Assembly (NCBI GenBank): GCA_012960755.1 | Contig: DUAT01000036.1 | Coordinates: 86,477 to 150,476 of the forward strand | Reading direction: 5' to 3' | Length of the DNA stretch: 64,000 nt | DNA from: Gammaproteobacteria bacterium | GTDB lineage: Bacteria; Pseudomonadota; Gammaproteobacteria; Pseudomonadales; Azotimanducaceae_A | Shown: piece after piece, positions 1 to 64,000 of the stretch | Position numbering within the stretch: the stretch's first letter is position 1 | Layout of the letters: the number at the start of each line of letters is the position of its first letter | Made by a program: the position numbers and the translations under genes | Notes under the pieces: model-generated | The model's database searches: none | Seen by the model: only the letters and a program-made list of their open reading frames with translations | Told to the model about the DNA's origin: nothing

Positions 1-550
1 TGTCTTCTACCCAGATAAAGCCAATCAGAAACCAAAGCAGTATTTCAGCGCCAAGTGTCAGAAAAACGATCGCGATGCTATGTTGTGTCAAACGGGTAAA
101 AACCAGTGCAAATAGAAAAGAGGTAGAAATGGTGACGAAAAAATTGATTGGAATCGTGCCAATATTACCGGGTTTGGGTGGGAAGACTTCACTCAGGTCA
201 AGCAAGGAGAAAAGCAGCATGCTACCGACATACATGATAAGCAAGCCGACCACACAAGCAGAGATCTTCTCTGTATACAGGCGCGCTTGCGAGATAGGCA
301 GACGGTGCAAAAGCAAATCCGTCCCGGCAGTTCTTTCTTCTGCGATAGTCCCTATACCGAGCAGGATGGCGACCAGAGAAGTCAAAATACCCAGGTTCAT
401 CACTACCGCCGACGCCAGACCTTTGGCAGACATTTCTGCACCATAAAAAGGAATCAGGAATAGCTCGAAAATGCCTGCAAACAACAGCCCGCACGCTGGA
501 ATAATCAACATTGCCTTGAATACACCGCGTAGATCCTTGTAGAAAACCAT
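1..550 (-). CDS. ABC-2 type transporter permease, partial (C-terminus off the window)
   Basis: The frame opens at ATG 550, 12 nt after the stop of the ATPase gene, and stays open to the window edge, giving 183 codons and no stop. The protein starts MVFYKDLRGVFKAML. It shows hydrophobic spans around residues 15-33, 45-65, 95-110 and 130 onward, and carries the GTIAEERTAGTDLLL loop between spans 2 and 3, typical of ABC-2 exporter permeases. It should form the membrane channel driven by the neighbouring ATPase, in one operon with the GntR regulator. Substrate is unknown; YtrA-type operons often export peptides or envelope-active compounds. The identification as a permease is firm; the end lies outside the window. 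Confidence 0.85.
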   Translation of the reverse strand, partial: MVFYKDLRGVFKAMLIIPACGLLFAGIFELFLIPFYGAEMSAKGLASAVVMNLGILTSLVAILLGIGTIAEERTAGTDLLLHRLPISQARLYTEKISACVVGLLIMYVGSMLLFSLLDLSEVFPPKPGNIGTIPINFFVTISTSFLFALVFTRLTQHSIAIVFLTLGAEILLWFLIGFIWVED

Positions 551-561
551 GGGCGTGATGG

Positions 562-1446
562 TTATGCGCAAGCCCTCACAACAAAGATGTCCTCCAGGGA
601 AAGTTCTTCGACGGAAATATGCGAAGCATTGAGGTGAGACAGTGCCGCCATGGACCTCTCATGCTGAAACTTGTCGATAATGGCAACGGCTTCGCGACCA
701 CTGCTCTCTATACTGATCAAGCCGGGCATATTCAGTTGTTCCGGCACGCCCTGATCAAATACTAACCTGACGCGCTTCATGTCCTGATGCAGTTGCTCGG
801 TGGGTGATGCCAGATCGATTTTACCGTGACGAATAAACGCAACATGATCCAGCAATCCGGAAAATTCATTTAACAAATGTGATGACAATACGATGGTTTT
901 TCCCGTTTGCTGGTAACGACTCAGAATAGTCTCGATAAAGTTACGACGAGCGGCGGGGTCGAGACCACTGGCGGGTTCGTCCAGCAACAACATATCTGGC
1001 TCAAACGATAATGCCAGCAGTAGAGCCAGTTTTGCCCGCATCCCCTTGGATAAGCTTTTTATGCGGACATCCGGCTCCAGGGAAAATTCGTTAAGTAGTT
1101 CGTCGCACAACTGATCATTCCAATTGCGATGATAGGCACCGATAAAAGCAATGATTTCACTGATGCGCATTTGTTCATAAAATCCATGCTTCTCGGCCAC
1201 GTAACCTACATTGGATTTAATGGCGACATCATCTGTTTTCGGGTCGAAGCCCAACACGCTGACGGAACCTTCAGATGGCAGCAGAAGGCCCATCAGCGTC
1301 TGGATAGTTGTAGACTTACCGGCACCGTTCTCACCAAGCAACCCAAATACTGACCCTCTGGGCACCTGTAGATTCAATCCTCTGATCGCCCAGTTATCGT
1401 CGAAGCACTGGCCGAGCTCACTCGTTTCAATTGCCCATTCAGTCAT
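562..1446 (-). CDS. ABC transporter ATP-binding protein (YtrB/CcmA-like exporter type)
   Basis: This 294-residue protein is a single nucleotide-binding domain. It has Walker A GENGAGKST near residue 38-46, a signature-like LSKGMRAKLALL near 132-143, Walker B MLLLDEPASGLD around 153-164 and the H-loop LSSH. The signature has SKGM instead of SGGQ, as is common in ABC-2 exporters. About 80 residues follow the core, with an LEDIF motif near the C-terminus. The start has a strong Shine-Dalgarno, AGGAGG, 8 nt before the ATG. It lies between the GntR regulator (17 nt upstream) and the permease (11 nt downstream), so the three form one unit. It powers export of an unidentified substrate. Confidence 0.92.
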   Translation of the reverse strand: MTEWAIETSELGQCFDDNWAIRGLNLQVPRGSVFGLLGENGAGKSTTIQTLMGLLLPSEGSVSVLGFDPKTDDVAIKSNVGYVAEKHGFYEQMRISEIIAFIGAYHRNWNDQLCDELLNEFSLEPDVRIKSLSKGMRAKLALLLALSFEPDMLLLDEPASGLDPAARRNFIETILSRYQQTGKTIVLSSHLLNEFSGLLDHVAFIRHGKIDLASPTEQLHQDMKRVRLVFDQGVPEQLNMPGLISIESSGREAVAIIDKFQHERSMAALSHLNASHISVEELSLEDIFVVRACA

Positions 1447-1463
1447 GTTGATATCCTCCTTTG

Positions 1464-1865
1464 TTATGCTTCATTGTTATCCCTTTCTGGAGTCATGCCT
1501 GCCGACTCGCTTTGCAGCAGTTGCACAAGGTGTTCAGTAGACAAGCCGCACAATCGCGCTTCTGTCAGCAGTTCATTGACCTTGTTCAGTATTATATTTC
1601 TGCGTTTCTGCCGTTCTTGCCTGGCACTATGCTCAGTCACGTAGAAACCTGATCCCTGGCGTGCCTGAACAAGCCCCTGATGTTCCAATTCAAGATAAGC
1701 CCGGCTCACCGTGTTGCGATTGACTCGTGTACTGATCGCTGTCTGTCGAATGGGCGGTAATCTGTCACCCGTTTGCAGCGACCCGATAGCAATAGCATCG
1801 CGAACGGCGTCGGCAATTTGTAAATAGGCAGGTTTAGCGTTGTACAGGTCGACAGAAATTATCAT
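1464..1865 (-). CDS. GntR family transcriptional regulator, YtrA subfamily
   Basis: A short GntR protein of about 133 residues. A winged helix spans residues 10-75 (PAYLQIADAVRDAI, GDRLPPIRQ, VNRNTVSRAYLELEHQGL) and ends in the wing GSGFYV. The C-terminal tail is only about 50 residues, as in the YtrA subfamily, which lacks a large effector domain. I chose ATG 1865 (MIISVDLYN) over the TTG six codons upstream. It leads the operon with the ABC ATPase and permease and probably represses it. The inverted repeat at 1883-1907 overlaps the expected promoter and is the likely operator. The signal controlling it is unknown. Confidence 0.9.
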   Translation of the reverse strand: MIISVDLYNAKPAYLQIADAVRDAIAIGSLQTGDRLPPIRQTAISTRVNRNTVSRAYLELEHQGLVQARQGSGFYVTEHSARQERQKRRNIILNKVNELLTEARLCGLSTEHLVQLLQSESAGMTPERDNNEA

Positions 1866-1882
1866 GGGACCTACTGTAGCCA

Positions 1883-1907
1883 ATTGTCATAGTAGTTATG
1901 TGACAAT
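1883..1907. promoter_or_regulatory. Candidate operator of the GntR/ABC operon
   Basis: A perfect inverted repeat, ATTGTCA at 1883-1889 and TGACAAT at 1901-1907, separated by 11 nt, lies just upstream of the GntR start. A further half-site, GGACAAT, follows at 1910-1916. The arms overlap plausible minus-strand promoter elements (TTGTCC, then TATGAC 18 nt later). Autoregulation is typical of YtrA-type regulators; the assignment is inference from symmetry and position. Confidence 0.5.
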
Positions 1908-2027
1908 GTGGACAATCTGTTCTGAATCTGCGACCAACGGAATGTTGATGGTCGGCGCGAGTTACGGGGGGTCGCCCGGGTGATGACGCACAAGTTAAGT
2001 CAAGCGCATGCGCGCTCAGCGTCTAAA

Positions 2028-2900
2028 TCAGGCGATTTTTTCAAGTTGCTCGTCCATGAATTTGTTGATTAACGATGCAATATCATCACTCTGTGATTGC
2101 ATATGAAGATGATGTGGCCCAGGCAGGCTGATCAGCTGGAGATTCCTGTCTTTGCCCGTTTCAAGGCGTGCTTCTACCACATCGAGGGTTCGTCGAAGCC
2201 AATTGTTTTGCATGTCCGCGACGATAAACAGGGTTTCTGCAGTGGTCCTGTCAAGCAGCGCTTCGAGTTGATCAGGGGTTAATTCCAGTGGCCCGGAACC
2301 TCGGATGCGCGGATCGGTTCGCCAGCTGTAACCACCCTCAACAATCTTATGTCCTCGCTCGATCAGGCAGGTGGCAGAGGTTTCATCCTGGCCGGTCGCC
2401 TCGCACAATCGATGGGTCATCTGCTGCAGACTGGTAAATGTCTTCAGACTGGTGCTTTTCTTGAAGGAGGATTGGATTGAACTCTGGAAGTGCGAGAGCG
2501 TCTCCCCGGCTTTGTCAGTACCGCAATACCCGTCAATACAGGCGATTCGCTCCACCCGATCGGGGAATAACCCGGCGATTTGGGATCCGATTTCTGCGCC
2601 CATCGAGTGGCCGATAATATTAAAGGAATCCCAGCCAAGTGCATCGGCAACCGCGAGGACATCCCGGATATCGTTAAGTCCAGAGTAGAGCGAACCCTCC
2701 GCACGATGATCAGACCAGCCGTGACCTGCAAAATCCATGGCAAATAGTCGCAAACCCAAGAGATGCGGCGCGATCATATCGAAGCTGTTGGCATTATCCA
2801 GGTAGCCGTGCAGCCCAATGGTTGGGGTGCCGTGAACCGGGCCCCAGAATTTGCCTGCAATCCTGATGTATCCCAGATCAATTTCGTGTTGAGAACTCAA
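2028..2900 (-). CDS. Alpha/beta hydrolase (serine hydrolase)
   Basis: A 290-residue single-domain alpha/beta hydrolase. It has the oxyanion-hole motif GLHGYLDNANSF (about 29-40), the nucleophile elbow IGHSMGAE with Ser99, and a likely catalytic His in PGPHHLHM near the C-terminus. The HGYLDNANSF pattern resembles the MEST/serine hydrolase-like group acting on esters or acyl-CoA-like substrates. The open frame extends 17 codons upstream to a TTG at 2951. I prefer the TTG at 2900 (MSSQHEIDLG) because AAGG lies 7 nt before it and homologues begin near this point; the start is uncertain. No signal peptide follows from the shorter start, so it should be cytosolic. The substrate cannot be read from the sequence. 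Confidence 0.85.
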   Translation of the reverse strand: MSSQHEIDLGYIRIAGKFWGPVHGTPTIGLHGYLDNANSFDMIAPHLLGLRLFAMDFAGHGWSDHRAEGSLYSGLNDIRDVLAVADALGWDSFNIIGHSMGAEIGSQIAGLFPDRVERIACIDGYCGTDKAGETLSHFQSSIQSSFKKSTSLKTFTSLQQMTHRLCEATGQDETSATCLIERGHKIVEGGYSWRTDPRIRGSGPLELTPDQLEALLDRTTAETLFIVADMQNNWLRRTLDVVEARLETGKDRNLQLISLPGPHHLHMQSQSDDIASLINKFMDEQLEKIA

Positions 2901-3050
2901 ATGAAAACCTTGAAGCGATAATTCCAGGGTCAGGATTATAGAGATGAACAATGGTAAGGTCAGGCGCTGCCAGGGTAGTTGATACCTGTCAATAAGCGCC
3001 CTTGATATACCCTAACCCCGGATGTCAGCCTGGAACCGCTGGCCGCAATC

Positions 3051-4403
3051 TTAGTTCGCCACCGATGCCGGGATCCAGCTACCGTGAAACCCGTTCGGGA
3101 TTCGAGGCAGATCGATTGACGCAACAGGGGTGCTGTCCATCGTTGCGGCATCCATGATCACTAGGCTGCTGCTGTCTGAGCTCGCATCATACACATATGT
3201 CATCAGATAGCCGTCATCTTCGCTGTTGGGATTTTCCGTTGGCACGAACACCGGTTCGCCGCCCACGCGGCCCCGTCCAAACTGTATTTCGCTGCGCTCA
3301 CCCTTTTCCCTGTCATATTTCAGGATGGCACCCGAGGCACTCATCGGGTCGTCAGAGTTGCCTGGTTCAGACATGCCCATCATGTATCCATAGCGATGCT
3401 TCAAGCCGACCACGCTGTCGGCAACTCGCGGAAACTCGGCAGCCATATCATCAATCTGCTCTTCGGAAACCTTGCCAGTCACGGTGTCGATCGTCCATCG
3501 CCAGAGTTCCGGTGATGGAAAGTCCATCGAAGACTCTCGCCACATGTGGCTGAAGCGGGCAACATCCAGCACGATGGTGTCCCCTTCCTCATACGAATTC
3601 ATCGGGTGGAAGACATAACACGGATTGATGTCGTACCAGGTTACCTGCGCATCCGTGCCATCGCGCGGCATTACCCCAAGACGCGCGGGATAGTTATCAT
3701 CCCAGCGAATCGGCATATCACCACTCATCGCCAGTTCCATGTTAAAGACCGCAGGAAGATCCATGAAGATGACGTGGTTCCGAGTGATGTTGAAGTCGTG
3801 CATCATCGTCGGTCCGCCAACTGTTATGTTCTCTGTCTGCACCAGATCGCCAGCTGCAGAGACTCGCAAATAGCGTAGGTAAGGTTCTAGCGCTGAGTAA
3901 CCAAATGCGAGCAACTCACCGGTAACGGGACAAATTTTCGGATGTGCGGTAAACGAGCCTTTGAGTACGCCACCAAAATCGGTGGAACCCACAGTGCCCA
4001 GATCGCCGTCAACCACGTACGGAAAGTGACCTTCTTCAAGTGCGAGTATCTTACCAGCATGACCGATCACGTGTGTGTTCGCCTTCGAAGACTTCATGTC
4101 CATCATGACTGAAGGGTCAAGAATGTCCACAGAAGGGTTTGCTATAAACGGGGTCTGCACATAACGGTTGCGATACCACTCTGCCCTGCCCTCAAGCAAC
4201 CGCACGCCGTGAATCATGCCATCACCGAAGAAAGGATGAGCACTGGTGCCACTGAGCGGGTTGGCACCGGTGCGAACATAACGACCATCGAGTTCACTGG
4301 GAATCGATCCGTTAACCTTGAGTTCAGTGATTGTCTGCTCTTCGACCACCGGTCGACCGTTGCCACGTAGGTGTACTGGCGTGCTGTCTAGAACGGCTGC
4401 CAT
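3051..4403 (-). CDS. Carotenoid cleavage oxygenase family protein (RPE65/lignostilbene dioxygenase-like)
   Basis: A 450-residue beta-propeller oxygenase. The four histidines that bind Fe(II) in this family are all present: His154 (FTAHPKICP), His202 (TMMHDFNIT), His266 (CYVFHPMNS) and His440 (NGFHGSWIP). The N-terminal RTGANP and FFGDGMIHG motifs are also family-typical. Members cleave double bonds of carotenoids, apocarotenals or stilbenes with O2; the actual substrate is open. I chose ATG 4403 (MAAVLDST) because AGGAG sits 7 nt upstream; the frame extends 12 codons further, to 4439. The SlyD-like gene ends 41 nt upstream on the same strand. Function class is firm. Confidence 0.93.
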   Translation of the reverse strand: MAAVLDSTPVHLRGNGRPVVEEQTITELKVNGSIPSELDGRYVRTGANPLSGTSAHPFFGDGMIHGVRLLEGRAEWYRNRYVQTPFIANPSVDILDPSVMMDMKSSKANTHVIGHAGKILALEEGHFPYVVDGDLGTVGSTDFGGVLKGSFTAHPKICPVTGELLAFGYSALEPYLRYLRVSAAGDLVQTENITVGGPTMMHDFNITRNHVIFMDLPAVFNMELAMSGDMPIRWDDNYPARLGVMPRDGTDAQVTWYDINPCYVFHPMNSYEEGDTIVLDVARFSHMWRESSMDFPSPELWRWTIDTVTGKVSEEQIDDMAAEFPRVADSVVGLKHRYGYMMGMSEPGNSDDPMSASGAILKYDREKGERSEIQFGRGRVGGEPVFVPTENPNSEDDGYLMTYVYDASSDSSSLVIMDAATMDSTPVASIDLPRIPNGFHGSWIPASVAN

Positions 4404-4444
4404 TGTGATTCTCCTGTTTTGTGCATTAAGAATCACCATGGTAC

Positions 4445-4942
4445 CTAATGATGATGCGCCTCGCCATCAATGCCGTGAGAGTGGCCATGCGCCAGTTCAT
4501 CCGGTGTTGCCGCCCTGACCTGATCGATATCGATCTCAAAGGTGAGTGTTTTGCCTGCGAATGGATGATTTGTGTCTACATCCAGATTAAATTTACCGAC
4601 TTTCACAATGACGACATCCCTGGCACCATTTTCAGTATTTACCTGGACATTCATACCGATCCTGTAACGTTTGGATTTTTTCAGCAGGTGTTTTATGGGT
4701 ATTCTCTGAATCGAGCCTTTTTTGCGTAACCCATACGCCCGCTCCGGTGGCAAGGTGACCGAAACATGGTCTCCTTCCCACTTTCCCTGCAAGGCTGTCT
4801 CCAGACCCGTCATGATATTGCGGTGACCGTGTAGATAGACCATCGGTGCATCAGAACTGCCCTTCTCAATCACTTCACCGTCAGCGTCAGCGTCAAACAA
4901 TGTGTAGTGGAAGGAGGCAACGGTGTTTTTTTCAATTTGCAC
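4445..4942 (-). CDS. slyD: SlyD-like FKBP-type peptidyl-prolyl cis-trans isomerase
   Basis: 165 residues with the split FKBP fold of SlyD. The N-terminal FKBP half (VASFHYTLFDADG, MVYLHGHRNIMTGLE) is followed by the inserted-flap chaperone region (YGLRKKGSIQRIPIKHL), then the closing strand NHPFAGKTLTFEIDI. The tail is histidine-rich (HGHSHGIDGEAHHH), a metal-binding feature of SlyD, although shorter than in E. coli. It assists prolyl isomerisation and folding in the cytosol and may deliver nickel. It sits 41 nt upstream of the carotenoid oxygenase gene and may be co-transcribed with it. SlyD or a close paralogue (SlpA-like) are the alternatives; the His-rich tail favours SlyD. Confidence 0.85.
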   Translation of the reverse strand: MQIEKNTVASFHYTLFDADADGEVIEKGSSDAPMVYLHGHRNIMTGLETALQGKWEGDHVSVTLPPERAYGLRKKGSIQRIPIKHLLKKSKRYRIGMNVQVNTENGARDVVIVKVGKFNLDVDTNHPFAGKTLTFEIDIDQVRAATPDELAHGHSHGIDGEAHHH

Positions 4943-5046
4943 GTCAGTATCGCCACGCCTGATTGGATTTTGACCGAAGCATAGCTGCGCGAACGGTCGC
5001 AGTCACTCTAAATCAACATTTGGCTGTTACTCCGAACCAGAATGGG

Positions 5047-5445
5047 TCAAAAGCGCCGCGGCGCGACCCAGAACCAACTGCCGACAACCATCACACCAAA
5101 CACCGTGTAAAAAAATGCGAACACCCACCAGGGTGCTTGAAAATACAAAATCGAATCCATCCAATGTGACACGAATGAACCAGCGTAGACACTATCCCCT
5201 GCCCTTGAACGAAGTGACATTTCGAGGGTCGTGAGCGGGCAGATCATACCAAACCAGGATTGAGCGACAACCACACTAATCGCGACAAGATGCACTACTC
5301 TGAACCAGCGATTTCGTACCCAGTACCAGGACAACACTTTGCCCGTGAATATCATAACAAGTCCCGCTACGACAAAAACGACAAAAAGCAAATGAACCAG
5401 CAGGATTGCATCAGCAGCCAACAGAAATAGTGTGGATGATTCCAT
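5047..5445 (-). CDS. DUF2784 family membrane protein
   Basis: A 132-residue integral membrane protein with three clear hydrophobic segments (about residues 5-33, 50-70 and 103-125). Conserved features of DUF2784 are visible: an early LLVHLLFVVFVV segment, a W-x-N-R-W-F-R-x-x-H motif (VRNRWFRVVHLV), and CPLTTLEMSLR with FQAPWWVF later. The family has no established biochemical role. The gene is monocistronic between slyD and a lipoprotein gene on the same strand, with more than 100 nt on each side. Confidence 0.85.
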   Translation of the reverse strand: MESSTLFLLAADAILLVHLLFVVFVVAGLVMIFTGKVLSWYWVRNRWFRVVHLVAISVVVAQSWFGMICPLTTLEMSLRSRAGDSVYAGSFVSHWMDSILYFQAPWWVFAFFYTVFGVMVVGSWFWVAPRRF

Positions 5446-5597
5446 TCATAGCCTAAATTTCGAACATTAAAATGGGAACTACATTACCAACAAAGGTACG
5501 ACATCTTCGTTGGTTGCATTACTCCAATTGCAGCGAAATCATCAACATCTACCAGATACGCAGATGGAAGATTGTTTGGACGGCTAACAATGCTCCG

Positions 5598-6299
5598 CTA
5601 CCACGGGATCAACTCCGTATAGGTAAAATGACACTGATCGAAAAATTCACTGTCAGAGTCGTTCCTCAACCTGATGCCTTCAACATGTGCGTAGTCTGTA
5701 TCCTTTTGAAACCTGGATAAAGTAAAAGAGATTTCTCTGGGACCAATTTCGAAGTATACGGTGTCGTCAGACTGACGCCATTTCCCTGACCTGGTCGTTG
5801 TGCTCGTCTTGTCGGTCTGCTCATCCCAAAGGTTTAGTTTGAGCGCAAAGGTCAGATCTGTGTCCAACGCTAAAGTCGCGTCGGATGATGGACAAACACC
5901 GAACAACTCCTTTCCAAGGATTGATATCACACGTTTTCGCCCAGGCACGTAGGGTGATAAATAAACGCCTACATTGATACTGGTGTAGAAATGATTACCT
6001 CGTGATACCGGTTCCAGGTCAACTTCATAGCCCAGTGTTGAAATAAAATCGCGGAGCTGTTCTACCTGGGCCAACTCACTATGCATGGGTGAGTACACAA
6101 TCATCGGTGTGATAATCCCTTCGGGTACAGGCAGTGAATTCAGGAGTGTTACATAACCTTCACTATCGAGAGACGCCTGCAAATACGTGATCGTTTCCTG
6201 AGTCAATCCTTCAGTAAAAAGATGTACCTTGGTGGTGGTGCAGGAGGTGATACTGGTCGTTGCAACGCATAATAATCCAGCCAGGATCAGCTTGTTCAT
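5598..6299 (-). CDS. Hypothetical lipoprotein
   Basis: About 233 residues with no family I recognise. The N-terminus MNKLILAGLLCVATTS followed by ITSC is a signal peptide ending in a lipobox-like site, so the mature protein should be anchored by Cys near position 20. The rest is soluble with mixed alpha/beta character. ATG 6299 was chosen over the GTG two codons earlier. The product would reside in the envelope. It lies 44 nt after the aldolase gene on the same strand and may be read through from it, although no functional link is evident. Confidence 0.7.
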   Translation of the reverse strand: MNKLILAGLLCVATTSITSCTTTKVHLFTEGLTQETITYLQASLDSEGYVTLLNSLPVPEGIITPMIVYSPMHSELAQVEQLRDFISTLGYEVDLEPVSRGNHFYTSINVGVYLSPYVPGRKRVISILGKELFGVCPSSDATLALDTDLTFALKLNLWDEQTDKTSTTTRSGKWRQSDDTVYFEIGPREISFTLSRFQKDTDYAHVEGIRLRNDSDSEFFDQCHFTYTELIPW

Positions 6300-6343
6300 C
6301 AGCACACAGGCAGGATTGGCTGCCGGATATCGTTCTCCAAGGG

Positions 6344-7159
6344 TTATGCAACATCCACCGTGTTTTTCGTTGCGGCTTCTATCTCACCGGCATTCTTTCG
6401 CAGTTCATTAAATTCATTCTGCAATGCCCTTTGAAGAATATTGGAGTCCATGGCATGCAGAACAAACCTTGCACCGAGTTCCATGGCCACTGTGGAGGTT
6501 TCAATAGTCTGTTGGTGCACCATGACGGCTACGCCGACGGCCTCGCACTTTTTGATGATATCGCCAACAACTTCGATATAGCGTGGGTTCGAATAATCAT
6601 CGGGAATACCCAGGGATGTGGACATGTCGTTAGGCCCGACGAAGACGCCGTCGATACCGCCAACGGCGAGGATGTTTTCAAGGTTTTCATAGCCCGGCAC
6701 TGATTCAATACCGATAATCACGAAGGAGTGTTTGTGTCTTGCTTCAAGATATTTTCGCGACTCCTCGCTGGGGAGTTCATTGTCACGAACCGCCTTCTTT
6801 AGATATTCGCCTTTTAAGGGGTGCCATTTCGCTGTGGCGACGACGGCTTGTACTTCTTCTACCGTTTCACAGTAAGGCACCAAGATGCCGGACGCGCCTG
6901 CATCCAGCGCCATGGCCACCCATTCCGCCTTGGGCACGGGAACCCGCACGACCGGTGCAACACCCGCTTGTCTTAGCATGGTGCAGAGTTGCTGAATTTC
7001 TGCGCGATCCCGCGAGCCATGCTCGGTATCAATAATGGCGTAATCTGCTGTGCTTCCCTTCAATACATTCGCGAAGCGGGTTGATGCCATGGCAGAGAGC
7101 ATAAATCCGTATACCCGACCGCCTTCTTTCAATGTCTGTTTCAGTGTAAATCCATCCAT
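6344..7159 (-). CDS. HpcH/HpaI family aldolase
   Basis: About 271 residues forming the TIM-barrel class II aldolase of the HpcH/HpaI (citrate lyase beta-like) family. Key motifs are DTEHGSRD (about 45-52), PVVRVPVPKAEW, GASGILVPYCET, the metal-binding Glu in GIESVPGYENLENI and VFVGPNDMS. Such enzymes cleave or form 4-hydroxy-2-oxo acids to pyruvate plus an aldehyde with a divalent metal. The likely start is ATG 7159, preceded by AGGGG at 8 nt. It is divergent from a D-2-hydroxyacid dehydrogenase gene, and the two may act on the same 2-oxo/2-hydroxy acid pool. Natural substrate unknown. Confidence 0.88.
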   Translation of the reverse strand: MDGFTLKQTLKEGGRVYGFMLSAMASTRFANVLKGSTADYAIIDTEHGSRDRAEIQQLCTMLRQAGVAPVVRVPVPKAEWVAMALDAGASGILVPYCETVEEVQAVVATAKWHPLKGEYLKKAVRDNELPSEESRKYLEARHKHSFVIIGIESVPGYENLENILAVGGIDGVFVGPNDMSTSLGIPDDYSNPRYIEVVGDIIKKCEAVGVAVMVHQQTIETSTVAMELGARFVLHAMDSNILQRALQNEFNELRKNAGEIEAATKNTVDVA

Positions 7160-7314
7160 CACTGCTGCCCCTATTGACTATTTACGACCCATACTAACAG
7201 ACACACCGTACAAAAAGTGACAGCCAGCCCGAGAGAAGATATTCTCGAATGCATAACTTTAATCAACTTCAAACAATTCAAAACCATTTAAAACAAACAG
7301 AAAAAGAGGAAATT

Positions 7315-8328
7315 ATGTCGACGTGTTTACTGTGGCCCATCACCCGCTGGGCAGATAACCATGAGTTCGAACTGGAAGCAGCCGGTTCTGATGTTGAGTG
7401 TATATTCTGCGCCGGACCGGAAAGTGTCACGGATGAACAGTGGGCCAGGGCAGATGGCCTGATCAGTATTCCGGATCCACTAGAGGGGGATGATGTTCAA
7501 AAACTGGAAAAATGCCGCATCATTGTGACGCCAAAGGTGGGTTTCGATAATTTCGATTTGGGAAAATGGGGTGAACTCGGTATTCCCCTCTGTAATGTCC
7601 CGGATTATGGTACCCAGGACGTTGCCGACCATGCCATGGGATTGCTGCTGTCACTGATGAAAGGTATCAGTCGCTATGATCATCAACTGCGAACCGATCC
7701 TGTAAAAGGCTGGCGAGCCATGGATCATCCCCTGGCTCTAAGATTGTCCCATGCAAAAATCGGCATCGTCGGCCTCGGACGAATAGGCACAGCCATGACG
7801 CTTCGCTGTAAGGCTTTTGGGATGGATGTCACCTTTTATGATCCCTACAAGTCCAACGGTTCTGAACTTGCGCTTGGCATCAAGCGAGTTGAGACACTGG
7901 AAGCCCTGTTTGCAGAATCAGACATTATTACCATGCATGTGCCACTTTCAGAAGAAACCCGTGACCTCATCAACGCTGATGTGCTGTCCCATGCAAAACC
8001 GGGTCTGGTGTTAATTAATGCAGCGCGGGGAGAAGTGGTCGATATTGACGCGCTTCATGACAGCATTAAATCCGGCCAAGTCGCAGGTGCGGGGCTGGAT
8101 GTGTTGCCTGAAGAACCCTGCAATATGGAGCGGCCGTTACTCAAGGCATGGAACAGTGATGAAGAGTGGATCAGGGATCGCGTGCTGATTACGCCCCACT
8201 CCGCGTTTTACACACCACAGAGTGTTTACGATATGAGGGTGAAGGGGATCCATGTGGCGAAGAAGTACCTGGCGACAGGTCGACTCGAAAACTGTGTCAA
8301 CGAAGAGTTTTTAACAAGCAGACGATAA
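7315..8328 (+). CDS. D-isomer specific 2-hydroxyacid dehydrogenase, CtBP-like clade
   Basis: 337 residues. The NAD-binding core shows IGIVGLGRIGTAM, followed by the acidic DP of FYDPYKSN. The catalytic set is present as Arg in INAARGEVVD, Glu in LPEEPCN and His in ITPHSAFYT. The HSAFYT form of the His motif is characteristic of the C-terminal-binding-protein-like clade. It should reduce a 2-oxo acid or oxidise a D-2-hydroxy acid with NAD(P). ATG 7315 was chosen because AGAGGAAATT precedes it; the upstream in-frame ATG 7249 has no ribosome site. A bidirectional terminator follows at 8369. Confidence 0.9.
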   Translation: MSTCLLWPITRWADNHEFELEAAGSDVECIFCAGPESVTDEQWARADGLISIPDPLEGDDVQKLEKCRIIVTPKVGFDNFDLGKWGELGIPLCNVPDYGTQDVADHAMGLLLSLMKGISRYDHQLRTDPVKGWRAMDHPLALRLSHAKIGIVGLGRIGTAMTLRCKAFGMDVTFYDPYKSNGSELALGIKRVETLEALFAESDIITMHVPLSEETRDLINADVLSHAKPGLVLINAARGEVVDIDALHDSIKSGQVAGAGLDVLPEEPCNMERPLLKAWNSDEEWIRDRVLITPHSAFYTPQSVYDMRVKGIHVAKKYLATGRLENCVNEEFLTSRR

Positions 8329-8368
8329 AACGCGGCGATAAAACGTGAGTCGAACAGTCAAAAAAAAA

Positions 8369-8398
8369 GGAGCTATACCTGATAGCTCCTTCTCTTTT
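8369..8398. terminator. Bidirectional rho-independent terminator
   Basis: An 8-bp perfect stem (GGAGCTAT/ATAGCTCC) with a 5-nt loop is preceded by eight A's and followed by a T-rich tract (TTCTCTTTT). It therefore works as an intrinsic terminator in both directions. It separates the convergent hydroxyacid dehydrogenase (+) and acyl-CoA dehydrogenase (-) genes. Confidence 0.85.
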
Positions 8399-8421
8399 CA
8401 ACCTGTCTTACAACCGAGCGT

Positions 8422-9669
8422 TTACCACAAACCGTACTTTTGGACTTCCGCACGGCCAACCACCATATGATGTACCTCATCAGGGCCATCTGCCAGTCGC
8501 AGTGTACGCTGTCCGGTGTACATCGCGGCCAGTGGAGTCCACTTGGAGACACCGGTGGCACCATGCATCTGGATCGCCTGGTCAATAATGGCGCAAACTC
8601 TCTCAGGTACCATCGCCTTAACCGCACTGACATAGGTTCGTGCTTCTTTATTACCCAGGACATCCATCGCTTTCGCTGCGCGCAATACCATTAAGCGCAT
8701 GGCGTCGATATCGATACGCGCTCTGGAAATCACTTCAACGTTTTTACCCAGTCGAACAATAGGCTTACCGAAGGCTTCCCTGGTCGCGGCACGCTTGACC
8801 ATCAATTCCAATGCTCTTTCAGCCTGACCAATGGAACGCATACAGTGATGTATTCGGCCAGGACCGAGACGAACCTGGGAGATTTCAAAACCCCGTCCTT
8901 CACCCAGCAGGATGTTTTCTTTGGGTACCCGAACATTGTCGAACTTAATATGCATATGGCCGTGTGGCGCGTCATCATTGCCAAATACATGCATGGGGCC
9001 GAGAATTTTTACTCCGGGTGTGTCTATGGGCACCAGTATTTGAGACTGCTGCCGACTCGGTGGTGCATCAGGGCTGGTTTTCACCATGGTAATCATAATT
9101 TTACAGCGCGGATCACCGGCGCCTGAGATGTAGTACTTCTCACCGTTAATTACCCACTCGTCACCATCAAGCACAGCCTGAGTACTGATATTCTTCGCAT
9201 CAGAAGACGCCATGTTGGGTTCGGTCATTGCAAAGGCAGATCGAATCTCACCGTTCAACAGCGGCGTCAACCATTTTTCCTTCTGTTCCGGCGTGCCGAC
9301 CCGCTCGAGTACTTCCATATTGCCCGTATCGGGCGCGCTACAATTCAACGTTTCCGAGGACAACGGATGGCGCCCCAGTTCAGCCGCAATATAGGCGTAG
9401 TCCAGGTTTTTCAACCCTTCGCCAGTTTCCGCGTCAGGCAGGAAAAAGTTCCACAGTCCTGATGCCTTAGCCTTGCTCTTAGCGCCATCCAACAACTCGA
9501 GTTGCCTCGGGTGCCAGGTCCAGCGATCTTCCTTTTCTTCATCAAGGGCATAAAACTCCTCGACAATAGGCGCTACATTCTCATCAATATGTTTCACAAC
9601 CGCATCAAACAGTGGTTGTACTTCTTTCGACATGACCAGGTTGTTCAGGTCAGCTAGCAGATCTGGCAT
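8422..9669 (-). CDS. Acyl-CoA dehydrogenase, ACAD10/11-like clade
   Basis: 415 residues with the complete ACAD fold: helical N-domain, FAD-binding FAMTEPNMASSDAKNI near 145-160, WVINGEKYYISGA, and the C-terminal HGATGVSKWTPLA with RLADGPDEVH. The Asp of ADGPDEVH aligns with the catalytic Glu position (YEG) of medium-chain enzymes, as is usual in the ACAD10/11 clade. In Pseudomonas levulinate catabolism a relative works on 4-phosphoacyl-CoA made by an APH-like kinase. Two such kinases lie in this window (17051 and 56859), but not adjacent. GGGAG lies 7 nt before the start. General beta-oxidation is the alternative role. Confidence 0.9.
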   Translation of the reverse strand: MPDLLADLNNLVMSKEVQPLFDAVVKHIDENVAPIVEEFYALDEEKEDRWTWHPRQLELLDGAKSKAKASGLWNFFLPDAETGEGLKNLDYAYIAAELGRHPLSSETLNCSAPDTGNMEVLERVGTPEQKEKWLTPLLNGEIRSAFAMTEPNMASSDAKNISTQAVLDGDEWVINGEKYYISGAGDPRCKIMITMVKTSPDAPPSRQQSQILVPIDTPGVKILGPMHVFGNDDAPHGHMHIKFDNVRVPKENILLGEGRGFEISQVRLGPGRIHHCMRSIGQAERALELMVKRAATREAFGKPIVRLGKNVEVISRARIDIDAMRLMVLRAAKAMDVLGNKEARTYVSAVKAMVPERVCAIIDQAIQMHGATGVSKWTPLAAMYTGQRTLRLADGPDEVHHMVVGRAEVQKYGLW

Positions 9670-9908
9670 CGTTATTCTCCCTTCTCGATTTCGTGGATTG
9701 CTTTCAACTACTCACAGTGCCGATAATCCATTTAATCGCCGCTCTGTGTCAACTGTTTGCACCTTACCCTTGCTCCCATTGATGATGTTGCCATGCGTTC
9801 GTTTATATTGTGTTTGCTGCACAGCGGAAGAACGTATTTGACTTCCAGCTCGCGAGAATACCATTATCAATATTCACTCACGGCACTCGACCAGGGATTG
9901 ACCAGAAA

Positions 9909-10781
9909 ATGGCTAACTATGACGCACAAGCAGCACTTCCGAACGGAAAACCCGGTCCATGGGGCGACCCTGTACCCATCAGCTATGAAAAACGAGATGT
10001 GCTGCTCTACGCCGTCGGTATAGGAATCAGGGAACTCGCTTTCTGCTACGAGGGGCACCCTGACTTCAGTGTTTTTCCGACATTTCCAATCAGGTGGGGC
10101 GGCGCCGGTGCTCCTATTGATCTGAATGCGATTCCTTCCTCACCCGGGCCTTTAAATATTGACGCAGAACGATACCTTGAGATGCTCAAGCCGCTACCGA
10201 TTGAAGGTGAGGTAATGATTCGATCCCGATTGATCGGTGCTCACCCCAGGGGCCGTGGCAATGGATTCGTTGAATCCGAGAGTACGGTGACAGATGCCGA
10301 TGGTGATGTTTGCATCAAAATGGTAAACGGCTCCTTTAGACGCGGCGTCAAGGAACTCGGGGATATCGAACCCTTTGAGGGATCAGGGCAAACCTTCTCA
10401 GAGAAAATTGCGGTCCCGGACCGGGAGCCCGATGTCACCACGAGCGTGCTGATCCCTGACAACCAGGCACATATTTATCGATTATCCGGGGACTATAATC
10501 CATTGCATATTGACCCCGAGTCAGCCAGGTTCGGCGGCTTCGACGAACCCATTCTGCATGGCCTGTGTACATTTGGTCACTGCGGGCAGCTACTGCTTAA
10601 CAGTTTTTGCGGTTCAGACGCCCGGAAGTTCAGGAAAATAAAGGTCCGCTTTTCAGCACCGGTTTTCCTCAACGACACCCTGGAAATCCGTGCCTGGAAT
10701 GATGGACCTGGGCGAGTGCTGTTTGAAGCAAAAGTGGCAGATAAGGTCGTTGTGTCCAATGCCTATTTTGAGTTTGAATGA
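9909..10781 (+). CDS. MaoC-like (R)-specific enoyl-CoA hydratase 2
   Basis: About 290 residues made of two hot-dog halves, as in eukaryotic-type hydratase 2. The second half contains the hydratase motif YRLSGDYNPLHIDPESA with catalytic Asp and His, then GFDEPILHGLCTFG. It hydrates trans-2-enoyl-CoA to (3R)-hydroxyacyl-CoA. ATG 9909 (MANYDAQAAL) matches the start of relatives; the frame runs 33 codons further upstream without support. A paralogue lies at 50651. It is divergent from the acyl-CoA dehydrogenase across a 240-nt intergenic region, so the two may share regulation. Likely partner: an MFE-2-like dehydrogenase such as that at 44156. Confidence 0.9.
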   Translation: MANYDAQAALPNGKPGPWGDPVPISYEKRDVLLYAVGIGIRELAFCYEGHPDFSVFPTFPIRWGGAGAPIDLNAIPSSPGPLNIDAERYLEMLKPLPIEGEVMIRSRLIGAHPRGRGNGFVESESTVTDADGDVCIKMVNGSFRRGVKELGDIEPFEGSGQTFSEKIAVPDREPDVTTSVLIPDNQAHIYRLSGDYNPLHIDPESARFGGFDEPILHGLCTFGHCGQLLLNSFCGSDARKFRKIKVRFSAPVFLNDTLEIRAWNDGPGRVLFEAKVADKVVVSNAYFEFE

Positions 10782-10784
10782 TTA

Positions 10785-10844
10785 CTATTCAACCGGTGCA
10801 GGTGCTATTTAGCCGGCGCAGGTGCTATATTGGCGGTGCAGGTA
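10785..10844. repeat. Three 20-bp tandem repeats across the end of the ThDP enzyme gene
   Basis: Three diverged copies lie head to tail at 10785-10804, 10805-10824 and 10825-10844. Each begins CTATT or CTATA and ends GGTGCAGGT or GGCGCAGGT. On the minus strand each unit ends in TAG. The copy at 10825-10844 encodes the last residues and stop of the ThDP enzyme; the other two extend into the short convergent intergenic region up to the MaoC stop. Confidence 0.8.
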
Positions 10845-12456
10845 CAATGCCCTGCATCGGTTGCATATTGCGCACATTAATCTCAATCAACACAGGACCA
10901 CTGATATCCATTGCCTGTTTCAGGCGATCATCAAATTCTTCAACATTGTCAGCAAGCAGACCCTTAACACCCATACTCTCGGCCAGTTGCACAAAGTCGG
11001 GGGTGTAGAGCTCAGTCTGGTTGATTCGACCTTCAAACTGGCGATGTTGCAAACCTCGCAAAACACCATAACCACCATCATTGAAAACCACGACAACTAT
11101 AGGCATCTGGTATTGCGCTGCCGTCGCCAGTTCACCGACGTGATACATAAAACCGCCATCGCCATGCATGATGATGGTTTTAACCCCGGTTGCAACCGCG
11201 ACGCCCATCCCAAGGGTTAACCCGGGGCCAATCGCCCCGGAAGTTGGAAATATGTAACCCCCTGGTTTAAATATCGGCAGCAAGCCGTTGGCCCAGTAAT
11301 ACCCTGGGATCGTGTTGTCACGGACAAAGAAGGCCTCCCGATCCATATACTTTGTCATCGAATTCAGGACCGACGTGTGATCCGGCCCGATTCGCTCGAT
11401 ATTTTTTGCCTTTGTGTCTGCTGCGGCACCTTGAAGAGTTTCCCGGTACTGGGCGTCCCCGGTTTCGCTGATTGATGCCGCGAGGCTCTCCAGTGTTGTT
11501 CGGGCGTCGCCAACAACGCCCGCCTTCGCCGGGTAATTCAAATTAATATTTCGCGGGTCCACATCAATATGCACGATCGGCGGCAGGGGCACTTTGACCT
11601 GGTTACCTCCTACCCCCGCCTGAAAACGAGTACCTACGGCAATCAGAAGGTCCGCATCCTTCAGCGCTTCCAATATCGGGGCGCTCATAAGAACTGGACC
11701 CAGATACAAGGGATGGTCATCCCGTATTGCACCCTTGCCATTTGACGTGGTGATTACCGGCGCATCAATCTGCTCGGCGAACTGTTGCAAGGCAGCCGAG
11801 GCACCGGATAATGCAATACCACCACCAGCCAGAATCACCCTGCGTCGTGCGCTACCGATCACATCAACGGCTTGTGACAAAGCTTCCGGGTCAGCAATAA
11901 CAGGTTGCGATGCCGGAACCTGCATTAGCGGTGAGTCTGTTATCACATATTGCAGGTCGATTGGAATCTCGATGGCCCCGGGTTGCGGCCTGCCGCTACA
12001 AATATCCTCGATAACAGAAATCAACTCGCGCTGTATTTCCGATGCATACCGGGGTGAGGCGACTTTTCTGGCAACAGATTCAAGCATTACCTTCTGGTTT
12101 TCGGCCTCGTGAACGTATCCTTTTCCCTTGCCGTAGAACGTGGTCTCCGCCTGCCCGGTGACAACCAGTACCCTCGAAGAGGCATAAGCTGATTCATAGA
12201 TCCCGGTCACCATATTCGTGGTTCCAGGCCCGGTGCTGCCCAGCGATACCCCCAGTCCGCCCGTGGCACGAGCATAGCCATCCGCCATATGGGTCGCACT
12301 TTGTTCATTTCGAACTGTCACCATCTCGATACCATCAAGACGCCCGATGGCATCCACAATCGGCATATTGTGAATACTGACGATGCCAAACACATGCCGT
12401 ACGCCGACAGCTTTCAATGTTTCAGCGACAACTTCCGCACCGGTTCTACTGGTCAT
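10825..12456 (-). CDS. Thiamine diphosphate-dependent enzyme, acetolactate synthase large-subunit-like
   Basis: 543 residues with the three-domain layout of the ThDP decarboxylase/carboligase family. The N-terminal PYR domain contains the catalytic Glu in VRNEQSATHMADGYARATG. The central domain and the C-terminal PP domain follow, with the metal/ThDP motif from GDGGFMYHVGEL to FNDGGYG. It is shorter than biosynthetic IlvB and has no small subunit nearby, so a catabolic role (2-oxo acid decarboxylase, carboligase or 2-hydroxyacyl-CoA lyase type) is more likely than branched-chain synthesis. ATG 12456 has AAGG 7 nt upstream. It is divergent from an SDR gene, which may process its product. Substrate unknown. 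Confidence 0.85.
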   Translation of the reverse strand: MTSRTGAEVVAETLKAVGVRHVFGIVSIHNMPIVDAIGRLDGIEMVTVRNEQSATHMADGYARATGGLGVSLGSTGPGTTNMVTGIYESAYASSRVLVVTGQAETTFYGKGKGYVHEAENQKVMLESVARKVASPRYASEIQRELISVIEDICSGRPQPGAIEIPIDLQYVITDSPLMQVPASQPVIADPEALSQAVDVIGSARRRVILAGGGIALSGASAALQQFAEQIDAPVITTSNGKGAIRDDHPLYLGPVLMSAPILEALKDADLLIAVGTRFQAGVGGNQVKVPLPPIVHIDVDPRNINLNYPAKAGVVGDARTTLESLAASISETGDAQYRETLQGAAADTKAKNIERIGPDHTSVLNSMTKYMDREAFFVRDNTIPGYYWANGLLPIFKPGGYIFPTSGAIGPGLTLGMGVAVATGVKTIIMHGDGGFMYHVGELATAAQYQMPIVVVVFNDGGYGVLRGLQHRQFEGRINQTELYTPDFVQLAESMGVKGLLADNVEEFDDRLKQAMDISGPVLIEINVRNMQPMQGIVPAPPI

Positions 12457-12537
12457 ACACTTGCCTTTTTTATTAATCCTTGCCCACAACAATACACAAA
12501 AGTTGTATTGTTTAGGTAATAATTAAACGAAGCCTGA

Positions 12538-13332
12538 ATGGACTTGGAGAATAAATTGAATAGATTTGAAGGTAAAAACGTTATTGTTACTGGTGCTGGT
12601 TCAGGATTCGGTGCCGCCATTGCCAGCCGATTCGCCAGTGAAAGCGCAAATGTTCTGTTATCGGATATCAACGCCGATGGGGTCGCGAGTGTTGCCAACA
12701 ATATTAGGGCAAATGCAACCGGTAAAATTGAAACCAATATCACCAACGTTGCAGAAGAAGCCGACGTGATCGCCATGATTGAACAGGCAAATTCAGCTTT
12801 TGGGGGTATTGATGTACTGGTGAACAACGCCGGTTACAGCCACCTCAATAGACTCACCTGGAAAATCTCGGTTGAAGAATTCGATGCGGTATTCGCCGTC
12901 AACGTACGGGGTGTTTTCCTCGGCTGCAAACATGTGATTCCGGTCATGATCCAACAAGGTACCGGTGGCGCGATAATCAATATTGCCTCAATTGGTTCAA
13001 TAGCACCAAGACCGGGAGTCACACCTTACAATGCCACCAAGGGGGCGGTGCTCACCATGACCAAGGGACTGGCGCTGGAAGTCGCTCGCAACCAGATCCG
13101 TGTCAACGCAGTAAACCCCGTGGCTTCTCTCACAGGTTTTATGGAATCCGCTACGGGCGTTCCCGCCGAAGAAATGAGCGAAGAACAAAAAGCCCGTCTC
13201 GTCAGCACAATCCCACTGGGGCGCATGGCAGATCCGACGGACATCGCTGGCGCGGTGACTTTTTTAGCTTCCGATGACGCCGTGTTCCTTACCGGCACAT
13301 CAATTAATGTAGATGGTGGAAGAAGTGTTTGA
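12538..13332 (+). CDS. Short-chain dehydrogenase/reductase
   Basis: 264 residues, classical SDR. Cofactor loop TGAGSGFG (about 18-25), structural NNAG near 97, catalytic Ser in IASIGS, and Tyr/Lys in PYNATKGAV. Asp in LLSDINADG after beta-2 suggests NAD(H) preference. The C-terminal LTGTSINVDGG is usual. It should interconvert an alcohol and a ketone. The 81-nt region shared with the divergent ThDP enzyme gene suggests a common pathway. The start lacks a strong ribosome site; a TTG six codons in is an alternative. Confidence 0.9.
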   Translation: MDLENKLNRFEGKNVIVTGAGSGFGAAIASRFASESANVLLSDINADGVASVANNIRANATGKIETNITNVAEEADVIAMIEQANSAFGGIDVLVNNAGYSHLNRLTWKISVEEFDAVFAVNVRGVFLGCKHVIPVMIQQGTGGAIINIASIGSIAPRPGVTPYNATKGAVLTMTKGLALEVARNQIRVNAVNPVASLTGFMESATGVPAEEMSEEQKARLVSTIPLGRMADPTDIAGAVTFLASDDAVFLTGTSINVDGGRSV

Positions 13333-13413
13333 CCATGCGGCCCAGTTCCTGATTCAATGTCGCTTACGGAGGGCTAGTCGCTGGTAGCGTTTGACTCGCG
13401 TACTGAATTAAGT

Positions 13414-14100
13414 CTAGTGAATCTCTGCCATCCCCGCCCAGGCCTGTTTCATCTTCTCAATATTAAAACCAGGCGCTTTCGCCGCAGTGATCAGGATATG
13501 TTCTCGCGCCATAATACGCCTGGCTTCCTCAACAACATCTACCGCACTTTCCATGGGGATAACGACTGACCCATGCAGATCGGCATGAATGAGATCCTGA
13601 TCCTGTACTTCCATGCCGTGGACATTGACAGGGCTACCCCAATCTACGACGTGGACCCAGGCATGGGATGGATTGATCATCCCTGCGAGCATCTGAAAAT
13701 TCTCCTGTGAATCAGGTATGTCCCGAACACTACCGTTAGTGATCACACCCTGGCAGCCCAATCCGTAGTGAACATTGGTATTTACCTCACCCCAAAGTGC
13801 ACCATATCCCGGCACTTCATCCAGATCCTGAACGACCACGATGCTTGGGTTGGGTCCGCCTTCCGCGATATAAGTATAGTATCCAACACTATCCTGGGGT
13901 TTATCAGGTTTATGGGTAGCGCGAATCCTGGCGGTTCTTGCAAACCCAACAATCGATGGTAATGTCGGATGCGCACATACCAGTGGCTTAATATTAAAAC
14001 CTCTGGTACGTCGTTTCGGATCGACCACTTCAAGGGCATTACATACTGTTGGCGTATCCAATTCTTTTAAGGCGGCGGCCAACTCTGTCGATAACTCCAT
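13414..14100 (-). CDS. RraA family protein (HMG/CHA aldolase or RraA-like)
   Basis: About 228 residues of the RraA/dimethylmenaquinone methyltransferase-like fold. Recognisable motifs are LDTPTVCNALE near the start, IVVVQDLDEVPGYGALWGE and GVITNGSVRDIPD, which carries the Arg and Asp used in aldolase members. It may be a 4-hydroxy-4-methyl-2-oxoglutarate/oxaloacetate-type aldolase rather than the RNase E regulator, because it is longer than E. coli RraA and sits among catabolic genes. ATG 14100 is preferred, with AGGAG 6-7 nt upstream; the ATG five codons earlier lies within that region. Divergent from the CNB/GGDEF gene. Confidence 0.82.
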   Translation of the reverse strand: MELSTELAAALKELDTPTVCNALEVVDPKRRTRGFNIKPLVCAHPTLPSIVGFARTARIRATHKPDKPQDSVGYYTYIAEGGPNPSIVVVQDLDEVPGYGALWGEVNTNVHYGLGCQGVITNGSVRDIPDSQENFQMLAGMINPSHAWVHVVDWGSPVNVHGMEVQDQDLIHADLHGSVVIPMESAVDVVEEARRIMAREHILITAAKAPGFNIEKMKQAWAGMAEIH

Positions 14101-14268
14101 CACACTCTCCTGCATCTTTAACAGTCTCTGACCACGGACAATACTATTCTAGCCTTCACTAGTCGAACCGTTCATCCGCAGAATTGACTTGCTCACCCTA
14201 CAAAGACAGCGGATTCTAGTCTAGACTCATGCCAGTGCGTATTATGGGGCCTAATTCAGGAGATATAG

Positions 14269-15231
14269 ATGACACTTGATATCGAGGACATTGATGTTAG
14301 TCGAACAATTCCGTTCCAGGGAGTAAACCCCGCGTCGATCAAGGAATGGATCGATCAGTGTAAGGTTCAGGCGTTCGATGAAGGCGAGATTCTCTTACAA
14401 CCCGGGGAAAATAACGAATTCATGTTCGTCATTCTCGAAGGTGAAGTCGGCATATATTTAGACCAGGAATCAGAAGAAGCCATTATCACTTTTGGTCAGG
14501 GTGAGTGTGTGGGCGAAATGTCGCTGCTTGACGGCCAAAGTCCATCGGCTTTTGTCAAGGCGAAAACAAAGCTTAAGGCACTGGCAATAGAAGGAGAAGT
14601 ACTGCTCAATCTAATAGACAATTCCAACGGAGTGGCGAGAAATTTTCTCTATCTGTTAATTAACAGACTGCGTTCAGGCAACGAAGCCGCCAATGCCCGT
14701 AGAGAAGCACAAGCTGGAATCGAAGCACATGCCAGTGTGGATATCCTCACTGGTTTGCACAATCTCCGCTGGATTAATGACTACTTTTCGAGGCTGTTGG
14801 AACATGTTGTTGATAAAATAGACTTTCCGGATATAACTATACTGGTTCTGGATATTGACGATTTTAAGGAATTCAACGAGGACTATGATCAACTGGCGGG
14901 GGACCATGTGCTGCGAAACGTTTCCTACTCGCTGCAGGACTCGATTCGGCCAACGGATATGGCGGCTCGCACAGGCGGTGGTGAGTTTCTGGTTATCCTG
15001 CCGGAAACAGTCACGGAAAACGCCCTGGTTGTAGCGGAAAGAATCAGGAGCAACGTTGAAAACAAAATCATAGATACGACCGAAAGACGATATCCTCCGG
15101 TCACCGTTTCCCTGGGGGTGGCCCAACTTCTTATAGATGATGCGTTTGAAGATGTATTCAACGCCGCAGAACAGGCGATGTACGTTGCGAAAAAAGACGG
15201 CCGTAACCAGGTTTCTGTATCAGATCGTTGA
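14269..15231 (+). CDS. Cyclic nucleotide-binding domain plus degenerate GGDEF domain protein
   Basis: 320 residues. Residues 15-115 form a CRP-like cyclic nucleotide-binding domain (FMFVILEGEVGIYL, VGEMSLLDGQSPSAFVKAKT). A linker of about 40 residues leads to a GGDEF domain at about 155-318 (VDILTGLHNL, LDIDDFKEFN, SLGVAQ). The active-site signature reads GGGEF at 236-240: the acidic third residue needed for metal binding is Gly. The inhibitory-site motif RPTD at 227-230 is intact and correctly spaced. In the CNB domain, the Arg that contacts cAMP phosphate in CRP (ERSAWV) is Pro (SPSAFV). It therefore looks like a c-di-GMP-binding sensor rather than a cyclase. AGGAG precedes the ATG. Confidence 0.88.
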   Translation: MTLDIEDIDVSRTIPFQGVNPASIKEWIDQCKVQAFDEGEILLQPGENNEFMFVILEGEVGIYLDQESEEAIITFGQGECVGEMSLLDGQSPSAFVKAKTKLKALAIEGEVLLNLIDNSNGVARNFLYLLINRLRSGNEAANARREAQAGIEAHASVDILTGLHNLRWINDYFSRLLEHVVDKIDFPDITILVLDIDDFKEFNEDYDQLAGDHVLRNVSYSLQDSIRPTDMAARTGGGEFLVILPETVTENALVVAERIRSNVENKIIDTTERRYPPVTVSLGVAQLLIDDAFEDVFNAAEQAMYVAKKDGRNQVSVSDR

Positions 15232-15283
15232 CTACCAACCCTGCCTATCATTATTAGCTGGAATGGGTTAGCTTAAATGTGTC

Positions 15284-16924
15284 ATGAGTGACCAAGCAGT
15301 GCCTCAAACAAAAACCGCGAAAAATAGTCACGACGCCGAAAAGGTCCTTGAGATTTACGATCTATCCGTGAGTTTTAACGGAGTCGCTGCTGTTAAGCAT
15401 GTCAGTGTAGACATCAATCGCGGTGAAACCGTTGCCCTGGTGGGCGAATCCGGTTCCGGTAAATCCGTTACTGCCCTGTCTGTTTTACAACTATTGCCTT
15501 ACCCCACGGCTAATCACCCGAATGGCTCTGTCAAGGTGACTGGTGTCGAAGTGATGGGTGCCGACAATGAAACATTACGGAAGATTCGTGGTAGTAAAGT
15601 CACGATGATATTCCAGGAGCCCATGACTTCCCTGAACCCCTTGCATCGAATAGAAAAACAGATCGGTGAAATTCTTTTAGTTCATCGGGGTTTGAGACTA
15701 AAGCACGCGAGGCCAAAGATACTCGAACTGCTAAACCTGGTGGGCCTGCAAAATCCGCAAGAAAAAATGCGCTCCTTCCCCCACGAATTGTCAGGCGGCC
15801 AACGCCAGCGAGTGATGATAGCCATGGCACTGGCCAACGAGCCGGATCTGTTGATTGCAGACGAACCCACAACGGCACTGGATGTCACAATCCAGGCCCA
15901 GATACTGGAATTGCTAAAAGACCTGCAACAGAGATTAGGCATGGCCATGCTGTTGATTACTCATGATCTTGGGGTCGTCAGAAAGATGGCAGATCGTGTT
16001 TGCGTGATGACCCTCGGTGAAATCGTCGAGAAAGGGGATTGCGCTGAAGTGTTTGATAATCCCCAACACGAGTACACCCAACATCTGCTGGAGGCCGAAC
16101 CAAAGGGCAAACCGATCGAACTGGATGAAACCTCAACAGTGCTGTTGGAATGCAACAATATTTCAGTCAAGTTTCCATTGAGCAAAGGCTTTTTCTTCGT
16201 TAACAAGTATCTGCATGCGGTGGACAATCTGTCGCTCAAGGTATCACAGGGGCAGACCCTCGGTATTGTCGGCGAATCAGGATCCGGTAAAACGACCCTT
16301 GGCATGGCACTGCTTCGATTGGTTAAATCCGAAGGGGAGATCATCCTCGACGGTAACAATCTGCAAGGTCTCAGTTCCACAGAGTTAAAGCCTTATCGAC
16401 GGTATATGCAGATCGTTTTCCAGGATCCTTATGGCAGTTTGTCGCCACGCCTGTCCATCCACCAGATCATAGAAGAGGGATTGCTGGTCCATGAGAAGAA
16501 CAAATCAGAACAGGAACGGCGGGAGCTAGTTGCCAGAGCACTGGCAGAAGTCGGTCTGGATGCCAACGCCCAGGATCGATACCCCCATGAATTCTCAGGC
16601 GGGCAACGACAAAGAATTGCCATCGCCCGTGCGTTAATCTTGAAGCCCCGGTTACTGGTGCTTGACGAACCTACATCAGCATTGGATATGTCAGTCCAGG
16701 CACAAATAGTAGACTTACTGAGGGATCTGCAACGTCGGCATCAATTAACCTACTTGTTTATCAGCCATGACCTTAAAGTAGTACGCGCATTGAGCAACCA
16801 TGTGATCGTGATGAAGGACGGTGTGATTGTTGAATCCGGTACCTCAGAGCAGATATTTGAAGAACCAAAAACCCAATACACGCGAAAACTTATCAGTGCA
16901 GCATTTGATCTCACTGTTCGCTGA
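15284..16924 (+). CDS. Peptide-type ABC transporter ATP-binding protein with two fused ATPase domains (YejF-like)
   Basis: 546 residues comprising two complete oligopeptide-type nucleotide-binding domains. Domain 1 (about 25-270) has GESGSGKSVTAL, LSGGQRQRVMIAMAL and LLIADEPTTALD. Domain 2 (about 285-540) has GESGSGKTTLGM, FSGGQRQRIAIARAL and LVLDEPTSALDMSVQ. Such fusions energise YejABE/Dpp-type uptake of oligopeptides or related solutes. No permease or binding protein is within several kb, so it either works with components elsewhere or was separated from its operon. Alone in its unit, 52 nt after the CNB/GGDEF gene. Confidence 0.92.
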   Translation: MSDQAVPQTKTAKNSHDAEKVLEIYDLSVSFNGVAAVKHVSVDINRGETVALVGESGSGKSVTALSVLQLLPYPTANHPNGSVKVTGVEVMGADNETLRKIRGSKVTMIFQEPMTSLNPLHRIEKQIGEILLVHRGLRLKHARPKILELLNLVGLQNPQEKMRSFPHELSGGQRQRVMIAMALANEPDLLIADEPTTALDVTIQAQILELLKDLQQRLGMAMLLITHDLGVVRKMADRVCVMTLGEIVEKGDCAEVFDNPQHEYTQHLLEAEPKGKPIELDETSTVLLECNNISVKFPLSKGFFFVNKYLHAVDNLSLKVSQGQTLGIVGESGSGKTTLGMALLRLVKSEGEIILDGNNLQGLSSTELKPYRRYMQIVFQDPYGSLSPRLSIHQIIEEGLLVHEKNKSEQERRELVARALAEVGLDANAQDRYPHEFSGGQRQRIAIARALILKPRLLVLDEPTSALDMSVQAQIVDLLRDLQRRHQLTYLFISHDLKVVRALSNHVIVMKDGVIVESGTSEQIFEEPKTQYTRKLISAAFDLTVR

Positions 16925-17050
16925 CGCATGCTAATTCAGTTTTATACAGGGCATCTCGTAAATAAGAGTGCAAACGAGGGTCCGCTTGCGCCTTGTCTTG
17001 AATCATCTGGTAAGCTCTAAATCTGTCAATTTAACGTAGACGGAGTACCC

Positions 17051-18109
17051 ATGGAAATGAAAGCATTTGATCCCAATCCCGAAGGCTACGATGTTGCTGC
17101 GGTGGAAAACTGGGTCATACAAAACAAGGTCGCGTTGACCCCACCTTTCAACTGGACACGATTGGAGGGAGGGCACTCCAACCTGACCTACCAGATCGAT
17201 GACGCAAACGGTAAACAAGCTGTCATTCGCCGCCCGCCTCAAGGCGTGTTGCTCCCCAAGGCCCATGATATGGGGCGAGAATGGTCGCTGATATCATCAC
17301 TGGGTCCAACAGCAGTACCCGTTCCGGAAGCCATCGGCTTCTGCGAGAGCCCTGATGTTATCGGTGCCTGGTTTTATATCATGGGACTCATCGATGGTCG
17401 CCCGCTGTACAAAGCAGAAGAAACCATAGAATGGGTACCGGAAAACAGGAGAGTAACCCTGGCTCATTCCTTTATCGATGTTCTGGCAGATTTACATTCC
17501 CTGGACCCGGACGAAATCGGACTGGGAGACCTGGGCAAAAAGGAAAATTATGTCGGCCGCCAGTTAAAGACCTGGTATCGATCCTGGACCTCTTCAATAG
17601 AAGCAGCAAATCTTGACGACCCACGGGCACACGAGCTCAAAGAGTATTTTCTGAGCCATATGCCGGAACAAGGGATGGCCAGAGTGGTGCACGGTGATTA
17701 TGGATTGCACAACTGCCTGATCGGAGCCGATTCAAAAATTGCAGCCGTGGTCGACTGGGAAATATCAACCCTGGGGGATCCTCTGGCAGACCTGGCTTAT
17801 GCACTGAATCAATGGCCACAACCTGGTGATGGCATCCCGCGCAATCCAGAGTCCGCAACCTTCCCGCCGGGCTTTCCAGCCAGAGATGATCTTGCGCAGC
17901 GATACGCAGATCGTACTGGTCGGGACCTCTCAAAACTCGACTACTATATCGGTTTCAATCGCTGGAAAAGCGCCGCGATTGTGCATGGGGTGTACGCAAG
18001 GTATATGGAAGGCAAAAAAAGTCACGAGGGTATCGACCTTGATGAACTTCGTGGTCGAGTTACCGGATCCCTGGATCTTGCTGAACTGGCAGTTAATCGA
18101 TTGCACTAG
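17051..18109 (+). CDS. APH-like phosphotransferase (ACAD10 N-domain/LvaA-like kinase)
   Basis: 352 residues of the aminoglycoside phosphotransferase/choline kinase fold. The nucleotide-binding region includes EGGHSNLTYQI and VIRRPP, the catalytic loop is HGDYGLHN (214-221), and the metal-binding segment is VVDWEISTLGDPLAD (DWE at 235-237). This clade corresponds to the kinase half of human ACAD10/11 and to bacterial LvaA, which phosphorylates 4-hydroxyacyl-CoA. It is probably a metabolic kinase, not a resistance enzyme. GGAG lies 5 nt before the ATG. A paralogue is at 56859 and an ACAD11-like dehydrogenase at 8422. RarD follows after 9 nt. Confidence 0.88.
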   Translation: MEMKAFDPNPEGYDVAAVENWVIQNKVALTPPFNWTRLEGGHSNLTYQIDDANGKQAVIRRPPQGVLLPKAHDMGREWSLISSLGPTAVPVPEAIGFCESPDVIGAWFYIMGLIDGRPLYKAEETIEWVPENRRVTLAHSFIDVLADLHSLDPDEIGLGDLGKKENYVGRQLKTWYRSWTSSIEAANLDDPRAHELKEYFLSHMPEQGMARVVHGDYGLHNCLIGADSKIAAVVDWEISTLGDPLADLAYALNQWPQPGDGIPRNPESATFPPGFPARDDLAQRYADRTGRDLSKLDYYIGFNRWKSAAIVHGVYARYMEGKKSHEGIDLDELRGRVTGSLDLAELAVNRLH

Positions 18110-18118
18110 TGTAGTAAT

Positions 18119-19006
18119 ATGTTCGACCAGAAGACCATTCATGGCGCCTACTTCGCACTCTCAGCGTATGTTTTCTGGGGAATCGTGCCTGTCTATTTTA
18201 AGTTCCTCACTCACGTCTCTCCACTGGAGATCTTGATACAGAGAATCCTCTGGTCTGTGGTACTGCTGCTTGGCATTCTTGCTTACCTGGGACAACTACA
18301 GGCACTGCGGGTTTCAAGAAGGAATCTCGGCATCCTCTTTTTCTCCTCCTTGTTGCTCTCGGTGAACTGGATGATTTTCATCTATGCAATTCTGGACGAC
18401 AATATCATCGAGACAAGCCTCGGCTATTTTATTAATCCCCTGGTGAGTGTATTTCTCGGTGTGATCTTTTTAGGGGAGCGCCTCAGACCACTTCAATGGT
18501 TAGCTATTGCAATTACCGCAGGTGGCATCACGTATCAATTGCTAACCTTTGGCGCAGTTCCGTGGCTGGCGCTGGGCCTGGCTTTTAGCTTTGGCTTCTA
18601 TGGCCTGATCAGGAAAAACCTCAATCTTCCTTCGGTGGCGGGACTGGCATTGGAAACGATGTTATTGGCACCCATCGCCCTGGTTGGATTGTTTTGGATT
18701 TTTCAACAGGGCGAGTTGCAGTTCAGCCAGGTAGATATCAGAACGGATTTGTTGTTGATATTAACTGGGGTGGTGACATCCTTTCCCCTGCTATGCTTTG
18801 CATCTGCTGTCACCCGGCTATCCCTGACAGCGATAGGTATGTTCCAGTACATTGCACCCAGTATTGCCCTGATCATCGCGGTGATCATTTACAATGAACC
18901 CTTCGGCACGGACAGGGTCATCACATTCACCTGCATCTGGGTTGCATTGATCATCCTGACTGTTGAGACGTTTTACCATCATGGCAGACACAAGGCGATG
19001 AATTAA
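18119..19006 (+). CDS. rarD: EamA family transporter RarD
   Basis: 295 residues, about ten transmembrane segments in two EamA repeats. Family features include FALSAYVFWGIVPVYFK near the N-terminus, EILIQRILWS, NWMIFIYAILDDNIIETS, LGYFINPLVSVFLG and QYIAPSIALIIAV. These match RarD proteins, inner-membrane drug/metabolite-superfamily permeases of uncertain substrate. The gene begins 9 nt after the kinase gene and converges with the MFS gene at 19021. Confidence 0.9.
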   Translation: MFDQKTIHGAYFALSAYVFWGIVPVYFKFLTHVSPLEILIQRILWSVVLLLGILAYLGQLQALRVSRRNLGILFFSSLLLSVNWMIFIYAILDDNIIETSLGYFINPLVSVFLGVIFLGERLRPLQWLAIAITAGGITYQLLTFGAVPWLALGLAFSFGFYGLIRKNLNLPSVAGLALETMLLAPIALVGLFWIFQQGELQFSQVDIRTDLLLILTGVVTSFPLLCFASAVTRLSLTAIGMFQYIAPSIALIIAVIIYNEPFGTDRVITFTCIWVALIILTVETFYHHGRHKAMN

Positions 19007-19020
19007 GACCAGCAACGTGG

Positions 19021-20421
19021 TCATTGAGCCACGCTGCGACCATCGACTTCTGCGCGCATTTTCTCGTAAGCCGATTCATCCAGTGAAAACCGGGAGAACA
19101 GATAGGTCCCGATTGAGTAACAAATCAATGGTAACAGGCCATAAAGGGAAACCAATGCAATTTGCACGGTCATGGTTTGTTCCTGATTCGGTATGAATCC
19201 GGAAAACTGCAGCACATAACCGGTAATAAATATCATCACCCCCACTGCACTTTTCTGGGCAAAATTAAACGCGGCAAAATACGAGCCTTCTTTTCTTTCA
19301 CCGGTCATATATTCATCGTAATCAATAATATCACTTTGAATCGACGGTGCGATCGTACCACCGCAACCGGCGGCCAGGCCCGCAAACACCGCCAGGCCGA
19401 AGATCCAGGGAGTGCGAAGACCCAATTCCATAAACGGCATGAGAAACATACCGCCAAATGACAATCCTGTCAGCATCATCGAAAACATCCACAATCGAAT
19501 CTTGCCAAATCGGCGGGACAAGGGTATCCAAATCGGCACCGAAACTGCGGAGGGAATCATATACGAGAGGATAATAAACGCTGCCAGTTCCGGCCGACCA
19601 ACAACATACTGGGCAACATACAAGGTGAGGATACCAATCACCGATGAACCAATATATTCAATAAATGTAACCACCAGCGTGAGCCTGGCGTGCCGATTAT
19701 TCCAAACATCCTTGAATGCCTTAAACGGGCTGGCAGAGACTCGACCCTGAAAATCTTTCCGCTCCCGCAATCGTATGACTGCAAAAGCAATCAACACTGC
19801 TGTCGCCACTGAAGCCGCAACACTCAACTGAAATGAAAGCTGCCGAACCTCTTGCTCCCCGCGCGTTTCGGCGACACTCAGAAAATACATACTCGTTACG
19901 GCCAGTAATGAGCCGATGGTGAATGCAATATGACGCAGACCGTACAATCGACTTCGTTCGTGGTAGTCGGTGGTCAGTTCTGCCCCAAGAGACATATGCG
20001 GGACGATAAAAATAGTCAACGCTGAATAGAAACCGATAACCCCGAGCGTCATCCAGGCGATCAGGCTGGACCCGTGAAGCGTGGTCGGTGGAGAAAACAC
20101 CATTATAAAACTGGCAGAAACCGGGATAATGCTAATAAGTAACCACAATCGACGCCGACCCAGACTGTGCCGGGTGCGATCACTGAAATACCCCACCAGC
20201 GGGTCTGACACTGCATCCCAGACTCTGGAGACGCCAAAAATCGTACCCATCACGACCGGTGCTATTAACAACACGTCGGTCGAGAATTTCATTATGTAGA
20301 GGCCGATCAAGAGGCCCATATACCCTGCGCCAATACCGGGTGCACCGTAAGCGCTAACTACATTCCAACTTAAGCGATGGCTCTTCGAAGCCACGGAATC
20401 GACGGCATAACTATCTGACAT
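19021..20421 (-). CDS. MFS transporter, glycoside-pentoside-hexuronide (GPH):cation symporter type
   Basis: About 466 residues with twelve hydrophobic segments. The segment WDAVSDPLVGYFSDRTRHSLGRR (around residues 55-80) is the hallmark cytoplasmic loop of GPH symporters. A later motif near 350 (IQSDIIDYDEYMTGERKEGS) is the other GPH signature. The family imports sugars, glycosides or other carbon sources with Na+ or H+. ATG 20421 (MSDSYAVDS) with AGAGG upstream is preferred over the TTG 19 codons earlier. Divergent from the acyl-CoA ligase at 20540. Cargo unknown. Confidence 0.88.
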   Translation of the reverse strand: MSDSYAVDSVASKSHRLSWNVVSAYGAPGIGAGYMGLLIGLYIMKFSTDVLLIAPVVMGTIFGVSRVWDAVSDPLVGYFSDRTRHSLGRRRLWLLISIIPVSASFIMVFSPPTTLHGSSLIAWMTLGVIGFYSALTIFIVPHMSLGAELTTDYHERSRLYGLRHIAFTIGSLLAVTSMYFLSVAETRGEQEVRQLSFQLSVAASVATAVLIAFAVIRLRERKDFQGRVSASPFKAFKDVWNNRHARLTLVVTFIEYIGSSVIGILTLYVAQYVVGRPELAAFIILSYMIPSAVSVPIWIPLSRRFGKIRLWMFSMMLTGLSFGGMFLMPFMELGLRTPWIFGLAVFAGLAAGCGGTIAPSIQSDIIDYDEYMTGERKEGSYFAAFNFAQKSAVGVMIFITGYVLQFSGFIPNQEQTMTVQIALVSLYGLLPLICYSIGTYLFSRFSLDESAYEKMRAEVDGRSVAQ

Positions 20422-20539
20422 ACTGCCTCTGTTTTCTGTTGCAGGGTGGATATTGCGGTATATAGAAAGGCAAAGCAATTGTTACTGAATTCAGCTATTC
20501 TAGGCGCCTTTTTCAGCAGTGCGGCTTGGAGTTCTTACC

Positions 20540-22183
20540 ATGACAATGCAGACCACCCCCCTTCTCATGTCGAGAATATTGGGAAGGGGCGCCAAACTGG
20601 ACCCCCAGGAAGAAATTGTTACTCTGCAGGAAAACGGCACCCATCGGCAGACCCTGAAAACCACCTGGGAAAGAGCAAACCAGGTGGCTGGTGCCCTTAA
20701 GGGCTACGGTATTAACACCGGTGATCGGGTTGCCAGCTTTATGTGGAACAACTACAGGCACCTGGAACTGTACCAGGCCATCCCATCGATGGGTGCGGTG
20801 CTACATACATTAAATATTAGGCTCTCACCGACAGATCTCGAGTACATTATCAATCACGCCGCAGATCGCGTTATATTTATCGACGAAGACTTACTCCCTT
20901 TACTGGAACCTATTTTTGACAAAATTCCAACCGTAGAGCTGCTGATTGTCTGCCGACACGGCGAAGAGGTTGAATCAACATTCAACAACTCTGTGGACTA
21001 TGAAGCCTTTATTGCCGACCAGCAGACAGAGTTCGAATGGCCTGTAATTGACGAGGATTCGCCCATGGGGCTCTGCTATACCAGTGGCACAACGGGTAAG
21101 CCCAAGGGTGTCATGTACACCAATCGGTCAACCTATTTACACACCATCACCCAGGCGATGACCGACTCAATGAACCTGTCTGCGCTTGACTCCGTCTGCG
21201 GAATCGTGCCGATGTTCCATGCCATGGGCTGGGGACTTCCTTTCACAGCATCCATGCTCGGATGCAAGCAGGTGATGCCCCACAGGTACATGGTGCCGGA
21301 CAAACTACTGAAGCTGATGTCAGATGAAGAAGTGACTATTTCTGCAGGCGTGCCCACGATATGGCAGGGCGTCAGGGCTATTTTGGAATCGAGCGAAGGC
21401 AAGAACTTCGACCTGACAAAATTGTCGCGACTTACCTGCGGTGGTTCTTCACCTCCAGTATCAATGATGCGCTGGTATTGGGAGACTCTCGGTGTCGAGA
21501 TGGTTCAAGGTTGGGGCATGACGGAAACCAATCCGCTGGGCACCCTGTCCCGCAAAGTCGCAAAGCGTTCACATCTAAAACTGACAGAAGACCAGCAATT
21601 TGAAAACATTGCCAAAGCCGGATTGCTGATGCCAGGTCTTGAAATGGAAATTTTTGATGAGGAATGGAATCCCTTGCCCCATGATGGTGAAGCTGTCGGA
21701 GAATTACTGATTCGGGGGCCCTGGATCGCCGCAGAATATTTTGATGACCCACAACCCGATAAATTCCACGATGACTGGCTGGTCACCGGCGATGTCGCAA
21801 AAATAGATTCTGAAGAGTATCTCATCATCGCCGACCGATCCAAGGATCTGATCAAGTCGGGTGGGGAGTGGATATCCTCTGTAGATCTTGAGAACCATAT
21901 TGTCTCCCTCGAGGGCGTTTCCCAGGCTGCTGTCGTTGCCCAGCCGCATCCAAAGTGGGATGAGCGTCCCGTGGCGCTGGTTATCCTGGTTGAGGGCTCG
22001 AATGTCACCAACGATCTCATTTTAGATCACTGCGCCCAGATCTTCGCAAAATGGCAGTTACCCGACGATGTTATTTTTGTCGAGCAGATTCCTTTGACCT
22101 CAACGGGTAAAATCGATAAGAAGACCATTCGCGCACAACTGGATGAAGAACGCTACAAGCTGCCAGATTTGAGAACTGCCTGA
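20540..22183 (+). CDS. Fatty-acyl-CoA ligase (AMP-forming), medium/long-chain type
   Basis: 547 residues, class I adenylate-forming enzyme. The P-loop-like YTSGTTGKPKGVMYT is near 180-195, GWGMTETNPLG near 330, TGDVAKIDSEEYLIIADR near 420-437 and the C-domain Lys in TSTGKIDKK near 525. The fold and length match AlkK-like acyl-CoA synthetases that activate medium- to long-chain fatty acids before beta-oxidation. ATG 20540 has GGAG 8 nt upstream; the frame opens at GTG 20519. The Nudix gene follows after 4 nt, so the two are co-transcribed. Confidence 0.92.
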   Translation: MTMQTTPLLMSRILGRGAKLDPQEEIVTLQENGTHRQTLKTTWERANQVAGALKGYGINTGDRVASFMWNNYRHLELYQAIPSMGAVLHTLNIRLSPTDLEYIINHAADRVIFIDEDLLPLLEPIFDKIPTVELLIVCRHGEEVESTFNNSVDYEAFIADQQTEFEWPVIDEDSPMGLCYTSGTTGKPKGVMYTNRSTYLHTITQAMTDSMNLSALDSVCGIVPMFHAMGWGLPFTASMLGCKQVMPHRYMVPDKLLKLMSDEEVTISAGVPTIWQGVRAILESSEGKNFDLTKLSRLTCGGSSPPVSMMRWYWETLGVEMVQGWGMTETNPLGTLSRKVAKRSHLKLTEDQQFENIAKAGLLMPGLEMEIFDEEWNPLPHDGEAVGELLIRGPWIAAEYFDDPQPDKFHDDWLVTGDVAKIDSEEYLIIADRSKDLIKSGGEWISSVDLENHIVSLEGVSQAAVVAQPHPKWDERPVALVILVEGSNVTNDLILDHCAQIFAKWQLPDDVIFVEQIPLTSTGKIDKKTIRAQLDEERYKLPDLRTA

Positions 22184-22187
22184 ACCT

Positions 22188-22823
22188 ATGCAATCGCCTG
22201 ACAATTACCCTTATGCACCCGCATTGCGCCAGCAATTACACGCCAACGTCCGGGATTTCGCTGATCAGCGCCATGACTCAACCTCGCTGACGGGAGCCGC
22301 AGTTGCGCTGACAGTGTTCGAGTACGAAAACGAAGCCGCTCTTATCGTCACCAAGCGCACGCCACGATTAAAGGACCACGGAGGTCAATGGGCTCTACCC
22401 GGCGGCCGAATTGATGACGGCGAGTCAGCCACAGAAGCCGCGCTGCGGGAACTACACGAAGAAGTTAATCTTGAACTCAAGACATCAGCCGTGTTGGGTG
22501 TTTTGGATGATTACACCACCCGATCCGGTTTCGTAATTACCCCTGTGGTCGTCTGGTCAGATACCGACTTTGCCGGACTGCATCCCAACCCTGACGAAGT
22601 TGCGTCGATCCACGCGTTCACGTTTAGCGAATTGCTTCGACCGGATTCACCCAACCTGGAAACGATTCCTGAAAGTGATCGACAGGTCCTGTCGATGAAT
22701 TACCTCGAAGACCGGATCTACTCACCCACTGCCTCGATGCTGTATCAATTTCGGGAAGTCTGTATTTTAGGGAACAGCACCAGAGTGGCGCACTTTGACC
22801 AGCCAGTGTTTGCCTGGAAATAG
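22188..22823 (+). CDS. Nudix hydrolase, probable CoA diphosphatase (NUDT7/8-like)
   Basis: 211 residues. A near-canonical Nudix box occurs at about 67-89 (GRIDDGESATEAALREL, then HEEVNL), with Asn where the box usually has Gly. It is preceded by TKRTPRLKDHGGQWALPGG, which resembles the LLTKRS-x-x-x-R-x-H-x-G signature of CoA pyrophosphatases. It would cleave CoA or acyl-CoA to phosphopantetheine and adenosine phosphate. Its position 4 nt after an acyl-CoA ligase gene fits control of CoA or acyl-CoA pools. Confidence 0.85.
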   Translation: MQSPDNYPYAPALRQQLHANVRDFADQRHDSTSLTGAAVALTVFEYENEAALIVTKRTPRLKDHGGQWALPGGRIDDGESATEAALRELHEEVNLELKTSAVLGVLDDYTTRSGFVITPVVVWSDTDFAGLHPNPDEVASIHAFTFSELLRPDSPNLETIPESDRQVLSMNYLEDRIYSPTASMLYQFREVCILGNSTRVAHFDQPVFAWK

Positions 22824-22858
22824 CGAACCTTTCCCTTACGGATTGACCCAAACCGATA

Positions 22859-24856
22859 TCAAAGAATATTCTTGAACGCGTTCAGTGAATCCGGGTTTGC
22901 CAGTGCATCCTTGTTGTTTACCGGCCGACCATGGATCACATTACGCACCGCCAACTCCACAATCTTGCCGCTAATAGTCCTGGGAATGTCCGGCACGGCC
23001 AGTATCACGGCTGGAACATGGCGCGGAGTTGTATTCTCCCGAATGGTTAACTTGATTCTGTCGACGAGTTCGTCAGTCAGTGACACCTGCTCTTTCAGTA
23101 CAACAAACAGCACCACCCGAACATCCCCTTGCCAGTCCTGTCCCACGCAAATAGAGTCAGTCACTTCGTCGACTCTTTCAACCTGACGATATATTTCTGC
23201 TGTACCAATCCTCACGCCGCCAGGATTCAGCACCGCGTCTGAGCGACCATAAATAACAAACCCGTTGTTCTCGGTCAGCTCGCCGTAATCACCGTGAGCC
23301 CATACATTATCAAATCGGTCGAAGTAGGCTTTATGGTACTTCTCGCCCGTTTTATCATTCCAAAATCCCACTGGCATGGACGGAAACGTCGACGTGCAGA
23401 CCATTTCGCCTTTTTGCTGCTCTATGGCAACACCTTCGTCATTGAAGATATGGACATCCATACCCAGACCTGCACATTGCAGTTCACCGGCGTAAACCGG
23501 CAGAGCGGGGTTGCCAAGAGTAAAGCAGGAAATGATGTCAGTACCACCGGATATGGACGAGAGACACAGATCTTGCTTTATATCGCGGTAAACGTATTGG
23601 AAACTCTCGTGGCTCAACGGTGAACCGGTTGAAAGAATACAACGAAGGGTGGAAACATCATGGCTACGGGCGGGCGTAACCCCTGCTTTTTCGAGACTGG
23701 CCAGGTATTTAGCACTGGTCCCAAAAACGCTGATCTTCTCTTTTTCCACCAGGTCCATCATCGCATTTTCAGAAGGATAAAACGGTGACCCGTCATAAAG
23801 CACCAGCGTCGCGCCGCTGGCCAACCCTGAGACCAGCCAGTTCCACATCATCCAGCCACAGGTGGTGAAGAAAAACAGCACATCATCCCTCCCCAGATCA
23901 GTATGTAACTGATGTTCTTTCATATGTTGTAACAGGGTCCCACCCGCGCCGTGAACAATACATTTGGGTGTACCGGTCGTGCCGGACGAGTACATAATGT
24001 AAAGCGGATGGTCGAAAGGCAACCTTGTAAACTGGAATTTTTCAGCCTTTTCACCAGACAAATGTGCAGTTGAGATTGCCGAATCAAATGCTGTTAACGT
24101 CGCACGTCCAACCTCGATCCTTGTCTCAAGTGAGGGCAGTAAAGTAACCAGCAGAACCTGCTCAATCGATTCAACCTGGGTAACAATGTTTTCAACACGA
24201 TCTGAGATATCCAGTGTCCTGCCATTGTACTGGTAGCCATTACAGGTCACGAGTACCCGGGGTGTGATCTGTCCAAACCGGTCCAGAATGCCGCTTGCAC
24301 CAAAATCCGGGGAGCAGGATGAAAATGTCGCACCAATACTTGCCGCTGCCAGCATAGTGACGACAGTCTGGGGGAGATTTGGCAGCAGGGCTGCAACCCG
24401 ATCCCCGGGTTTTATGCCTGCATTGAGAAACCAGGTTGCAAGAGATTCAACCTGTTGGCACAACTGAGAGTAACTCAGGGTTTGCCGTGTACCATCCTCC
24501 TGGTAAGAAATGATGGCCAGACGATCATCATCGTAGCGTAACAGGTTTTCTGCAAAATTAAGTTGGGCATTCGGAAACCACTTTGCACCAGGCATCCGGC
24601 TTGCATTTTGCAGAATACTTTCTTCTGAGTGCTCAATTTCTCCCTCAGCTTCTCCTCCTTTTTCTCCCTGTGTTTCTCCTTTATGGCCAATCACTTCACA
24701 GTAGTCCCAGAGTTTTGACCAGAACCGGGTTTTGTTGTGGATACTAAATTCGTGGAGTTGCTGGTAATCCCCATCTACGCCAACGAAATCCTGAAACGCG
24801 GTAATTCGAGCGGCTTTTTTCTGGCGGCTGGTCGGTGACCACAGTGGTTTTCCCAT
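22859..24856 (-). CDS. Acetoacetyl-CoA synthetase (acetoacetate-CoA ligase)
   Basis: 665 residues, an ACS-like adenylating enzyme. The N-terminal domain FQDFVGVDGDYQQLHEFS and WSKLWDYCEV is typical of AacS. The core has MYSSGTTGTPKCIVHGAGG near 285-303, SISGGTDIISCF near 430 and YGRSDAVLNPGGVRIGTAEIY near 545. The C-terminal Lys lies in TISGKIVELAVR. It activates acetoacetate with ATP and CoA. A Gly/Glu/Lys-rich insert (about residues 59-73) near the N-terminus looks like a low-complexity expansion. Convergent with the Nudix gene. Confidence 0.92.
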   Translation of the reverse strand: MGKPLWSPTSRQKKAARITAFQDFVGVDGDYQQLHEFSIHNKTRFWSKLWDYCEVIGHKGETQGEKGGEAEGEIEHSEESILQNASRMPGAKWFPNAQLNFAENLLRYDDDRLAIISYQEDGTRQTLSYSQLCQQVESLATWFLNAGIKPGDRVAALLPNLPQTVVTMLAAASIGATFSSCSPDFGASGILDRFGQITPRVLVTCNGYQYNGRTLDISDRVENIVTQVESIEQVLLVTLLPSLETRIEVGRATLTAFDSAISTAHLSGEKAEKFQFTRLPFDHPLYIMYSSGTTGTPKCIVHGAGGTLLQHMKEHQLHTDLGRDDVLFFFTTCGWMMWNWLVSGLASGATLVLYDGSPFYPSENAMMDLVEKEKISVFGTSAKYLASLEKAGVTPARSHDVSTLRCILSTGSPLSHESFQYVYRDIKQDLCLSSISGGTDIISCFTLGNPALPVYAGELQCAGLGMDVHIFNDEGVAIEQQKGEMVCTSTFPSMPVGFWNDKTGEKYHKAYFDRFDNVWAHGDYGELTENNGFVIYGRSDAVLNPGGVRIGTAEIYRQVERVDEVTDSICVGQDWQGDVRVVLFVVLKEQVSLTDELVDRIKLTIRENTTPRHVPAVILAVPDIPRTISGKIVELAVRNVIHGRPVNNKDALANPDSLNAFKNIL

Positions 24857-24892
24857 TGCTTATTAACTTGCTGAAGTATAGACGCTGGTATT

Positions 24893-25255
24893 CTAGTTGA
24901 CACTGACCTTAATCGGCAAATAACTTCCGGGATCCTCCCGGGTGGTTTGGGAGTAAGTCTGACCCTGCCACAAATAATGGACCCGGTACCCTGTGACTGA
25001 GGTCTCCTGTCTGCTCTTTGTTTCGCAATAGCCCACACCCAGATCCCACTCCAACAATGTTACAAGATCCTCAACCTCAGGTTTCCCCGTTCGGCAGTCT
25101 GCGTTCATCACCTTTTTGTGGGTAGTCTGTACGATGGGCACCGCTGAAAGTACTTCAGCCCGTGCAAGAAATTCATCAGCAAGGCAGTGGGTTGACAACC
25201 CCAGGATCGATCCCAGAACCAGTAACACCAAAATCGACCTGCCGTAAATTATCAT
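24893..25255 (-). CDS. Secreted YcfJ-like protein lacking the glycine zipper
   Basis: About 120 residues with a signal peptide (MIIYGRSILVLLVLGSILGL, cleavage near THCLA-DEF). The mature part aligns with the two flanks of the YcfJ-like protein at 30709: ARAEVLSAVPIV, a Cys, then GYCETK, VTGYRVHYLWQGQTYS, and a PGSYLPIKVSV end. The glycine-zipper segment between the flanks is missing. ATG 25255 has AGGAG 7 nt upstream; the frame opens with GTG 25273, which overlaps the transglycosylase stop. Last gene of the caspase/ion-channel cluster. Likely periplasmic or outer-membrane associated; function unknown. Confidence 0.72.
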   Translation of the reverse strand: MIIYGRSILVLLVLGSILGLSTHCLADEFLARAEVLSAVPIVQTTHKKVMNADCRTGKPEVEDLVTLLEWDLGVGYCETKSRQETSVTGYRVHYLWQGQTYSQTTREDPGSYLPIKVSVN

Positions 25256-25269
25256 TGTCATACTCCTTT

Positions 25270-25974
25270 TCACTTTAGGCTGGAACGCAGTTCCGGGATG
25301 AACCTTGCCAGTTTGTAGCGGGTGCTGACGTCAAGCGCAGTAGTATCAAGATACACAGCGGCTTGCCCTTTTTCTGCAGATACAATTTCAAGTACCACAG
25401 TGGGCACCCTGTTCTTGAGCGCCTTCACATAGCCCTCCGCACGACTGATTCGATTGAATTGCATCACCAGCAGCTTTTCTTCAGAAATCGATCCCGCAGA
25501 AGCAGTGCTCATTTGCCGGGCAATCTCCGTCCTGCGTTTTTTTACCTTTCTCACATAACCCGCGACACTGGCGGGAATATCTGCACGGGTTTTTAACCTC
25601 GTTGGGCCATAATTGTAAGCAGCCAGTGTCATGTCCAGATCATCATGGAACTGTTTTGACAAATCTGCCAGATAACCAGCCCCAAGATCTATGTTTAGAC
25701 AAGGGTTGTACAACTCCGCAACTCTGCCAGCCCCGAGGTATTTAGCCGTGAGCGGCCAGCGGATCTGCATCACACCGTGAGCACCGGCTGAAGAACGGGC
25801 ATCCGCATTCCAATTGCTTTCGACGGATGCCACCGCCAGCAGAAGATCCAGTTCTATACTGTGGCTCCTGCTGGCCAATTCAAAACAGTTGATGAAAGGA
25901 AACGAGTCGCTGGCAACTGCTAAACTCAAGGGCTGGCAGCAAAAAAACAGAATACAAATTCGGCGCGCAAACAT
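25270..25974 (-). CDS. Secreted lytic transglycosylase (SLT domain)
   Basis: 234 residues with a signal peptide (about 1-22). The SLT fold spans about 35-150. Catalytic Glu52 lies in LAVASVESNWNADARS, followed by GAHGVMQIRWPLTAKYLG, the Asn/Asp of YNPCLNIDLGAGYLA, and AAYNYGPTRLKTR. It would cut peptidoglycan strands to anhydro-muropeptides in the periplasm. A C-terminal 80-residue extension is of unknown role. It begins 2 nt after the stop of the SPOR-like gene. Within this cluster it is well placed to open the wall for an envelope-spanning complex. Confidence 0.9.
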   Translation of the reverse strand: MFARRICILFFCCQPLSLAVASDSFPFINCFELASRSHSIELDLLLAVASVESNWNADARSSAGAHGVMQIRWPLTAKYLGAGRVAELYNPCLNIDLGAGYLADLSKQFHDDLDMTLAAYNYGPTRLKTRADIPASVAGYVRKVKKRRTEIARQMSTASAGSISEEKLLVMQFNRISRAEGYVKALKNRVPTVVLEIVSAEKGQAAVYLDTTALDVSTRYKLARFIPELRSSLK

Positions 25975-25976
25975 GC

Positions 25977-26561
25977 CTATATCAGCCGCTCTCTGGCCGG
26001 TTGTTCAGACGTAAAACCGGTCATCGTGTTAATGGCTTCCAGGACCTGGATTCGCTCTGGCTGATTCACAAAGTTAAATCCGACTTCGTAGTGCCCTGGT
26101 CCCGTTCGAAGCACCTCAAACTCTGTCTCAAGTTGCAGGGATAGTTTATCTGCAAAACCTTTTGCTGAGGTATGGCTTCGAAACGGTGTCCACACTACCT
26201 GAAACTGCCGCGTATTTTTTTTGGATACACCTGTTGTCGGCACCTCCTGATTCGGTCTGTGCCCAGGGTCCTCGGCAGGTATTGAAATTTCTGGCATTGC
26301 CACTTCAGTGTTGGTAATTACTAATTCAGAGAACGCACTTTCGTCGTCTGCTAACAACCCTTCGGCTTTATCAAGTGCAATATCGACCGTGGTTTTCAGA
26401 TTATGTTCCAGTTCGGCAATGCGTTCGTACGACAGTGGCGGACTGTTCATGGGTTGTACCGATGGTTCAGCGTTGTTCATCACCAGGTTCTTCACATTGT
26501 TGACAGACATTACAACCACACCAACCAACATCCCGACAAATACCCCAATTAAGAATCTCAC
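25977..26561 (-). CDS. Membrane-anchored protein with SPOR-like C-terminal domain
   Basis: 194 residues. The N-terminus RFLIGVFVGMLVGVVVMSV is a single membrane anchor without a cleavage site. A middle region of about 100 residues looks disordered (Glu/Pro-rich). The last 75 residues (FQVVWTPFRSHTSAKGFADK, then LETEFEVLRTGPGHYEVGF) resemble a SPOR fold, which binds denuded glycan strands of septal peptidoglycan. Start is GTG 26561 with GAGGAG upstream. It directly precedes the transglycosylase gene, which fits targeting of that enzyme to denuded glycan. The SPOR call rests on pattern only. Confidence 0.65.
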   Translation of the reverse strand: MRFLIGVFVGMLVGVVVMSVNNVKNLVMNNAEPSVQPMNSPPLSYERIAELEHNLKTTVDIALDKAEGLLADDESAFSELVITNTEVAMPEISIPAEDPGHRPNQEVPTTGVSKKNTRQFQVVWTPFRSHTSAKGFADKLSLQLETEFEVLRTGPGHYEVGFNFVNQPERIQVLEAINTMTGFTSEQPARERLI

Positions 26562-26571
26562 GGCAATCTCC

Positions 26572-27918
26572 TCACATCACGTTGATGTCGTTGCTTGTAC
26601 GAATAAAATGAAGTGACTCCCATGAGACAGGTTGGCTCATATTTTCCAGCGTATTGCGCATTGACACTATCCATTTTGCACTCCCCCGGGGGTGCTTTTC
26701 ACATCTCTTAGCACCTGCAGCCAGTTGTGATTGTAGTGCCAGTGCATCGGATCGATTTTCAACTGCCAACACATAAAACCCGAGCGAAGGTCGATCACTT
26801 TCTGTTCCCCGGGGCACTTTCAGGCCGTATTCAACAACGCCTGGCCGTTGCCTTGACTCCAGTTTGCAATTCAAAGGGACCGCATACCCGTTCCGTGTAA
26901 AGAACGGCATGATATAGGCAGATTGATGAACCCTGAATTTAATATCGACACACTCCGGTCCTTCGCCATGACACTTGTTTCGTTTTGATTCTATTTGGAT
27001 ATCTGAAATCAGGTCAGCCCGTTCCGGTTGTCGGGTGATTCGTCCGGTAGCAGGCCGGCGCTCTGCAAAGACACCGCGTCGCGAGTTGGACAGTGTAACC
27101 TCTGCCAGGCGGATGCCCCGGCTACCTTGCCCGGTTAACAGATCCAAAGCTGCAATGCCCGAAGCCTGATCGGGCGGCAATGTCAGGTTTATAATCGATC
27201 CCGCTGCTTCCCTGTCCAGGCTTGTCAGGGTCCTGTTTAACAGACCTTGCCTGACTTTTCTCAATATCTCCCGTTCCCGGGCATCGTTGCCGGGTACGAA
27301 GTAAATCGGCGCATCTATGGGCAATTGGCATTCCAACTGGGACAACAGCGCCTCACCGATCTCGCTGGTCTGATCGACCGAATAGATGTCCCAATCAGGC
27401 TTGAGGATATTCTTACCGAGGTTTCGCTTCTGATTTTCTGTCAGTCTTCCGGTCCAGTGCTGGGATGTGCCATTGATCCAGATACCTTCCTCCGCATCGA
27501 GCATCGCGAGGCTGACACGATACCTTTGCCCGCCGGATCGCCTGACTTCTATGCCTAGTAAATTCCTGGTCTCAACTGACCTGCAGGCAACTTTGTCGGT
27601 ATACGGGATTCGAACATCAGCACCATCAATCAGATCCTGAGTTAACTGTTGGCGAATCTGGCCACTCAATACATTGCCTGGCGTCACCGGGCGACCATCT
27701 ACCAGCGAAACAATTTTTATCTGCTCACCTTTCAGGCGCGGATGATGATTGAGCAACTTTGTTAGCTCAGGCACTGCTTCGGCCTGGAGCCAAATGCCCA
27801 ATGGCCCGTCGACAAGATCGAGGGCAAACAGCGGTCTACAGAAAAAGAGGAATGCTATCGAGATGGCGAGATTAATTTTGCTGACACAGGGACGGGGAAA
27901 CACAGGTTCAGGTTTCAT
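26572..27918 (-). CDS. Secreted protein with N-terminal LpoB/CsgG-like and C-terminal DUF4384-like regions
   Basis: 448 residues with an N-terminal signal segment (about 15-33, ending LFALDLV). Residues 35-230 recall CsgG/LpoB-type modules: a Leu-rich helix (GQIRQQLTQDLI), strand-rich IEVRRSGGQRYRVSLAMLDAE, and paired segments of SQLEC-type. The C-terminal part (about 310-430; FRVHQSAYIMPFFTRNGYAV) resembles the DUF4384 module often carried with caspase-type peptidases. Both assignments are tentative. It overlaps the ExbD-like gene by 11 nt, so translation is coupled. Probably periplasmic. Confidence 0.55.
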   Translation of the reverse strand: MKPEPVFPRPCVSKINLAISIAFLFFCRPLFALDLVDGPLGIWLQAEAVPELTKLLNHHPRLKGEQIKIVSLVDGRPVTPGNVLSGQIRQQLTQDLIDGADVRIPYTDKVACRSVETRNLLGIEVRRSGGQRYRVSLAMLDAEEGIWINGTSQHWTGRLTENQKRNLGKNILKPDWDIYSVDQTSEIGEALLSQLECQLPIDAPIYFVPGNDAREREILRKVRQGLLNRTLTSLDREAAGSIINLTLPPDQASGIAALDLLTGQGSRGIRLAEVTLSNSRRGVFAERRPATGRITRQPERADLISDIQIESKRNKCHGEGPECVDIKFRVHQSAYIMPFFTRNGYAVPLNCKLESRQRPGVVEYGLKVPRGTESDRPSLGFYVLAVENRSDALALQSQLAAGAKRCEKHPRGSAKWIVSMRNTLENMSQPVSWESLHFIRTSNDINVM

Positions 27919-28636
27919 GGCTCACTGCTCCATCTGCATGAACTATTAGCGACCCACCTGCGATACTGGCGTTAGTGTCATTTGCAAACCCTTCAATCGA
28001 ACGTTGGGTGGCATCCGGCAGAGAAACCAGGAAGACCACATCACCCAGAGTTCCAAAAACACGACGAACCTTCGCTGGTATCGACTCTGGCAACAATTCG
28101 TACAGGGCCCCGGTGGGTTGCATCAATCTGGTATTGAATTCCGGCGTTAGCCCCACAAAGCCGGATTGCGTGCTGGCATAAATGCTGATGTCATTTCTGG
28201 CGATCAAACCAAGAAAAGTTGCATCAGACTCGAATCGCAATGCCAGAGATTTTGGTGTTGGCGTTTCAGAGACGGGTTCAGAGATGGTTTCTGAGATGAT
28301 TTCTGAAATGGGTGCAGCGGAAGCTGGAGTCAGCAGCGTGGGATAACCCGGTATTTTCGCCTCGGCGGTTTTCTCCGGCGGCTCAATCAAAGTAACTACC
28401 GGCTCAACCACGGATTGGACTACGGTCTTTTTAGGCACTGCGGGTTGACTGTTGTCTGGCTTATTGCGGGCCTTGTTTACAATTTCTGGCGTCGCCGTTT
28501 CCGGGTTTAGCTTCTCGAGATTGTCCACCAGGGCCATGATGGAAATAAGGCAAAATGCAATGATCGCCATAAAGCGCATCACATCGGCCTGCAGGCCATC
28601 TGTATCCATCTGGGTACTAGCTGTCAGCCTTGGCAT
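27908..28636 (-). CDS. ExbD/TolR/MotB-like ion-channel partner protein
   Basis: 242 residues. A cytoplasmic stub is followed by one transmembrane helix with the Asp expected of proton-channel stators: GLQADVMRFMAIIAFCLISI (about 14-33), matching the DVM segment that opens the ExbD/TolR helix. A Pro/Glu-rich stretch follows (about 60-130), including a repeated SE-x-x-SE pattern (SEIISETISEPVSET). A folded periplasmic end of about 100 residues has no OmpA-type peptidoglycan motif that I can see. It overlaps the MotA/TolQ-like gene by 13 nt, which indicates a stoichiometric pair. The call depends on the helix motif and the partner. Confidence 0.7.
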   Translation of the reverse strand: MPRLTASTQMDTDGLQADVMRFMAIIAFCLISIMALVDNLEKLNPETATPEIVNKARNKPDNSQPAVPKKTVVQSVVEPVVTLIEPPEKTAEAKIPGYPTLLTPASAAPISEIISETISEPVSETPTPKSLALRFESDATFLGLIARNDISIYASTQSGFVGLTPEFNTRLMQPTGALYELLPESIPAKVRRVFGTLGDVVFLVSLPDATQRSIEGFANDTNASIAGGSLIVHADGAVSHET

Positions 28637-29286
28637 CGCCGGGGCTCCTGTTGAAGAGATGGTTGAACAGATTCGCCGTTAACAAGGGTCGTTACCAACA
28701 ACTCAATACGCGCGAGTCTTTCAAGTGCCACGATAATTTCCTGGCGTTCATGCTGGTGATAGTATTCAGTAAGTTCCGCACCCAACCAGAATGTCTTCGC
28801 CAATCGCATTAAATAGCCACCTATTGCACCGACGATGGTTGTCGTCAGGGCGAGCAGAATGCCACCATCCACGAGTCGTGAGAGGACCTGTCCGGCATCG
28901 ACAATGGCAGATTGAGGGACATCAAGTGTGGTAGACAACGCACTTCTCATTCCGACTGCAGTCCATACAACGCCGATGCCGACAAACAGGTGAATCCAGA
29001 CTTCACTAACCTGGTCAAGTCTCACCACTTGCTTAAAGTCGTTCTTGTCTTCTACCAGTGTCTGCAAACGGGTAAGGTTGGTGGCATAAAATGCCAGCAC
29101 CAGTGCAAACAACCAGACTGAGCTGCCAAGATTCAGGCTTATCCAACTCTGGCCGACGAGAACTGTGTTCACAAGAACTGTGTTTAAAAGAAACGTGTCC
29201 ATATCGAGAGGGATAAAAAACAGGGTTGCAATAACCGCAAGAGTAAAACCGGTTATTGCACCCCCAAAATAGGCCATGAGCGTCAT
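28624..29286 (-). CDS. MotA/TolQ/ExbB-like proton channel protein
   Basis: About 220 residues with four transmembrane segments (about 3-25, 45-67, 87-107 and 130-152 of this start). The last one, GGILLALTTTIVGAIGGYLM, carries the A-x-T-T-x-x-G pattern of the pore-lining helix of ExbB/TolQ/MotA. A cytoplasmic helix (YYHQHERQEIIVALERLARIELL) follows. With the ExbD-like partner it should form an ion-driven stator. ATG 29286 lies 4 nt after the lipoprotein stop. The open frame reaches a TTG at 29331, which would overlap the lipoprotein gene. No tonB, tolA or pal is present, so this is not Tol-Pal or TonB. Confidence 0.75.
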   Translation of the reverse strand: MTLMAYFGGAITGFTLAVIATLFFIPLDMDTFLLNTVLVNTVLVGQSWISLNLGSSVWLFALVLAFYATNLTRLQTLVEDKNDFKQVVRLDQVSEVWIHLFVGIGVVWTAVGMRSALSTTLDVPQSAIVDAGQVLSRLVDGGILLALTTTIVGAIGGYLMRLAKTFWLGAELTEYYHQHERQEIIVALERLARIELLVTTLVNGESVQPSLQQEPRRCQG

Positions 29287-29290
29287 GACC

Positions 29291-29851
29291 CTAGATCCCG
29301 CCTGCGCTGCATGCTCTACATGTTGCCTCAAGTACTATTTCGGCCTCTTTGAGCAGATGGTCCGCACGGTAGTAGCTGCCTGCATCTTCACTGGCCTGCA
29401 TCAAGCCCATTTCCTTGTCCATGAGCTCATTGCTCATATCAGCCAATACCTTGCTTCTGACAGGACATACCTGGGAACAGGTGTTGTAATCTCCCTCAAG
29501 CGATACGAATTTCACATTGAAGTACCGGTTGTAGATTCCTTTGGCCTGTCGTTTGCTGATCGTGCCCTGATCGCTGACCCGCACCAGAAAATCACTAAAC
29601 GTCTTTTTATTCTCTGGGGTGGGATTAGCAATGGCGATATCAATCAAACCGGCTAAATAACTGTCGAAACTGTATTCGCAACCGTTTACCAGTTTGTCTT
29701 CGATGACCCTGGTGGCAGATGCCAGTGGTCCTTTCAGGTTAACGCGACAATCCACGAACGCAGGCGTGGTCTCACAAGCTGAAATGATCGCTAACACGAG
29801 CAGGACGATAAGACTGAATCGTGTTTTGAAGCTTTGCATGATGGTCTTCAT
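29291..29851 (-). CDS. Hypothetical lipoprotein of the caspase/ion-channel cluster
   Basis: 186 residues with a signal peptide and lipobox (LIVLLVLAIISAC, Cys near 26), so it should be lipidated. The mature protein is helical and has seven or more cysteines, including CSQVC and CRAC, which points to disulfides in an oxidising compartment. No known family recognised. Strong ribosome site AGGGGAAT before the ATG. It sits between the helical periplasmic protein and the MotA/TolQ-like protein and is probably a structural part of the same complex. Confidence 0.7.
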   Translation of the reverse strand: MKTIMQSFKTRFSLIVLLVLAIISACETTPAFVDCRVNLKGPLASATRVIEDKLVNGCEYSFDSYLAGLIDIAIANPTPENKKTFSDFLVRVSDQGTISKRQAKGIYNRYFNVKFVSLEGDYNTCSQVCPVRSKVLADMSNELMDKEMGLMQASEDAGSYYRADHLLKEAEIVLEATCRACSAGGI

Positions 29852-29867
29852 AGGATTCCCCTTAAAT

Positions 29868-30689
29868 TCAGATTTCTAACGGACTGACGAATGGTGCATC
29901 GGTCTGAGGCATTGGCGCTGCGGCTATGGGCGACATCAGCGCACTTTCTCCAAACAAAATGGACTTCACCCCATTCACTACCTGGGTCATTTCCGGAGTG
30001 ATATGACCAAAAGACTGGTTCAACTGTTCCATCAACTCAGCACGAGTAATTTCTTCACGGGTAGCGGCAATCATCTGGGAGGCTTCTTCCATATCCAGGT
30101 AGATATCCGACGCGATGACCGCAAGAGATTGGGACGAACCACTACGACGGGTGGCCACCAGGTCATAATATTGCTTGAATCGATCCGAAAGACGAATTCC
30201 GGATCGCCCTCTAAGGGCGATGGCGGGCTGATCATTTTCAGCCTGGGATACGCGGCCTAACAGTGTGTTCTGCAGATCCGAAGGTGTGGACTTTTGCCCC
30301 AGCTCTTCCCGGAGGCGTTTCTCCAGGCCAGTGCGGGTATTGTTAACTGCAGTTTCCATCGCCGGTAACCGCTCCGTCATGTTGCTGAGCATTTCCAGGT
30401 AGGTGGCTCCCAGCTGTTTTGCGATGCGACCGCAACCTGGGTCTTCATCCGCATCGGCACATCTTGATTCTGTATACAGTTGTTGCTGCAAATCCAGTCG
30501 TGCAATAACGTCCTGCAGGCTATTCTCCATTTCTTCAGCCACAGCACCTGTCTCCTTAATATCTTCAAGCACGGTGGTCGGGAATAGCCTCATTACAGGG
30601 CCACTGGCAGCTGCCATTACATTAGCCGCAAACATTGCAGCGATCGCTGCGGGAAGGCCCAATGTGATAATTGTGAGTTTGGTTTTCAT
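29868..30689 (-). CDS. Hypothetical secreted helical protein of the caspase/ion-channel cluster
   Basis: 273 residues. Signal peptide at 1-27 (MKTKLTIITLGLPAAIAAMF, then ANVMAAASG). The mature protein is predominantly helical, with likely coiled coils at about 45-75 and 95-130 (EMLSNMTERLPAMETAV). One Cys pair (SRCADADEDPGC) could form a disulfide. The end is Pro-rich. No family recognised. AAGGAG precedes the ATG. Its position between the YcfJ-like protein and the lipoprotein, with gaps of 16-19 nt, places it in the same transcript. Confidence 0.7.
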   Translation of the reverse strand: MKTKLTIITLGLPAAIAAMFAANVMAAASGPVMRLFPTTVLEDIKETGAVAEEMENSLQDVIARLDLQQQLYTESRCADADEDPGCGRIAKQLGATYLEMLSNMTERLPAMETAVNNTRTGLEKRLREELGQKSTPSDLQNTLLGRVSQAENDQPAIALRGRSGIRLSDRFKQYYDLVATRRSGSSQSLAVIASDIYLDMEEASQMIAATREEITRAELMEQLNQSFGHITPEMTQVVNGVKSILFGESALMSPIAAAPMPQTDAPFVSPLEI

Positions 30690-30708
30690 GTTTCACTCCT
30701 TGTGGGGA

Positions 30709-31353
30709 TTATAGACTGGCGTAGGCCGCGTCTGATTCATCTACAACCGGGGATAGCTCAACCCTGATCCGAACCTGGTCACCGGGATGCTCTGTGGTAG
30801 ATTTAGTAAATTCCCGATCAAGATAGCGGTATGTCACTGCGTAGCCATCGAGCCGCTCAACCGTCTCGACGACATGATTGGTCTCGCAGTGTTCTCGTTG
30901 GGCCGTTTCGAAATAATACTCTTGGTCGTCATCATGATGTTTGTGACCGGAACGTCCGCGGCTACTTGAGCTGTTAGCAATGTGAGCCCCGGAAAATGCT
31001 CCGATTACCGTCATCGCTGTTTTACCCCGGCCGCCGCCAAACTGGCTGCCAATCACACCGCCCACCAACCCGCCAATAAGGGTGGGGAGAAACCGTCGCT
31101 GCTGACGAGACTCCCGATAATGATCATGCCCATCTTGTGTTCTGACACGGCGTCGAACAGGTTCCATGGTGCACTCACGATGGGGTGTGGAAATCCGTTG
31201 TTGACTGATAATGGGCTCGACATCAACCACATCCGCATAGGCGTAGTAGTAGTTTTTATTCTCCTGGGCAAGCACTGTCTGACCCGTAAACCCCAGAATC
31301 AGAACGGCGGTCGCTATAACACTCTGTTTAAAGCTTCGACTGGCAAGACTCAT
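30709..31353 (-). CDS. YcfJ-like glycine zipper 2TM domain protein
   Basis: 214 residues with a signal peptide (cleavage near TVLA-QEN). After YAYADVVDVEPI and an Arg-rich stretch comes a glycine-zipper hairpin (about 92-125: LPTLIGGLVGGVIGSQFGGG, ending GAFSGAHIANS), as in the 17-kDa surface antigen family. The C-terminal YcfJ-type part has REHCETNHVVETVERLDGYA and HPGDQVRIRVEL. Such proteins associate with the outer membrane. GGGAGGA precedes the start. The 156-nt gap to the caspase gene may contain a separate promoter, though I see no convincing one. Its flanks match the small protein at 24893. Confidence 0.85.
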   Translation of the reverse strand: MSLASRSFKQSVIATAVLILGFTGQTVLAQENKNYYYAYADVVDVEPIISQQRISTPHRECTMEPVRRRVRTQDGHDHYRESRQQRRFLPTLIGGLVGGVIGSQFGGGRGKTAMTVIGAFSGAHIANSSSSRGRSGHKHHDDDQEYYFETAQREHCETNHVVETVERLDGYAVTYRYLDREFTKSTTEHPGDQVRIRVELSPVVDESDAAYASL

Positions 31354-31509
31354 CGTATTCCTCCCTGAGATCTTTACTTTCCACGGAAGAATACGTCAGC
31401 GATCTTGAACTGAACCTGAACAAACAAAAGAACGATGTTTATTTGTGACTGACTTTGGAAGGCGTTACTTGTTAGTTACGAAAGAAATCACCTGCAGCTT
31501 GAAGGATTA

Positions 31510-33510
31510 CTAGCGCTTTACGAAAATAAAGTCGCCGCCTTCATCACCGGCGCCCCTGATCTCGCCAAACTGCGGCACCTGGTTCGTGGGACTATTGTTG
31601 ATGACAGCTGTTCTGAAACTCGAGAAGAGTGTTTCAGAGGAGAGATATTTGTTTGGGTTATCACTCAGACGTTTCACCAGATACTGCACGAAGACACTTT
31701 TATCAGGCACCTCTGTCAGTGTCCCGCTGGTCATTGCCTTTCGGCTTGGCAACTTGTAGAGCACATTCGTTGCCGCAGGCGCATCATTAAAGGCTGAGCG
31801 GGTTTTGAAAATACCACCGCTAAAACAGGCATCCGAAACCAGCAAGGTGTGCTTTGTGTTAATGCCCCGTATATAGTCACGAATCGTTCCATTGGGAATC
31901 CAGCTGGAACGTCTGTCTCGCCTTGCATCACTGGGTAACCAGTAACCCTGGGCGAATCTTTCATCCCAGTAGCCATGCCCCGCGTAGAAAATCAGCAAGC
32001 TGTCTTCCGGCTTAATAATGCCGGTAAGCCGATCGAATTCGTCCAGAATTTGCGCCCGGGTTGGGTTGTTTAACTGGCTGACGTTTTTCTCGTCGAAAGT
32101 GTAGCCACCGAGCGTACGCTTCAGGGTGGTTGCGTCACTAACCGGTTGTGACAAGTCGCTGATCGATGGATGGGCATAATCCTGTACCGCAATCAAAAGC
32201 GCATGGTAAGCGCCGGTTCGAATCTGATCCTGAGTCGTCAACGGCCTGGAAGCTTGTTGGCCGGCAGAACGCTCCAGCACAAAAGACTTTGTGGATTGAT
32301 TATTTGAGACATCTATCGCGGTTATGGTGATTGTATTGCTACCGGGTCTTAACAAGATATCTGCAGAAAAATTACCTTGCTCATCAAGGCTGGCTTCACG
32401 GCCATTGACCTCAACTATCGCCACGCCAGAATCATCGGAAGCCTGCCCTGTCACTGTATGTCTCGCCCTGGAAACAACACTTACACCACGCTGCAGATAT
32501 ATCGTTGGACCGGTACTGTCAGCAGGTAATTGATAAGTGGTGCTTATCCTGTTGGAAGAATCCGGGATGATGGGTCGCTGAGCCTTATTTTTTGTAGTGC
32601 TCCCAGAACCCTCGAGCAACGCGCCAATCAGGTCTTCGGTTTTCCTGGCGTCATCCGCCGCAAGTACAGAATCGATAACTTTGGGATGGTTTTCCTCAAG
32701 AAACTGGAGCATATTCGGGTTTATGTAACTTTCCCCTGCCGGTGCATTGATGGATGAAAGATAGTCAGCCCCGGCGGCAGACATATCATTCAACTCTGCA
32801 TTCATATACGCCCGAAGATAGAAATTCAGTGCCGAGGGATTGTCGGATATCTGTTTGGACAGGATCTGCCTTGCCAGGTCTGATCTGTTGTTGTCGTTTA
32901 AGGCTCCCACGATTGAAACGATGGCAATATCACCTTCAGCCCCGATGACTCCAAGACAGGGTGAGAATCGGCTTAGGATGGTTTGCAGATCTGCGCCAGT
33001 ATCCATGAATTTGTCCCCCATACAGTGAGGCCCCGGAGCAAGTGCCTGTACAAGTGGCGAAGCCGTTGCTGCCGCGCTAGCCAGATCAGGGTACATCATG
33101 CTCATCGAGGTTTTTATCTGTGATGCGAGTTTTAGCGGATCAGTTGTCGCTTCGAGGGCTTCACTTTTCTTGATATCCAAAATTGCAGCATCCCGGTTGC
33201 CCAGGCTTTCATTGACCATGGCACGCAGGATGTGGTTCATTGCCGATGGACCCTGGTGAATGCGTTGATCCAACAGCGGTAGTAGTTCTGCCGCTTGTCC
33301 CTTAGCTGTTTTCATCTGAACGAGCATCATCAGGGACATATCACCTTCCATACCCGGCTCATCAATGCAGTTCATCATCAGTTCCATGAGCTTATCCTGG
33401 TCGGCTGTGAATTCACCGGAACGCATGGCCTTAGCAAGGTCACACACTGAATAGGCTGATGGCGACAAGAAAACCAGCAGTAACGAAATAATCGCGATTA
33501 TCTTCTTCAT
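31510..33510 (-). CDS. Exported caspase-like peptidase (C14) with repeat and Ig-like regions
   Basis: 666 residues. A signal peptide (1-21, ending PSAYS) directs export. Residues 25-290 are helical and tetratricopeptide-like. Residues 335-415 look like a bacterial Ig/cadherin-type beta domain (SGVAIVEVNGREASLDEQGN, GSNTITITAIDVSNN). Residues 430-645 are a caspase fold with the catalytic dyad His512 (FYAGHGYWD) and Cys562 (LVSDACFSGG). It should be an active cysteine protease, probably cutting after basic or acidic residues depending on a pocket I cannot assign. Periplasmic location is inferred. It heads the ten-gene envelope cluster and is divergent from the ABC exporter operon. Confidence 0.9.
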   Translation of the reverse strand: MKKIIAIISLLLVFLSPSAYSVCDLAKAMRSGEFTADQDKLMELMMNCIDEPGMEGDMSLMMLVQMKTAKGQAAELLPLLDQRIHQGPSAMNHILRAMVNESLGNRDAAILDIKKSEALEATTDPLKLASQIKTSMSMMYPDLASAAATASPLVQALAPGPHCMGDKFMDTGADLQTILSRFSPCLGVIGAEGDIAIVSIVGALNDNNRSDLARQILSKQISDNPSALNFYLRAYMNAELNDMSAAGADYLSSINAPAGESYINPNMLQFLEENHPKVIDSVLAADDARKTEDLIGALLEGSGSTTKNKAQRPIIPDSSNRISTTYQLPADSTGPTIYLQRGVSVVSRARHTVTGQASDDSGVAIVEVNGREASLDEQGNFSADILLRPGSNTITITAIDVSNNQSTKSFVLERSAGQQASRPLTTQDQIRTGAYHALLIAVQDYAHPSISDLSQPVSDATTLKRTLGGYTFDEKNVSQLNNPTRAQILDEFDRLTGIIKPEDSLLIFYAGHGYWDERFAQGYWLPSDARRDRRSSWIPNGTIRDYIRGINTKHTLLVSDACFSGGIFKTRSAFNDAPAATNVLYKLPSRKAMTSGTLTEVPDKSVFVQYLVKRLSDNPNKYLSSETLFSSFRTAVINNSPTNQVPQFGEIRGAGDEGGDFIFVKR

Positions 33511-33631
33511 GTTCAGATCTTACAATTCGTCACCTAAAAACACTATTTTGGATGCTACCGCTTGCCCGGTAGAAACCGCCTTGTGTAGAATTCGCAACGT
33601 CTGGGCACACCAGGCTCTGCGGGTAATAGAA

Positions 33632-34624
33632 ATGAAGCAAATCATCGTCGAAAACCTGAAGAAAACTTTCTACGTCGCGAAACGACAACCGGGGTTCAAA
33701 GGCGCACTGAAAGGTCTTTTCAAACGGGAACACAATCTAATCCGCGCCCTGGACGGTATAAACTTCGAACTCAATGCAGGCGAACTGGTTGGTTATATCG
33801 GCCCTAACGGTGCTGGCAAATCGACCACAGTGAAAGTGCTGTCGGGTATCCTGACCCCCACAAGTGGTCACTGCGAAGTAAACGGCTTGACACCCTGGAG
33901 AGACAGGACCCGGCATGTCGCCAATATTGGTGTTGTGTTTGGTCAGCGGACACAATTATGGTGGGACCTGCCGGTCATAGAATCCTTTGAACTACTGAAG
34001 GATATCTATCGTATTCCAAAAACCAGTTATCAGCGTGATAGCGAAGAACTGATTGAGACCATGGGACTTGCCGGTATGCTGGACACACCAGTGCGGCAAC
34101 TTTCCCTGGGGCAACGAATGAGATGCGATCTTGTCGCTTCGCTATTGCACGCGCCAGGGATCTTATTTCTTGACGAACCCACCATCGGGCTGGATGCCAC
34201 TTCAAAACTGGCGGTGCGAGATTTCGTGAAACGCCTGAACCAGGAACGCAATGTCACAGTGATTCTTACCACCCATGATATGGATGATATTGAGGCGCTG
34301 TGCAACCGCATCATCGTTATCGGTAACGGCACTATTTTGAGTGACGGCAAACTTTCAGAGCTAAGAACCAGGCTACTTGGAGAGAGGCGAATTAAAATCG
34401 ACTTTCAGAAAGATATCGATTTTGAAGACCCGGATGCCAGGGTCATTTCGAAACAGGGATTGGAATATCACCTGGCTTTTGATCCTTCGAAGGTTACCTC
34501 CACTGCTCTTATTGCGCGAATTACCAGTCGGTATGAAGTACTTGATCTTCTGGTAGAGAACCCGCCCATTGAAGAACTGATTGCCCAGCTGTACAAACGC
34601 AACCAGATAGAAAGCGAACAGTGA
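33632..34624 (+). CDS. ABC-2 exporter ATP-binding protein
   Basis: 330 residues. The nucleotide-binding domain has YIGPNGAGKSTTVK (about 55-68), the Q-loop region VVFGQRTQLWWDLP, the signature LSLGQRMRCDLVASLLH and Walker B LFLDEPTIGLD. The FGQRTQLWWDLP motif is typical of ATPases paired with ABC2_membrane_6 (DUF990-like) permeases. The N-terminus has an insert (VAKRQPGFKGALKGLFKRE) before Walker A. ATG 33632 (MKQIIVENL) is the family start; the frame opens upstream at 33509. Its stop overlaps the first permease start by 4 nt. Exports an unknown substrate. Confidence 0.92.
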   Translation: MKQIIVENLKKTFYVAKRQPGFKGALKGLFKREHNLIRALDGINFELNAGELVGYIGPNGAGKSTTVKVLSGILTPTSGHCEVNGLTPWRDRTRHVANIGVVFGQRTQLWWDLPVIESFELLKDIYRIPKTSYQRDSEELIETMGLAGMLDTPVRQLSLGQRMRCDLVASLLHAPGILFLDEPTIGLDATSKLAVRDFVKRLNQERNVTVILTTHDMDDIEALCNRIIVIGNGTILSDGKLSELRTRLLGERRIKIDFQKDIDFEDPDARVISKQGLEYHLAFDPSKVTSTALIARITSRYEVLDLLVENPPIEELIAQLYKRNQIESEQ

Positions 34625-35451
34625 GCCCTAATCCAGGCCGTGCTTACCTGGCGATTATCAGCGCCCGCTATCGAACATTATTGCAATATCGAGCGGCCGC
34701 ATTCGCAGGGTTTGTAACCCAGTTATTCTGGGGAGGCATTCGCATTATGGTGCTTATGGCGTTCTACGCTGTCGGGGCTGATGACCAGCCAATGAGCCTT
34801 GCCCAGGTCATTGCGTATATCTGGCTGGGACAGGCATTACTCGGGATGTTTCCATGGAATGTGGATACCGAGATTGCCGAAATGATCCGTAGCGGCGCGG
34901 TCTCATATGAGCTGGTACGTCCACTTGATCTGTACAACTTCTGGTTCTGCCGAACCATCGCTCTAAGGACGGCGACGACCACATTACGTTGCATTCCCAT
35001 GCTGATTTTCGCCATGATATTGCTGCCCCTGGCTGGATATGAGCAATGGGCACTGCAACTGCCCACTGATCTGCAGGCACTCATCGGTTTTCTGCTATCG
35101 GTGACGTTGGCACTGATGCTGGCCTGCGCCATCACCATGCTAATGCATGTGGTACTCGTCTGGTCCCTTAATGGCGATGGTATTAATCGTATCCTGCCAT
35201 CTTTTATTGCGGTGTTGTCTGGTAATATCCTGCCGTTACCACTGTTCCCGGACTGGCTTCAGCCTTTTCTGGAAATTCAACCGTTCCGGGGGCTCGTTGA
35301 TGTTCCGTTTCGAATCTATTGCGGCAATATAGTTGGGATGGACATCGTCACCGAGTTGTTACAACAGATTATCTGGGCTGCGGTACTGATCTTTTTTGGA
35401 CGCTGGGCACTGGCTCGTATCACTCGAAATCTTTTGGTGCAGGGAGGTTAG
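34621..35451 (+). CDS. ABC-2 exporter permease, first subunit (DUF990-like)
   Basis: 276 residues with about six transmembrane segments. Start is GTG 34621 in a GTGA overlap with the ATPase stop. The N-terminal YLAIISARYRTLLQYRAAAFAG, EMIRSGAVSYELVRPLDLY and GNILPLPLFPDWLQP segments are typical of ABC2_membrane_6 permeases. The RPLDLY loop after SGAVSYEL is the coupling region. It forms the export pore with the second permease. Confidence 0.88.
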   Translation: MSPNPGRAYLAIISARYRTLLQYRAAAFAGFVTQLFWGGIRIMVLMAFYAVGADDQPMSLAQVIAYIWLGQALLGMFPWNVDTEIAEMIRSGAVSYELVRPLDLYNFWFCRTIALRTATTTLRCIPMLIFAMILLPLAGYEQWALQLPTDLQALIGFLLSVTLALMLACAITMLMHVVLVWSLNGDGINRILPSFIAVLSGNILPLPLFPDWLQPFLEIQPFRGLVDVPFRIYCGNIVGMDIVTELLQQIIWAAVLIFFGRWALARITRNLLVQGG

Positions 35452-35452
35452 T

Positions 35453-36256
35453 ATGAATTCCCTGAGTCTTTATGGGCGCTACATCGGAGTATCTTTCCTT
35501 GGCCAGATGCAATACCGAATGTCATTTATGATGAGCGCGGTGGGACAATTATTCGCGACGGTTATCGAAGTAACTGCTATCTGGGCCTTGTTTTCCCGCT
35601 TTGGTAACCTGGAATTCTGGCGTCTGGAAGAAGTCTGCCTTTTCTATGGTGTGGTTAATATCTCCTTTGCTTTTGCTGATGCTATTTCACCGGGATTTGA
35701 CCTTTTTGGTCCACTGTATGTAAAAACCGGCAACTTTGATCGCTTGCTGCTGCGACCACGTGCAATTGTTCTGCAACTACTGGGGCATGAACTTGCACTA
35801 AGAAGAGTAGGCAGGTTGATACAGGGTGTCGCGGTGTTTGCCTGGGGAGCCTACCAGCTAGATCTGAGCTGGAACCTGGGCAATTGTTTGCTGTTGAGTT
35901 TTACTATTGTCGCTGGCGTTGCCATGTTCACCGGGCTGATGGTATTCCAGGCAACCTTGTCAATTTGGACCGTCGAGTCGCTGGAAATAATGAACACTCT
36001 GACCTATGGTGGCGTCCAGACTGCACAGTATCCTTTGGATATCTATGAAAGCTGGTTCCAGAAATTTTTTACCTTCATTGTCCCGTTAGCCTGTATCTCA
36101 TACTTTCCCATTATTGCGTTGATGGATAAGCATGACCCACTGGGTACCAACTTTGTATTCCAGGTGATGGCACCGTTATTCGGGTTCGTGTTTCTCGGGT
36201 TTGCTATATTCTTTTTTCAGTTCGGTGTAAAAAGATATACATCCACAGGTAGTTAG
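35453..36256 (+). CDS. ABC-2 exporter permease, second subunit (DUF990-like)
   Basis: 267 residues, about six transmembrane segments. The segment KTGNFDRLLLRP parallels SGAVSYELVRP of the first permease and confirms the pair as paralogues. ATG 35453 has GGGAGG upstream and begins 1 nt after the preceding stop; the frame opens further upstream inside the first permease. Forms a heterodimeric channel with its neighbour. PhyH follows after 6 nt. Confidence 0.88.
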   Translation: MNSLSLYGRYIGVSFLGQMQYRMSFMMSAVGQLFATVIEVTAIWALFSRFGNLEFWRLEEVCLFYGVVNISFAFADAISPGFDLFGPLYVKTGNFDRLLLRPRAIVLQLLGHELALRRVGRLIQGVAVFAWGAYQLDLSWNLGNCLLLSFTIVAGVAMFTGLMVFQATLSIWTVESLEIMNTLTYGGVQTAQYPLDIYESWFQKFFTFIVPLACISYFPIIALMDKHDPLGTNFVFQVMAPLFGFVFLGFAIFFFQFGVKRYTSTGS

Positions 36257-36262
36257 AGCTTC

Positions 36263-37099
36263 ATGCACGACCAGCAAAACATGGCACAAGTCTTAACGGA
36301 CCACGAAATAGAAATCTTTAAAGACAAGGGCGTCACTCGCTTGAATGGGTTTCTGACCGACGATAAAGTTAAGGCTGGCCAGGCTGCAACGTTCAAAGCC
36401 CTTGAGCGAGCAGGTGTATGGCAAAACGAAGACTGGCAACTAGATCACCTTGAGAAGTCAACTGCGGTAAACGCCGGGGCGAATCTAGTCAGGGGTCTTA
36501 AAAAGTCTGAGGCGCTTGCGGATATGATAACCAGAAATTTGCGGGATGCCGTGAACCAGCTTCTGGATGGCAACCCGTTTACAACCCTGACAAACAATCC
36601 CCAGGTTCTGTTCACGCTGCCAAACGCATCAAGGTGGACAGTGCCTTACCAGATATGGCATCTCGATATACCCAGGTTGCCGCTTGGAAAATCCGTTGGG
36701 ATACAGATGTTCACCTTTCTGAACAGTGTCAGCCCGGGAGGAGGCGGGACGTTGATCGTGGCGGGCTCACATCAGCTGCTCAATAACGGAAAATTTATCC
36801 GCTCCAGGCAGGTTAAGAAACGACTGAAAAAGCACCCTTATTTTCGCGATCTGATGTCGAAAGACTTTCCACAACGAGGAGAATTCCTGAAGAAAACAGG
36901 CCAGGTTGGCGATGTGGAACTTCAGGTAGCTGAGTTATGGGGAGACCCAGGAGATATCTATCTGGTGGACATGAGAATGTTGCATACTCTGGCACCCAAC
37001 GCATCCAACATACCCAGAATAATGCTGACCCAGCGATTTATTCGCGAAGATTCGATAAAAGAACTCTATGGTGGTTCCGGATCAAAAGCTGCGCATTAG
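36263..37099 (+). CDS. Phytanoyl-CoA dioxygenase (PhyH) family protein
   Basis: 278 residues with a 2-oxoglutarate/Fe(II) dioxygenase core. The iron-binding HxD is in QIWHLDIPRLP (about 133), the distal His in MRMLHTLAPNAS (about 239) and the 2-oxoglutarate Arg in IPRIMLTQRF. GGGGTLIVAGSHQLL is also typical. It hydroxylates an unknown small molecule or lipid-like substrate. It lies 6 nt after the second permease, so it may modify the exported compound. Confidence 0.85.
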   Translation: MHDQQNMAQVLTDHEIEIFKDKGVTRLNGFLTDDKVKAGQAATFKALERAGVWQNEDWQLDHLEKSTAVNAGANLVRGLKKSEALADMITRNLRDAVNQLLDGNPFTTLTNNPQVLFTLPNASRWTVPYQIWHLDIPRLPLGKSVGIQMFTFLNSVSPGGGGTLIVAGSHQLLNNGKFIRSRQVKKRLKKHPYFRDLMSKDFPQRGEFLKKTGQVGDVELQVAELWGDPGDIYLVDMRMLHTLAPNASNIPRIMLTQRFIREDSIKELYGGSGSKAAH

Positions 37100-37286
37100 C
37101 CGTCATTTTTTACCATCGTTCCCCGTGTCTGACCCGTTGTGTCCCCCTCTGCCCTTATGTGTCAGCGCGGGCTCGTCATCTTTTGTCAACAAACGTCACC
37201 TTTGTGCTCCGGGGCAACAAACATCGGCACCATGAAAACCTGACTATTTTATATAATTCAAAGACATACGATGGATTTGGTTAGCC

Positions 37287-37302
37287 TGGCACGGCTTATG
37301 CT
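37287..37302 (+). promoter_or_regulatory. Candidate sigma-54 promoter
   Basis: TGGCACG followed after 4 nt by ATGCT matches the -24/-12 consensus (TGGCACG, N4, TTGCW) with one mismatch. The GG and GC dinucleotides are spaced exactly as required. Start of transcription would be near 37313, about 40 nt before the ATG of the small gene at 37354. An AT-rich stretch suitable for IHF lies at about 37238-37262. Confidence 0.55.
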
Positions 37303-37353
37303 GCTCTTTATGGCAAGTGCTTAATCAGATGTTTCCCCAGCGATGGAGTTGGT

Positions 37354-37662
37354 ATGGATAATCGAACACTGACGTCAGAAAATCTAGACTTTGTCGGTAC
37401 TAGCGGCATCAGCCAGAACAACAGGTCATCAGGTTTAAGACCTGCTTTTCTTGACCTGAATACCGGTCGAATCGAAATCGCTCGGTTAGCCAATGGTCAG
37501 TCAGCTCCTGTGCATATCATCAACTGGCTGCCGGACGAGTGGGCAAACTCCTACAAAGAGAACGGCACCATCGACAGTCTTATCGATGGGGTGATAGCGG
37601 GATTTGTCAGCGGTAACGTGTTCTACACGAGAGAGGAAGCAGCAAACCTCGTAGCCTGCTGA
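37354..37662 (+). CDS. Hypothetical small protein, probably sigma-54 dependent
   Basis: 102 residues with no signal peptide or membrane segment. The core (RPAFLDLNTGRIEIARLANG, then APVHIINWLPDEW) looks like a compact beta-hairpin domain ending in a helix (EEAANLVAC). No family recognised. GGAG lies 5 nt before the ATG, and a sigma-54-like promoter sits about 50 nt upstream. That suggests control by nitrogen, motility or stress enhancer-binding proteins. Convergent with the VCBS-repeat gene. Confidence 0.65.
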   Translation: MDNRTLTSENLDFVGTSGISQNNRSSGLRPAFLDLNTGRIEIARLANGQSAPVHIINWLPDEWANSYKENGTIDSLIDGVIAGFVSGNVFYTREEAANLVAC

Positions 37663-37680
37663 AAAAGCCCCTACAGGGTG

Positions 37681-39126
37681 TCAAGGTAAACCCAACTGGA
37701 GACTGTCAACCTTTCTGGCCTGACTAAACACCACCCGGGGCTCATCGGTTCGAACCTGCTCCAGCCAAAACACGCCATCATAGGGTTCGCTATTGCCGCG
37801 AGTACCCAACACATCAAGGTCACCATCACCATCCAGATCCCGAAACATCCATTTATCATACATACCCCGCTTGCGCCGTGAAATATCATGCCGGGGCCAG
37901 TCTGACAACACTTTGCTACCGGGGTTCTCAAACCATGCAATTCGACCCACCGGGTTTTCTGCGGTTATTAATGGGTCGTCACGATCACGGGGTCCGCGGC
38001 TGTATGAGCCGGTGAATATATCCAGATCCCCATCGTTATCGATATCTCCAAGACGCACACTCACTAGTTGGTCTGGTGCAGCATGACCTATAGAGTAAAA
38101 GCTCCAGTCATTCTTCTTATCTTCTGGCTGGATTAACAGCACGACCCAGCCTGGCCAGGCAGTTGAAATGATATCTGTCCTGCCATCACCGTTCATGTCT
38201 GTATAGTCCATATTAAAACCGGTGATAGATAACTCATCCGGGGCATCCGGCAGATTAATTCTGTGTTCCACAAATTCCAGTTGACCCCTGTTTTCAAACC
38301 ACAGGATTCGACGCTCGGCACGTGAACCGGCTACGATATCCAAATCGCCATCACCATCAAGATCAATGGGTTCAGAATTAATAGGAATCCTGACTCTGCC
38401 CAGGACTTTCTCCTTCCATTGTTTTCCGTCTAATGGATTGTCTGGTGGTAAATACAACGAGATGTTGTTCAGGGGGGCTTTCTCAAGTGCAGGGTTTTGC
38501 CCGCCCTTGTTAGCGGCAGAAATTTCAGGAGTACCATCATTGTCAAAATCAGCCAGGAATGCGCGAATGTAGGAGCCACGATCCCTGCTCACGTCAAGGA
38601 TCGCCCGGGGCCAGACAACCAGCCGACTGTTCTTGCCGGGATTCTGGAAATAGATAAGATGGGCCAGTTCACAAGCCACTACCACATCGACAAACCCGTC
38701 CCCATTGACGTCCGCCAGAGCCACATCCTCCGCGGCGGCTGCTTCCTCACCGGTTGCCAGGGTCGTAAGATGCCATTTTGTTGCATCACCCGTACCCCAC
38801 GCGATTCGTACATGACCAATCGGCTTGCCGTCATAAACGGTGTCTGACTCATGCACAGAAACGATGTCCTCAAAACCATCCAGATCCAGGTCTGCCATTG
38901 ACAAGCCATCACTGCCACTGAGATCACTCACCCCCAGGGTTGGATCATCGATGATATGTTCATTCCAGGAAATGTATTGACCATTGCTGGCTTGTACAGT
39001 GCCCAGCGTCGCCGATACAGCCGCACAGGACCCACAAGCGTCAGCATAAACCAGGTATGCAGAACCAACAGTCACAGCAACAAGAATCTTTGTCGCCGTT
39101 AGGGAATTCAGGACCTTGGGTCCCAT
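37681..39126 (-). CDS. FG-GAP/VCBS repeat protein, secreted
   Basis: About 481 residues. The N-terminus has a hydrophobic segment (LTATKILVAVTVGSAYLVYA) that acts as signal or anchor. The rest is a beta-propeller with at least seven calcium-binding D-x-[DN]-x-DG loops: DLDLDGFED, DVNGDGFVD, DFDNDGTPE, DLDGDGDLD, DMNGDGRTD, DIDNDGDLD and a second DLDGDGDLD. Propellers of this type are extracellular or envelope proteins that bind ligands. ATG 39126 was chosen because it follows the RidA stop; the frame opens inside ridA at 39213. Function unknown. Confidence 0.82.
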   Translation of the reverse strand: MGPKVLNSLTATKILVAVTVGSAYLVYADACGSCAAVSATLGTVQASNGQYISWNEHIIDDPTLGVSDLSGSDGLSMADLDLDGFEDIVSVHESDTVYDGKPIGHVRIAWGTGDATKWHLTTLATGEEAAAAEDVALADVNGDGFVDVVVACELAHLIYFQNPGKNSRLVVWPRAILDVSRDRGSYIRAFLADFDNDGTPEISAANKGGQNPALEKAPLNNISLYLPPDNPLDGKQWKEKVLGRVRIPINSEPIDLDGDGDLDIVAGSRAERRILWFENRGQLEFVEHRINLPDAPDELSITGFNMDYTDMNGDGRTDIISTAWPGWVVLLIQPEDKKNDWSFYSIGHAAPDQLVSVRLGDIDNDGDLDIFTGSYSRGPRDRDDPLITAENPVGRIAWFENPGSKVLSDWPRHDISRRKRGMYDKWMFRDLDGDGDLDVLGTRGNSEPYDGVFWLEQVRTDEPRVVFSQARKVDSLQLGLP

Positions 39127-39142
39127 GTTCTGATCAAGTGCT

Positions 39143-39535
39143 CTAATCAAGCAGACGCGCGACCACCTTAATTTCCACATGTGCACCGGGTGCCGCCAGT
39201 TCTGTGATGCCAATGGCGGTCCAGGCAGGCCATGGTTCTTGCAGGAATTCGTCCCTGACCGCCATGAAATCAGTCATATGCGTCTGCAGACCCACATGAT
39301 AGCTGGTCAATTCAACAATATGGGCAAGATCTGATCCTGCTTCTGCGAGCAAAGCATCTATTTTTCGCCAGGCATTCCTGAATTCTTCAGTCACATCCTC
39401 AGGCAGTTTCCCTTTCGCATCCTGGCCAATTACTCCGGAGCAGAAAACATGGCCATGACTTTTGCTCCCTTCTGCAAAGTGAAATCTGTCATACATAAAC
39501 TTACCGGACTCGGTCACTACTCGCTCTATGCTCAT
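39143..39535 (-). CDS. RidA/YjgF family protein
   Basis: 130 residues, typical RidA length. Features: FCSGVIGQDAKGKLPEDVTE, the helix AWRKIDALLAEAGSDLAHIVELTSYHV, and the C-terminal PAWTAIGITELAAPGAHVEIKVVA. The last segment has Thr/Glu where canonical RidA has the Arg that binds 2-imino acids (R-x-x-V), so it may belong to a non-deaminase subgroup (Rid4-7 type). ATG 39535 has GGGAA upstream. Likely co-transcribed with the VCBS gene. Confidence 0.85.
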   Translation of the reverse strand: MSIERVVTESGKFMYDRFHFAEGSKSHGHVFCSGVIGQDAKGKLPEDVTEEFRNAWRKIDALLAEAGSDLAHIVELTSYHVGLQTHMTDFMAVRDEFLQEPWPAWTAIGITELAAPGAHVEIKVVARLLD

Positions 39536-39667
39536 CACTGGTTCCCATGTGGATTGTTGGAGTTTATCAGTCTGATGAAGAGCATACCCTTCGTCAATAC
39601 TCTGGCGAATGACTGCGGGACTTTTTGTCGTTAGGATAGCTCTTTTTAATTTTCAACAAGTTGTATT

Positions 39668-40012
39668 ATGTCGAACACTGTTTCCAAAAATTTTTATGTC
39701 GTTGCCGCAACCTCAGAACTGTCAGAAGGCCAACAACTCTATGTTGAGCTGGATGGAGAAGAAATTCTACTTTGTAAACACAAAGACGAATATTTTGCCG
39801 TGGCCTATTACTGCAGTCATGCCGAGTTTGCACTGGAAGGTGGCATGATTCGAAATGGCTGTATCACCTGCCCTTATCACGGTGCCGAGTTCGACCTTGG
39901 GGATGGTTCTGTACAGGCCCCCCCTGCATTCGACCCCATCAAGACATACCCGGTGAAGATTGAGGATGATTCCGTCTCAATATGTGCGACCCCTAACGCC
40001 TTATCAGCCTAG
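39668..40012 (+). CDS. Rieske-type [2Fe-2S] ferredoxin
   Basis: 114 residues forming a single Rieske domain. Ligands are in YCSHAEFAL (Cys-x-His) and CITCPYHGAEF (Cys-x-x-His). Such small Rieske ferredoxins feed electrons to ring-hydroxylating or other oxygenases, or are the small subunit of nitrite reductase-like enzymes. It converges with the questin-oxidase-like gene. No obvious terminal oxygenase is adjacent, so the partner is unknown. Confidence 0.9.
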   Translation: MSNTVSKNFYVVAATSELSEGQQLYVELDGEEILLCKHKDEYFAVAYYCSHAEFALEGGMIRNGCITCPYHGAEFDLGDGSVQAPPAFDPIKTYPVKIEDDSVSICATPNALSA

Positions 40013-40026
40013 CAGACCGCAAGACC

Positions 40027-40980
40027 TCAGGCAGGAATCTGTACCCATGATGCCAGCAACCCTCGTTCCCTGAACCCCTCGAATTCCTCCATGTACCTGT
40101 TGTCCCTATATTCCCGATACTCGACGGCACAGGTATATGCGTATTTATAGGCGTGCTCACGATCAATATATTCGGGAACAGGCAACGGTTTCGCCCGATC
40201 AAATGCAGGGCTTCCTACCACCATGTGGGCAGCCAGCAAACTGCCCGTCAGGGCAGACAGGACCTCGGTTTCATCAATCAGCCCGGCGATCTTTCGCGCT
40301 GCCAGGGTCGCCGTAACCATATGCAGAGCGAAGAAGTTTCTCGTGCTGCGGTAAATATCCAACGACAAGGCAGCGCACTCCTGAAAACTTCCCGCTATGC
40401 CTGCGGGGTAAGCTTTATTGGCGATAAGTTGTCTTAGTCCTGCAGCAAACCTTGCGTCCGGAAACCCGATTGGTCCTGATTCGACCTGGTGTTGCAATTC
40501 ATCTTTCAGGCTAACAACCCGATCCGTGTCAGTCCTGACGTCTCGGTGGGACACAATCCAGTAAGCCAGGGCATTGGCCACTTCACCATCGTGCTTCACA
40601 TCAATAGCATAAGCCAGCCTGATCAGGGGGTGAAATGCATCGAACGCCAGACTACCGATGTACCCAGGCAGGTATTCCGCAATCGCTGCCTGGATACCTT
40701 TACGCTGCACTTCTTCCAACATATAGGCACGAAGTGCCGAATATTCTCCCATTCGGCCAACTGTTGTCTTCCAGTCTTTCGTTGCCGTCGCAACTTCGAT
40801 GGGACGTAAAATCTTCGAATAGTCATCCCGATAGACTAACAGCGACGAGTCGCTTGCGCCGAGGCCCGCCATGGCACACAGCGTCATGGGCAGGTGATCA
40901 CTATTCATTGAAGGAAGGTAGTGAGGATCAAATTCGAGACCCTGGTCAAGCAACTGATTCAGCGTTTCACTGGAAGTCAT
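40027..40980 (-). CDS. Questin oxidase family protein (DUF4243-like)
   Basis: 317 residues, mostly helical. The N-terminal DPHYLPSMNSDHLPMTLCAM agrees with the N-H-x-P-M motif of questin oxidase-like proteins, and the later conserved blocks GYIGSLAFDAFHPLIRLAYA and FFALHMVTATLAARKI carry family histidines. Fungal relatives carry out Baeyer-Villiger-type ring cleavage of polyketides; bacterial functions are undefined. The adjacent Rieske ferredoxin is convergent. The family assignment is good, the reaction unknown. Confidence 0.78.
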   Translation of the reverse strand: MTSSETLNQLLDQGLEFDPHYLPSMNSDHLPMTLCAMAGLGASDSSLLVYRDDYSKILRPIEVATATKDWKTTVGRMGEYSALRAYMLEEVQRKGIQAAIAEYLPGYIGSLAFDAFHPLIRLAYAIDVKHDGEVANALAYWIVSHRDVRTDTDRVVSLKDELQHQVESGPIGFPDARFAAGLRQLIANKAYPAGIAGSFQECAALSLDIYRSTRNFFALHMVTATLAARKIAGLIDETEVLSALTGSLLAAHMVVGSPAFDRAKPLPVPEYIDREHAYKYAYTCAVEYREYRDNRYMEEFEGFRERGLLASWVQIPA

Positions 40981-41106
40981 CTCGGCGCATTTCCTGACTG
41001 CTTATCACGAACGGAACAGGTCACTAAAATAGCGTATCTTTTTTATATAGTAAATAAATTGCTTTACTTATTTGACAGACTTTAATAAAGGCGTAAGGTG
41101 GGTGAT

Positions 41107-41156
41107 GTTCCTGGCTAAGCCGGAACCCTAATCCGTTGGAGGCTGATGCCCCAACG
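41107..41156 (+). promoter_or_regulatory. Twin hairpins in the leader of the Spy-like gene
   Basis: Two stem-loops of the same design lie in tandem. Hairpin 1 (41107-41126) is GTTCC, bulged T, GGC, loop TAA, GCC, GGAAC. Hairpin 2 (41134-41156) is CGTTGG, bulged A, GGC, loop TGAT, GCC, CCAACG. Each has an outer stem, one bulged base on the 5' side and an inner GGC/GCC stem. The ribosome site of the gene (GGAGG near 41178) lies just downstream. No known riboswitch class fits. Confidence 0.6.
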
Positions 41157-41189
41157 AAAATAAACCCCAATTTATTGGAGGATCTCATT

Positions 41190-41633
41190 ATGAGACGTCA
41201 CAAAGTCTATTGTTGGCCTTGGCAGGAAGCTTATGCAGGCCACTCATCATCACACCAAACCTACGAATCACGCTGGCATTCCCATCGTGGGTCCAACTTT
41301 GGTGTGCGTCGCCCGTTGCGACATCTCACCCATCGGCTTGACCTCGACGATTCCCAGGTACGTCGCCTGGCTTCGGTCCTTAATCAGCTAAAAACTGAGA
41401 GGGAACAGGCCAGCCTTGATGAAAAGCGCAGCACTGCAGCGATCGCTGAGCTATTGTCCGGGGGAACGCCAACCCTTGAGGAATGTCGCGCAACCCTGGC
41501 AAGCCGTCTGGAGACTGCAAAAAATCTCAACGAAGAGACTGCCAAGGCGATAGTAGCCATCAGCGATCTACTCGATGACGATCAGCGAATAGAGTTTACC
41601 AACCTGCTGCTAACCGGTGGTTTTGCACTCTAG
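41190..41633 (+). CDS. Spy/CpxP (LTXXQ)-like helical protein without signal peptide
   Basis: 147 residues. The N-terminal 45 residues are rich in His, Trp, Tyr and Arg (RRHKVYCWPWQEAYAGHSSS). The remainder forms helices matching the LTXXQ/periplasmic heavy-metal-sensor pattern: LDLDDSQVRRLASVLNQLK, then a second helical hairpin with LDDDQRIEFTNLL. Unlike Spy, CpxP and ZraP it has no signal peptide, so it would be cytosolic. The aromatic/His N-terminus could bind metal or membrane. ATG 41190 has GGAGG 8 nt upstream. A strong terminator follows. Confidence 0.72.
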   Translation: MRRHKVYCWPWQEAYAGHSSSHQTYESRWHSHRGSNFGVRRPLRHLTHRLDLDDSQVRRLASVLNQLKTEREQASLDEKRSTAAIAELLSGGTPTLEECRATLASRLETAKNLNEETAKAIVAISDLLDDDQRIEFTNLLLTGGFAL

Positions 41634-41658
41634 GTAAGCTCTGGTTTCCGACTCAAAC

Positions 41659-41699
41659 AGCCAGTTAACAGGCGTTAACTGGCTTTTCTTGTTTTTTTG
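41659..41699 (+). terminator. Rho-independent terminator of the Spy-like gene
   Basis: An 11-bp perfect stem (AGCCAGTTAAC/GTTAACTGGCT) with a 4-nt loop is followed by TTTCTTGTTTTTTT. It ends 50-60 nt after the stop of the Spy-like gene. Confidence 0.92.
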
Positions 41700-41771
41700 T
41701 GAATTTCATCACGCTTCTGTGGTCTGAATTAGCATCTAATGCAACCAATTCGAAACAGGGGAGCAGTTTCA

Positions 41772-42023
41772 GTGGCAATTCACAGACTTGAGGTTTACCT
41801 GGACTCTTACAACAATGAGCCATTTATCAAAGATTTTGAAGACGCTATTTCATTAAGCACAATAAGCACAATGGACGAGCAAAAACTGGAAGAGTGGATC
41901 AGCCATGAATCCGGACAACCCGTAGACATCAAAAAACACCTGAAAATCGAAGATGTTCGACGCCGCCATTCGTCACTCAAGCAGTACAAAGCGACCTGCC
42001 TGCGGGTCAAATTTGTTCCGTAA
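41772..42023 (+). CDS. Hypothetical small protein
   Basis: 83 residues from GTG 41772 (94 from ATG 41739). I prefer the GTG because GGGGAG lies 9 nt before it and none precedes the ATG. Two beta strands (HRLEVYLDSYNNEPFIK and YKATCLRVKFVP) flank a charged helical middle (TMDEQKLEEWISHESG). Highly charged, soluble, no recognised family. It lies alone between the Spy-like terminator and a 265-nt region with no further gene. Confidence 0.5.
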   Translation: MAIHRLEVYLDSYNNEPFIKDFEDAISLSTISTMDEQKLEEWISHESGQPVDIKKHLKIEDVRRRHSSLKQYKATCLRVKFVP

Positions 42024-42288
42024 AAGAGTGCTGTAGCCTTAACGACGGATCGTCAATACTCGGCTCAATCCATCATCTAACACTAAAAAATCGCTTTAAG
42101 TCACGACATACGAATCAAGGTCATTCGCTCCAGGGTGGCTAATCTGGATTGCCTTTCGTCGAAAGTGAAAAATCTATCAGCTTCAAGCAATTGGCAGCAG
42201 CAATATGGATGATGTCCAGTGAACTCGAATATCCCCTGAATTCTTTCTGATGAATTGGAGGCCGGTCGAGAATAGAAACCTCAGCCTC

Positions 42289-43332
42289 CTAGATCACACC
42301 ACGGCGAATCTGGTCAAGTTCGATGGATTCAAACAGCGCCTGAAAATTTCCTTCTCCAAAACCCTGGTTGCCTTTTCGTTGAATAAGCTCAAAGAAAATT
42401 GGACCAATCAGGTTTTCGGTAAAAATCTGTAACAAGACCCCCTGCTTCTCATCCCCATCAATCAGGATATGCCGCTTGGCCAACTCATTGACGGCCTCGC
42501 AGTGACCACCAACTCGCTGATCAATCATTTCGAAGTAGCTGTCCGGTGCCGTCTGGAACGTAATCTGGTTATTCCTCAACCGGTCGACGGAGTCATAAAT
42601 ATCCGCTGTGCCCAGGGCAATATGCTGGATACCCTCGCCCTGGTACTCTCTCAGATATTCTTCTATCTGGGACTGGTCATCTGCGGATTCATTAATGGGG
42701 ATTTTGATCTTTCCGCAGGGGCTGACCATCGCCCGACTGGTAAGGCCGGTTTTCTTACCCTTGATGTCAAAGAAGCGGACTTCCTGGAAGTTGAACAGGT
42801 CCTCATAGAAACCTGCCCATTTGTCCATCATGCCCTGGTGAACATTGTGGGTCAGGTGATCAACGTAGGTCAGTCCGGTCGATTCCAGGGTCTGTGAAGT
42901 TCCCTGCTCTACCGGCTCGAAATCAACGTCGTAAATAGTGCCTGATCCATATCGGTCCACAAGGTATAGACGACTCCCCCCAATCCCTTCGATTGCAGGT
43001 ATATTCAATTCCATCGGCCCAACTTTTTGCGCGACGGGCCTGGCACCCAGTTCAATGGCTCGATTGAATGCCAGCGCTGCATCCTTGACCCGGAAAGCAA
43101 TGGCACAGATCGATGGTCCATGTTCTGCCGCGAACTGTTGGGCAAAGCTGTTCTCCTCGGCATTGATCAAGAAATTAATATCCCCTTGTGAATGGAGCGT
43201 CACATCCTTGCTACGATGCCGGGCCGTCACTGGAAAACCCATTTTCTCAAAAAGAACGCGCAAATACGCAGGATCTACTGATGTGTACTCAATAAACTCA
43301 AAGCCATCGGTTCCCATCGGGTTTTCAATCAT
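42289..43332 (-). CDS. hpd: 4-hydroxyphenylpyruvate dioxygenase
   Basis: 347 residues of the vicinal-oxygen-chelate fold. The three Fe(II) ligands are His159 (YVDHLTHNV), His237 (IQHIALGT) and Glu315 (PIFFELIQRKG). The C-terminal GNQGFGEGNFQALFESIE block is diagnostic. The enzyme converts 4-hydroxyphenylpyruvate to homogentisate in tyrosine degradation. ATG 43332 (MIENPMG) has AGGAAAG 3-9 nt upstream; the frame opens six codons earlier. Homogentisate dioxygenase is not in the window. It is divergent from an Lrp/AsnC regulator, a common arrangement for hpd, although that regulator is frameshifted here. Confidence 0.96.
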   Translation of the reverse strand: MIENPMGTDGFEFIEYTSVDPAYLRVLFEKMGFPVTARHRSKDVTLHSQGDINFLINAEENSFAQQFAAEHGPSICAIAFRVKDAALAFNRAIELGARPVAQKVGPMELNIPAIEGIGGSRLYLVDRYGSGTIYDVDFEPVEQGTSQTLESTGLTYVDHLTHNVHQGMMDKWAGFYEDLFNFQEVRFFDIKGKKTGLTSRAMVSPCGKIKIPINESADDQSQIEEYLREYQGEGIQHIALGTADIYDSVDRLRNNQITFQTAPDSYFEMIDQRVGGHCEAVNELAKRHILIDGDEKQGVLLQIFTENLIGPIFFELIQRKGNQGFGEGNFQALFESIELDQIRRGVI

Positions 43333-43492
43333 CGTCTTTCCTCGGTTCAACTATTATTTAAATGCGCCCACATCGACTGAAAGTATAATGCAGCTTCAGG
43401 AGAGAAAATCAGCAATTACCAGCAGAAAAACTATAAATTTTAGAGCTTTCCACTAGCTTTCGAGTGACATCAGCAGATAAAGGCTATATACA

Positions 43493-43607
43493 TTGGCCAT
43501 GAAGGGTTTTATCCCATGGCCATGAAGGATTTTATCCCATGGCCATGAAGGATTTTATCCCATGGCCATGAAGGATTTTATCCCATGGCCATGAAGGATC
43601 TAATCCC
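43493..43607 (+). repeat. Five tandem 23-bp repeats carrying ribosome site and start codon
   Basis: Five units abut one another and the ATG of the Lrp gene: 43493-43515, 43516-43538, 43539-43561, 43562-43584 and 43585-43607. Units 2-4 are identical, unit 1 differs at two bases, and unit 5 differs at two (TTT to CTA). Each unit contains ATGGCCATGAAGGA, then TTTTATCCC. The AAGGA thus lies about 9 nt before the next unit's ATG. Each unit ATG opens a 10-codon frame (MAMKDFIPWP) that stops at a TGA in the next unit. Confidence 0.95.
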
Positions 43608-44074
43608 ATGAATAAAACAGATATCAGAATTCTTGAACTGATCCAAAAGGATGCACGAATCAGCATCGTCGACCTGTCCGAGCAGGTCAATCTTACCCAG
43701 ACACCCTGCGCACGTCGGGTCCAGAACCTCGAAAAGCGAGGCCTCATCAACAGTTATGTGGGTCTGTCAGACCAGGACAAGATTGGACTGCCGGTTAATG
43801 CCTTTGTCGAATTGCGCCTGGTCCGGGAACATCCCGATGTCATTGTAAATTTCGAGAATACCATCGCAGATTATCCAGAGGTCATGGAGTGCTATGCTCT
43901 GTCCGGTGGGCACACGATTATCTCCTCAGAGTTGTTTCGCCTGATCTCACGGCCTACCACAAGTTCCTGAAGGAAAAGCTCCTGTCTATTAAAGCAGTCG
44001 ATGGTGTTCAAACAAGCTTCGCCCTGGACCGTGTGGTCTACCGCACCAGCCTGCCCCTCAATCACCTGACTTAG
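43608..44074 (+). pseudogene. Lrp/AsnC family regulator, frameshifted
   Basis: The first part (43608 to about 43913) encodes a complete Lrp-type winged helix (MNKTDIRILELIQKDARIS, LTQTPCARRVQNLEKRGLI) and the start of the effector (RAM) domain to CYALSGG. The frame then goes out of register. A second frame continues with HDYLLRVVSPDLTAYHKFL and ends LNHLT at 44074. Adding one base at GGTGGGCAC (43906-43914) gives a normal 155-residue protein. Likely the regulator of the divergent hpd. Whether the frameshift is real or a sequencing error cannot be told here. Confidence 0.85.
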
Positions 44075-44155
44075 TTAGTGGATCATTTCAGTTGTCTTCT
44101 TTGCTTAAAGATGATTTATTGCGCGATAAGTTAATTGGGACTAATGGAGAGGAAT

Positions 44156-45025
44156 ATGAGTGTTGATGGGAAAGTAGCGATCATTACAGGTGCGGGAGGC
44201 GGTCTAGGTCGTCAGCACGCGCTACTACTGGCAAAAAATGGTGCAAAAATCGTGGTTAATGACCTGGGTGGGTCCGTTGACGGGTCTGGTCAAGGGGACG
44301 CCGCTGATGTGGTTGTCGAAGAGATTCGCGCTGCAGGTGGTGAAGCTGTTGCTAACAAGGCCTCGGTCTCTGATCGAGAGGGCGCGAAGAGTATTGTCGA
44401 AACCGCAGTCAAGGAGTTCGGCACCGTCGACATCGTGGTTAACAACGCAGGTATCCTCCGTGACAAGTCATTTAAGAAAATGTCACTCGATGAATGGGAC
44501 CTGGTCATCAATGTTCATTTGATGGGTTCTGCTTATGTCACCTGGCATGCCTGGCCGATCATGTATGACAAAAACTATGGGCGGGTAATTTTCACCTCAT
44601 CTGTCTCTGGCATTCTTGGCAGTTTTGGGCAGGCAAACTATGGCGCGGCAAAGATGGGCATGGTGGGTCTGATGAACAACCTGTCCCGGGAAGGTGCCTC
44701 GCACAATATTCACACCAACTGTTTGTCTCCAGGTGCGGCAACCCGGATGACTGCAAGTGTTCCTGGTTCAAGTATTGATGCTGACAATCCGGAAAAAGGT
44801 AACCATCCGGGTCAGGTAAGCCCGGTGATTCTCTATCTTTCTTCAGAAGAAGCACCCAACGGCCGAATTATCCAGGCCGCTGGTGGTAAGTTTGCTTCAG
44901 ACGCTGTTTACGCAAACACGGGCATTGACCTGGGAGTAGATTCGACTGCTGAAGATTTCATCGAAAACGCAGAGGCTGCCCTGGATATGTCTAACGCGGA
45001 ACTGAAAACCACTTTCTGGCGTTAG
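44156..45025 (+). CDS. MFE-2-like (3R)-hydroxyacyl-CoA dehydrogenase (SDR)
   Basis: 289 residues. SDR motifs: TGAGGGLGRQHALLLAK (about 11-27), VVNDLGGSVDG, NNAGILRDKSF, catalytic Ser in FTSSVSG and Tyr/Lys in NYGAAKMGM. The RQHALLLAK and VVNDLGG(S/D) sequences plus the C-terminal extension after the fold are those of the dehydrogenase domain of peroxisomal multifunctional enzyme 2. It oxidises (3R)-hydroxyacyl-CoA. The MaoC hydratases at 9909 and 50651 could supply substrate. ATG 44156 is preceded by GGAGAGGAAT. Confidence 0.9.
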   Translation: MSVDGKVAIITGAGGGLGRQHALLLAKNGAKIVVNDLGGSVDGSGQGDAADVVVEEIRAAGGEAVANKASVSDREGAKSIVETAVKEFGTVDIVVNNAGILRDKSFKKMSLDEWDLVINVHLMGSAYVTWHAWPIMYDKNYGRVIFTSSVSGILGSFGQANYGAAKMGMVGLMNNLSREGASHNIHTNCLSPGAATRMTASVPGSSIDADNPEKGNHPGQVSPVILYLSSEEAPNGRIIQAAGGKFASDAVYANTGIDLGVDSTAEDFIENAEAALDMSNAELKTTFWR

Positions 45026-45043
45026 ACACCGTTTCGAGATTCG

Positions 45044-45064
45044 GGAACCTCTGCCTGAGGTTCC
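45044..45064. terminator. Hairpin between convergent genes, possible terminator
   Basis: A perfect 8-bp stem (GGAACCTC/GAGGTTCC) with a 5-nt loop lies 19 nt after the SDR stop. There is no clear T-tract, so termination by this hairpin alone is uncertain. A second short inverted repeat, GGAGG/CCTCC around CTGG, follows at 45086-45099. Confidence 0.5.
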
Positions 45065-45131
45065 TTGATCGAAACAGCGACACTAGGAGGCTGGCCTCCC
45101 CACGCTACGGTTTCTATTCGCGGTCAGTCTC

Positions 45132-46043
45132 CTAATATTCCGGCAGTATCTCCTCAACGAACAATCGGGTTTGCTCCTGCATTTCGTCACTCGATGCCGC
45201 CATGGGCAACATCACAAACTTGGAACAGCCAGCTGCCAAAAACTCCCTGATGCGGGTGTGGATTGCGTCGGCATTGCCCACCACCATAAACCTGGCGGGA
45301 TCTTTTTTTAATCTCGCCTGTAACGCGTCAGCGGTTTGTTTCGCCGCTCGCTCACCTGGATCACCAAACCTGAAAGAAAAACTCGCGCCATAATGATCCT
45401 CATCTATTTTCCTGCCGGTTTTTACCAGGGCCCGTTTAATTCCCTTAACCATGGTCTCTGCCTGTTCCGGTGAATCCAAACCACCGATCCAGCCCGTGCC
45501 ATACTCTGCAGTCCTGCGCATAGCTACTTCACTCGAACCACCAATCCACAACGGTATCTTCTGGTTTTTTGGTTTCGGTGAAATGGATGCGTTCTCATAT
45601 TGAAAGAACTCGCCATCGAAACTTACATCGTCTTCAGTCCATAACCTGCGGACCAGATCGAGCGCCTCATTGGCTTTCTTTCCGCGCCGCCGGGTCGGTG
45701 TGCCCGTTGCGACATAATCCTGGCTCAGTGCACTACCCAGGCCAAAGGCGGGCAGCAATCGGCCATTGCTCAACAAGTCAATGGTGGCACACTGTTTTGC
45801 AACAACCAGCGGATCGCGTAACGCGATAGAGGCAACGTTCATACCGAACCGAATTCTTTCGGTTGCTCCTGCAAGCGCTGCCATGGTGGACAGACATTCG
45901 AGCATCGGTTCTTTCGAAACCAGGCGATCAGTTTGCCAGATAGAGTCGACACTCCCTGATTCACATTGCTCTACCCAACTCCAGTAATCCCGTACCTCAT
46001 CGAACGGAAACCTCGAAATACCCAGACCCAGACCAATCGTCAC
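45132..46043 (-). CDS. LLM class flavin-dependent oxidoreductase
   Basis: 303 residues, luciferase-like TIM barrel. Features: SIWQTDRL near 34, TERIRFGMNVASIALRDP, LSNGRLLPAFGLGSALSQDY (about 90-109), and PLWIGGSSEVAMRRTAEYGTGW. Members use reduced FMN or F420 for monooxygenation or hydride transfer. No F420 genes are seen here, so FMN is likelier. Start is GTG 46043. Divergent from the quinone oxidoreductase, with paired palindromes between them. Substrate unknown. Confidence 0.88.
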   Translation of the reverse strand: MTIGLGLGISRFPFDEVRDYWSWVEQCESGSVDSIWQTDRLVSKEPMLECLSTMAALAGATERIRFGMNVASIALRDPLVVAKQCATIDLLSNGRLLPAFGLGSALSQDYVATGTPTRRRGKKANEALDLVRRLWTEDDVSFDGEFFQYENASISPKPKNQKIPLWIGGSSEVAMRRTAEYGTGWIGGLDSPEQAETMVKGIKRALVKTGRKIDEDHYGASFSFRFGDPGERAAKQTADALQARLKKDPARFMVVGNADAIHTRIREFLAAGCSKFVMLPMAASSDEMQEQTRLFVEEILPEY

Positions 46044-46079
46044 AACTTATCCTCAACTATAAAATATTGATTGCCTTCA

Positions 46080-46111
46080 GCATAATATGCCAATTGACGG
46101 CATGATATGCC
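46080..46111. promoter_or_regulatory. Paired palindromic operator candidate
   Basis: Two related palindromes, GCATAATATGC (46080-46090) and GGCATGATATGCC (46099-46111), have centres 20 bp apart, about two helical turns. Both are followed by CAAT. They lie in the 155-nt region between the divergent LLM oxidoreductase and quinone oxidoreductase genes. A dimeric regulator binding on one face of the DNA is likely; no regulator gene is adjacent. Confidence 0.5.
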
Positions 46112-46198
46112 AATCGATTAACAAAAAGCATCTTCAACCCTTTCTTTGACCCTGATAACAAAATAGTATTCGTGACTCTTCTCAATCGAGTTGTGTAG

Positions 46199-47179
46199 AT
46201 GCGAGCCATAGTCTGTGAAGCATATGACAGCCCCGTTAAACTTGCGGTTTCAACAGTAGATCAACCGGATCCAAAACCCAGCGAGGTCCTGGTCGCTATC
46301 AAGGCAACCGGGCTTGGCTATGTCGATGCCCTGACCGTTGCTGGTCTGTACCAGATAAAACCTAAACTACCCTTCATCCCGGGCAACGAGATATCCGGTG
46401 TGGTCGAGCAGGTTGGCGCTGACGTTAAAAACCTTCAGGCAGGGCAGCGGATACTCGCGATGCCATCCTACGGCGGCCTGGCAGAGAAAGTTTGTATCAA
46501 TGCGGAAAAATGTATCCCTATCCCGGATGCGTTGAGCCACGAGGGTGCCGCAGGTTTTCAAGTGAATTACTGTACCGCCTACCATGGTTTAACCTATTGC
46601 GGAAACCTGCAGGCTGACGAAACCGTGCTGATCCTGGGAGCCGCCGGTGGGGTTGGGGTAGCCGCCATTGATGTCGCCAAAGCACTCGGTGGCATCGTCA
46701 TCGCTGCAGCATCCACCCCGGAGAAACGCGAAGCCTGCATTAAATTGGGTGCAGACCATGTTGTGGATTATAGCCAGGAGAATTGGCGAGATGAACTCCG
46801 TCAAGTTCTGGATGGCAGACCCCTGGATGTTGTCTATGATCCCGTCGGCGGTAATTTTGCCGAACCGGCATTACGGTCTTTAGGTCCCGATGGCAGGTTT
46901 CTGGTGGTTGGTTTTGCAGACGGAGAGATTCCCAGGATCCCTATTAATCTTGTATTATTAAAACGATGTCGAATTATTGGCGTCAATTGGGGAGGATTTA
47001 GTGCAGCGAATCCATCAGAAGCACGACCTACCCTGGATCGATTGCTCGACTGGATCTCTGCAGGTAAGTTAGACCCTCAGGCAGGAGAACGTTTTCCACT
47101 GGAGGAATCGGGCATCGCAATGATGAAAATGCTGGATCGCAAAGCGGTCGGTAAGATCGTAATAGCAATGGATAAATAA
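46199..47179 (+). CDS. NADPH:quinone oxidoreductase-like MDR protein
   Basis: 326 residues of the medium-chain dehydrogenase/reductase family without structural zinc. GroES-like N-domain: FIPGNEISGVVEQVGADVKN. Rossmann domain: VLILGAAGGVGVAAIDVAKAL. The pattern GADHVVDYSQENW and DVVYDPVGG identifies the QOR/enoyl reductase subgroup. It reduces quinones, enones or enoyl thioesters with NADPH. The epoxide hydrolase gene starts 2 nt after its stop. Confidence 0.9.
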   Translation: MRAIVCEAYDSPVKLAVSTVDQPDPKPSEVLVAIKATGLGYVDALTVAGLYQIKPKLPFIPGNEISGVVEQVGADVKNLQAGQRILAMPSYGGLAEKVCINAEKCIPIPDALSHEGAAGFQVNYCTAYHGLTYCGNLQADETVLILGAAGGVGVAAIDVAKALGGIVIAAASTPEKREACIKLGADHVVDYSQENWRDELRQVLDGRPLDVVYDPVGGNFAEPALRSLGPDGRFLVVGFADGEIPRIPINLVLLKRCRIIGVNWGGFSAANPSEARPTLDRLLDWISAGKLDPQAGERFPLEESGIAMMKMLDRKAVGKIVIAMDK

Positions 47180-47181
47180 TC

Positions 47182-48321
47182 ATGACTGAAATAACAGAGT
47201 TCAAAATAGACGTCCCACTGTCATCAATTGACGATTTGAAAACTCGATTGAAGCTGACGCGTTTTCCTGACAAGGAAACACCCAACGACTGGTCCCAGGG
47301 TATTCCCCTGGCCTATGTGCAGGAGATTCGCGACTACTGGTTACTTGAGTATGATTGGCCAGCCAGGCAAGCGCTGTTGAATCAATCTCCAGGTTTTATA
47401 ACTAACATCCAGGGTCTGGATATTCATTTTCTGCACATCCGCTCCCAACACGAATCCGCCCGACCTCTGATACTTACCCACGGTTGGCCTGGTTCGATTG
47501 TTGAGTTCCAGAAAGTTATTCAACCACTAACCAACCCCGAGGCCCACGGTGGTGATGCTAAAGATGCCTTTCATCTTGTCATTCCCACGCTGCCGGGATT
47601 CGGATTCTCCGGCAAACCAACCCAGCCTGGCTGGAATATCGATAAGATTGCGTCTGCATGGAATGATCTGATGCTGCGACTGGGCTATGACGAGTATCTG
47701 GCCCAGGGAGGCGACTGGGGATCTATTGTGACGACGATGATTGGCGTCCAGAACCTGGGAAACTGCAAGGCCATTCACGTCAATATGCCTATTGTAGGCC
47801 CTGACCCCGACACCATGTCTGAATTAACCGATCAGGAACAGTCCGCCCTGGCGGCAATGCAGTTCTACCAGGAGCACGATTCTGGTTACTCCAAACAGCA
47901 AAGTACGCGACCACAAACCCTCGGCTACGGTCTGGCAGACTCTCCCATTGGTCAGGCAGCCTGGATCATGGAGAAATTTTACCAGTGGATGGATTGCGAT
48001 GGCCACCCGGAGAACATCGTCTCCCGTGATGAACTATTGGACAATGTCATGATGTACTGGCTGACTGATACCGGTGCCTCGAGCGCCCGAATTTACTGGG
48101 AGAGCTTCGGCAACACCAACCAGGACCCGGTCACGATACCGGTCGGCTGTAGTATTTTTCCGAAGGAAATATTCAAGACATCGGAACGATGGGCGAAAAA
48201 ACGCTTCACCCACCTGGTCCATTTCAATGTACTGGATAAGGGGGGTCACTTCGCCGCATTCGAGCAGCCCGAAACATTTGTTGACGAACTACGAACCTGT
48301 TTCTCCCGATCCGGAGACTGA
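47182..48321 (+). CDS. Epoxide hydrolase (EHN-type, microsomal EH-like)
   Basis: 379 residues. The N-terminal EHN domain (about 1-105) precedes an alpha/beta hydrolase domain. Oxyanion motif THGWPGS (99-105), nucleophile Asp178 in QGGDWGS, and catalytic His in DKGGHFAAFEQPE (about 355). It opens epoxides to diols by an alkyl-enzyme ester. Two nt after the quinone oxidoreductase gene and 207 nt before the CYP153 ferredoxin gene, so it could process alkene epoxides from the same substrates. Confidence 0.92.
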   Translation: MTEITEFKIDVPLSSIDDLKTRLKLTRFPDKETPNDWSQGIPLAYVQEIRDYWLLEYDWPARQALLNQSPGFITNIQGLDIHFLHIRSQHESARPLILTHGWPGSIVEFQKVIQPLTNPEAHGGDAKDAFHLVIPTLPGFGFSGKPTQPGWNIDKIASAWNDLMLRLGYDEYLAQGGDWGSIVTTMIGVQNLGNCKAIHVNMPIVGPDPDTMSELTDQEQSALAAMQFYQEHDSGYSKQQSTRPQTLGYGLADSPIGQAAWIMEKFYQWMDCDGHPENIVSRDELLDNVMMYWLTDTGASSARIYWESFGNTNQDPVTIPVGCSIFPKEIFKTSERWAKKRFTHLVHFNVLDKGGHFAAFEQPETFVDELRTCFSRSGD

Positions 48322-48410
48322 CTGATATATTGGCCAGGGCTGAACCTACTGCGCAGAAGCTGATTAGGTTAAACTAAATGTGAAAAGACGTAACAGACGA
48401 AATAGATGAA

Positions 48411-48443
48411 ATCAGGCCAAATTTCACTGAAGAATGGCCTGAT
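48411..48443. terminator. Inverted repeat before the CYP153 unit, possible terminator
   Basis: A perfect 9-bp inverted repeat (ATCAGGCCA/TGGCCTGAT) with a 15-nt loop lies in the 207-nt region between the epoxide hydrolase and ferredoxin genes. It could terminate the upstream transcript or bind a regulator of the CYP153 unit. No T-tract follows. Confidence 0.4.
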
Positions 48444-48528
48444 CTCACCTTTGCGAATTACAGCTAGCAACTGAAAATACGCGCTCAATTTAATTCACAA
48501 TTCCTGGTCCACTGGAGGAGATTTTTAC

Positions 48529-48849
48529 ATGGCGACAATTAAGTTCATACAACATGACGGTACGGAAATGGTCGTCGAAGCAGAAGATGGCATTTCACTT
48601 ATGAACGCTGCCATGGACAACGGTGTATCAGGCATAGATGCAGACTGCGGTGGTGAGTGCTCCTGTGCAACTTGTCACGTCATCATAGATGACGCCTGGA
48701 TGGCCAAAACTGGTCAACCCTCTGATCAGGAAGAGTCGATGCTTGATCTCAATCCGGACAGAGGAAGCAACTCAAGATTATCTTGCCAGATTCAGGTCTC
48801 CAGTGAGCTTGAAGGTATTATCGTAAATCTGCCGGAATTCCAATACTAG
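48529..48849 (+). CDS. [2Fe-2S] ferredoxin of the CYP153 system
   Basis: 106 residues, adrenodoxin/putidaredoxin type. Cluster ligands Cys40, Cys46, Cys49 and Cys86 follow the C-x5-C-x2-C-x36-C pattern (DADCGGECSCATCHV, SRLSCQIQ); an extra Cys44 sits inside the loop. It passes electrons to the P450 encoded 46 nt downstream. A ferredoxin reductase is not in the window. GGAGGA precedes the ATG. Confidence 0.94.
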   Translation: MATIKFIQHDGTEMVVEAEDGISLMNAAMDNGVSGIDADCGGECSCATCHVIIDDAWMAKTGQPSDQEESMLDLNPDRGSNSRLSCQIQVSSELEGIIVNLPEFQY

Positions 48850-48895
48850 ACCGCCTCAACACACGATATCGCAGGGCATAACGAAGGTACCCAAC

Positions 48896-50149
48896 ATGAG
48901 TGAATCCGCCGACATGGTAGCACGCGTACTCGACCCCTACTCTATTCCTTTAGACGGCAAGTTCGATGTTTCGGACGCCTATCTGTTCCAGCAGGACTTG
49001 CACTGGGCATGGTTTGAAAGACTCCGCAATGAAGCACCGGTTCACTATTGTGAAGAAAGTGAGTTCGGTCCCTATTGGTCGGTGACAAAATACAACGACA
49101 TTATGCAGGTCGATACTTCGCCGGAGATTTATTCTTCCGAAGGTGGAATCACCATTGTTGACGAGGACGAGGAATTCCCCTTGCCCATGTTTATCGCCAT
49201 GGATCCGCCAGTCCATGATGTGCAGCGCAAGACAGTCAGCCCTGTTGTCGCGCCCATGAATCTGGCCAAGATGGAAGGTCTGATTCGGCAGCGGGTGTGC
49301 ACCATTCTCGACAGTCTGCCCATCGGCGAAGAATTTGACTGGGTCGATAAGGTTTCAATCGAATTGACGACCCAAATGCTGGCTACCCTGTTTGATTTCC
49401 CATTTGAAGACCGCCATAAGCTCACTCGCTGGTCCGACGTCGCGACCACGGACGAAGATTCAGACCTGGTTGAATCAGAAGACCAGCGTCGTGAGGAGTT
49501 AATGGAATGCCTGGAATACTTCACAAAACTATGGCAGGAGCGTGCTGGCAAATCCGGCAACGATCTGATCTCCATGCTCGCCAACGGCGAATCCACCAAA
49601 GATATGCTGGACCGACCCGCCGAGTACCTGGGTAATCTGGTGCTGTTAATCGTTGGTGGCAACGATACAACCCGTAATTCACTCACGGGCGGCGTATTGG
49701 CGCTCAACCAGTTCCCTGCAGAATACGATAAGCTTCGCGCCAATCCAAAGCTGATCCCAAGCATGGTGCCAGAAATTATTCGCTGGCAAACGCCGCTGGC
49801 GCATATGAGACGTCGAGCTACCCAAGACACAATTCTTAACGGACAAAAGATCAAGCAGGGCGACAAGGTAGTGATGTGGTATGTGTCCGGTAATCGTGAC
49901 GAAGACGTCATCGATCGACCCAATGATTTTATTATTGACCGCGCGAAGCCACGCCAGCATCTCTCCTTCGGTTTTGGTATCCATCGATGTATGGGTAACC
50001 GGCTCGCGGAAATGCAACTACGCATCGCCTGGGAGGAGATTCTCGAACGGTTTGAGAGCGTTGAAGTGGTGGGCGAACCGACCAGAATTCTGTCTGGGTT
50101 TGTTAAGGGTTACTCTGATTTGCCGGTGAAATTGACTCGCAAAGGTTAG
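48896..50149 (+). CDS. Cytochrome P450, CYP153 family alkane hydroxylase
   Basis: 417 residues. I-helix motif GGNDTT (254-259), ExxR at 293-296, and heme-binding FGFGIHRCMGN with Cys365. The sequence around HWAWFERLRNEAPVHYC, MFIAMDPPVHDVQRKTVSP and SIELTTQMLATLFDFPFEDR closely follows CYP153A alkane omega-hydroxylases, including their length. It should hydroxylate the terminal carbon of alkanes or fatty acids with electrons from the preceding ferredoxin. Acyl-CoA ligases in the window could take the oxidised products onward. Confidence 0.93.
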   Translation: MSESADMVARVLDPYSIPLDGKFDVSDAYLFQQDLHWAWFERLRNEAPVHYCEESEFGPYWSVTKYNDIMQVDTSPEIYSSEGGITIVDEDEEFPLPMFIAMDPPVHDVQRKTVSPVVAPMNLAKMEGLIRQRVCTILDSLPIGEEFDWVDKVSIELTTQMLATLFDFPFEDRHKLTRWSDVATTDEDSDLVESEDQRREELMECLEYFTKLWQERAGKSGNDLISMLANGESTKDMLDRPAEYLGNLVLLIVGGNDTTRNSLTGGVLALNQFPAEYDKLRANPKLIPSMVPEIIRWQTPLAHMRRRATQDTILNGQKIKQGDKVVMWYVSGNRDEDVIDRPNDFIIDRAKPRQHLSFGFGIHRCMGNRLAEMQLRIAWEEILERFESVEVVGEPTRILSGFVKGYSDLPVKLTRKG

Positions 50150-50166
50150 TAAGCTAGGTCACTCGT

Positions 50167-50230
50167 GAGCCTGGGTCTCACCTGGGCGGCCCCCGAGGCG
50201 CAGTCGGCACGGGCTCGGCGCCCCCGGCTC
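50167..50230. other. GC-rich structured intergenic element
   Basis: A 64-nt stretch far richer in G and C than its surroundings lies 18 nt after the P450 stop. It is bounded by GAGCC and GGCTC and contains further complementary G and C runs (CTGGGCGGCCCCCGAGG, GGCGCCCCC). It could fold into a long hairpin and act as an mRNA end or REP-like element. No second copy is seen in the window. Confidence 0.4.
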
Positions 50231-50298
50231 AATGCTCTGGAAAAGGTCCTCCTTCTCACTCAACGCTAACAACGTGTTATCTGCAACACCCCAAGGAT

Positions 50299-50646
50299 TC
50301 AATCCAGCCTGCTCCCAAACACACGCTCGATCGCCCAGATCGAGGTGTCGATATCATCCAGGCATCTTGTATTGACGGTCCAGACTTCCGGCGCAGTTCG
50401 TGGGCGTCGAAATGGCAGGATGCCACAGTCAGGGCAAAAGTAATCCTTCGCTGTTCTTGTATGCCATTGATACAAGGTCATATCATCCAGGGGCGTCAGA
50501 ATTTTCAGCTTGTCTTCTGCGACCCTGATATTCAGAGCACCCCTTTTGTGACAAATCGAACAGTCACAAACCCTGACAGATTCGACATCGATATCCACTT
50601 CAAAGCGAACGCGTTTGCAATGGCAAGATCCTGAATAAACGGTCAT
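50299..50646 (-). CDS. GFA/CENP-V family zinc protein
   Basis: 115 residues. Zinc-binding cysteines occur in SCHCKRVRFEV, VCDCSICHKRG and YFCPDCGILPF. This is the glutathione-dependent formaldehyde-activating enzyme/CENP-V fold; most members have no proven GFA activity. It begins 4 nt after the MaoC stop and is co-transcribed. It may be a glutathione-thioester or aldehyde-handling enzyme. Confidence 0.88.
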   Translation of the reverse strand: MTVYSGSCHCKRVRFEVDIDVESVRVCDCSICHKRGALNIRVAEDKLKILTPLDDMTLYQWHTRTAKDYFCPDCGILPFRRPRTAPEVWTVNTRCLDDIDTSIWAIERVFGSRLD

Positions 50647-50650
50647 ATGA

Positions 50651-51487
50651 TTACCCGAATATAAACTTCCCGTCGTTGATCACAATCTGACCGTCCTGGT
50701 TCATGGTCTTGAACAGCGCGGTGTTACCGTCAACCCACATTGATATAGTCAGCTCATCTCCAGGCATCACCGGCTTCGAGAATTTGGCACTCATAGACTT
50801 GAATTTGCTGGCTTCGCCGTTGCAGAGCGTGTGTAACAGGGCACGACCGGTAAATCCGTAGGTACAAAGGCCATGCAGAATGGGTTTTTCAAAACCGCCC
50901 ATTGCGGCAAAGGATGGATCAGAGTGCAGGGGATTTCGATCTCCCGACAATCGGTAGGTTAACGCCTGGTCTTCTCTTGTTTTGTAGGTCACCTGGTGAT
51001 CAGCGGCTGCTTCAGGGAACTCCAATTTGTCTGCGGGACCTCGATCGCCACCCCAGCCACCTTCGCCTCGGCAGAATAACGTCGTCGTAGTGCGCACTAA
51101 CAATTTACCTGTTTTGACATCTTTGGATTCACTGGAAAATTCCAGCAAAGCAGCTGAACCCTTGTCGTAAATTCCCGTGACTTCACCCACGCTTTCAATT
51201 TCGCCATCGGCGGGTAGTTCACCAAACAATTCGATCCCCTGCTTACCATGAACCATCAACATGGGGTTAAAAGTGCCGACCTTGTCCATCGGGATACCGC
51301 CACCCCCAACGATAACGGCAAAGGTTGGCAGTACTTTTTGAGCCACATCCTTGGTATTTTCAGTGGTGTACTGCAATTCATCGAGACCCGCACCCACACC
51401 CACCGCATAAAGTAATGCGTCTTTTGAGCCCCAACTCCGCTTAACGGGGTTACCTTTTGTACCTACAGCTTCCGGATTGATTGGCAT
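50651..51487 (-). CDS. MaoC-like (R)-specific enoyl-CoA hydratase 2
   Basis: 278 residues, two hot-dog halves. The hydratase 2 motif is YRLSGDRNPLHSDPSFA (Asp and His conserved), followed by GFEKPILHGLCTYGF. The N-terminus SKDALLYAVGVGAG is typical of MFE-2-type hydratases. It hydrates enoyl-CoA to (3R)-hydroxyacyl-CoA, which the SDR at 44156 could oxidise. Paralogue at 9909. Divergent from the nitroreductase across a region with a large inverted repeat. Confidence 0.93.
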   Translation of the reverse strand: MPINPEAVGTKGNPVKRSWGSKDALLYAVGVGAGLDELQYTTENTKDVAQKVLPTFAVIVGGGGIPMDKVGTFNPMLMVHGKQGIELFGELPADGEIESVGEVTGIYDKGSAALLEFSSESKDVKTGKLLVRTTTTLFCRGEGGWGGDRGPADKLEFPEAAADHQVTYKTREDQALTYRLSGDRNPLHSDPSFAAMGGFEKPILHGLCTYGFTGRALLHTLCNGEASKFKSMSAKFSKPVMPGDELTISMWVDGNTALFKTMNQDGQIVINDGKFIFG

Positions 51488-51540
51488 AACTTTTCTCTAA
51501 AGTGTTGATGAACGTGACATATTAACGCTACTGTTCACAC

Positions 51541-51589
51541 AGTGCATCTTTGAACGGTATGACATAGCAGGAGCTGTTCAAAGTGCACT
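51541..51589. promoter_or_regulatory. Large inverted repeat in a divergent promoter region
   Basis: Arms AGTGCATCTTTGAAC (51541-51555) and GTTCAAAGTGCACT (51576-51589) pair over 14 bp, with one unpaired T in the left arm and a 20-nt centre. It lies between the divergent MaoC and nitroreductase genes. It may be two operator half-sites or an RNA hairpin in the nitroreductase leader. Confidence 0.5.
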
Positions 51590-51619
51590 AACCAATAGTG
51601 CCACGCAATGGGAGATATG

Positions 51620-52288
51620 ATGGAAGTCTATGACGCTATGCGAACCACTTTTGCTGCCCGTACCTATACGGATGAGGCAGTCAGCGATGAAACCCTGAAC
51701 AGAATACTCGACAACGCCCGATTTGCCCCCAGCGGTGGCAATCGTCAGGGTTGGAGAGTGCTCGTGATCAAGGATATTTCGATTCGAGAGCAACTAAAAA
51801 CCGTCATGGCACCGACGATTCAACAATACAAGGCCCAGGCCATGGCCGGAGAGACTCCCTTTAATTCCGTGACGGCTTCGAATGTTTCCCAGCAAACCAT
51901 TGACGCCACCAGCGCTAATTTCCCCCTCGTCGATGACCTGGAATCGGCACCCGTACTGCTGGTGATTTGTGTCGACTTAACCGCGGTGAGTTCTTTCGAC
52001 AAAGATCTTGACCGCGTTGGCATCATCTCCGGTGCCTCAATCTATCCGTTTGTATGGAACATCCTGTTGGCGGCCCGGAACGAAGGCCTAGGGGGTGTAC
52101 TCACAACATTCCTGGCAAACCGGGAACCCCAGGCAAAAAAAATACTCAATCTGCCAGGCAATATTGCCATCACCTCACTGCTGGCCATCGGCAAACCAGT
52201 GAAGCAGCTCACGAAGCTCCGGCGAAAAAACGTCGAGGAGTTCGCCAGGGTCGATAGGTGGGATGGAGACCCTTTCAATCCCCAATAA
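51620..52288 (+). CDS. Nitroreductase family protein
   Basis: 222 residues, FMN-dependent. The N-terminal FAARTYTDEAVSDETLNRIL and FAPSGGNRQGWRVLVI segments are the FMN-binding signature. SIYPFVWNILLAARNEGLGG is the second. It reduces nitro groups, quinones or enones with NAD(P)H. ATG 51620 with GGGAG 5 nt upstream was chosen over ATGs 51608 and 51617. Single gene. Confidence 0.9.
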   Translation: MEVYDAMRTTFAARTYTDEAVSDETLNRILDNARFAPSGGNRQGWRVLVIKDISIREQLKTVMAPTIQQYKAQAMAGETPFNSVTASNVSQQTIDATSANFPLVDDLESAPVLLVICVDLTAVSSFDKDLDRVGIISGASIYPFVWNILLAARNEGLGGVLTTFLANREPQAKKILNLPGNIAITSLLAIGKPVKQLTKLRRKNVEEFARVDRWDGDPFNPQ

Positions 52289-52395
52289 GCTCGCTGACGC
52301 TACGAATCACGTCCGAAGACGTAAAAGGCTTGCGCAGACAAAGATATCCTCCCCTACACTAGCCAAAATCTTATAGATCGTCATAATACGCGCCC

Positions 52396-53394
52396 ATGAA
52401 AAAGATATCAGAACATTCGCCCCAGGTCGTAGTTTGCGCACTGTATCAGTTTGTGGACCTGCCTGACTTCGAGGCTATTAAAGCGCCACTGCAAGCGCAA
52501 ATGGACGAGCACCATCTCAGGGGCACGCTGTTACTTGCCCATGAAGGAATCAACGGCACCATTGCTGGCGCACAAGCTGGCATTGATGCATTGCTTGACT
52601 GGCTCCGCTTCAGCCATTTCGATCATCTGAGTGCCAAATTCTCTTTCCATGATGAAATTCCATTCCACCGGGCGAAAGTAAAGCTGAAAAAGGAAATCGT
52701 GACCATGGGCGTTGACTCCATCGATCCTCAAAAGATTGTCGGGACCTACGTTAAACCGTCTCAATGGAACGAGCTTATCGAAGATCCTGAGGTTACGTTG
52801 ATCGACACGCGCAACGAATACGAAGTTCAGATTGGGTCATTTAAGACAGCGGTGAATCCCCACACTACGTCTTTTCGGGAGTTTCCAGATTACGTAAAAA
52901 ACAATCTCAATCCAGTAAAAAACAAGAAGGTAGCCATGTTTTGTACTGGCGGAATTCGATGTGAGAAATCCACTGCCTACCTCAGGCAGCGAGGTTTCGA
53001 CGAGGTCTACCATCTTGAAGGTGGCATCCTAAAGTACCTGGAAGATGTCCCGCCGGAAAAGTCCCTCTGGCAAGGTGAGTGCTTTGTTTTTGACAGCCGC
53101 GTGACGGTTAATCACCAGTTAGAACGTGGCAAATATGAACAGTGCCATGGCTGCAGAATGCCGCTCACCAACCAGGAGATGCAAGACGAGGCCTTCGTAC
53201 CCGGCACCAGTTGTCCACACTGCATCGATAAACAAACACCGGAGCAGCGTGCCAGGTTCCAGGAGCGTGAAAAACAGGTCAAACTCGCGAAAAAACGCGG
53301 TGAAAGTCACATTGGGTCAGATGCCCGGGAGGCTCAGCAGGAACACAAACGCATGAAACAAATGATGAAACGCCAGCAACGTTGTTCTCAATAA
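52396..53394 (+). CDS. trhO: tRNA uridine(34) hydroxylase TrhO
   Basis: 332 residues. The N-terminal domain ([13 protein letters not shown]) is followed by a rhodanese domain with the catalytic Cys183 in [14 protein letters not shown]-terminal Cys-rich segment ([20 protein letters not shown]) and a basic tail follow. TrhO (YceA) uses O2 to hydroxylate U34 of certain tRNAs to ho5U. Sequence and architecture match closely. Monocistronic, 107 nt after the nitroreductase gene; the SDR follows after 25 nt. Confidence 0.95.
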
Positions 53395-53419
53395 TCGACC
53401 TGCAGCACAGGGAGCTGAT

Positions 53420-54244
53420 ATGCCTGATCTCAAGGGTAAAAATGTATTCGTAACCGGTGGTGGTAGCGGTATTGGCCTGGCTTGTGCCTCAGCTTTCGTC
53501 CGTGACGGTGCTAACGTATTGATAATGGGGAGAGACCAGGAAAAACTGGATGCCGCTGTTGAACAGTTACAGTCCCTGGCAGCAGGCAACTGCATCGTTG
53601 ATTCATTCCAGGGAGATGTAGGAAATGAAGACAAGGTCGCCGCAGCCGTCGACAAGGCGAGCATCAACGACAGTCTCGATATCGCAATCGCCAATGCCGG
53701 TATCGGTGGCCTGGCTCCCATCATGGCGACGGATGCCGACAACTGGAACCAGATTATGCAGACAAACCTATCAGGGACCTTTTACACCGTGAAACATGCT
53801 GGTATTGCAATGGCACGATCGGGTGGCGGCTCCATTTGCGCTATCTCTTCTATCGCCGGGATCAGGACTCACCGATTCATGGGTCCATATTGTGTCAGCA
53901 AAGCGGGTATTGACATGTTAATTCGCAATTCGGCAGACGAGCTGGGAAGGAACAATATTCGCGTCAACAGCGTTTGTCCTGGCCTGGTCGATACAGAAAT
54001 TGCCGCTGGCTTAATGACCACGGAAGAAGTGCATAACGATTATCTTGACTGTATGCCCATACGCCGAACCGGCGTCGTCGAGGATATTGCCAATGCCGTC
54101 AAATTCCTCTGCGGTCCGGAATCGAGCTGGATCACTGGTGTATCCCTTAGCGTAGATGGCGGCCACCATTTACGCCGGGGTCCCAACGTCGAACCCTTTT
54201 CACGCATGTTATTCGGCGATGACATCACCGAGGGACGACTTTAA
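53420..54244 (+). CDS. Short-chain dehydrogenase/reductase
   Basis: 274 residues, classical SDR. Cofactor loop TGGGSGIGLACASAF (about 13-27), Arg in IMGRDQEK suggesting NADP(H), IANAGIGG, catalytic Ser in ISSIAG and Tyr/Lys in YCVSKAG. The end extends beyond VDGGHHLRRG by about 20 residues. Substrate unknown. It starts 25 nt after trhO, and an AGGGAG precedes the ATG. Confidence 0.9.
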   Translation: MPDLKGKNVFVTGGGSGIGLACASAFVRDGANVLIMGRDQEKLDAAVEQLQSLAAGNCIVDSFQGDVGNEDKVAAAVDKASINDSLDIAIANAGIGGLAPIMATDADNWNQIMQTNLSGTFYTVKHAGIAMARSGGGSICAISSIAGIRTHRFMGPYCVSKAGIDMLIRNSADELGRNNIRVNSVCPGLVDTEIAAGLMTTEEVHNDYLDCMPIRRTGVVEDIANAVKFLCGPESSWITGVSLSVDGGHHLRRGPNVEPFSRMLFGDDITEGRL

Positions 54245-54299
54245 CGCCACAGGCAGCTCCACAGAAATAGCAACGAACCGACTCTTTGTACAGACAGGA

Positions 54300-54994
54300 T
54301 CAGTTGCGCAGTAACTCTGGCAATAATTTATACACTTCAACATTAGTGCCCATGCCGATATGGGATCCCTGGATCTCGAAATGCTCCACGTCGGCACTCA
54401 CATCATCCATACAGGCTTTCCACGCGACAATCCCGTCCAGCTTGCTGTAGATACTTTTGATAGGTACCTCGATCTGTTTTTCCTGTCGGAGTTTCAGGAA
54501 TTGCGCCATCGCCTCTGGTGTCATGCCGGTTTCACGGGTTACCCATCGACCAATACTCGAGGCTTGTGAACCACTCTTTACCGGGGAACCGATGGTAATC
54601 ACCCGGTCAACCATTGCCGGGTCGTCACGGGCAAGTTCCCGCGCAAGCATGCCCCCCTGCTCCAGCCCACGAGTTTCACTCTCTGATCGTATTTCTGTTG
54701 CATCTTGCCAATGATTTTGTGTAATTCGGGCAACAAATCCATCATTCTGCCCCGGTTCAGTCCCAAACCCCAACCTTCGGTGGCGTAACCGATGGAATTC
54801 AGAAAGTGCCGCAGAACCAACGTCGATGTGTCATCCGCCATAAATCCGGGGAGCACCAGCACTGGTTCACCATGCCCGCGTTTTGATTGCAAACGGAGCA
54901 ATGGAAGCCTCAACAGTAGATAACTGGCTTCAATGCCTGCTCGGCCTTCCAGCATGCGAAGCAACATACCGGGCGATGAAATCTCTGAGCTCAT
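54300..54994 (-). pseudogene. Alpha/beta hydrolase, frameshifted at a G run
   Basis: Two overlapping frames make one hydrolase. Frame A from ATG 54994 (MSSEISSPGMLLRM) carries PVLVLPGFMADDTST and runs to KLVGWSRG. Frame B continues GGMLARELARDDPAMVDRV to the stop at 54300. The change falls in a run of six G's on the minus strand (about 54649-54654). Seven G's would restore one frame of 231 residues with nucleophile GWSRGG, Asp in SKLDGIV and His in QGSHIGM. The gene may be inactive, phase-variable, or misread in sequencing. Confidence 0.82.
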
Positions 54995-55039
54995 GAAATG
55001 AGGATTGCATATCAACATTAACCTTGTAAAGATGAATCC

Positions 55040-55885
55040 ATGGATACACAAACCAAAAAATCAGAGCACCGGGCAAGGTTTGAGTCAATTGCCAGTCTCG
55101 CGGATGACGAGATTCACCTTGATGAAGCGGCGCTGGTCATTGCTGCAGAATCTCAGCCAGACGTAGACATTGATGTCTCACTACATTGCCTTGATACCCT
55201 CGCTACCAAATTTGAAACATTTTTCGACCCGACCACGGGATTTGGTGTTTCAGTCGCCAGCCTGATTGACTATATTCACAGTGCCGAGGGTTTTGGCGGC
55301 AATATGAACAATTACTATGACCCTCAGAACAGCTACCTGAATCGGGTTCTCGAGACTCGCAGCGGTATCCCTATTTCACTCGCCCTGGTACATATCTCAC
55401 TGGGCGAGCGACTCGATATTCCGGTTAAGGGAATCAATTTCCCGAATCACTTTTTAGTCAGGTACGGGGAAAAACCTCATCAACTGATTGTCGACCCATT
55501 TAGCGGTCGAATACTCAGCGAACCGGATTGTGCAACATTGCTAAAACAGATCGCGGGTCCAAAGGCCAAACTGCAACAGCAGTATTTTGATGTTGCCAAC
55601 AACAAGGATATTCTGTTGCGCATACTGGATAACCTAAAAACGATCTTCTGGCAGAAAAGCGCCTGGGATCAGAGTAAGGCTTGCATCGAGCGCCAGATAA
55701 TACTGCGTCCTGAGCATGAAAAATTTTCCGTTCAGCTGGGCGCTGTGTATGAAATGCAAGGTAACTTTCAACTAGCCCAGGTGATCTATCGGGATTTCCT
55801 TCGGGAAAGTCAGGACGAGCATTTGCGAAATATGGCGAGTAATCGATTGCTGGCGATGCATAGTAATACCCAGACGATTCACTAG
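55040..55885 (+). CDS. SirB1 family protein (transglutaminase-like fold plus TPR)
   Basis: 281 residues. Residues about 20-195 carry the SirB1/YchA pattern: NNYYDPQNSYLNRVLETRSG, IPISLALVHISLGERLDIPV and GINFPNHFLVRY. The final 80 residues form TPR-like helices (ACIERQIILRPEHEKFSVQL). The transglutaminase-like fold often lacks the catalytic Cys in this family, and none is obvious in the ISLAL segment. Function in bacteria is unclear. Divergent from the frameshifted hydrolase. Confidence 0.85.
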   Translation: MDTQTKKSEHRARFESIASLADDEIHLDEAALVIAAESQPDVDIDVSLHCLDTLATKFETFFDPTTGFGVSVASLIDYIHSAEGFGGNMNNYYDPQNSYLNRVLETRSGIPISLALVHISLGERLDIPVKGINFPNHFLVRYGEKPHQLIVDPFSGRILSEPDCATLLKQIAGPKAKLQQQYFDVANNKDILLRILDNLKTIFWQKSAWDQSKACIERQIILRPEHEKFSVQLGAVYEMQGNFQLAQVIYRDFLRESQDEHLRNMASNRLLAMHSNTQTIH

Positions 55886-55901
55886 GGCTGCCAGCAAACT
55901 G

Positions 55902-56189
55902 TTAGAGTAGCTCAAAATGCTGCACCTCGGGGAACGGGTCGTAAAAGTGATGTAGCAGGGCTTTCCAGGTTTGATACTCATCAGACCCACGGAAGCCAAC
56001 CGTATGATCCTCCAGGCAACGCCAGTTAACCAACAGAATATATCGATTGTCCTGCTCAACACACCGCTGCAGCTGATGGGACTCATACCCCGGCATTCCC
56101 GCAATGATCAGTTGGGCTTTGGAAAAGGCCGCCTCAAATTCAGCTTCCTGGCCGGGTTTCACATCTAACATCGCGAATTCAAGGATCAT
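55902..56189 (-). CDS. Antibiotic biosynthesis monooxygenase (ABM) domain protein
   Basis: 95 residues, a ferredoxin-like dimeric alpha/beta barrel. Features: MLDVKPGQEAEFEAAFSKA, MPGYESHQL, YILLVNWRCLEDHTVGFRGS. ABM proteins may be heme-free monooxygenases acting on quinol-like substrates, or have no known activity. Its ATG directly follows the TAG of the enoyl-CoA hydratase gene, so it is the last gene of the kinase-hydratase-ABM operon. Confidence 0.87.
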   Translation of the reverse strand: MILEFAMLDVKPGQEAEFEAAFSKAQLIIAGMPGYESHQLQRCVEQDNRYILLVNWRCLEDHTVGFRGSDEYQTWKALLHHFYDPFPEVQHFELL

Positions 56190-56855
56190 CTATATTTCTC
56201 GAGCAGCCGCCAGTGTGTTTTTTCTTACCCTCATCATAGTCGTTAGATATACTTCATCGTCAAGTTTGCTGAGATGCTGTGCTTCCTTGATCGCATGGTA
56301 TCTGGCTCCCTTGTAATCCCCCATGACAATATCCAGAAACCCTGCAGTATTCGCGTTGTCCGGAGAGTACATCCGTGCTAGTACCGTCGCAGCAAACAAT
56401 TCTTTGTTGTTGAGCCGGTCCCTGGCCAACAGAATGGATATCTCAGAGAGCGCGAACCCGTTGGCAACTTCGGCAAATCCAATTCTGCCACTGTCCTTTA
56501 CCCCCACCCGGTAGTCAGAGACTAACAGCAGCATTGCGCCTACTGCCGTTGCATGTCCTGCGCAAAGGCTGACAACCCTTAGTCTCGACTCGTACAGCAT
56601 CCTCAAAAATCTGGCGGTATCACGCTGCATTTGCTCAGCGGAATCGCCGCCCGCCTGCAAAACTGCCATATCAAGACCCGCCGAGAAGGATCTGCCATTC
56701 CCCTCAATCAACAGGCTGCTGACATCCGGGTTAGCGTCAATAAATTCAACTGTCTGCAAAAATCCGGCAGCGATGGCTGGCGAAATAATATTAAGCCCGC
56801 CATCATCAAACCGAATATGTGCTACAGAATTGTTAATTTCCGTTGTAATAGGCAC
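56190..56855 (-). CDS. Enoyl-CoA hydratase/isomerase family protein
   Basis: 221 residues, crotonase fold but shorter than typical (about 255). Oxyanion-hole elements: GNGRSFSAGLDMAVL (about 50-64) and CAGHATAVGAMLLLVSDYR (about 98-116). The usual catalytic Glu of GGG-x-E-hydratases is not apparent in the second block, so isomerase or another crotonase reaction is possible. It starts 3 nt after the APH-like kinase stop, within one operon. Confidence 0.87.
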   Translation of the reverse strand: MPITTEINNSVAHIRFDDGGLNIISPAIAAGFLQTVEFIDANPDVSSLLIEGNGRSFSAGLDMAVLQAGGDSAEQMQRDTARFLRMLYESRLRVVSLCAGHATAVGAMLLLVSDYRVGVKDSGRIGFAEVANGFALSEISILLARDRLNNKELFAATVLARMYSPDNANTAGFLDIVMGDYKGARYHAIKEAQHLSKLDDEVYLTTMMRVRKNTLAAAREI

Positions 56856-56858
56856 TGG

Positions 56859-57872
56859 TTAACTCAGCAGTTCCATCGCAGCCATGGCGCGATTGCTGAC
56901 ACCTTCCTTCTGTCGATCCAGATCTACATCCTGATCTTCCCCCATGGCACCTACAAGATAGCGCTTGTAAACGCCCTGGCCGATAGCACCAAGACGCCAG
57001 TGTGAGAACGCCCGGTAATAGTTAATCTCACTCAAGTCTCGACCCGTGTTGTTCGAATATATCTCACACAGTTCGTCACGGCCCGGATAACCACCCACCG
57101 AAGTGGGGGGCGCATCCCCCTCACGCATCTCAACTTCACCTGGCGACACCCAGTTATTGAGGAGGTAACCCACATCAGCCAGCGGGTCACCCAGGGTACA
57201 CAATTCCCAGTCAAGAATTGCCTTGACGCTACCGCCGACAATCATCATGTTTCCCAGTCGGTAATCCCCGTGAACAATAGTTGCACCAATCTGGTCCGGC
57301 ATTGTTTCAGCCAGCAATCGCGCGCTTTCTTCCATCTCCGGTATTTCATGGGTCTTGGTGGCTACCCATTGTTTGTTCCAGCGCTTCAATTGCCGGGTCA
57401 GGTAAGCTTCTTTTCTACCCAGATCTCCAAGCCCTACATCATCGGGGTTAATCAAATGCAGCTTTGATAAAATATCAATCACATGCAGGCCGATGCTGCG
57501 ACGATCATCCATCGTCACTTGCTGACCAATCACCGAATCATTCAGAACCACACCCTCAACATAGTCCATGACATAGAATGGCGCATCGTTAACGGCGGCG
57601 TCCTTGCACAAGCCCCATGTTTTTGGAACCGGTACTTCTGAATCGGACAAAGCAGAGATAATCTTGTGTTCCCTGCCCATATCATGTGCGCTCTCGAGCA
57701 CATGTCCCAGTGGAGGGCGACGCAAGACAGCGTTGTTTCCGTTAGCGTCGACACACTTGAAGGTGAGGTTGGAATGCCCTCCGGTAATCAACGAAAATGT
57801 CAGGGGCGGCTCGAGACCTGCAATGTTTTCTTGCAACCATGCGGTAACCCTCGTCGGGTTGATGCCGTCCAT
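56859..57872 (-). CDS. APH-like phosphotransferase (ACAD10 N-domain/LvaA-like kinase)
   Basis: 337 residues. Features parallel the paralogue at 17051: ITGGHSNLTFKCVDANGN, VLRRPPLGH, catalytic loop VHGDYRLGN (about 202-210) and metal-binding ILDWELCTLGDPLADVGY. Likely phosphorylates a hydroxyacyl-CoA. ATG 57872 has GGAG 7-8 nt upstream; the frame opens six codons earlier. First gene of the operon with the crotonase-fold and ABM proteins, which supports a role in acyl-CoA breakdown. Confidence 0.88.
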   Translation of the reverse strand: MDGINPTRVTAWLQENIAGLEPPLTFSLITGGHSNLTFKCVDANGNNAVLRRPPLGHVLESAHDMGREHKIISALSDSEVPVPKTWGLCKDAAVNDAPFYVMDYVEGVVLNDSVIGQQVTMDDRRSIGLHVIDILSKLHLINPDDVGLGDLGRKEAYLTRQLKRWNKQWVATKTHEIPEMEESARLLAETMPDQIGATIVHGDYRLGNMMIVGGSVKAILDWELCTLGDPLADVGYLLNNWVSPGEVEMREGDAPPTSVGGYPGRDELCEIYSNNTGRDLSEINYYRAFSHWRLGAIGQGVYKRYLVGAMGEDQDVDLDRQKEGVSNRAMAAMELLS

Positions 57873-57965
57873 ATGTTTCTCCAGTATCAAATACCACTAG
57901 TCTGACAGCTGGTTGGACTTGATTCAATTGCGGCCGGGTCGAACCCCACAATACACGCCAAGTGC

Positions 57966-58832
57966 CTAGTGGACCGCTTCCCGGTAGACTTCGAAATCAC
58001 GCTTTTCTCCAGCGTGCAAAACACCATAGGCCAGTATTGCCTGGTAAAAAATGCTCGTGACAATGGCGTTGAGTTCCAGCACCAGATCAAAGGTCTGCAT
58101 CGACAGCAGGACCAGAATAAAAAAACTGTAGACAATGCTCATATAGGCGAGAATTTTGATGCCCTTTGCAATCCGCTGCATCCTGTCCAGGTTAGCCATG
58201 TAGGGGTCAATTCTTTTTCCGTAGAGTTTGTGGAAAACACCAAGGCCACCGAATCCGAGGACCATTAATGCATTCACAAACAGCAATGCGGGTAATTTCC
58301 AGCGGACATCGCTGCTCCAGAGATCATTAAGATAGATATAACCCATCGCAAACGTTGCAAAAACATACATCACTATGGCCACGGTGATGGACAAGGGTGA
58401 AACAAAGTCAGACAGGTGACGAACTCGTAACTCGGCTTTGCGCGTGGTGGATTGATCCTTCGCACGCATTTGATGGGCCCGTTGTGCATCCCAAATTTCC
58501 CACATTGCAACGGGGACAATCTGCACCATACAGAATAGCAGCACCACACGCGTCATGGTGACCTGAGAGTAGTTTGAGACCCAGGCCAGGCAGAAGAAAC
58601 CAAGGCCGACCAGCGCAATGAACAAGGGTAGATTTCTGCCAATTGTTAATCGCCTGCGCTCAAACTCAATAGTCTGAGGATAATATCTTGGATACTCAGA
58701 GACAGGGTGAGTCTCAAAAATCTCCCAACGCAATTTGTACCTCCTGAGAGGCAAGTAGACGGAGACAACGAGTATCTGGCTCAGGAATATCAGAAAAACG
58801 GGTAAATTGTCGGGTATCAGGCTATCTGGCAT
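57966..58832 (-). CDS. Hypothetical multi-spanning membrane protein
   Basis: 288 residues with about seven transmembrane segments (near 10-28, 68-85, 93-110, 142-165, 177-200, 227-245 and 250-270). Cytoplasmic or external loops are basic (RRYKLRWEIFE, DAQRAHQMRAKDQSTTRKAE). No family recognised. It starts 18 nt after the GntR regulator gene and is probably the main target of that regulator. Unlike most YtrA-type loci, no ABC transporter follows. Confidence 0.75.
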   Translation of the reverse strand: MPDSLIPDNLPVFLIFLSQILVVSVYLPLRRYKLRWEIFETHPVSEYPRYYPQTIEFERRRLTIGRNLPLFIALVGLGFFCLAWVSNYSQVTMTRVVLLFCMVQIVPVAMWEIWDAQRAHQMRAKDQSTTRKAELRVRHLSDFVSPLSITVAIVMYVFATFAMGYIYLNDLWSSDVRWKLPALLFVNALMVLGFGGLGVFHKLYGKRIDPYMANLDRMQRIAKGIKILAYMSIVYSFFILVLLSMQTFDLVLELNAIVTSIFYQAILAYGVLHAGEKRDFEVYREAVH

Positions 58833-58849
58833 ATCTACCTCCTTGCGCG

Positions 58850-59224
58850 TTAACGCTCTTTCATTACGGTGGTGAAAGCGATTCGGATTTCAGAATCCGT
58901 CAACCCGGAATCGCGAAGTGTTGACACTGAACTACCCAGCACATCGGCCGCCTTTTTGCTCAGGTCAACCACGCTGTTGGATTTCGCATCAGGATGAATA
59001 TAAGTACCTCGATGCCCCCGGGTTTCTATCACCGAATCCCGTTCCAGCAGCCGATAAGCCTTGGCAACGGTGTTGTGATTGACCCGAAGATCATTGGCAA
59101 GTTGCCGTATAGACGGTAGAGCGAAGCCTGCTTCGAGTTCACCTGAAAGCACCGCTCCTTTTACCTGGGATATCAACTGGGCAAAAACCGGTTCTGAAAC
59201 ACCGGTATCAATCGCAATTTCCAT
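58850..59224 (-). CDS. GntR family transcriptional regulator, YtrA subfamily
   Basis: 124 residues. Winged helix at about 8-78: PVFAQLISQVKGAVLSGELE, LPSIRQLANDLRVNHNTVAKAYRLLER, wing TRGHRGTYI. The C-terminal tail of about 45 residues has no effector domain. In an operon with the membrane protein (18 nt). A near-perfect 31-bp palindrome 75 nt upstream of its start is the probable operator, so it likely represses itself and the membrane protein gene. Confidence 0.9.
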   Translation of the reverse strand: MEIAIDTGVSEPVFAQLISQVKGAVLSGELEAGFALPSIRQLANDLRVNHNTVAKAYRLLERDSVIETRGHRGTYIHPDAKSNSVVDLSKKAADVLGSSVSTLRDSGLTDSEIRIAFTTVMKER

Positions 59225-59298
59225 GAGTCTTTTACCAGCCCTGTATGTTTTGTATTTCCATTTACAAGCACTATTTAGTTGATTTTGCCAAAATATAT

Positions 59299-59329
59299 GT
59301 ACTACTTATACTAATAGTACAAGTAGTGC
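59299..59329. promoter_or_regulatory. 31-bp palindromic operator candidate of the GntR regulator
   Basis: GTACTACTTATACTA (59299-59313), one central base, then TAGTACAAGTAGTGC (59315-59329): 13 of 15 positions pair. On the minus strand TTGTAC inside it and a downstream TATATT could be -35 and -10 elements (19-nt spacing). Such repeats with TACTA/TAGTA cores are the usual type of YtrA-subfamily operators. Confidence 0.65.
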
Positions 59330-59423
59330 TACAAATTGCAAGCTGAAGATAGGATTTTTAGCTAATCACGGATCGGGCCGACAGGCATTCACCGTTACCG
59401 TAATCTGCGGATTGTCCATTTGC

Positions 59424-60617
59424 TCAATTAGAGGGTCCTTTCACCACCCCGAGGCGTAGCAGTTTATCGATATCAGCTTCAGAAAAACCTGCCTCACCCA
59501 GCACAACACGGCTGTGCTGCCCCACGTCCGGCGCTTCTGTGACAGGCTTTTTGCTGACCCCTCCGACCTCAATGGGGCTGTTGACGGTCCATTGAAAATC
59601 CGGGTTGTCTGAATTTGTTTTTATAATCACATCATTTTCCATGAGGTGAGCGTCCTGTAGTACGTCCTGCAGTTTCTCAACCACACTATACGTGACATCG
59701 TTTTCATCCAGGACCCTGACAAGTTCGTTCAGGGTGCGTTTCGCAAACTCCCCGGCGAACAACTGTTTCACTTCGTCGCCTTGTTTCATTATTGCGGCTA
59801 TATCGACAAACCGGGGATCAGATAGCCAGTCGGAGCGACCCATTGCCTCACAAATTCTAGGCCACTCACGCTGGGAATTGGGCCCGACCAGCACAACGTA
59901 GCGGCCATCCCGTGATTGGTAGGTATTCACGAACGGCGAGCGATAGCCTTTGGCATCAAGCATCGCGCTCAGGTCATAGCCCGCAATGGCACCTTGCAGG
60001 TGCATGCCATTGGACCATGCACCATTTGCTGCCAATGAGGTGGCAACATAAGATCCTTTACCGGTTTTCTCTCGCTGATACAACGCCATCATAATGGCAC
60101 CGAACAATGACATCGCACTGGCATGATCGCCGACGCCCCCTACGCCATTTATGGGGGCACCGCCAAGAGGCTTCATCATGTCCATGATGCCAGACCTGGC
60201 CCACCAGGCCGCAACATCGAATGCGCGGCGTCCTGCGTCCGGACCGCGAGTTCCATATCCGGTGATATGTGCAAAAATCAGCCTAGGGTTCCTGAGCTTC
60301 AGGTCATCGTAGGTTAAGCGGTACTTCTTTAACTGCGCGGCATTGAAGTTTACAAGCAGAACATCTGCGGACTCGATAAGGCTGAGCAACGTGTCCTGCC
60401 CTTCCTCGCGGTTAATATCAAGCGCCAGCGACCGTTTATGACGTGAAGTGAGTAACCAATTATAATTTGTTCTGTATCTGGCAGCTAATCCTCGATAGCC
60501 ATCGCCCGAAGGCGGCTCAATTTTTATTACATCTGCACCATAGTCTCCCATCACAGTCGCTGCAGCAGGCCCTGCGACGTAGGATGCCGCATCTATCACC
60601 CTTAAATCTTGCAACAT
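59424..60617 (-). CDS. CaiB/BaiF CoA-transferase (family III)
   Basis: 397 residues. Features of formyl-CoA/carnitine-CoA transferases: VIDAASYVAGPAAATVMGDYGADVIKIEPP at the N-terminus, INREEGQ, the catalytic Asp in RRAFDVAAWWARSG (about 167), and GRYVVLVGPNSQREW. It transfers CoA between an acyl-CoA donor and a free acid. Divergent from the acyl-CoA ligase at 60713; both may activate the same class of carboxylic acids. Confidence 0.92.
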   Translation of the reverse strand: MLQDLRVIDAASYVAGPAAATVMGDYGADVIKIEPPSGDGYRGLAARYRTNYNWLLTSRHKRSLALDINREEGQDTLLSLIESADVLLVNFNAAQLKKYRLTYDDLKLRNPRLIFAHITGYGTRGPDAGRRAFDVAAWWARSGIMDMMKPLGGAPINGVGGVGDHASAMSLFGAIMMALYQREKTGKGSYVATSLAANGAWSNGMHLQGAIAGYDLSAMLDAKGYRSPFVNTYQSRDGRYVVLVGPNSQREWPRICEAMGRSDWLSDPRFVDIAAIMKQGDEVKQLFAGEFAKRTLNELVRVLDENDVTYSVVEKLQDVLQDAHLMENDVIIKTNSDNPDFQWTVNSPIEVGGVSKKPVTEAPDVGQHSRVVLGEAGFSEADIDKLLRLGVVKGPSN

Positions 60618-60712
60618 ATCATTCCAACCTATTCGATTTGCATCACGACCCGGGAATTCATATCGTACGGCACAAATGATAACAATACTTGAAAAGAAGT
60701 ACGGAGCTTGGG

Positions 60713-62410
60713 ATGTACAAAATACTCCAGGAAACCTGGGCAGAACTGACCGCTGAGGGATCCCCGTTCCAGATTATCGATGTTGAAGTGCGTGGTGCAA
60801 CCTTGAAAGCCTATGGACTGGCACCACCCACTCTGCGGGAGGTCTGGCTCGCGTCCGGGCAATTTGCCGAACGTGACTATCTTGTTTACCAGGACGAACG
60901 CTGGACCTACAGCGAAGCACATCGCGATGTAGCAGCAGTCGCGATCTGGTTGCGGAATCTAGGGGTCGAGCCAGGCGACAGAGTAGCCATTGCCATGCGC
61001 AACTACCCTGAGTGGCTACTGATCTACTGGGCTTGCGTATCCCAGGGAATCTCCGTCGTCGGCATGAACGCCTGGTGGGTCGCCAGTGAGATGGAATATG
61101 GCTTAGAGGATTCTGCACCTAAAGTCCTGTTTTGTGACCAGGAGCGCCTCGAGAGATTCGACGAAATCAAAGGCTCCTTCGCAGATCTTACGGTTGTGGG
61201 TATTCGCATTACGAAGGGTGACGACTCAATCATCCCCTTTTCTGATGTAACAAGGAACAAGGGCGAGCTGCCCGCAGCGACGTTTGACCCGGATGATGAT
61301 GCCTGTATCTTCTACACCTCGGGTACCACCGGGCAACCAAAAGGTGCCCAGTTGACCCATCGGGGTTGCGTTAACAACATTATGAACCTGGCATTCGCAG
61401 GTACCGCCTTCTCAACTGCCACTGCCCGCCACAAGCAGGTTGAATTACCCAGCCCGGAAGAAGCGCCGATTGGGTCTGCCCTTGTCACAACACCACTCTT
61501 TCACGTGACGGCGAACAACTGCCTGACCCACGGTACAACCATGAGCGGCGGAAAGCTGGTTCATATGTATCGATGGGATGCTGGGGAAGCGTTGCGCATT
61601 GTTGAGCAAGAAAAAATCACCAACTTAACCGGCGTACCGGTGATGGCACGGGAACTCATCTCCCATCCTGATTTCGAAAAGTACGATACCAGCAGCTTGC
61701 TTTCTGTCGGCGGCGGCGGCGCGCAACTACAACCTGACCTGGTCGGTAAGATCGACAGTACGGTTAAAACAGCACGCCCCGGCACCGGATATGGCATGAC
61801 GGAAACCTGCGGCATCATCACTTCTATCTCCGGTGATTTCTTTATCGACAAGCCGGAAAGCTGCGGTCCCTGTATGCCGAATTTCGAGGTGAAGTGTATC
61901 GATGCAAGTGGCGACCTTGTACCTCCGGGAGAAGTCGGGGAACTGCTGGTGAAGGGCGCACCCGTTATCAAGGGTTATTTGAACCGCGAGGAAGCGACGA
62001 AAGAGAGTATTGTCGATGGCTGGTTTCATACCGGTGACGTTGCCCGTATTGATGAACATGGCTTCATCTTTATCGTCGATCGCGTTAAGGACATGGTTTT
62101 ACGAGGCGGCGAGAATATTTACTGTGCCGAAGTTGAGACCGTGATTTTCACCATCGATGGCGTAACAGAATGCAGTGTCTTCGGTGTCGAGGATGATCGA
62201 CTAGGTGAAGAGGTCGGTGTTGCCATTTTCCTGAAGGACGGCGCAGATCTTTCAGCGGAGCAGATTCGTACCCATTGCCTTGCCAATATGGCAAAACCCA
62301 AAGTTCCCCGCTACATTTGGATTCTCGATGATCCCTTGCCAAGAAACGCCAACGGTAAGTTTCTCAAACGCGAGCTACGGGATACTCTCGAAATCGCGGA
62401 GGCGGCTTAA
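60713..62410 (+). CDS. Acyl-CoA ligase (AMP-forming), long-chain type
   Basis: 565 residues. Motifs: CIFYTSGTTGQPKGAQLTHRG (about 198), GTGYGMTETCGI (about 355), HTGDVARIDEHGFIFIVDR (about 442), GGENIYCAEVE, and catalytic Lys in NANGKFLKRE near the C-terminus. Class I adenylate-forming enzyme for fatty acids or similar acids. ATG 60713 has GGAG 6 nt upstream; the frame opens at TTG 60689. Ends 12 nt before the convergent SDR stop. Confidence 0.92.
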   Translation: MYKILQETWAELTAEGSPFQIIDVEVRGATLKAYGLAPPTLREVWLASGQFAERDYLVYQDERWTYSEAHRDVAAVAIWLRNLGVEPGDRVAIAMRNYPEWLLIYWACVSQGISVVGMNAWWVASEMEYGLEDSAPKVLFCDQERLERFDEIKGSFADLTVVGIRITKGDDSIIPFSDVTRNKGELPAATFDPDDDACIFYTSGTTGQPKGAQLTHRGCVNNIMNLAFAGTAFSTATARHKQVELPSPEEAPIGSALVTTPLFHVTANNCLTHGTTMSGGKLVHMYRWDAGEALRIVEQEKITNLTGVPVMARELISHPDFEKYDTSSLLSVGGGGAQLQPDLVGKIDSTVKTARPGTGYGMTETCGIITSISGDFFIDKPESCGPCMPNFEVKCIDASGDLVPPGEVGELLVKGAPVIKGYLNREEATKESIVDGWFHTGDVARIDEHGFIFIVDRVKDMVLRGGENIYCAEVETVIFTIDGVTECSVFGVEDDRLGEEVGVAIFLKDGADLSAEQIRTHCLANMAKPKVPRYIWILDDPLPRNANGKFLKRELRDTLEIAEAA

Positions 62411-62421
62411 CAGTTAGACTA

Positions 62422-63186
62422 CTAGTCACCGGTGATGGAGATCCGCTGATTGGTTATATATCGGCCGTCCTCCGAACACAGGTGGGCAACGGTTGCGGCA
62501 ATATCGTCCGGGGTACAGACGAAGCCGAATGGCATGCGGGCATCAACCTCACGGATATCCGAGCCGCCACCGGTCGCTTCAACAATACGACGCCCCATAT
62601 CGGTATCCACCAGACCCGGAGCGATGATGTTGACACGCATGCCATGGGACTTCTCTTCCCGGGCCAGCGTATGGGCCATGGCCTCAAGCGCAGCCTTACT
62701 GACCGCGTAGACGCCAAACCCCGGATTCAGGGACTGGGCTGCGATAGATGAAATCATTATAATGTCGCTCCGCTCCGCCTGTCGCATATGTGGCACCAGG
62801 CCGCGACAAAGGTAGATTGGACCCCAGAGGTTAACATCAAGCAATGTGTTCCACTGCTCGTTCGTTGCATCTGCGATGGCTGGTCGGTTTACCGCAGCAG
62901 AGCCAAGTCCGGCGTTGTTAATTAACGCATCTATCTGACCAAAATCGCTGATCGCCGCCTCAATCATCGCGGTGCATGCCAGTTCATCGCCGACGTTAGC
63001 CTGATAAGTGTGAGCCTTGCCGCCTAATTTTTCCACTACTTCAGCCACTTCCTGTGCTGCAGCTTCATTGCTGGTGTAATTAATAGCCACATTTGCCCCT
63101 TCCCGCGCAAACCGTTCTGCGATGGCGCGTCCAATGCCCCGACTTGCTCCTGTAATCAAGGCCGTTCTTCCTTCAAGCTTTCCCAT
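62422..63186 (-). CDS. Short-chain dehydrogenase/reductase (FabG-like)
   Basis: 254 residues. TGASRGIGRAIAERFAREGA (about 13-32), NNAGLGSAAV, ISSIAAQSLN, Tyr/Lys in VYAVSKAALEAM, and IAPGLVDTDMG. FabG-like 3-oxoacyl reductase type, but the substrate is not certain. Convergent with the acyl-CoA ligase at 62410. The ATG is preceded by a weak GGAGAAATAAAC site. Confidence 0.9.
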   Translation of the reverse strand: MGKLEGRTALITGASRGIGRAIAERFAREGANVAINYTSNEAAAQEVAEVVEKLGGKAHTYQANVGDELACTAMIEAAISDFGQIDALINNAGLGSAAVNRPAIADATNEQWNTLLDVNLWGPIYLCRGLVPHMRQAERSDIIMISSIAAQSLNPGFGVYAVSKAALEAMAHTLAREEKSHGMRVNIIAPGLVDTDMGRRIVEATGGGSDIREVDARMPFGFVCTPDDIAATVAHLCSEDGRYITNQRISITGD

Positions 63187-63246
63187 TTTTGTTTATTTCT
63201 CCAGGTTGTATCTTTCATCCAATCGTCAGATCCGAGAATTCCAATC

Positions 63247-64000
63247 TTACTCAGGCCGGTTCGCGTAGAGGTTGATTATCTCCATCGCAAGCGTCGCCCC
63301 TGCCAGCGCTGTGATTTCACCAACATCGTACGTGGGTGACACTTCAACAAGATCCATACCGATGAGATTAATACCCATCATGCCGCGAAGAATGGCGATC
63401 GCCTGGTGCGAAGTCAGGCCACCACACACCGGTGTGCCGGTACCCGGCGCGTAGCTCGGATCCAGGCAGTCGATATCGAAGCTCAGGTAAACTGGCCGAT
63501 CGCCCAGGACTTTTCTTGTCGCATCGATCACGGCTTCAATACCGTTGTTCTGCACCCAGGGCCCATCAAGAATATTAAACCCGAGGGTGTCATCATTCGT
63601 TGTCCGTAGCCCAATCTGAACAGAGTGTGCGGGGTCGATTAAACCTTCGTTTGCGGCGTGCCAGAACATGGTGCCATGATCAACGCGACCCTGCTCGTCT
63701 TCCCAGGTATCACTGTGTGCATCAAAATGTAGCAGTGACAGTGGTTTGCCATACTGTTTGGCGTGTGCTTTCAACAATGGCCAGGCAATAAAATGGTCAC
63801 CACCCAGTGACAGCAGTCCCGGACCCTGGCTGATAATGCTGGTGGCATGCGCTTCAATAGAGTCCGCGATGGTTTCCGGTCGACCAAAATCGAAGAAGCA
63901 GTCGCCGTAATCAATAACAGCCAGCTCATCGAAAGGATCTACCTTCGTATCGTAGGGACGCATCCAGGCGATGATTGACGATGCCGCCCTGATAGCTCGC
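63247..64000 (-). CDS. Agmatinase/arginase family ureohydrolase, partial (N-terminus off the window)
   Basis: The frame stays open to the window end; RAIRAASSIIAW before the internal Met at 63963 matches the segment upstream of the metal sites, so the true start lies outside. Mn-binding motifs are complete: GGDHFIAWP, FDAHSDTW and SFDIDCLDPSYAPGTGTP. It hydrolyses a guanidino compound (agmatine, guanidinobutyrate or guanidinopropionate) to urea and an amine. The sequence alone does not choose among these. Confidence 0.88.
   Translation of the reverse strand, partial: RAIRAASSIIAWMRPYDTKVDPFDELAVIDYGDCFFDFGRPETIADSIEAHATSIISQGPGLLSLGGDHFIAWPLLKAHAKQYGKPLSLLHFDAHSDTWEDEQGRVDHGTMFWHAANEGLIDPAHSVQIGLRTTNDDTLGFNILDGPWVQNNGIEAVIDATRKVLGDRPVYLSFDIDCLDPSYAPGTGTPVCGGLTSHQAIAILRGMMGINLIGMDLVEVSPTYDVGEITALAGATLAMEIINLYANRPE

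Follow-up and report, generated by a model that had tools for sequence, protein, structure and literature searches.

The window, a stretch of 64,000 nucleotides, contains ten co-directional open reading frames on the minus strand, from position 33510 down to position 24893. In gene order they are separated by gaps of 156, 19, 16 and 4 nt, overlaps of 13 and 11 nt, gaps of 10 and 2 nt and, provided that the GTG start of the last gene is correct, a 4-nt overlap between slt and the last gene. All features described here lie on the minus strand. The first gene (31510..33510) encodes an exported C14 caspase. It is followed by a PhoP-box-like direct repeat, GTTCAG-N5-GTTCAA (31405..31421), and by a −10 element, TATTCT (31388..31393), 11 nt past the box. 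Gene 2 (30709..31353) encodes a YcfJ-like glycine-zipper protein, hel (gene 3, 29868..30689) an exported protein whose sequence looks helical, and lipo (gene 4, 29291..29851) a Cys-rich lipoprotein with a lipobox, IISAC, recognised by eye; neither hel nor lipo belongs to a known family. These genes are followed by motA (gene 5, 28624..29286), encoding a probable ion-channel A subunit, and exbD (gene 6, 27908..28636), encoding its single-TM partner with an Asp at the TM start, a Pro-rich linker and a C-terminal domain. The product of g7 (26572..27918) is exported and has a possibly LpoB/TolB-N-like N-terminal region (38-159) and a C-terminal Ig-like domain. The last three genes encode a TM-anchored protein with a SPOR-like C-terminal domain (spor, gene 8, 25977..26561), an exported SLT lytic transglycosylase (slt, gene 9, 25270..25974) and a zipper-less YcfJ-like protein (gene 10, 24893..25273). 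Comparison with homologues indicates that ATG 29286, rather than TTG 29331, is most likely the start codon of gene 5. The window copies of hel, lipo, motA, exbD and g7 have no Pfam match. A preliminary description had placed the ten genes on one strand, which the layout bears out, and had regarded their products as exported, lipoprotein or membrane proteins, with which our judgement by eye agrees.

The genes downstream of the caspase gene form a module, whose conserved core has the order hel-lipo-motA-exbD-g7-spor-slt; YcfJ-type genes often flank this core on one side or on both. The counts of synteny given in this paragraph are based on the best 80 of 147 relatives, with the window added where 81 loci are given. 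Of the related contigs, 45 are long enough to hold the seven genes, and 40 of these keep the order; a forty-first locus, L037, deviates only by an over-extended ORF start. This synteny is beyond chance. hel is present in 77 of 81 loci and lipo in 79 of 81, while a YcfJ-type gene precedes hel in 18 of 60 loci and follows slt in 30 of 57. The motA and exbD genes share one open frame in L052. The module and the YcfJ-type genes aside, no flanking family recurs in more than 16 of 81 loci. The genes neighbouring the module in the window look metabolic by eye. Of the co-localisation with a caspase in other genomes that the preliminary description had asked to be searched for, only that of the core is found, which recurs in order across Gammaproteobacteria. 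The unit is not the ten genes that it had proposed: the conserved core has seven genes, and the promoter of the module comes after the caspase gene. The centre genome included, hel is detected in 19 of 97 genomes of one order and in 4 of 274 genomes at the class level. It is detected in 3 of 145 genomes of another order, one of these being more distant, and in 2 of 398 genomes at the phylum level, one of these being a weak partial match that contains a stop. Candidatus Litorirhabdus singularis IMCC14734, a named strain, also carries the module, which may therefore be open to testing.

Judged by sequence, a conserved promoter belonging to the module itself lies between it and the caspase gene. 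A direct repeat, GTTCAG-N5-GTTCAG, is present with at most two mismatches in 12 at 60 of 63 testable module starts, facing the module in every case; 34 of the 63 loci are within one mismatch and only 11 are exact, degenerate boxes being frequent. The window box has one mismatch, and the rest of the window contains four sites with two mismatches and none with fewer. When the 18-mer form is searched in the window with up to three mismatches, 0.09 sites are expected and one is found, with no mismatch. Of all 180 orderings of its six letters, GTTCAG ranks top (60), with a mean of 3.5 for the other 179; the next best are its rotations TTCAGG (38) and GGTTCA (26), and the best non-rotation reaches 21. 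Sixty random permutations of the box match 3.7 of 63 loci on average and 38 at most, the latter again being the rotation TTCAGG. A stricter version of the box is absent from all 217 loci scanned with it, and a looser scan revealed the spacing. When 61 promoters, including that of the window, are aligned, a TANNNT −10 element appears at a fixed spacing of 11 nt past the box, and the flanks outside the box and −10 element carry at most 0.2 bit, except for the base immediately before the box. A sigma-70-type scan gives no excess of sites (10 versus 9.0 expected) and does not include the module promoter, and 14 terminator-like sites are found versus 9.8 expected.

The module repeat matches the PhoP-binding consensus of P. 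aeruginosa, GTTCAGNNNNNRTTCAG (PMC3156716), and the repeat at the 60 promoters is of the type expected for a PhoP regulon. When 14 module-bearing genomes are scanned, 41 matches to the consensus are found versus 5 for the reversed pattern. Of 30 matches inspected, only four lie at or inside the module (one in G014, two in G015, and one in G009 between ycfJ and hel). In five further genomes, 7 of 10 exact boxes lie at or adjoining the module, which is an unfair rate, because these genomes were chosen with the box results in hand (G001, G016, G017 and G019 have an exact box at the module and G020 near it). The box precedes ycfJ, followed by a response regulator gene, in 7 of 19 genomes scanned. 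Among the best 80 of 147 relatives, a regulator/kinase pair is located within 6 kb of the module at six loci (L040, L046, L047, L053, L063 and L080), and no such pair is found nearby in the sequence retrieved for the other 74. With the L040 pair left out, PhoP is the best NCBIfam model for 4 of 5 regulators scored and PhoQ for 3 of 3 kinases scored, with scores under the NCBIfam PhoP/PhoQ cut-offs; the best model for the L080 regulator is a heavy-metal one. At L080, the genes for regulator, kinase, g7, slt, hel, lipo, motA and exbD all run in one direction, a second exact box lies directly before g7, and a SPOR-type anchor is, in our reading, fused to SLT. The box with its −10 element, its match to the consensus, the PhoP/PhoQ-like genes near some modules and the boxes before other ycfJ-regulator units support PhoP-type control of the module, with which the envelope stress proposed in the preliminary description fits. 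The degenerate boxes, the few consensus matches at the module, the scores under the cut-offs, the heavy-metal model at L080 and the 74 loci with no pair nearby speak against it.

The protein encoded by gene 5 is probably only a remote relative of MotA, TolQ and ZorA. The window protein matches no Pfam profile, including PF01618, MotA_ExbB is reached by 2 of 34 gene-5 relatives (best E 0.27), and the family has no match among PDB sequences. The hhalign probability is below 5% throughout. Against TolQ alone, the score is 19.8, under the shuffled maximum of 22.7, and a different stretch is aligned; against the mixed TolQ/ExbB set, it is 21.6 versus 18.3 for shuffles, with the alignment outside the conserved stretches; against ExbB sets, it is 19.2-21.7, these being scores without shuffles. 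MotA is the only family that scores above shuffles with the alignment inside the conserved stretches, and T109 and T150, which are invariant in 34 sequences, lie within the stretches aligned to MotA. The first hhalign set excludes eight loci with long ExbB fusions as well as L128, L146 and L152. The second excludes, because of a wrong reading frame, L205 and L209 from its MotA set and L174 from its MotB set; other rows were removed by length filters, and L178, which has an internal stop, L203 and L211 were never included. A Foldseek search with the predicted structure gives nothing at E 0.001 or better; TolQ, ExbB and ZorA come up often in the structural comparison, and unrelated helical proteins equal TolQ in VIA. 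A channel fold of gene 5 is suggested. Gene 6 is ExbD-like by architecture alone. It has a single TM segment, placed by eye, with an Asp at its start in 79 of 79 sequences (78 by motif and L062 by eye), and no Pfam match, including to an OmpA-type domain. Profile comparison does not place it with TolR (15.3 versus a shuffled maximum of 26.1, n=20), with MotB (10.6 versus 16.5, n=60) or, in the TM region, with ExbD (8.3 versus 13.5, n=60); the full ExbD profile gives 26.0 versus 20.1 for shuffles (n=20), in the C-terminal part only. Viral capsid proteins found in PDB with the gene-6 family (best E 0.035) are taken as composition matches.

The hel family, with a mean column identity of 51% in 25 members, gives Abl interactor at E 0.26 in PDB, and the g7 family has no match among PDB sequences. 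The predicted structure of g7 suggests, short of proof, that its N-terminal domain may have an LpoB-like fold. The SPOR profile of Pfam is reached by 1 of 23 gene-8 relatives (E 0.046). The assignment of gene 9 as SLT is supported by PF01464 (E 2e-22), and an ES..MQ motif is found by regular expression in 63 of 65 sequences; NCBIfam models of IagB and BB0259 are matched under their cut-offs. Gene 2 contains a glycine zipper (PF05433, E 2e-8) and scores 79.6 bits with PRK11280 of NCBIfam, for which the cut-off is 99, whereas gene 10 matches the same model weakly (E 7e-4) and under the cut-off. Thus, of the earlier assignments, the SLT enzyme and the YcfJ-like zipper protein are confirmed, and others hold in part. 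Gene 5 retains its remote likeness to MotA/TolQ but lacks a match to PF01618, and gene 6 is like ExbD in architecture but not in the profile of its membrane part, which resembles none of ExbD, TolR and MotB. The LpoB/CsgG-like reading of gene 7 is left with the suggested LpoB-like fold, the SPOR-like reading of gene 8 with the likeness of its C-terminal domain and one Pfam-matching relative, and the zipper-less YcfJ with a match below the cut-off.

The module probably encodes a PhoP-type-controlled and probably ion-powered trans-envelope machine for maintenance of the cell wall and outer membrane under envelope stress (probability roughly 0.55). According to this model, a PhoP-type response regulator would turn the operon on upon outer-membrane or divalent-cation stress, with the PhoP-type box occupying the place of the −35 element. 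Genes 5 and 6 would form an inner-membrane ion channel that works like MotAB, TolQR and ZorAB, and ion flow would move the periplasmic part of gene 6. This part would engage the helical protein (gene 3) and the outer-membrane lipoprotein (gene 4) and, with the LpoB-like protein (gene 7), the SPOR-like anchor (gene 8) and SLT (gene 9), peptidoglycan would be remodelled and re-tied to the outer membrane. Ion conduction, the signal sensed, the contacts between partners and the function are what we infer.

It is unlikely that genes 5 and 6 instead provide a membrane scaffold, and not an ion channel, within a complex that remodels peptidoglycan under PhoP-type control. The kinship of gene 5 is weak, the membrane part of gene 6 has no sequence kinship to known B subunits, and, of the seven core genes, three have products linked to peptidoglycan, but the Asp in all gene-6 sequences, the invariant T109 and T150 of gene 5 and the frequency of TolQ, ExbB and ZorA among its structural matches argue for a channel. 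Secretion and flagellar systems come with dedicated SLT enzymes, and an envelope-spanning assembly or export apparatus, for which SLT opens the wall and which the channel pair powers, would account for the IagB and BB0259 matches and the motor-like pair. This reading is rather improbable: among the best 80 of 147 relatives, the low recurrence of flanking families leaves no partner pore, ATPase or substrate gene as a regular neighbour.

The caspase is probably a separate, non-conserved neighbour of the module and an accidental bystander. It consists of an N-terminal part, an Ig-like (Glucodextran_B) domain (PF09136, E 6e-12) and a caspase domain, and the caspase fold with His512 and Cys562 proposed earlier is verified by PF00656 (62.5 bits, cut-off 21.4; E 6e-17), with both residues at these positions. 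The PDB sequence search gives no match. At least 14 homologues are found at E 0.001 or better (scored among only the 7996 candidates with the most words in common with the query); P0121 matches the caspase at 100% over 94%, the other homologues listed cover 39-58% of the query, and their partner domains are, as we take them from accessions and names, MORN, TPR, WD40 and PDZ. A machine with the periplasmic caspase as its effector, as proposed in the preliminary description, would agree with the caspase being exported, adjacent and on the same strand with H512 and C562, but is very improbable. No caspase is found next to the module at any of the 80 other loci (best 80 of 147 relatives). A hel gene is called at 76 loci; the sequence before it extends for 3.5 kb or more at 52 of them and is cut off by a contig end at the remainder. 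C14 has no match in 12 of 20 module-bearing genomes, which are possibly incomplete because many are MAGs, and, of 40 module genomes searched with the caspase, 12 have matches, none of them beyond domain level (29-39%). With the module's own promoter between them, the caspase and the module are not one unit, and the caspase is rejected as a module member. The proposed ion-powered trans-envelope machine itself survives and is strengthened by the synteny.

The phage or competitor response also proposed there is not sustained: PADLOC at E 0.1 gives no match for genes 2-10, Zorya models included, the caspase matches a generic caspase model only, and ten flanking genes match nothing beyond what we take to be generic ABC-ATPase and Nudix models. 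Anti-phage defence of the Zorya kind is scarcely credible despite ZorA among the gene-5 structural matches, since PADLOC gives nothing for genes 2-10, no homologue is confirmed in viral contigs, no near DNA match is found in plasmids at megablast sensitivity, the neighbours look metabolic and the promoter is PhoP-type.

PhoP/PhoQ is a much-studied envelope-stress switch, and the module joins four themes that are usually separate: ion-powered trans-envelope force, LpoB-type control of wall synthesis, lytic transglycosylases and YcfJ/SlyB-type glycine-zipper proteins. Tentatively, and with the odds somewhat against it, the module may be an ion-driven envelope motor of another kind than the Mot, Exb/Tol, gliding and Zor motors. 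If so, it would have its own unnamed channel pair with two unnamed periplasmic or outer-membrane partners, and would be a dedicated PhoP effector that mends the ties between wall and outer membrane in marine and sediment Gammaproteobacteria. The eye-catching caspase is probably a bystander.

A literature search found no described PhoP-controlled operon with the gene set of the module and no possibly motor-driven, operon-encoded machine under PhoP, and the module is undescribed as far as the searches reach. It resembles Tol-Pal (TolQRAB-Pal, CpoB and the LpoB-PBP1B link) in having a channel pair, periplasmic proteins, a lipoprotein and possibly a TolB-N/LpoB-like fold in a common envelope and peptidoglycan setting. 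It differs in having no Pfam match to TolQ or ExbD, in its PhoP-type promoter, and in that TolA, the TolB propeller and Pal are absent by Pfam among the ten window proteins, the Pfam scan of relatives covering genes 5 and 8 only. Ordinary genes of the MotA_ExbB and ExbD families are also present in all eight module genomes checked. The MotAB/PomAB stators are approached by the MotA profile in the conserved gene-5 stretches, but gene 6 does not match an OmpA-type domain and no flagellar-looking neighbour recurs (best 80 of 147 relatives), and the module differs from Zorya ZorAB in its lack of a Zorya match in PADLOC. With the PhoP/PhoQ regulon and its SlyB/YcfJ-type proteins, among whose described operons the literature search found none with its gene set, the module shares the box, the −10 element and the occurrence of ycfJ beside PhoP-like regulator genes.

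The ten co-directional genes claimed in the preliminary description (24893..33510, minus strand) are real, as judged from the gene layout of the window. Three of the ten proteins are assigned to Pfam families, namely the caspase, the glycine-zipper protein and the lytic transglycosylase (SLT); the other seven match no Pfam family above cut-off. The gene 10 protein weakly matches a YcfJ-type NCBIfam model that is also matched by gene 2 (ycfJ), in both cases below its cut-off. Gene 5 (motA) likely starts at ATG 29286; its protein belongs to a set of 1866 homologues, and the 120 of them listed contain no Pfam domain. A gene resembling an acyl-CoA synthetase gene by eye (22859-24856) starts on the same strand 36 nt past the last module gene and could be co-transcribed with the module.

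When bacterial and archaeal genome contigs were searched with a gene-5 profile, 147 relatives were found, and the best 80 were kept. The titles of these 80 loci name Gammaproteobacteria, taxa within it, or Proteobacteria/Pseudomonadota at large, with the sole exception of locus L052, which is labelled Desulfobacterales. In L052, motA and exbD are joined in a single 544-codon frame (L052:1119-2753), and the label of this bin may reflect mis-binning. In profile searches of the 81 loci (these 80 and the window), motA is detected in all 81, lipo and exbD in 79 each, hel in 77 and g7 in 75, while spor and slt are detected in 65 and 64; many genes are missing because the contigs end there. All seven genes are present in 41 of the 45 loci with space for them, and 40 of the 45 keep them in the same order and strand; the forty-first complete locus, L037, is off-order solely because the start of its SLT ORF is over-extended. 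Only hel-lipo-motA-exbD is detected in L070 and L072, without g7, spor and slt, and is possibly a minimal core, with the caveat that exbD of L070 enters a masked stretch. The profile search does not detect slt in L029, and a separate spor is not found in L080. A YcfJ-type gene lies upstream of hel in 18 of 60 testable loci and downstream of slt in 30 of 57; no other neighbour family recurs in more than 16 of the 81 loci.

The caspase had been proposed to belong, with the MotA/TolQ-like and SLT genes, to a ten-gene system. The module with the putative channel-pair and SLT genes does recur, but among the loci compared the caspase does not. Single-sequence, regex and 20-sequence caspase profile searches place it beside the module in the window alone among the 81 loci; hel is called in 76 loci, and in 52 of these at least 3.5 kb of sequence precedes it. 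C14 matches are absent from 12 of the 20 module genomes searched for them. In 12 of 40 module genomes, a protein matches the window caspase at 29-39% identity, the match covering the caspase domain either alone or together with the Ig domain. The caspase next to the module is probably incidental. The Ig-plus-C14 part of this exported protein (31510-33510) reappears in homologues with other partner domains, which we take to be MORN, TPR, WD40 and PDZ, and this domain pair merits separate study.

The 156-nt gap between the caspase gene and ycfJ contains GTTCAGGTTCAGTTCAAG, and a PhoP-box-like direct repeat, GTTCAG-N5-GTTCAA, is located at 31405..31421 (minus strand). The box GTTCAG-N5-GTTCAG was scanned for, allowing up to two mismatches in its 12 specified positions, in the region reaching 350 nt ahead of and 250 nt beyond the first called module start, the called starts being uncertain. 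It is present in 60 of 63 testable loci, oriented toward the module every time, with at most one mismatch in 34 and none in 11. The scan missed L022, L037 and L080; in the rearranged cluster of L080, exact boxes precede ycfJ and g7. The start regions represent 3.6% of the bases, yet contain 72 of 209 box matches. When the 180 orderings of the six letters are compared, GTTCAG is far ahead with 60 loci; its rotations reach 38 and 26, the best non-rotation reaches 21, and the other 179 orderings average 3.5. When 61 promoters, including that of the window, are aligned on the box, the two half-sites and a TANNNT hexamer that begins 11 nt after them are strongly conserved. Conservation is at most 1.0 bit in the spacer inside the box, at most 0.5 bit in that before the hexamer, 0.7 bit at the base immediately before the box, and at most 0.2 bit further out, so that relatedness alone is insufficient to explain conservation of the box and hexamer. 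Such a layout, with a box at the position of the -35 element, is typical of activator-dependent PhoP promoters. Regulator genes lie near several modules: an OmpR-type regulator and kinase pair within 6 kb in L040, L046, L047, L053, L063 and L080, a kinase without a regulator at 5.5 kb in L041, and a regulator without a kinase at 0.9 kb in L070 and 7.4 kb in L066. The best NCBIfam model is PhoP for four of five regulators tested (that of L080 matches a heavy-metal regulator) and PhoQ for all three kinases tested, with all scores below the curated cut-offs. The published P. aeruginosa PhoP consensus is GTTCAGNNNNNRTTCAG (PMC3156716).

In 7 of 19 genomes scanned (G001, G003, G012, G014, G015, G019 and G020), the box precedes ycfJ and a response regulator gene follows, an arrangement suggesting an autoregulated PhoP unit. 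The stretch L219:1-1517 carries the box, a YcfJ-type gene, a gene for a small exported protein (PepSY-like by eye) and a response regulator gene, and likewise looks like a PhoP-type unit under its own control. At L220:772-1517, an exact box lies upstream of a lipoprotein gene (glycine-zipper plus OmpA-like by eye), a candidate member of the same regulon. In L080:2835-11343 (Candidatus Litorirhabdus singularis IMCC14734), ycfJ, regulator, kinase, g7, SLT, hel, lipo, motA and exbD genes are co-directional, and the module could be tested on this named strain.

With the centre genome counted, hel is found in 4 of 274 class genomes, 19 of 97 in one order and 3 of 145 in another, and a phylum set of 398 genomes gives no further convincing match. 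This distribution is patchy and may reflect either transfer or inheritance followed by many losses. All eight module genomes tested also encode members of the MotA_ExbB and ExbD families that score above cut-off, indicating that the module supplements ordinary channel systems rather than substituting for them. Among known systems, a variety of 'generic ion transporters' with no known function has been reported in a study of MotAB evolution (PMC12505986), and vWA partners in one of force transducers (PMC12204202); the available portions of these two papers do not describe the module, and no matching system was found in the open-access literature. Of the ion-driven machine with a caspase effector originally envisaged, the effector is not supported and the machine is probable; the module is a conserved and apparently undescribed envelope module, predicted to be under PhoP-type control.
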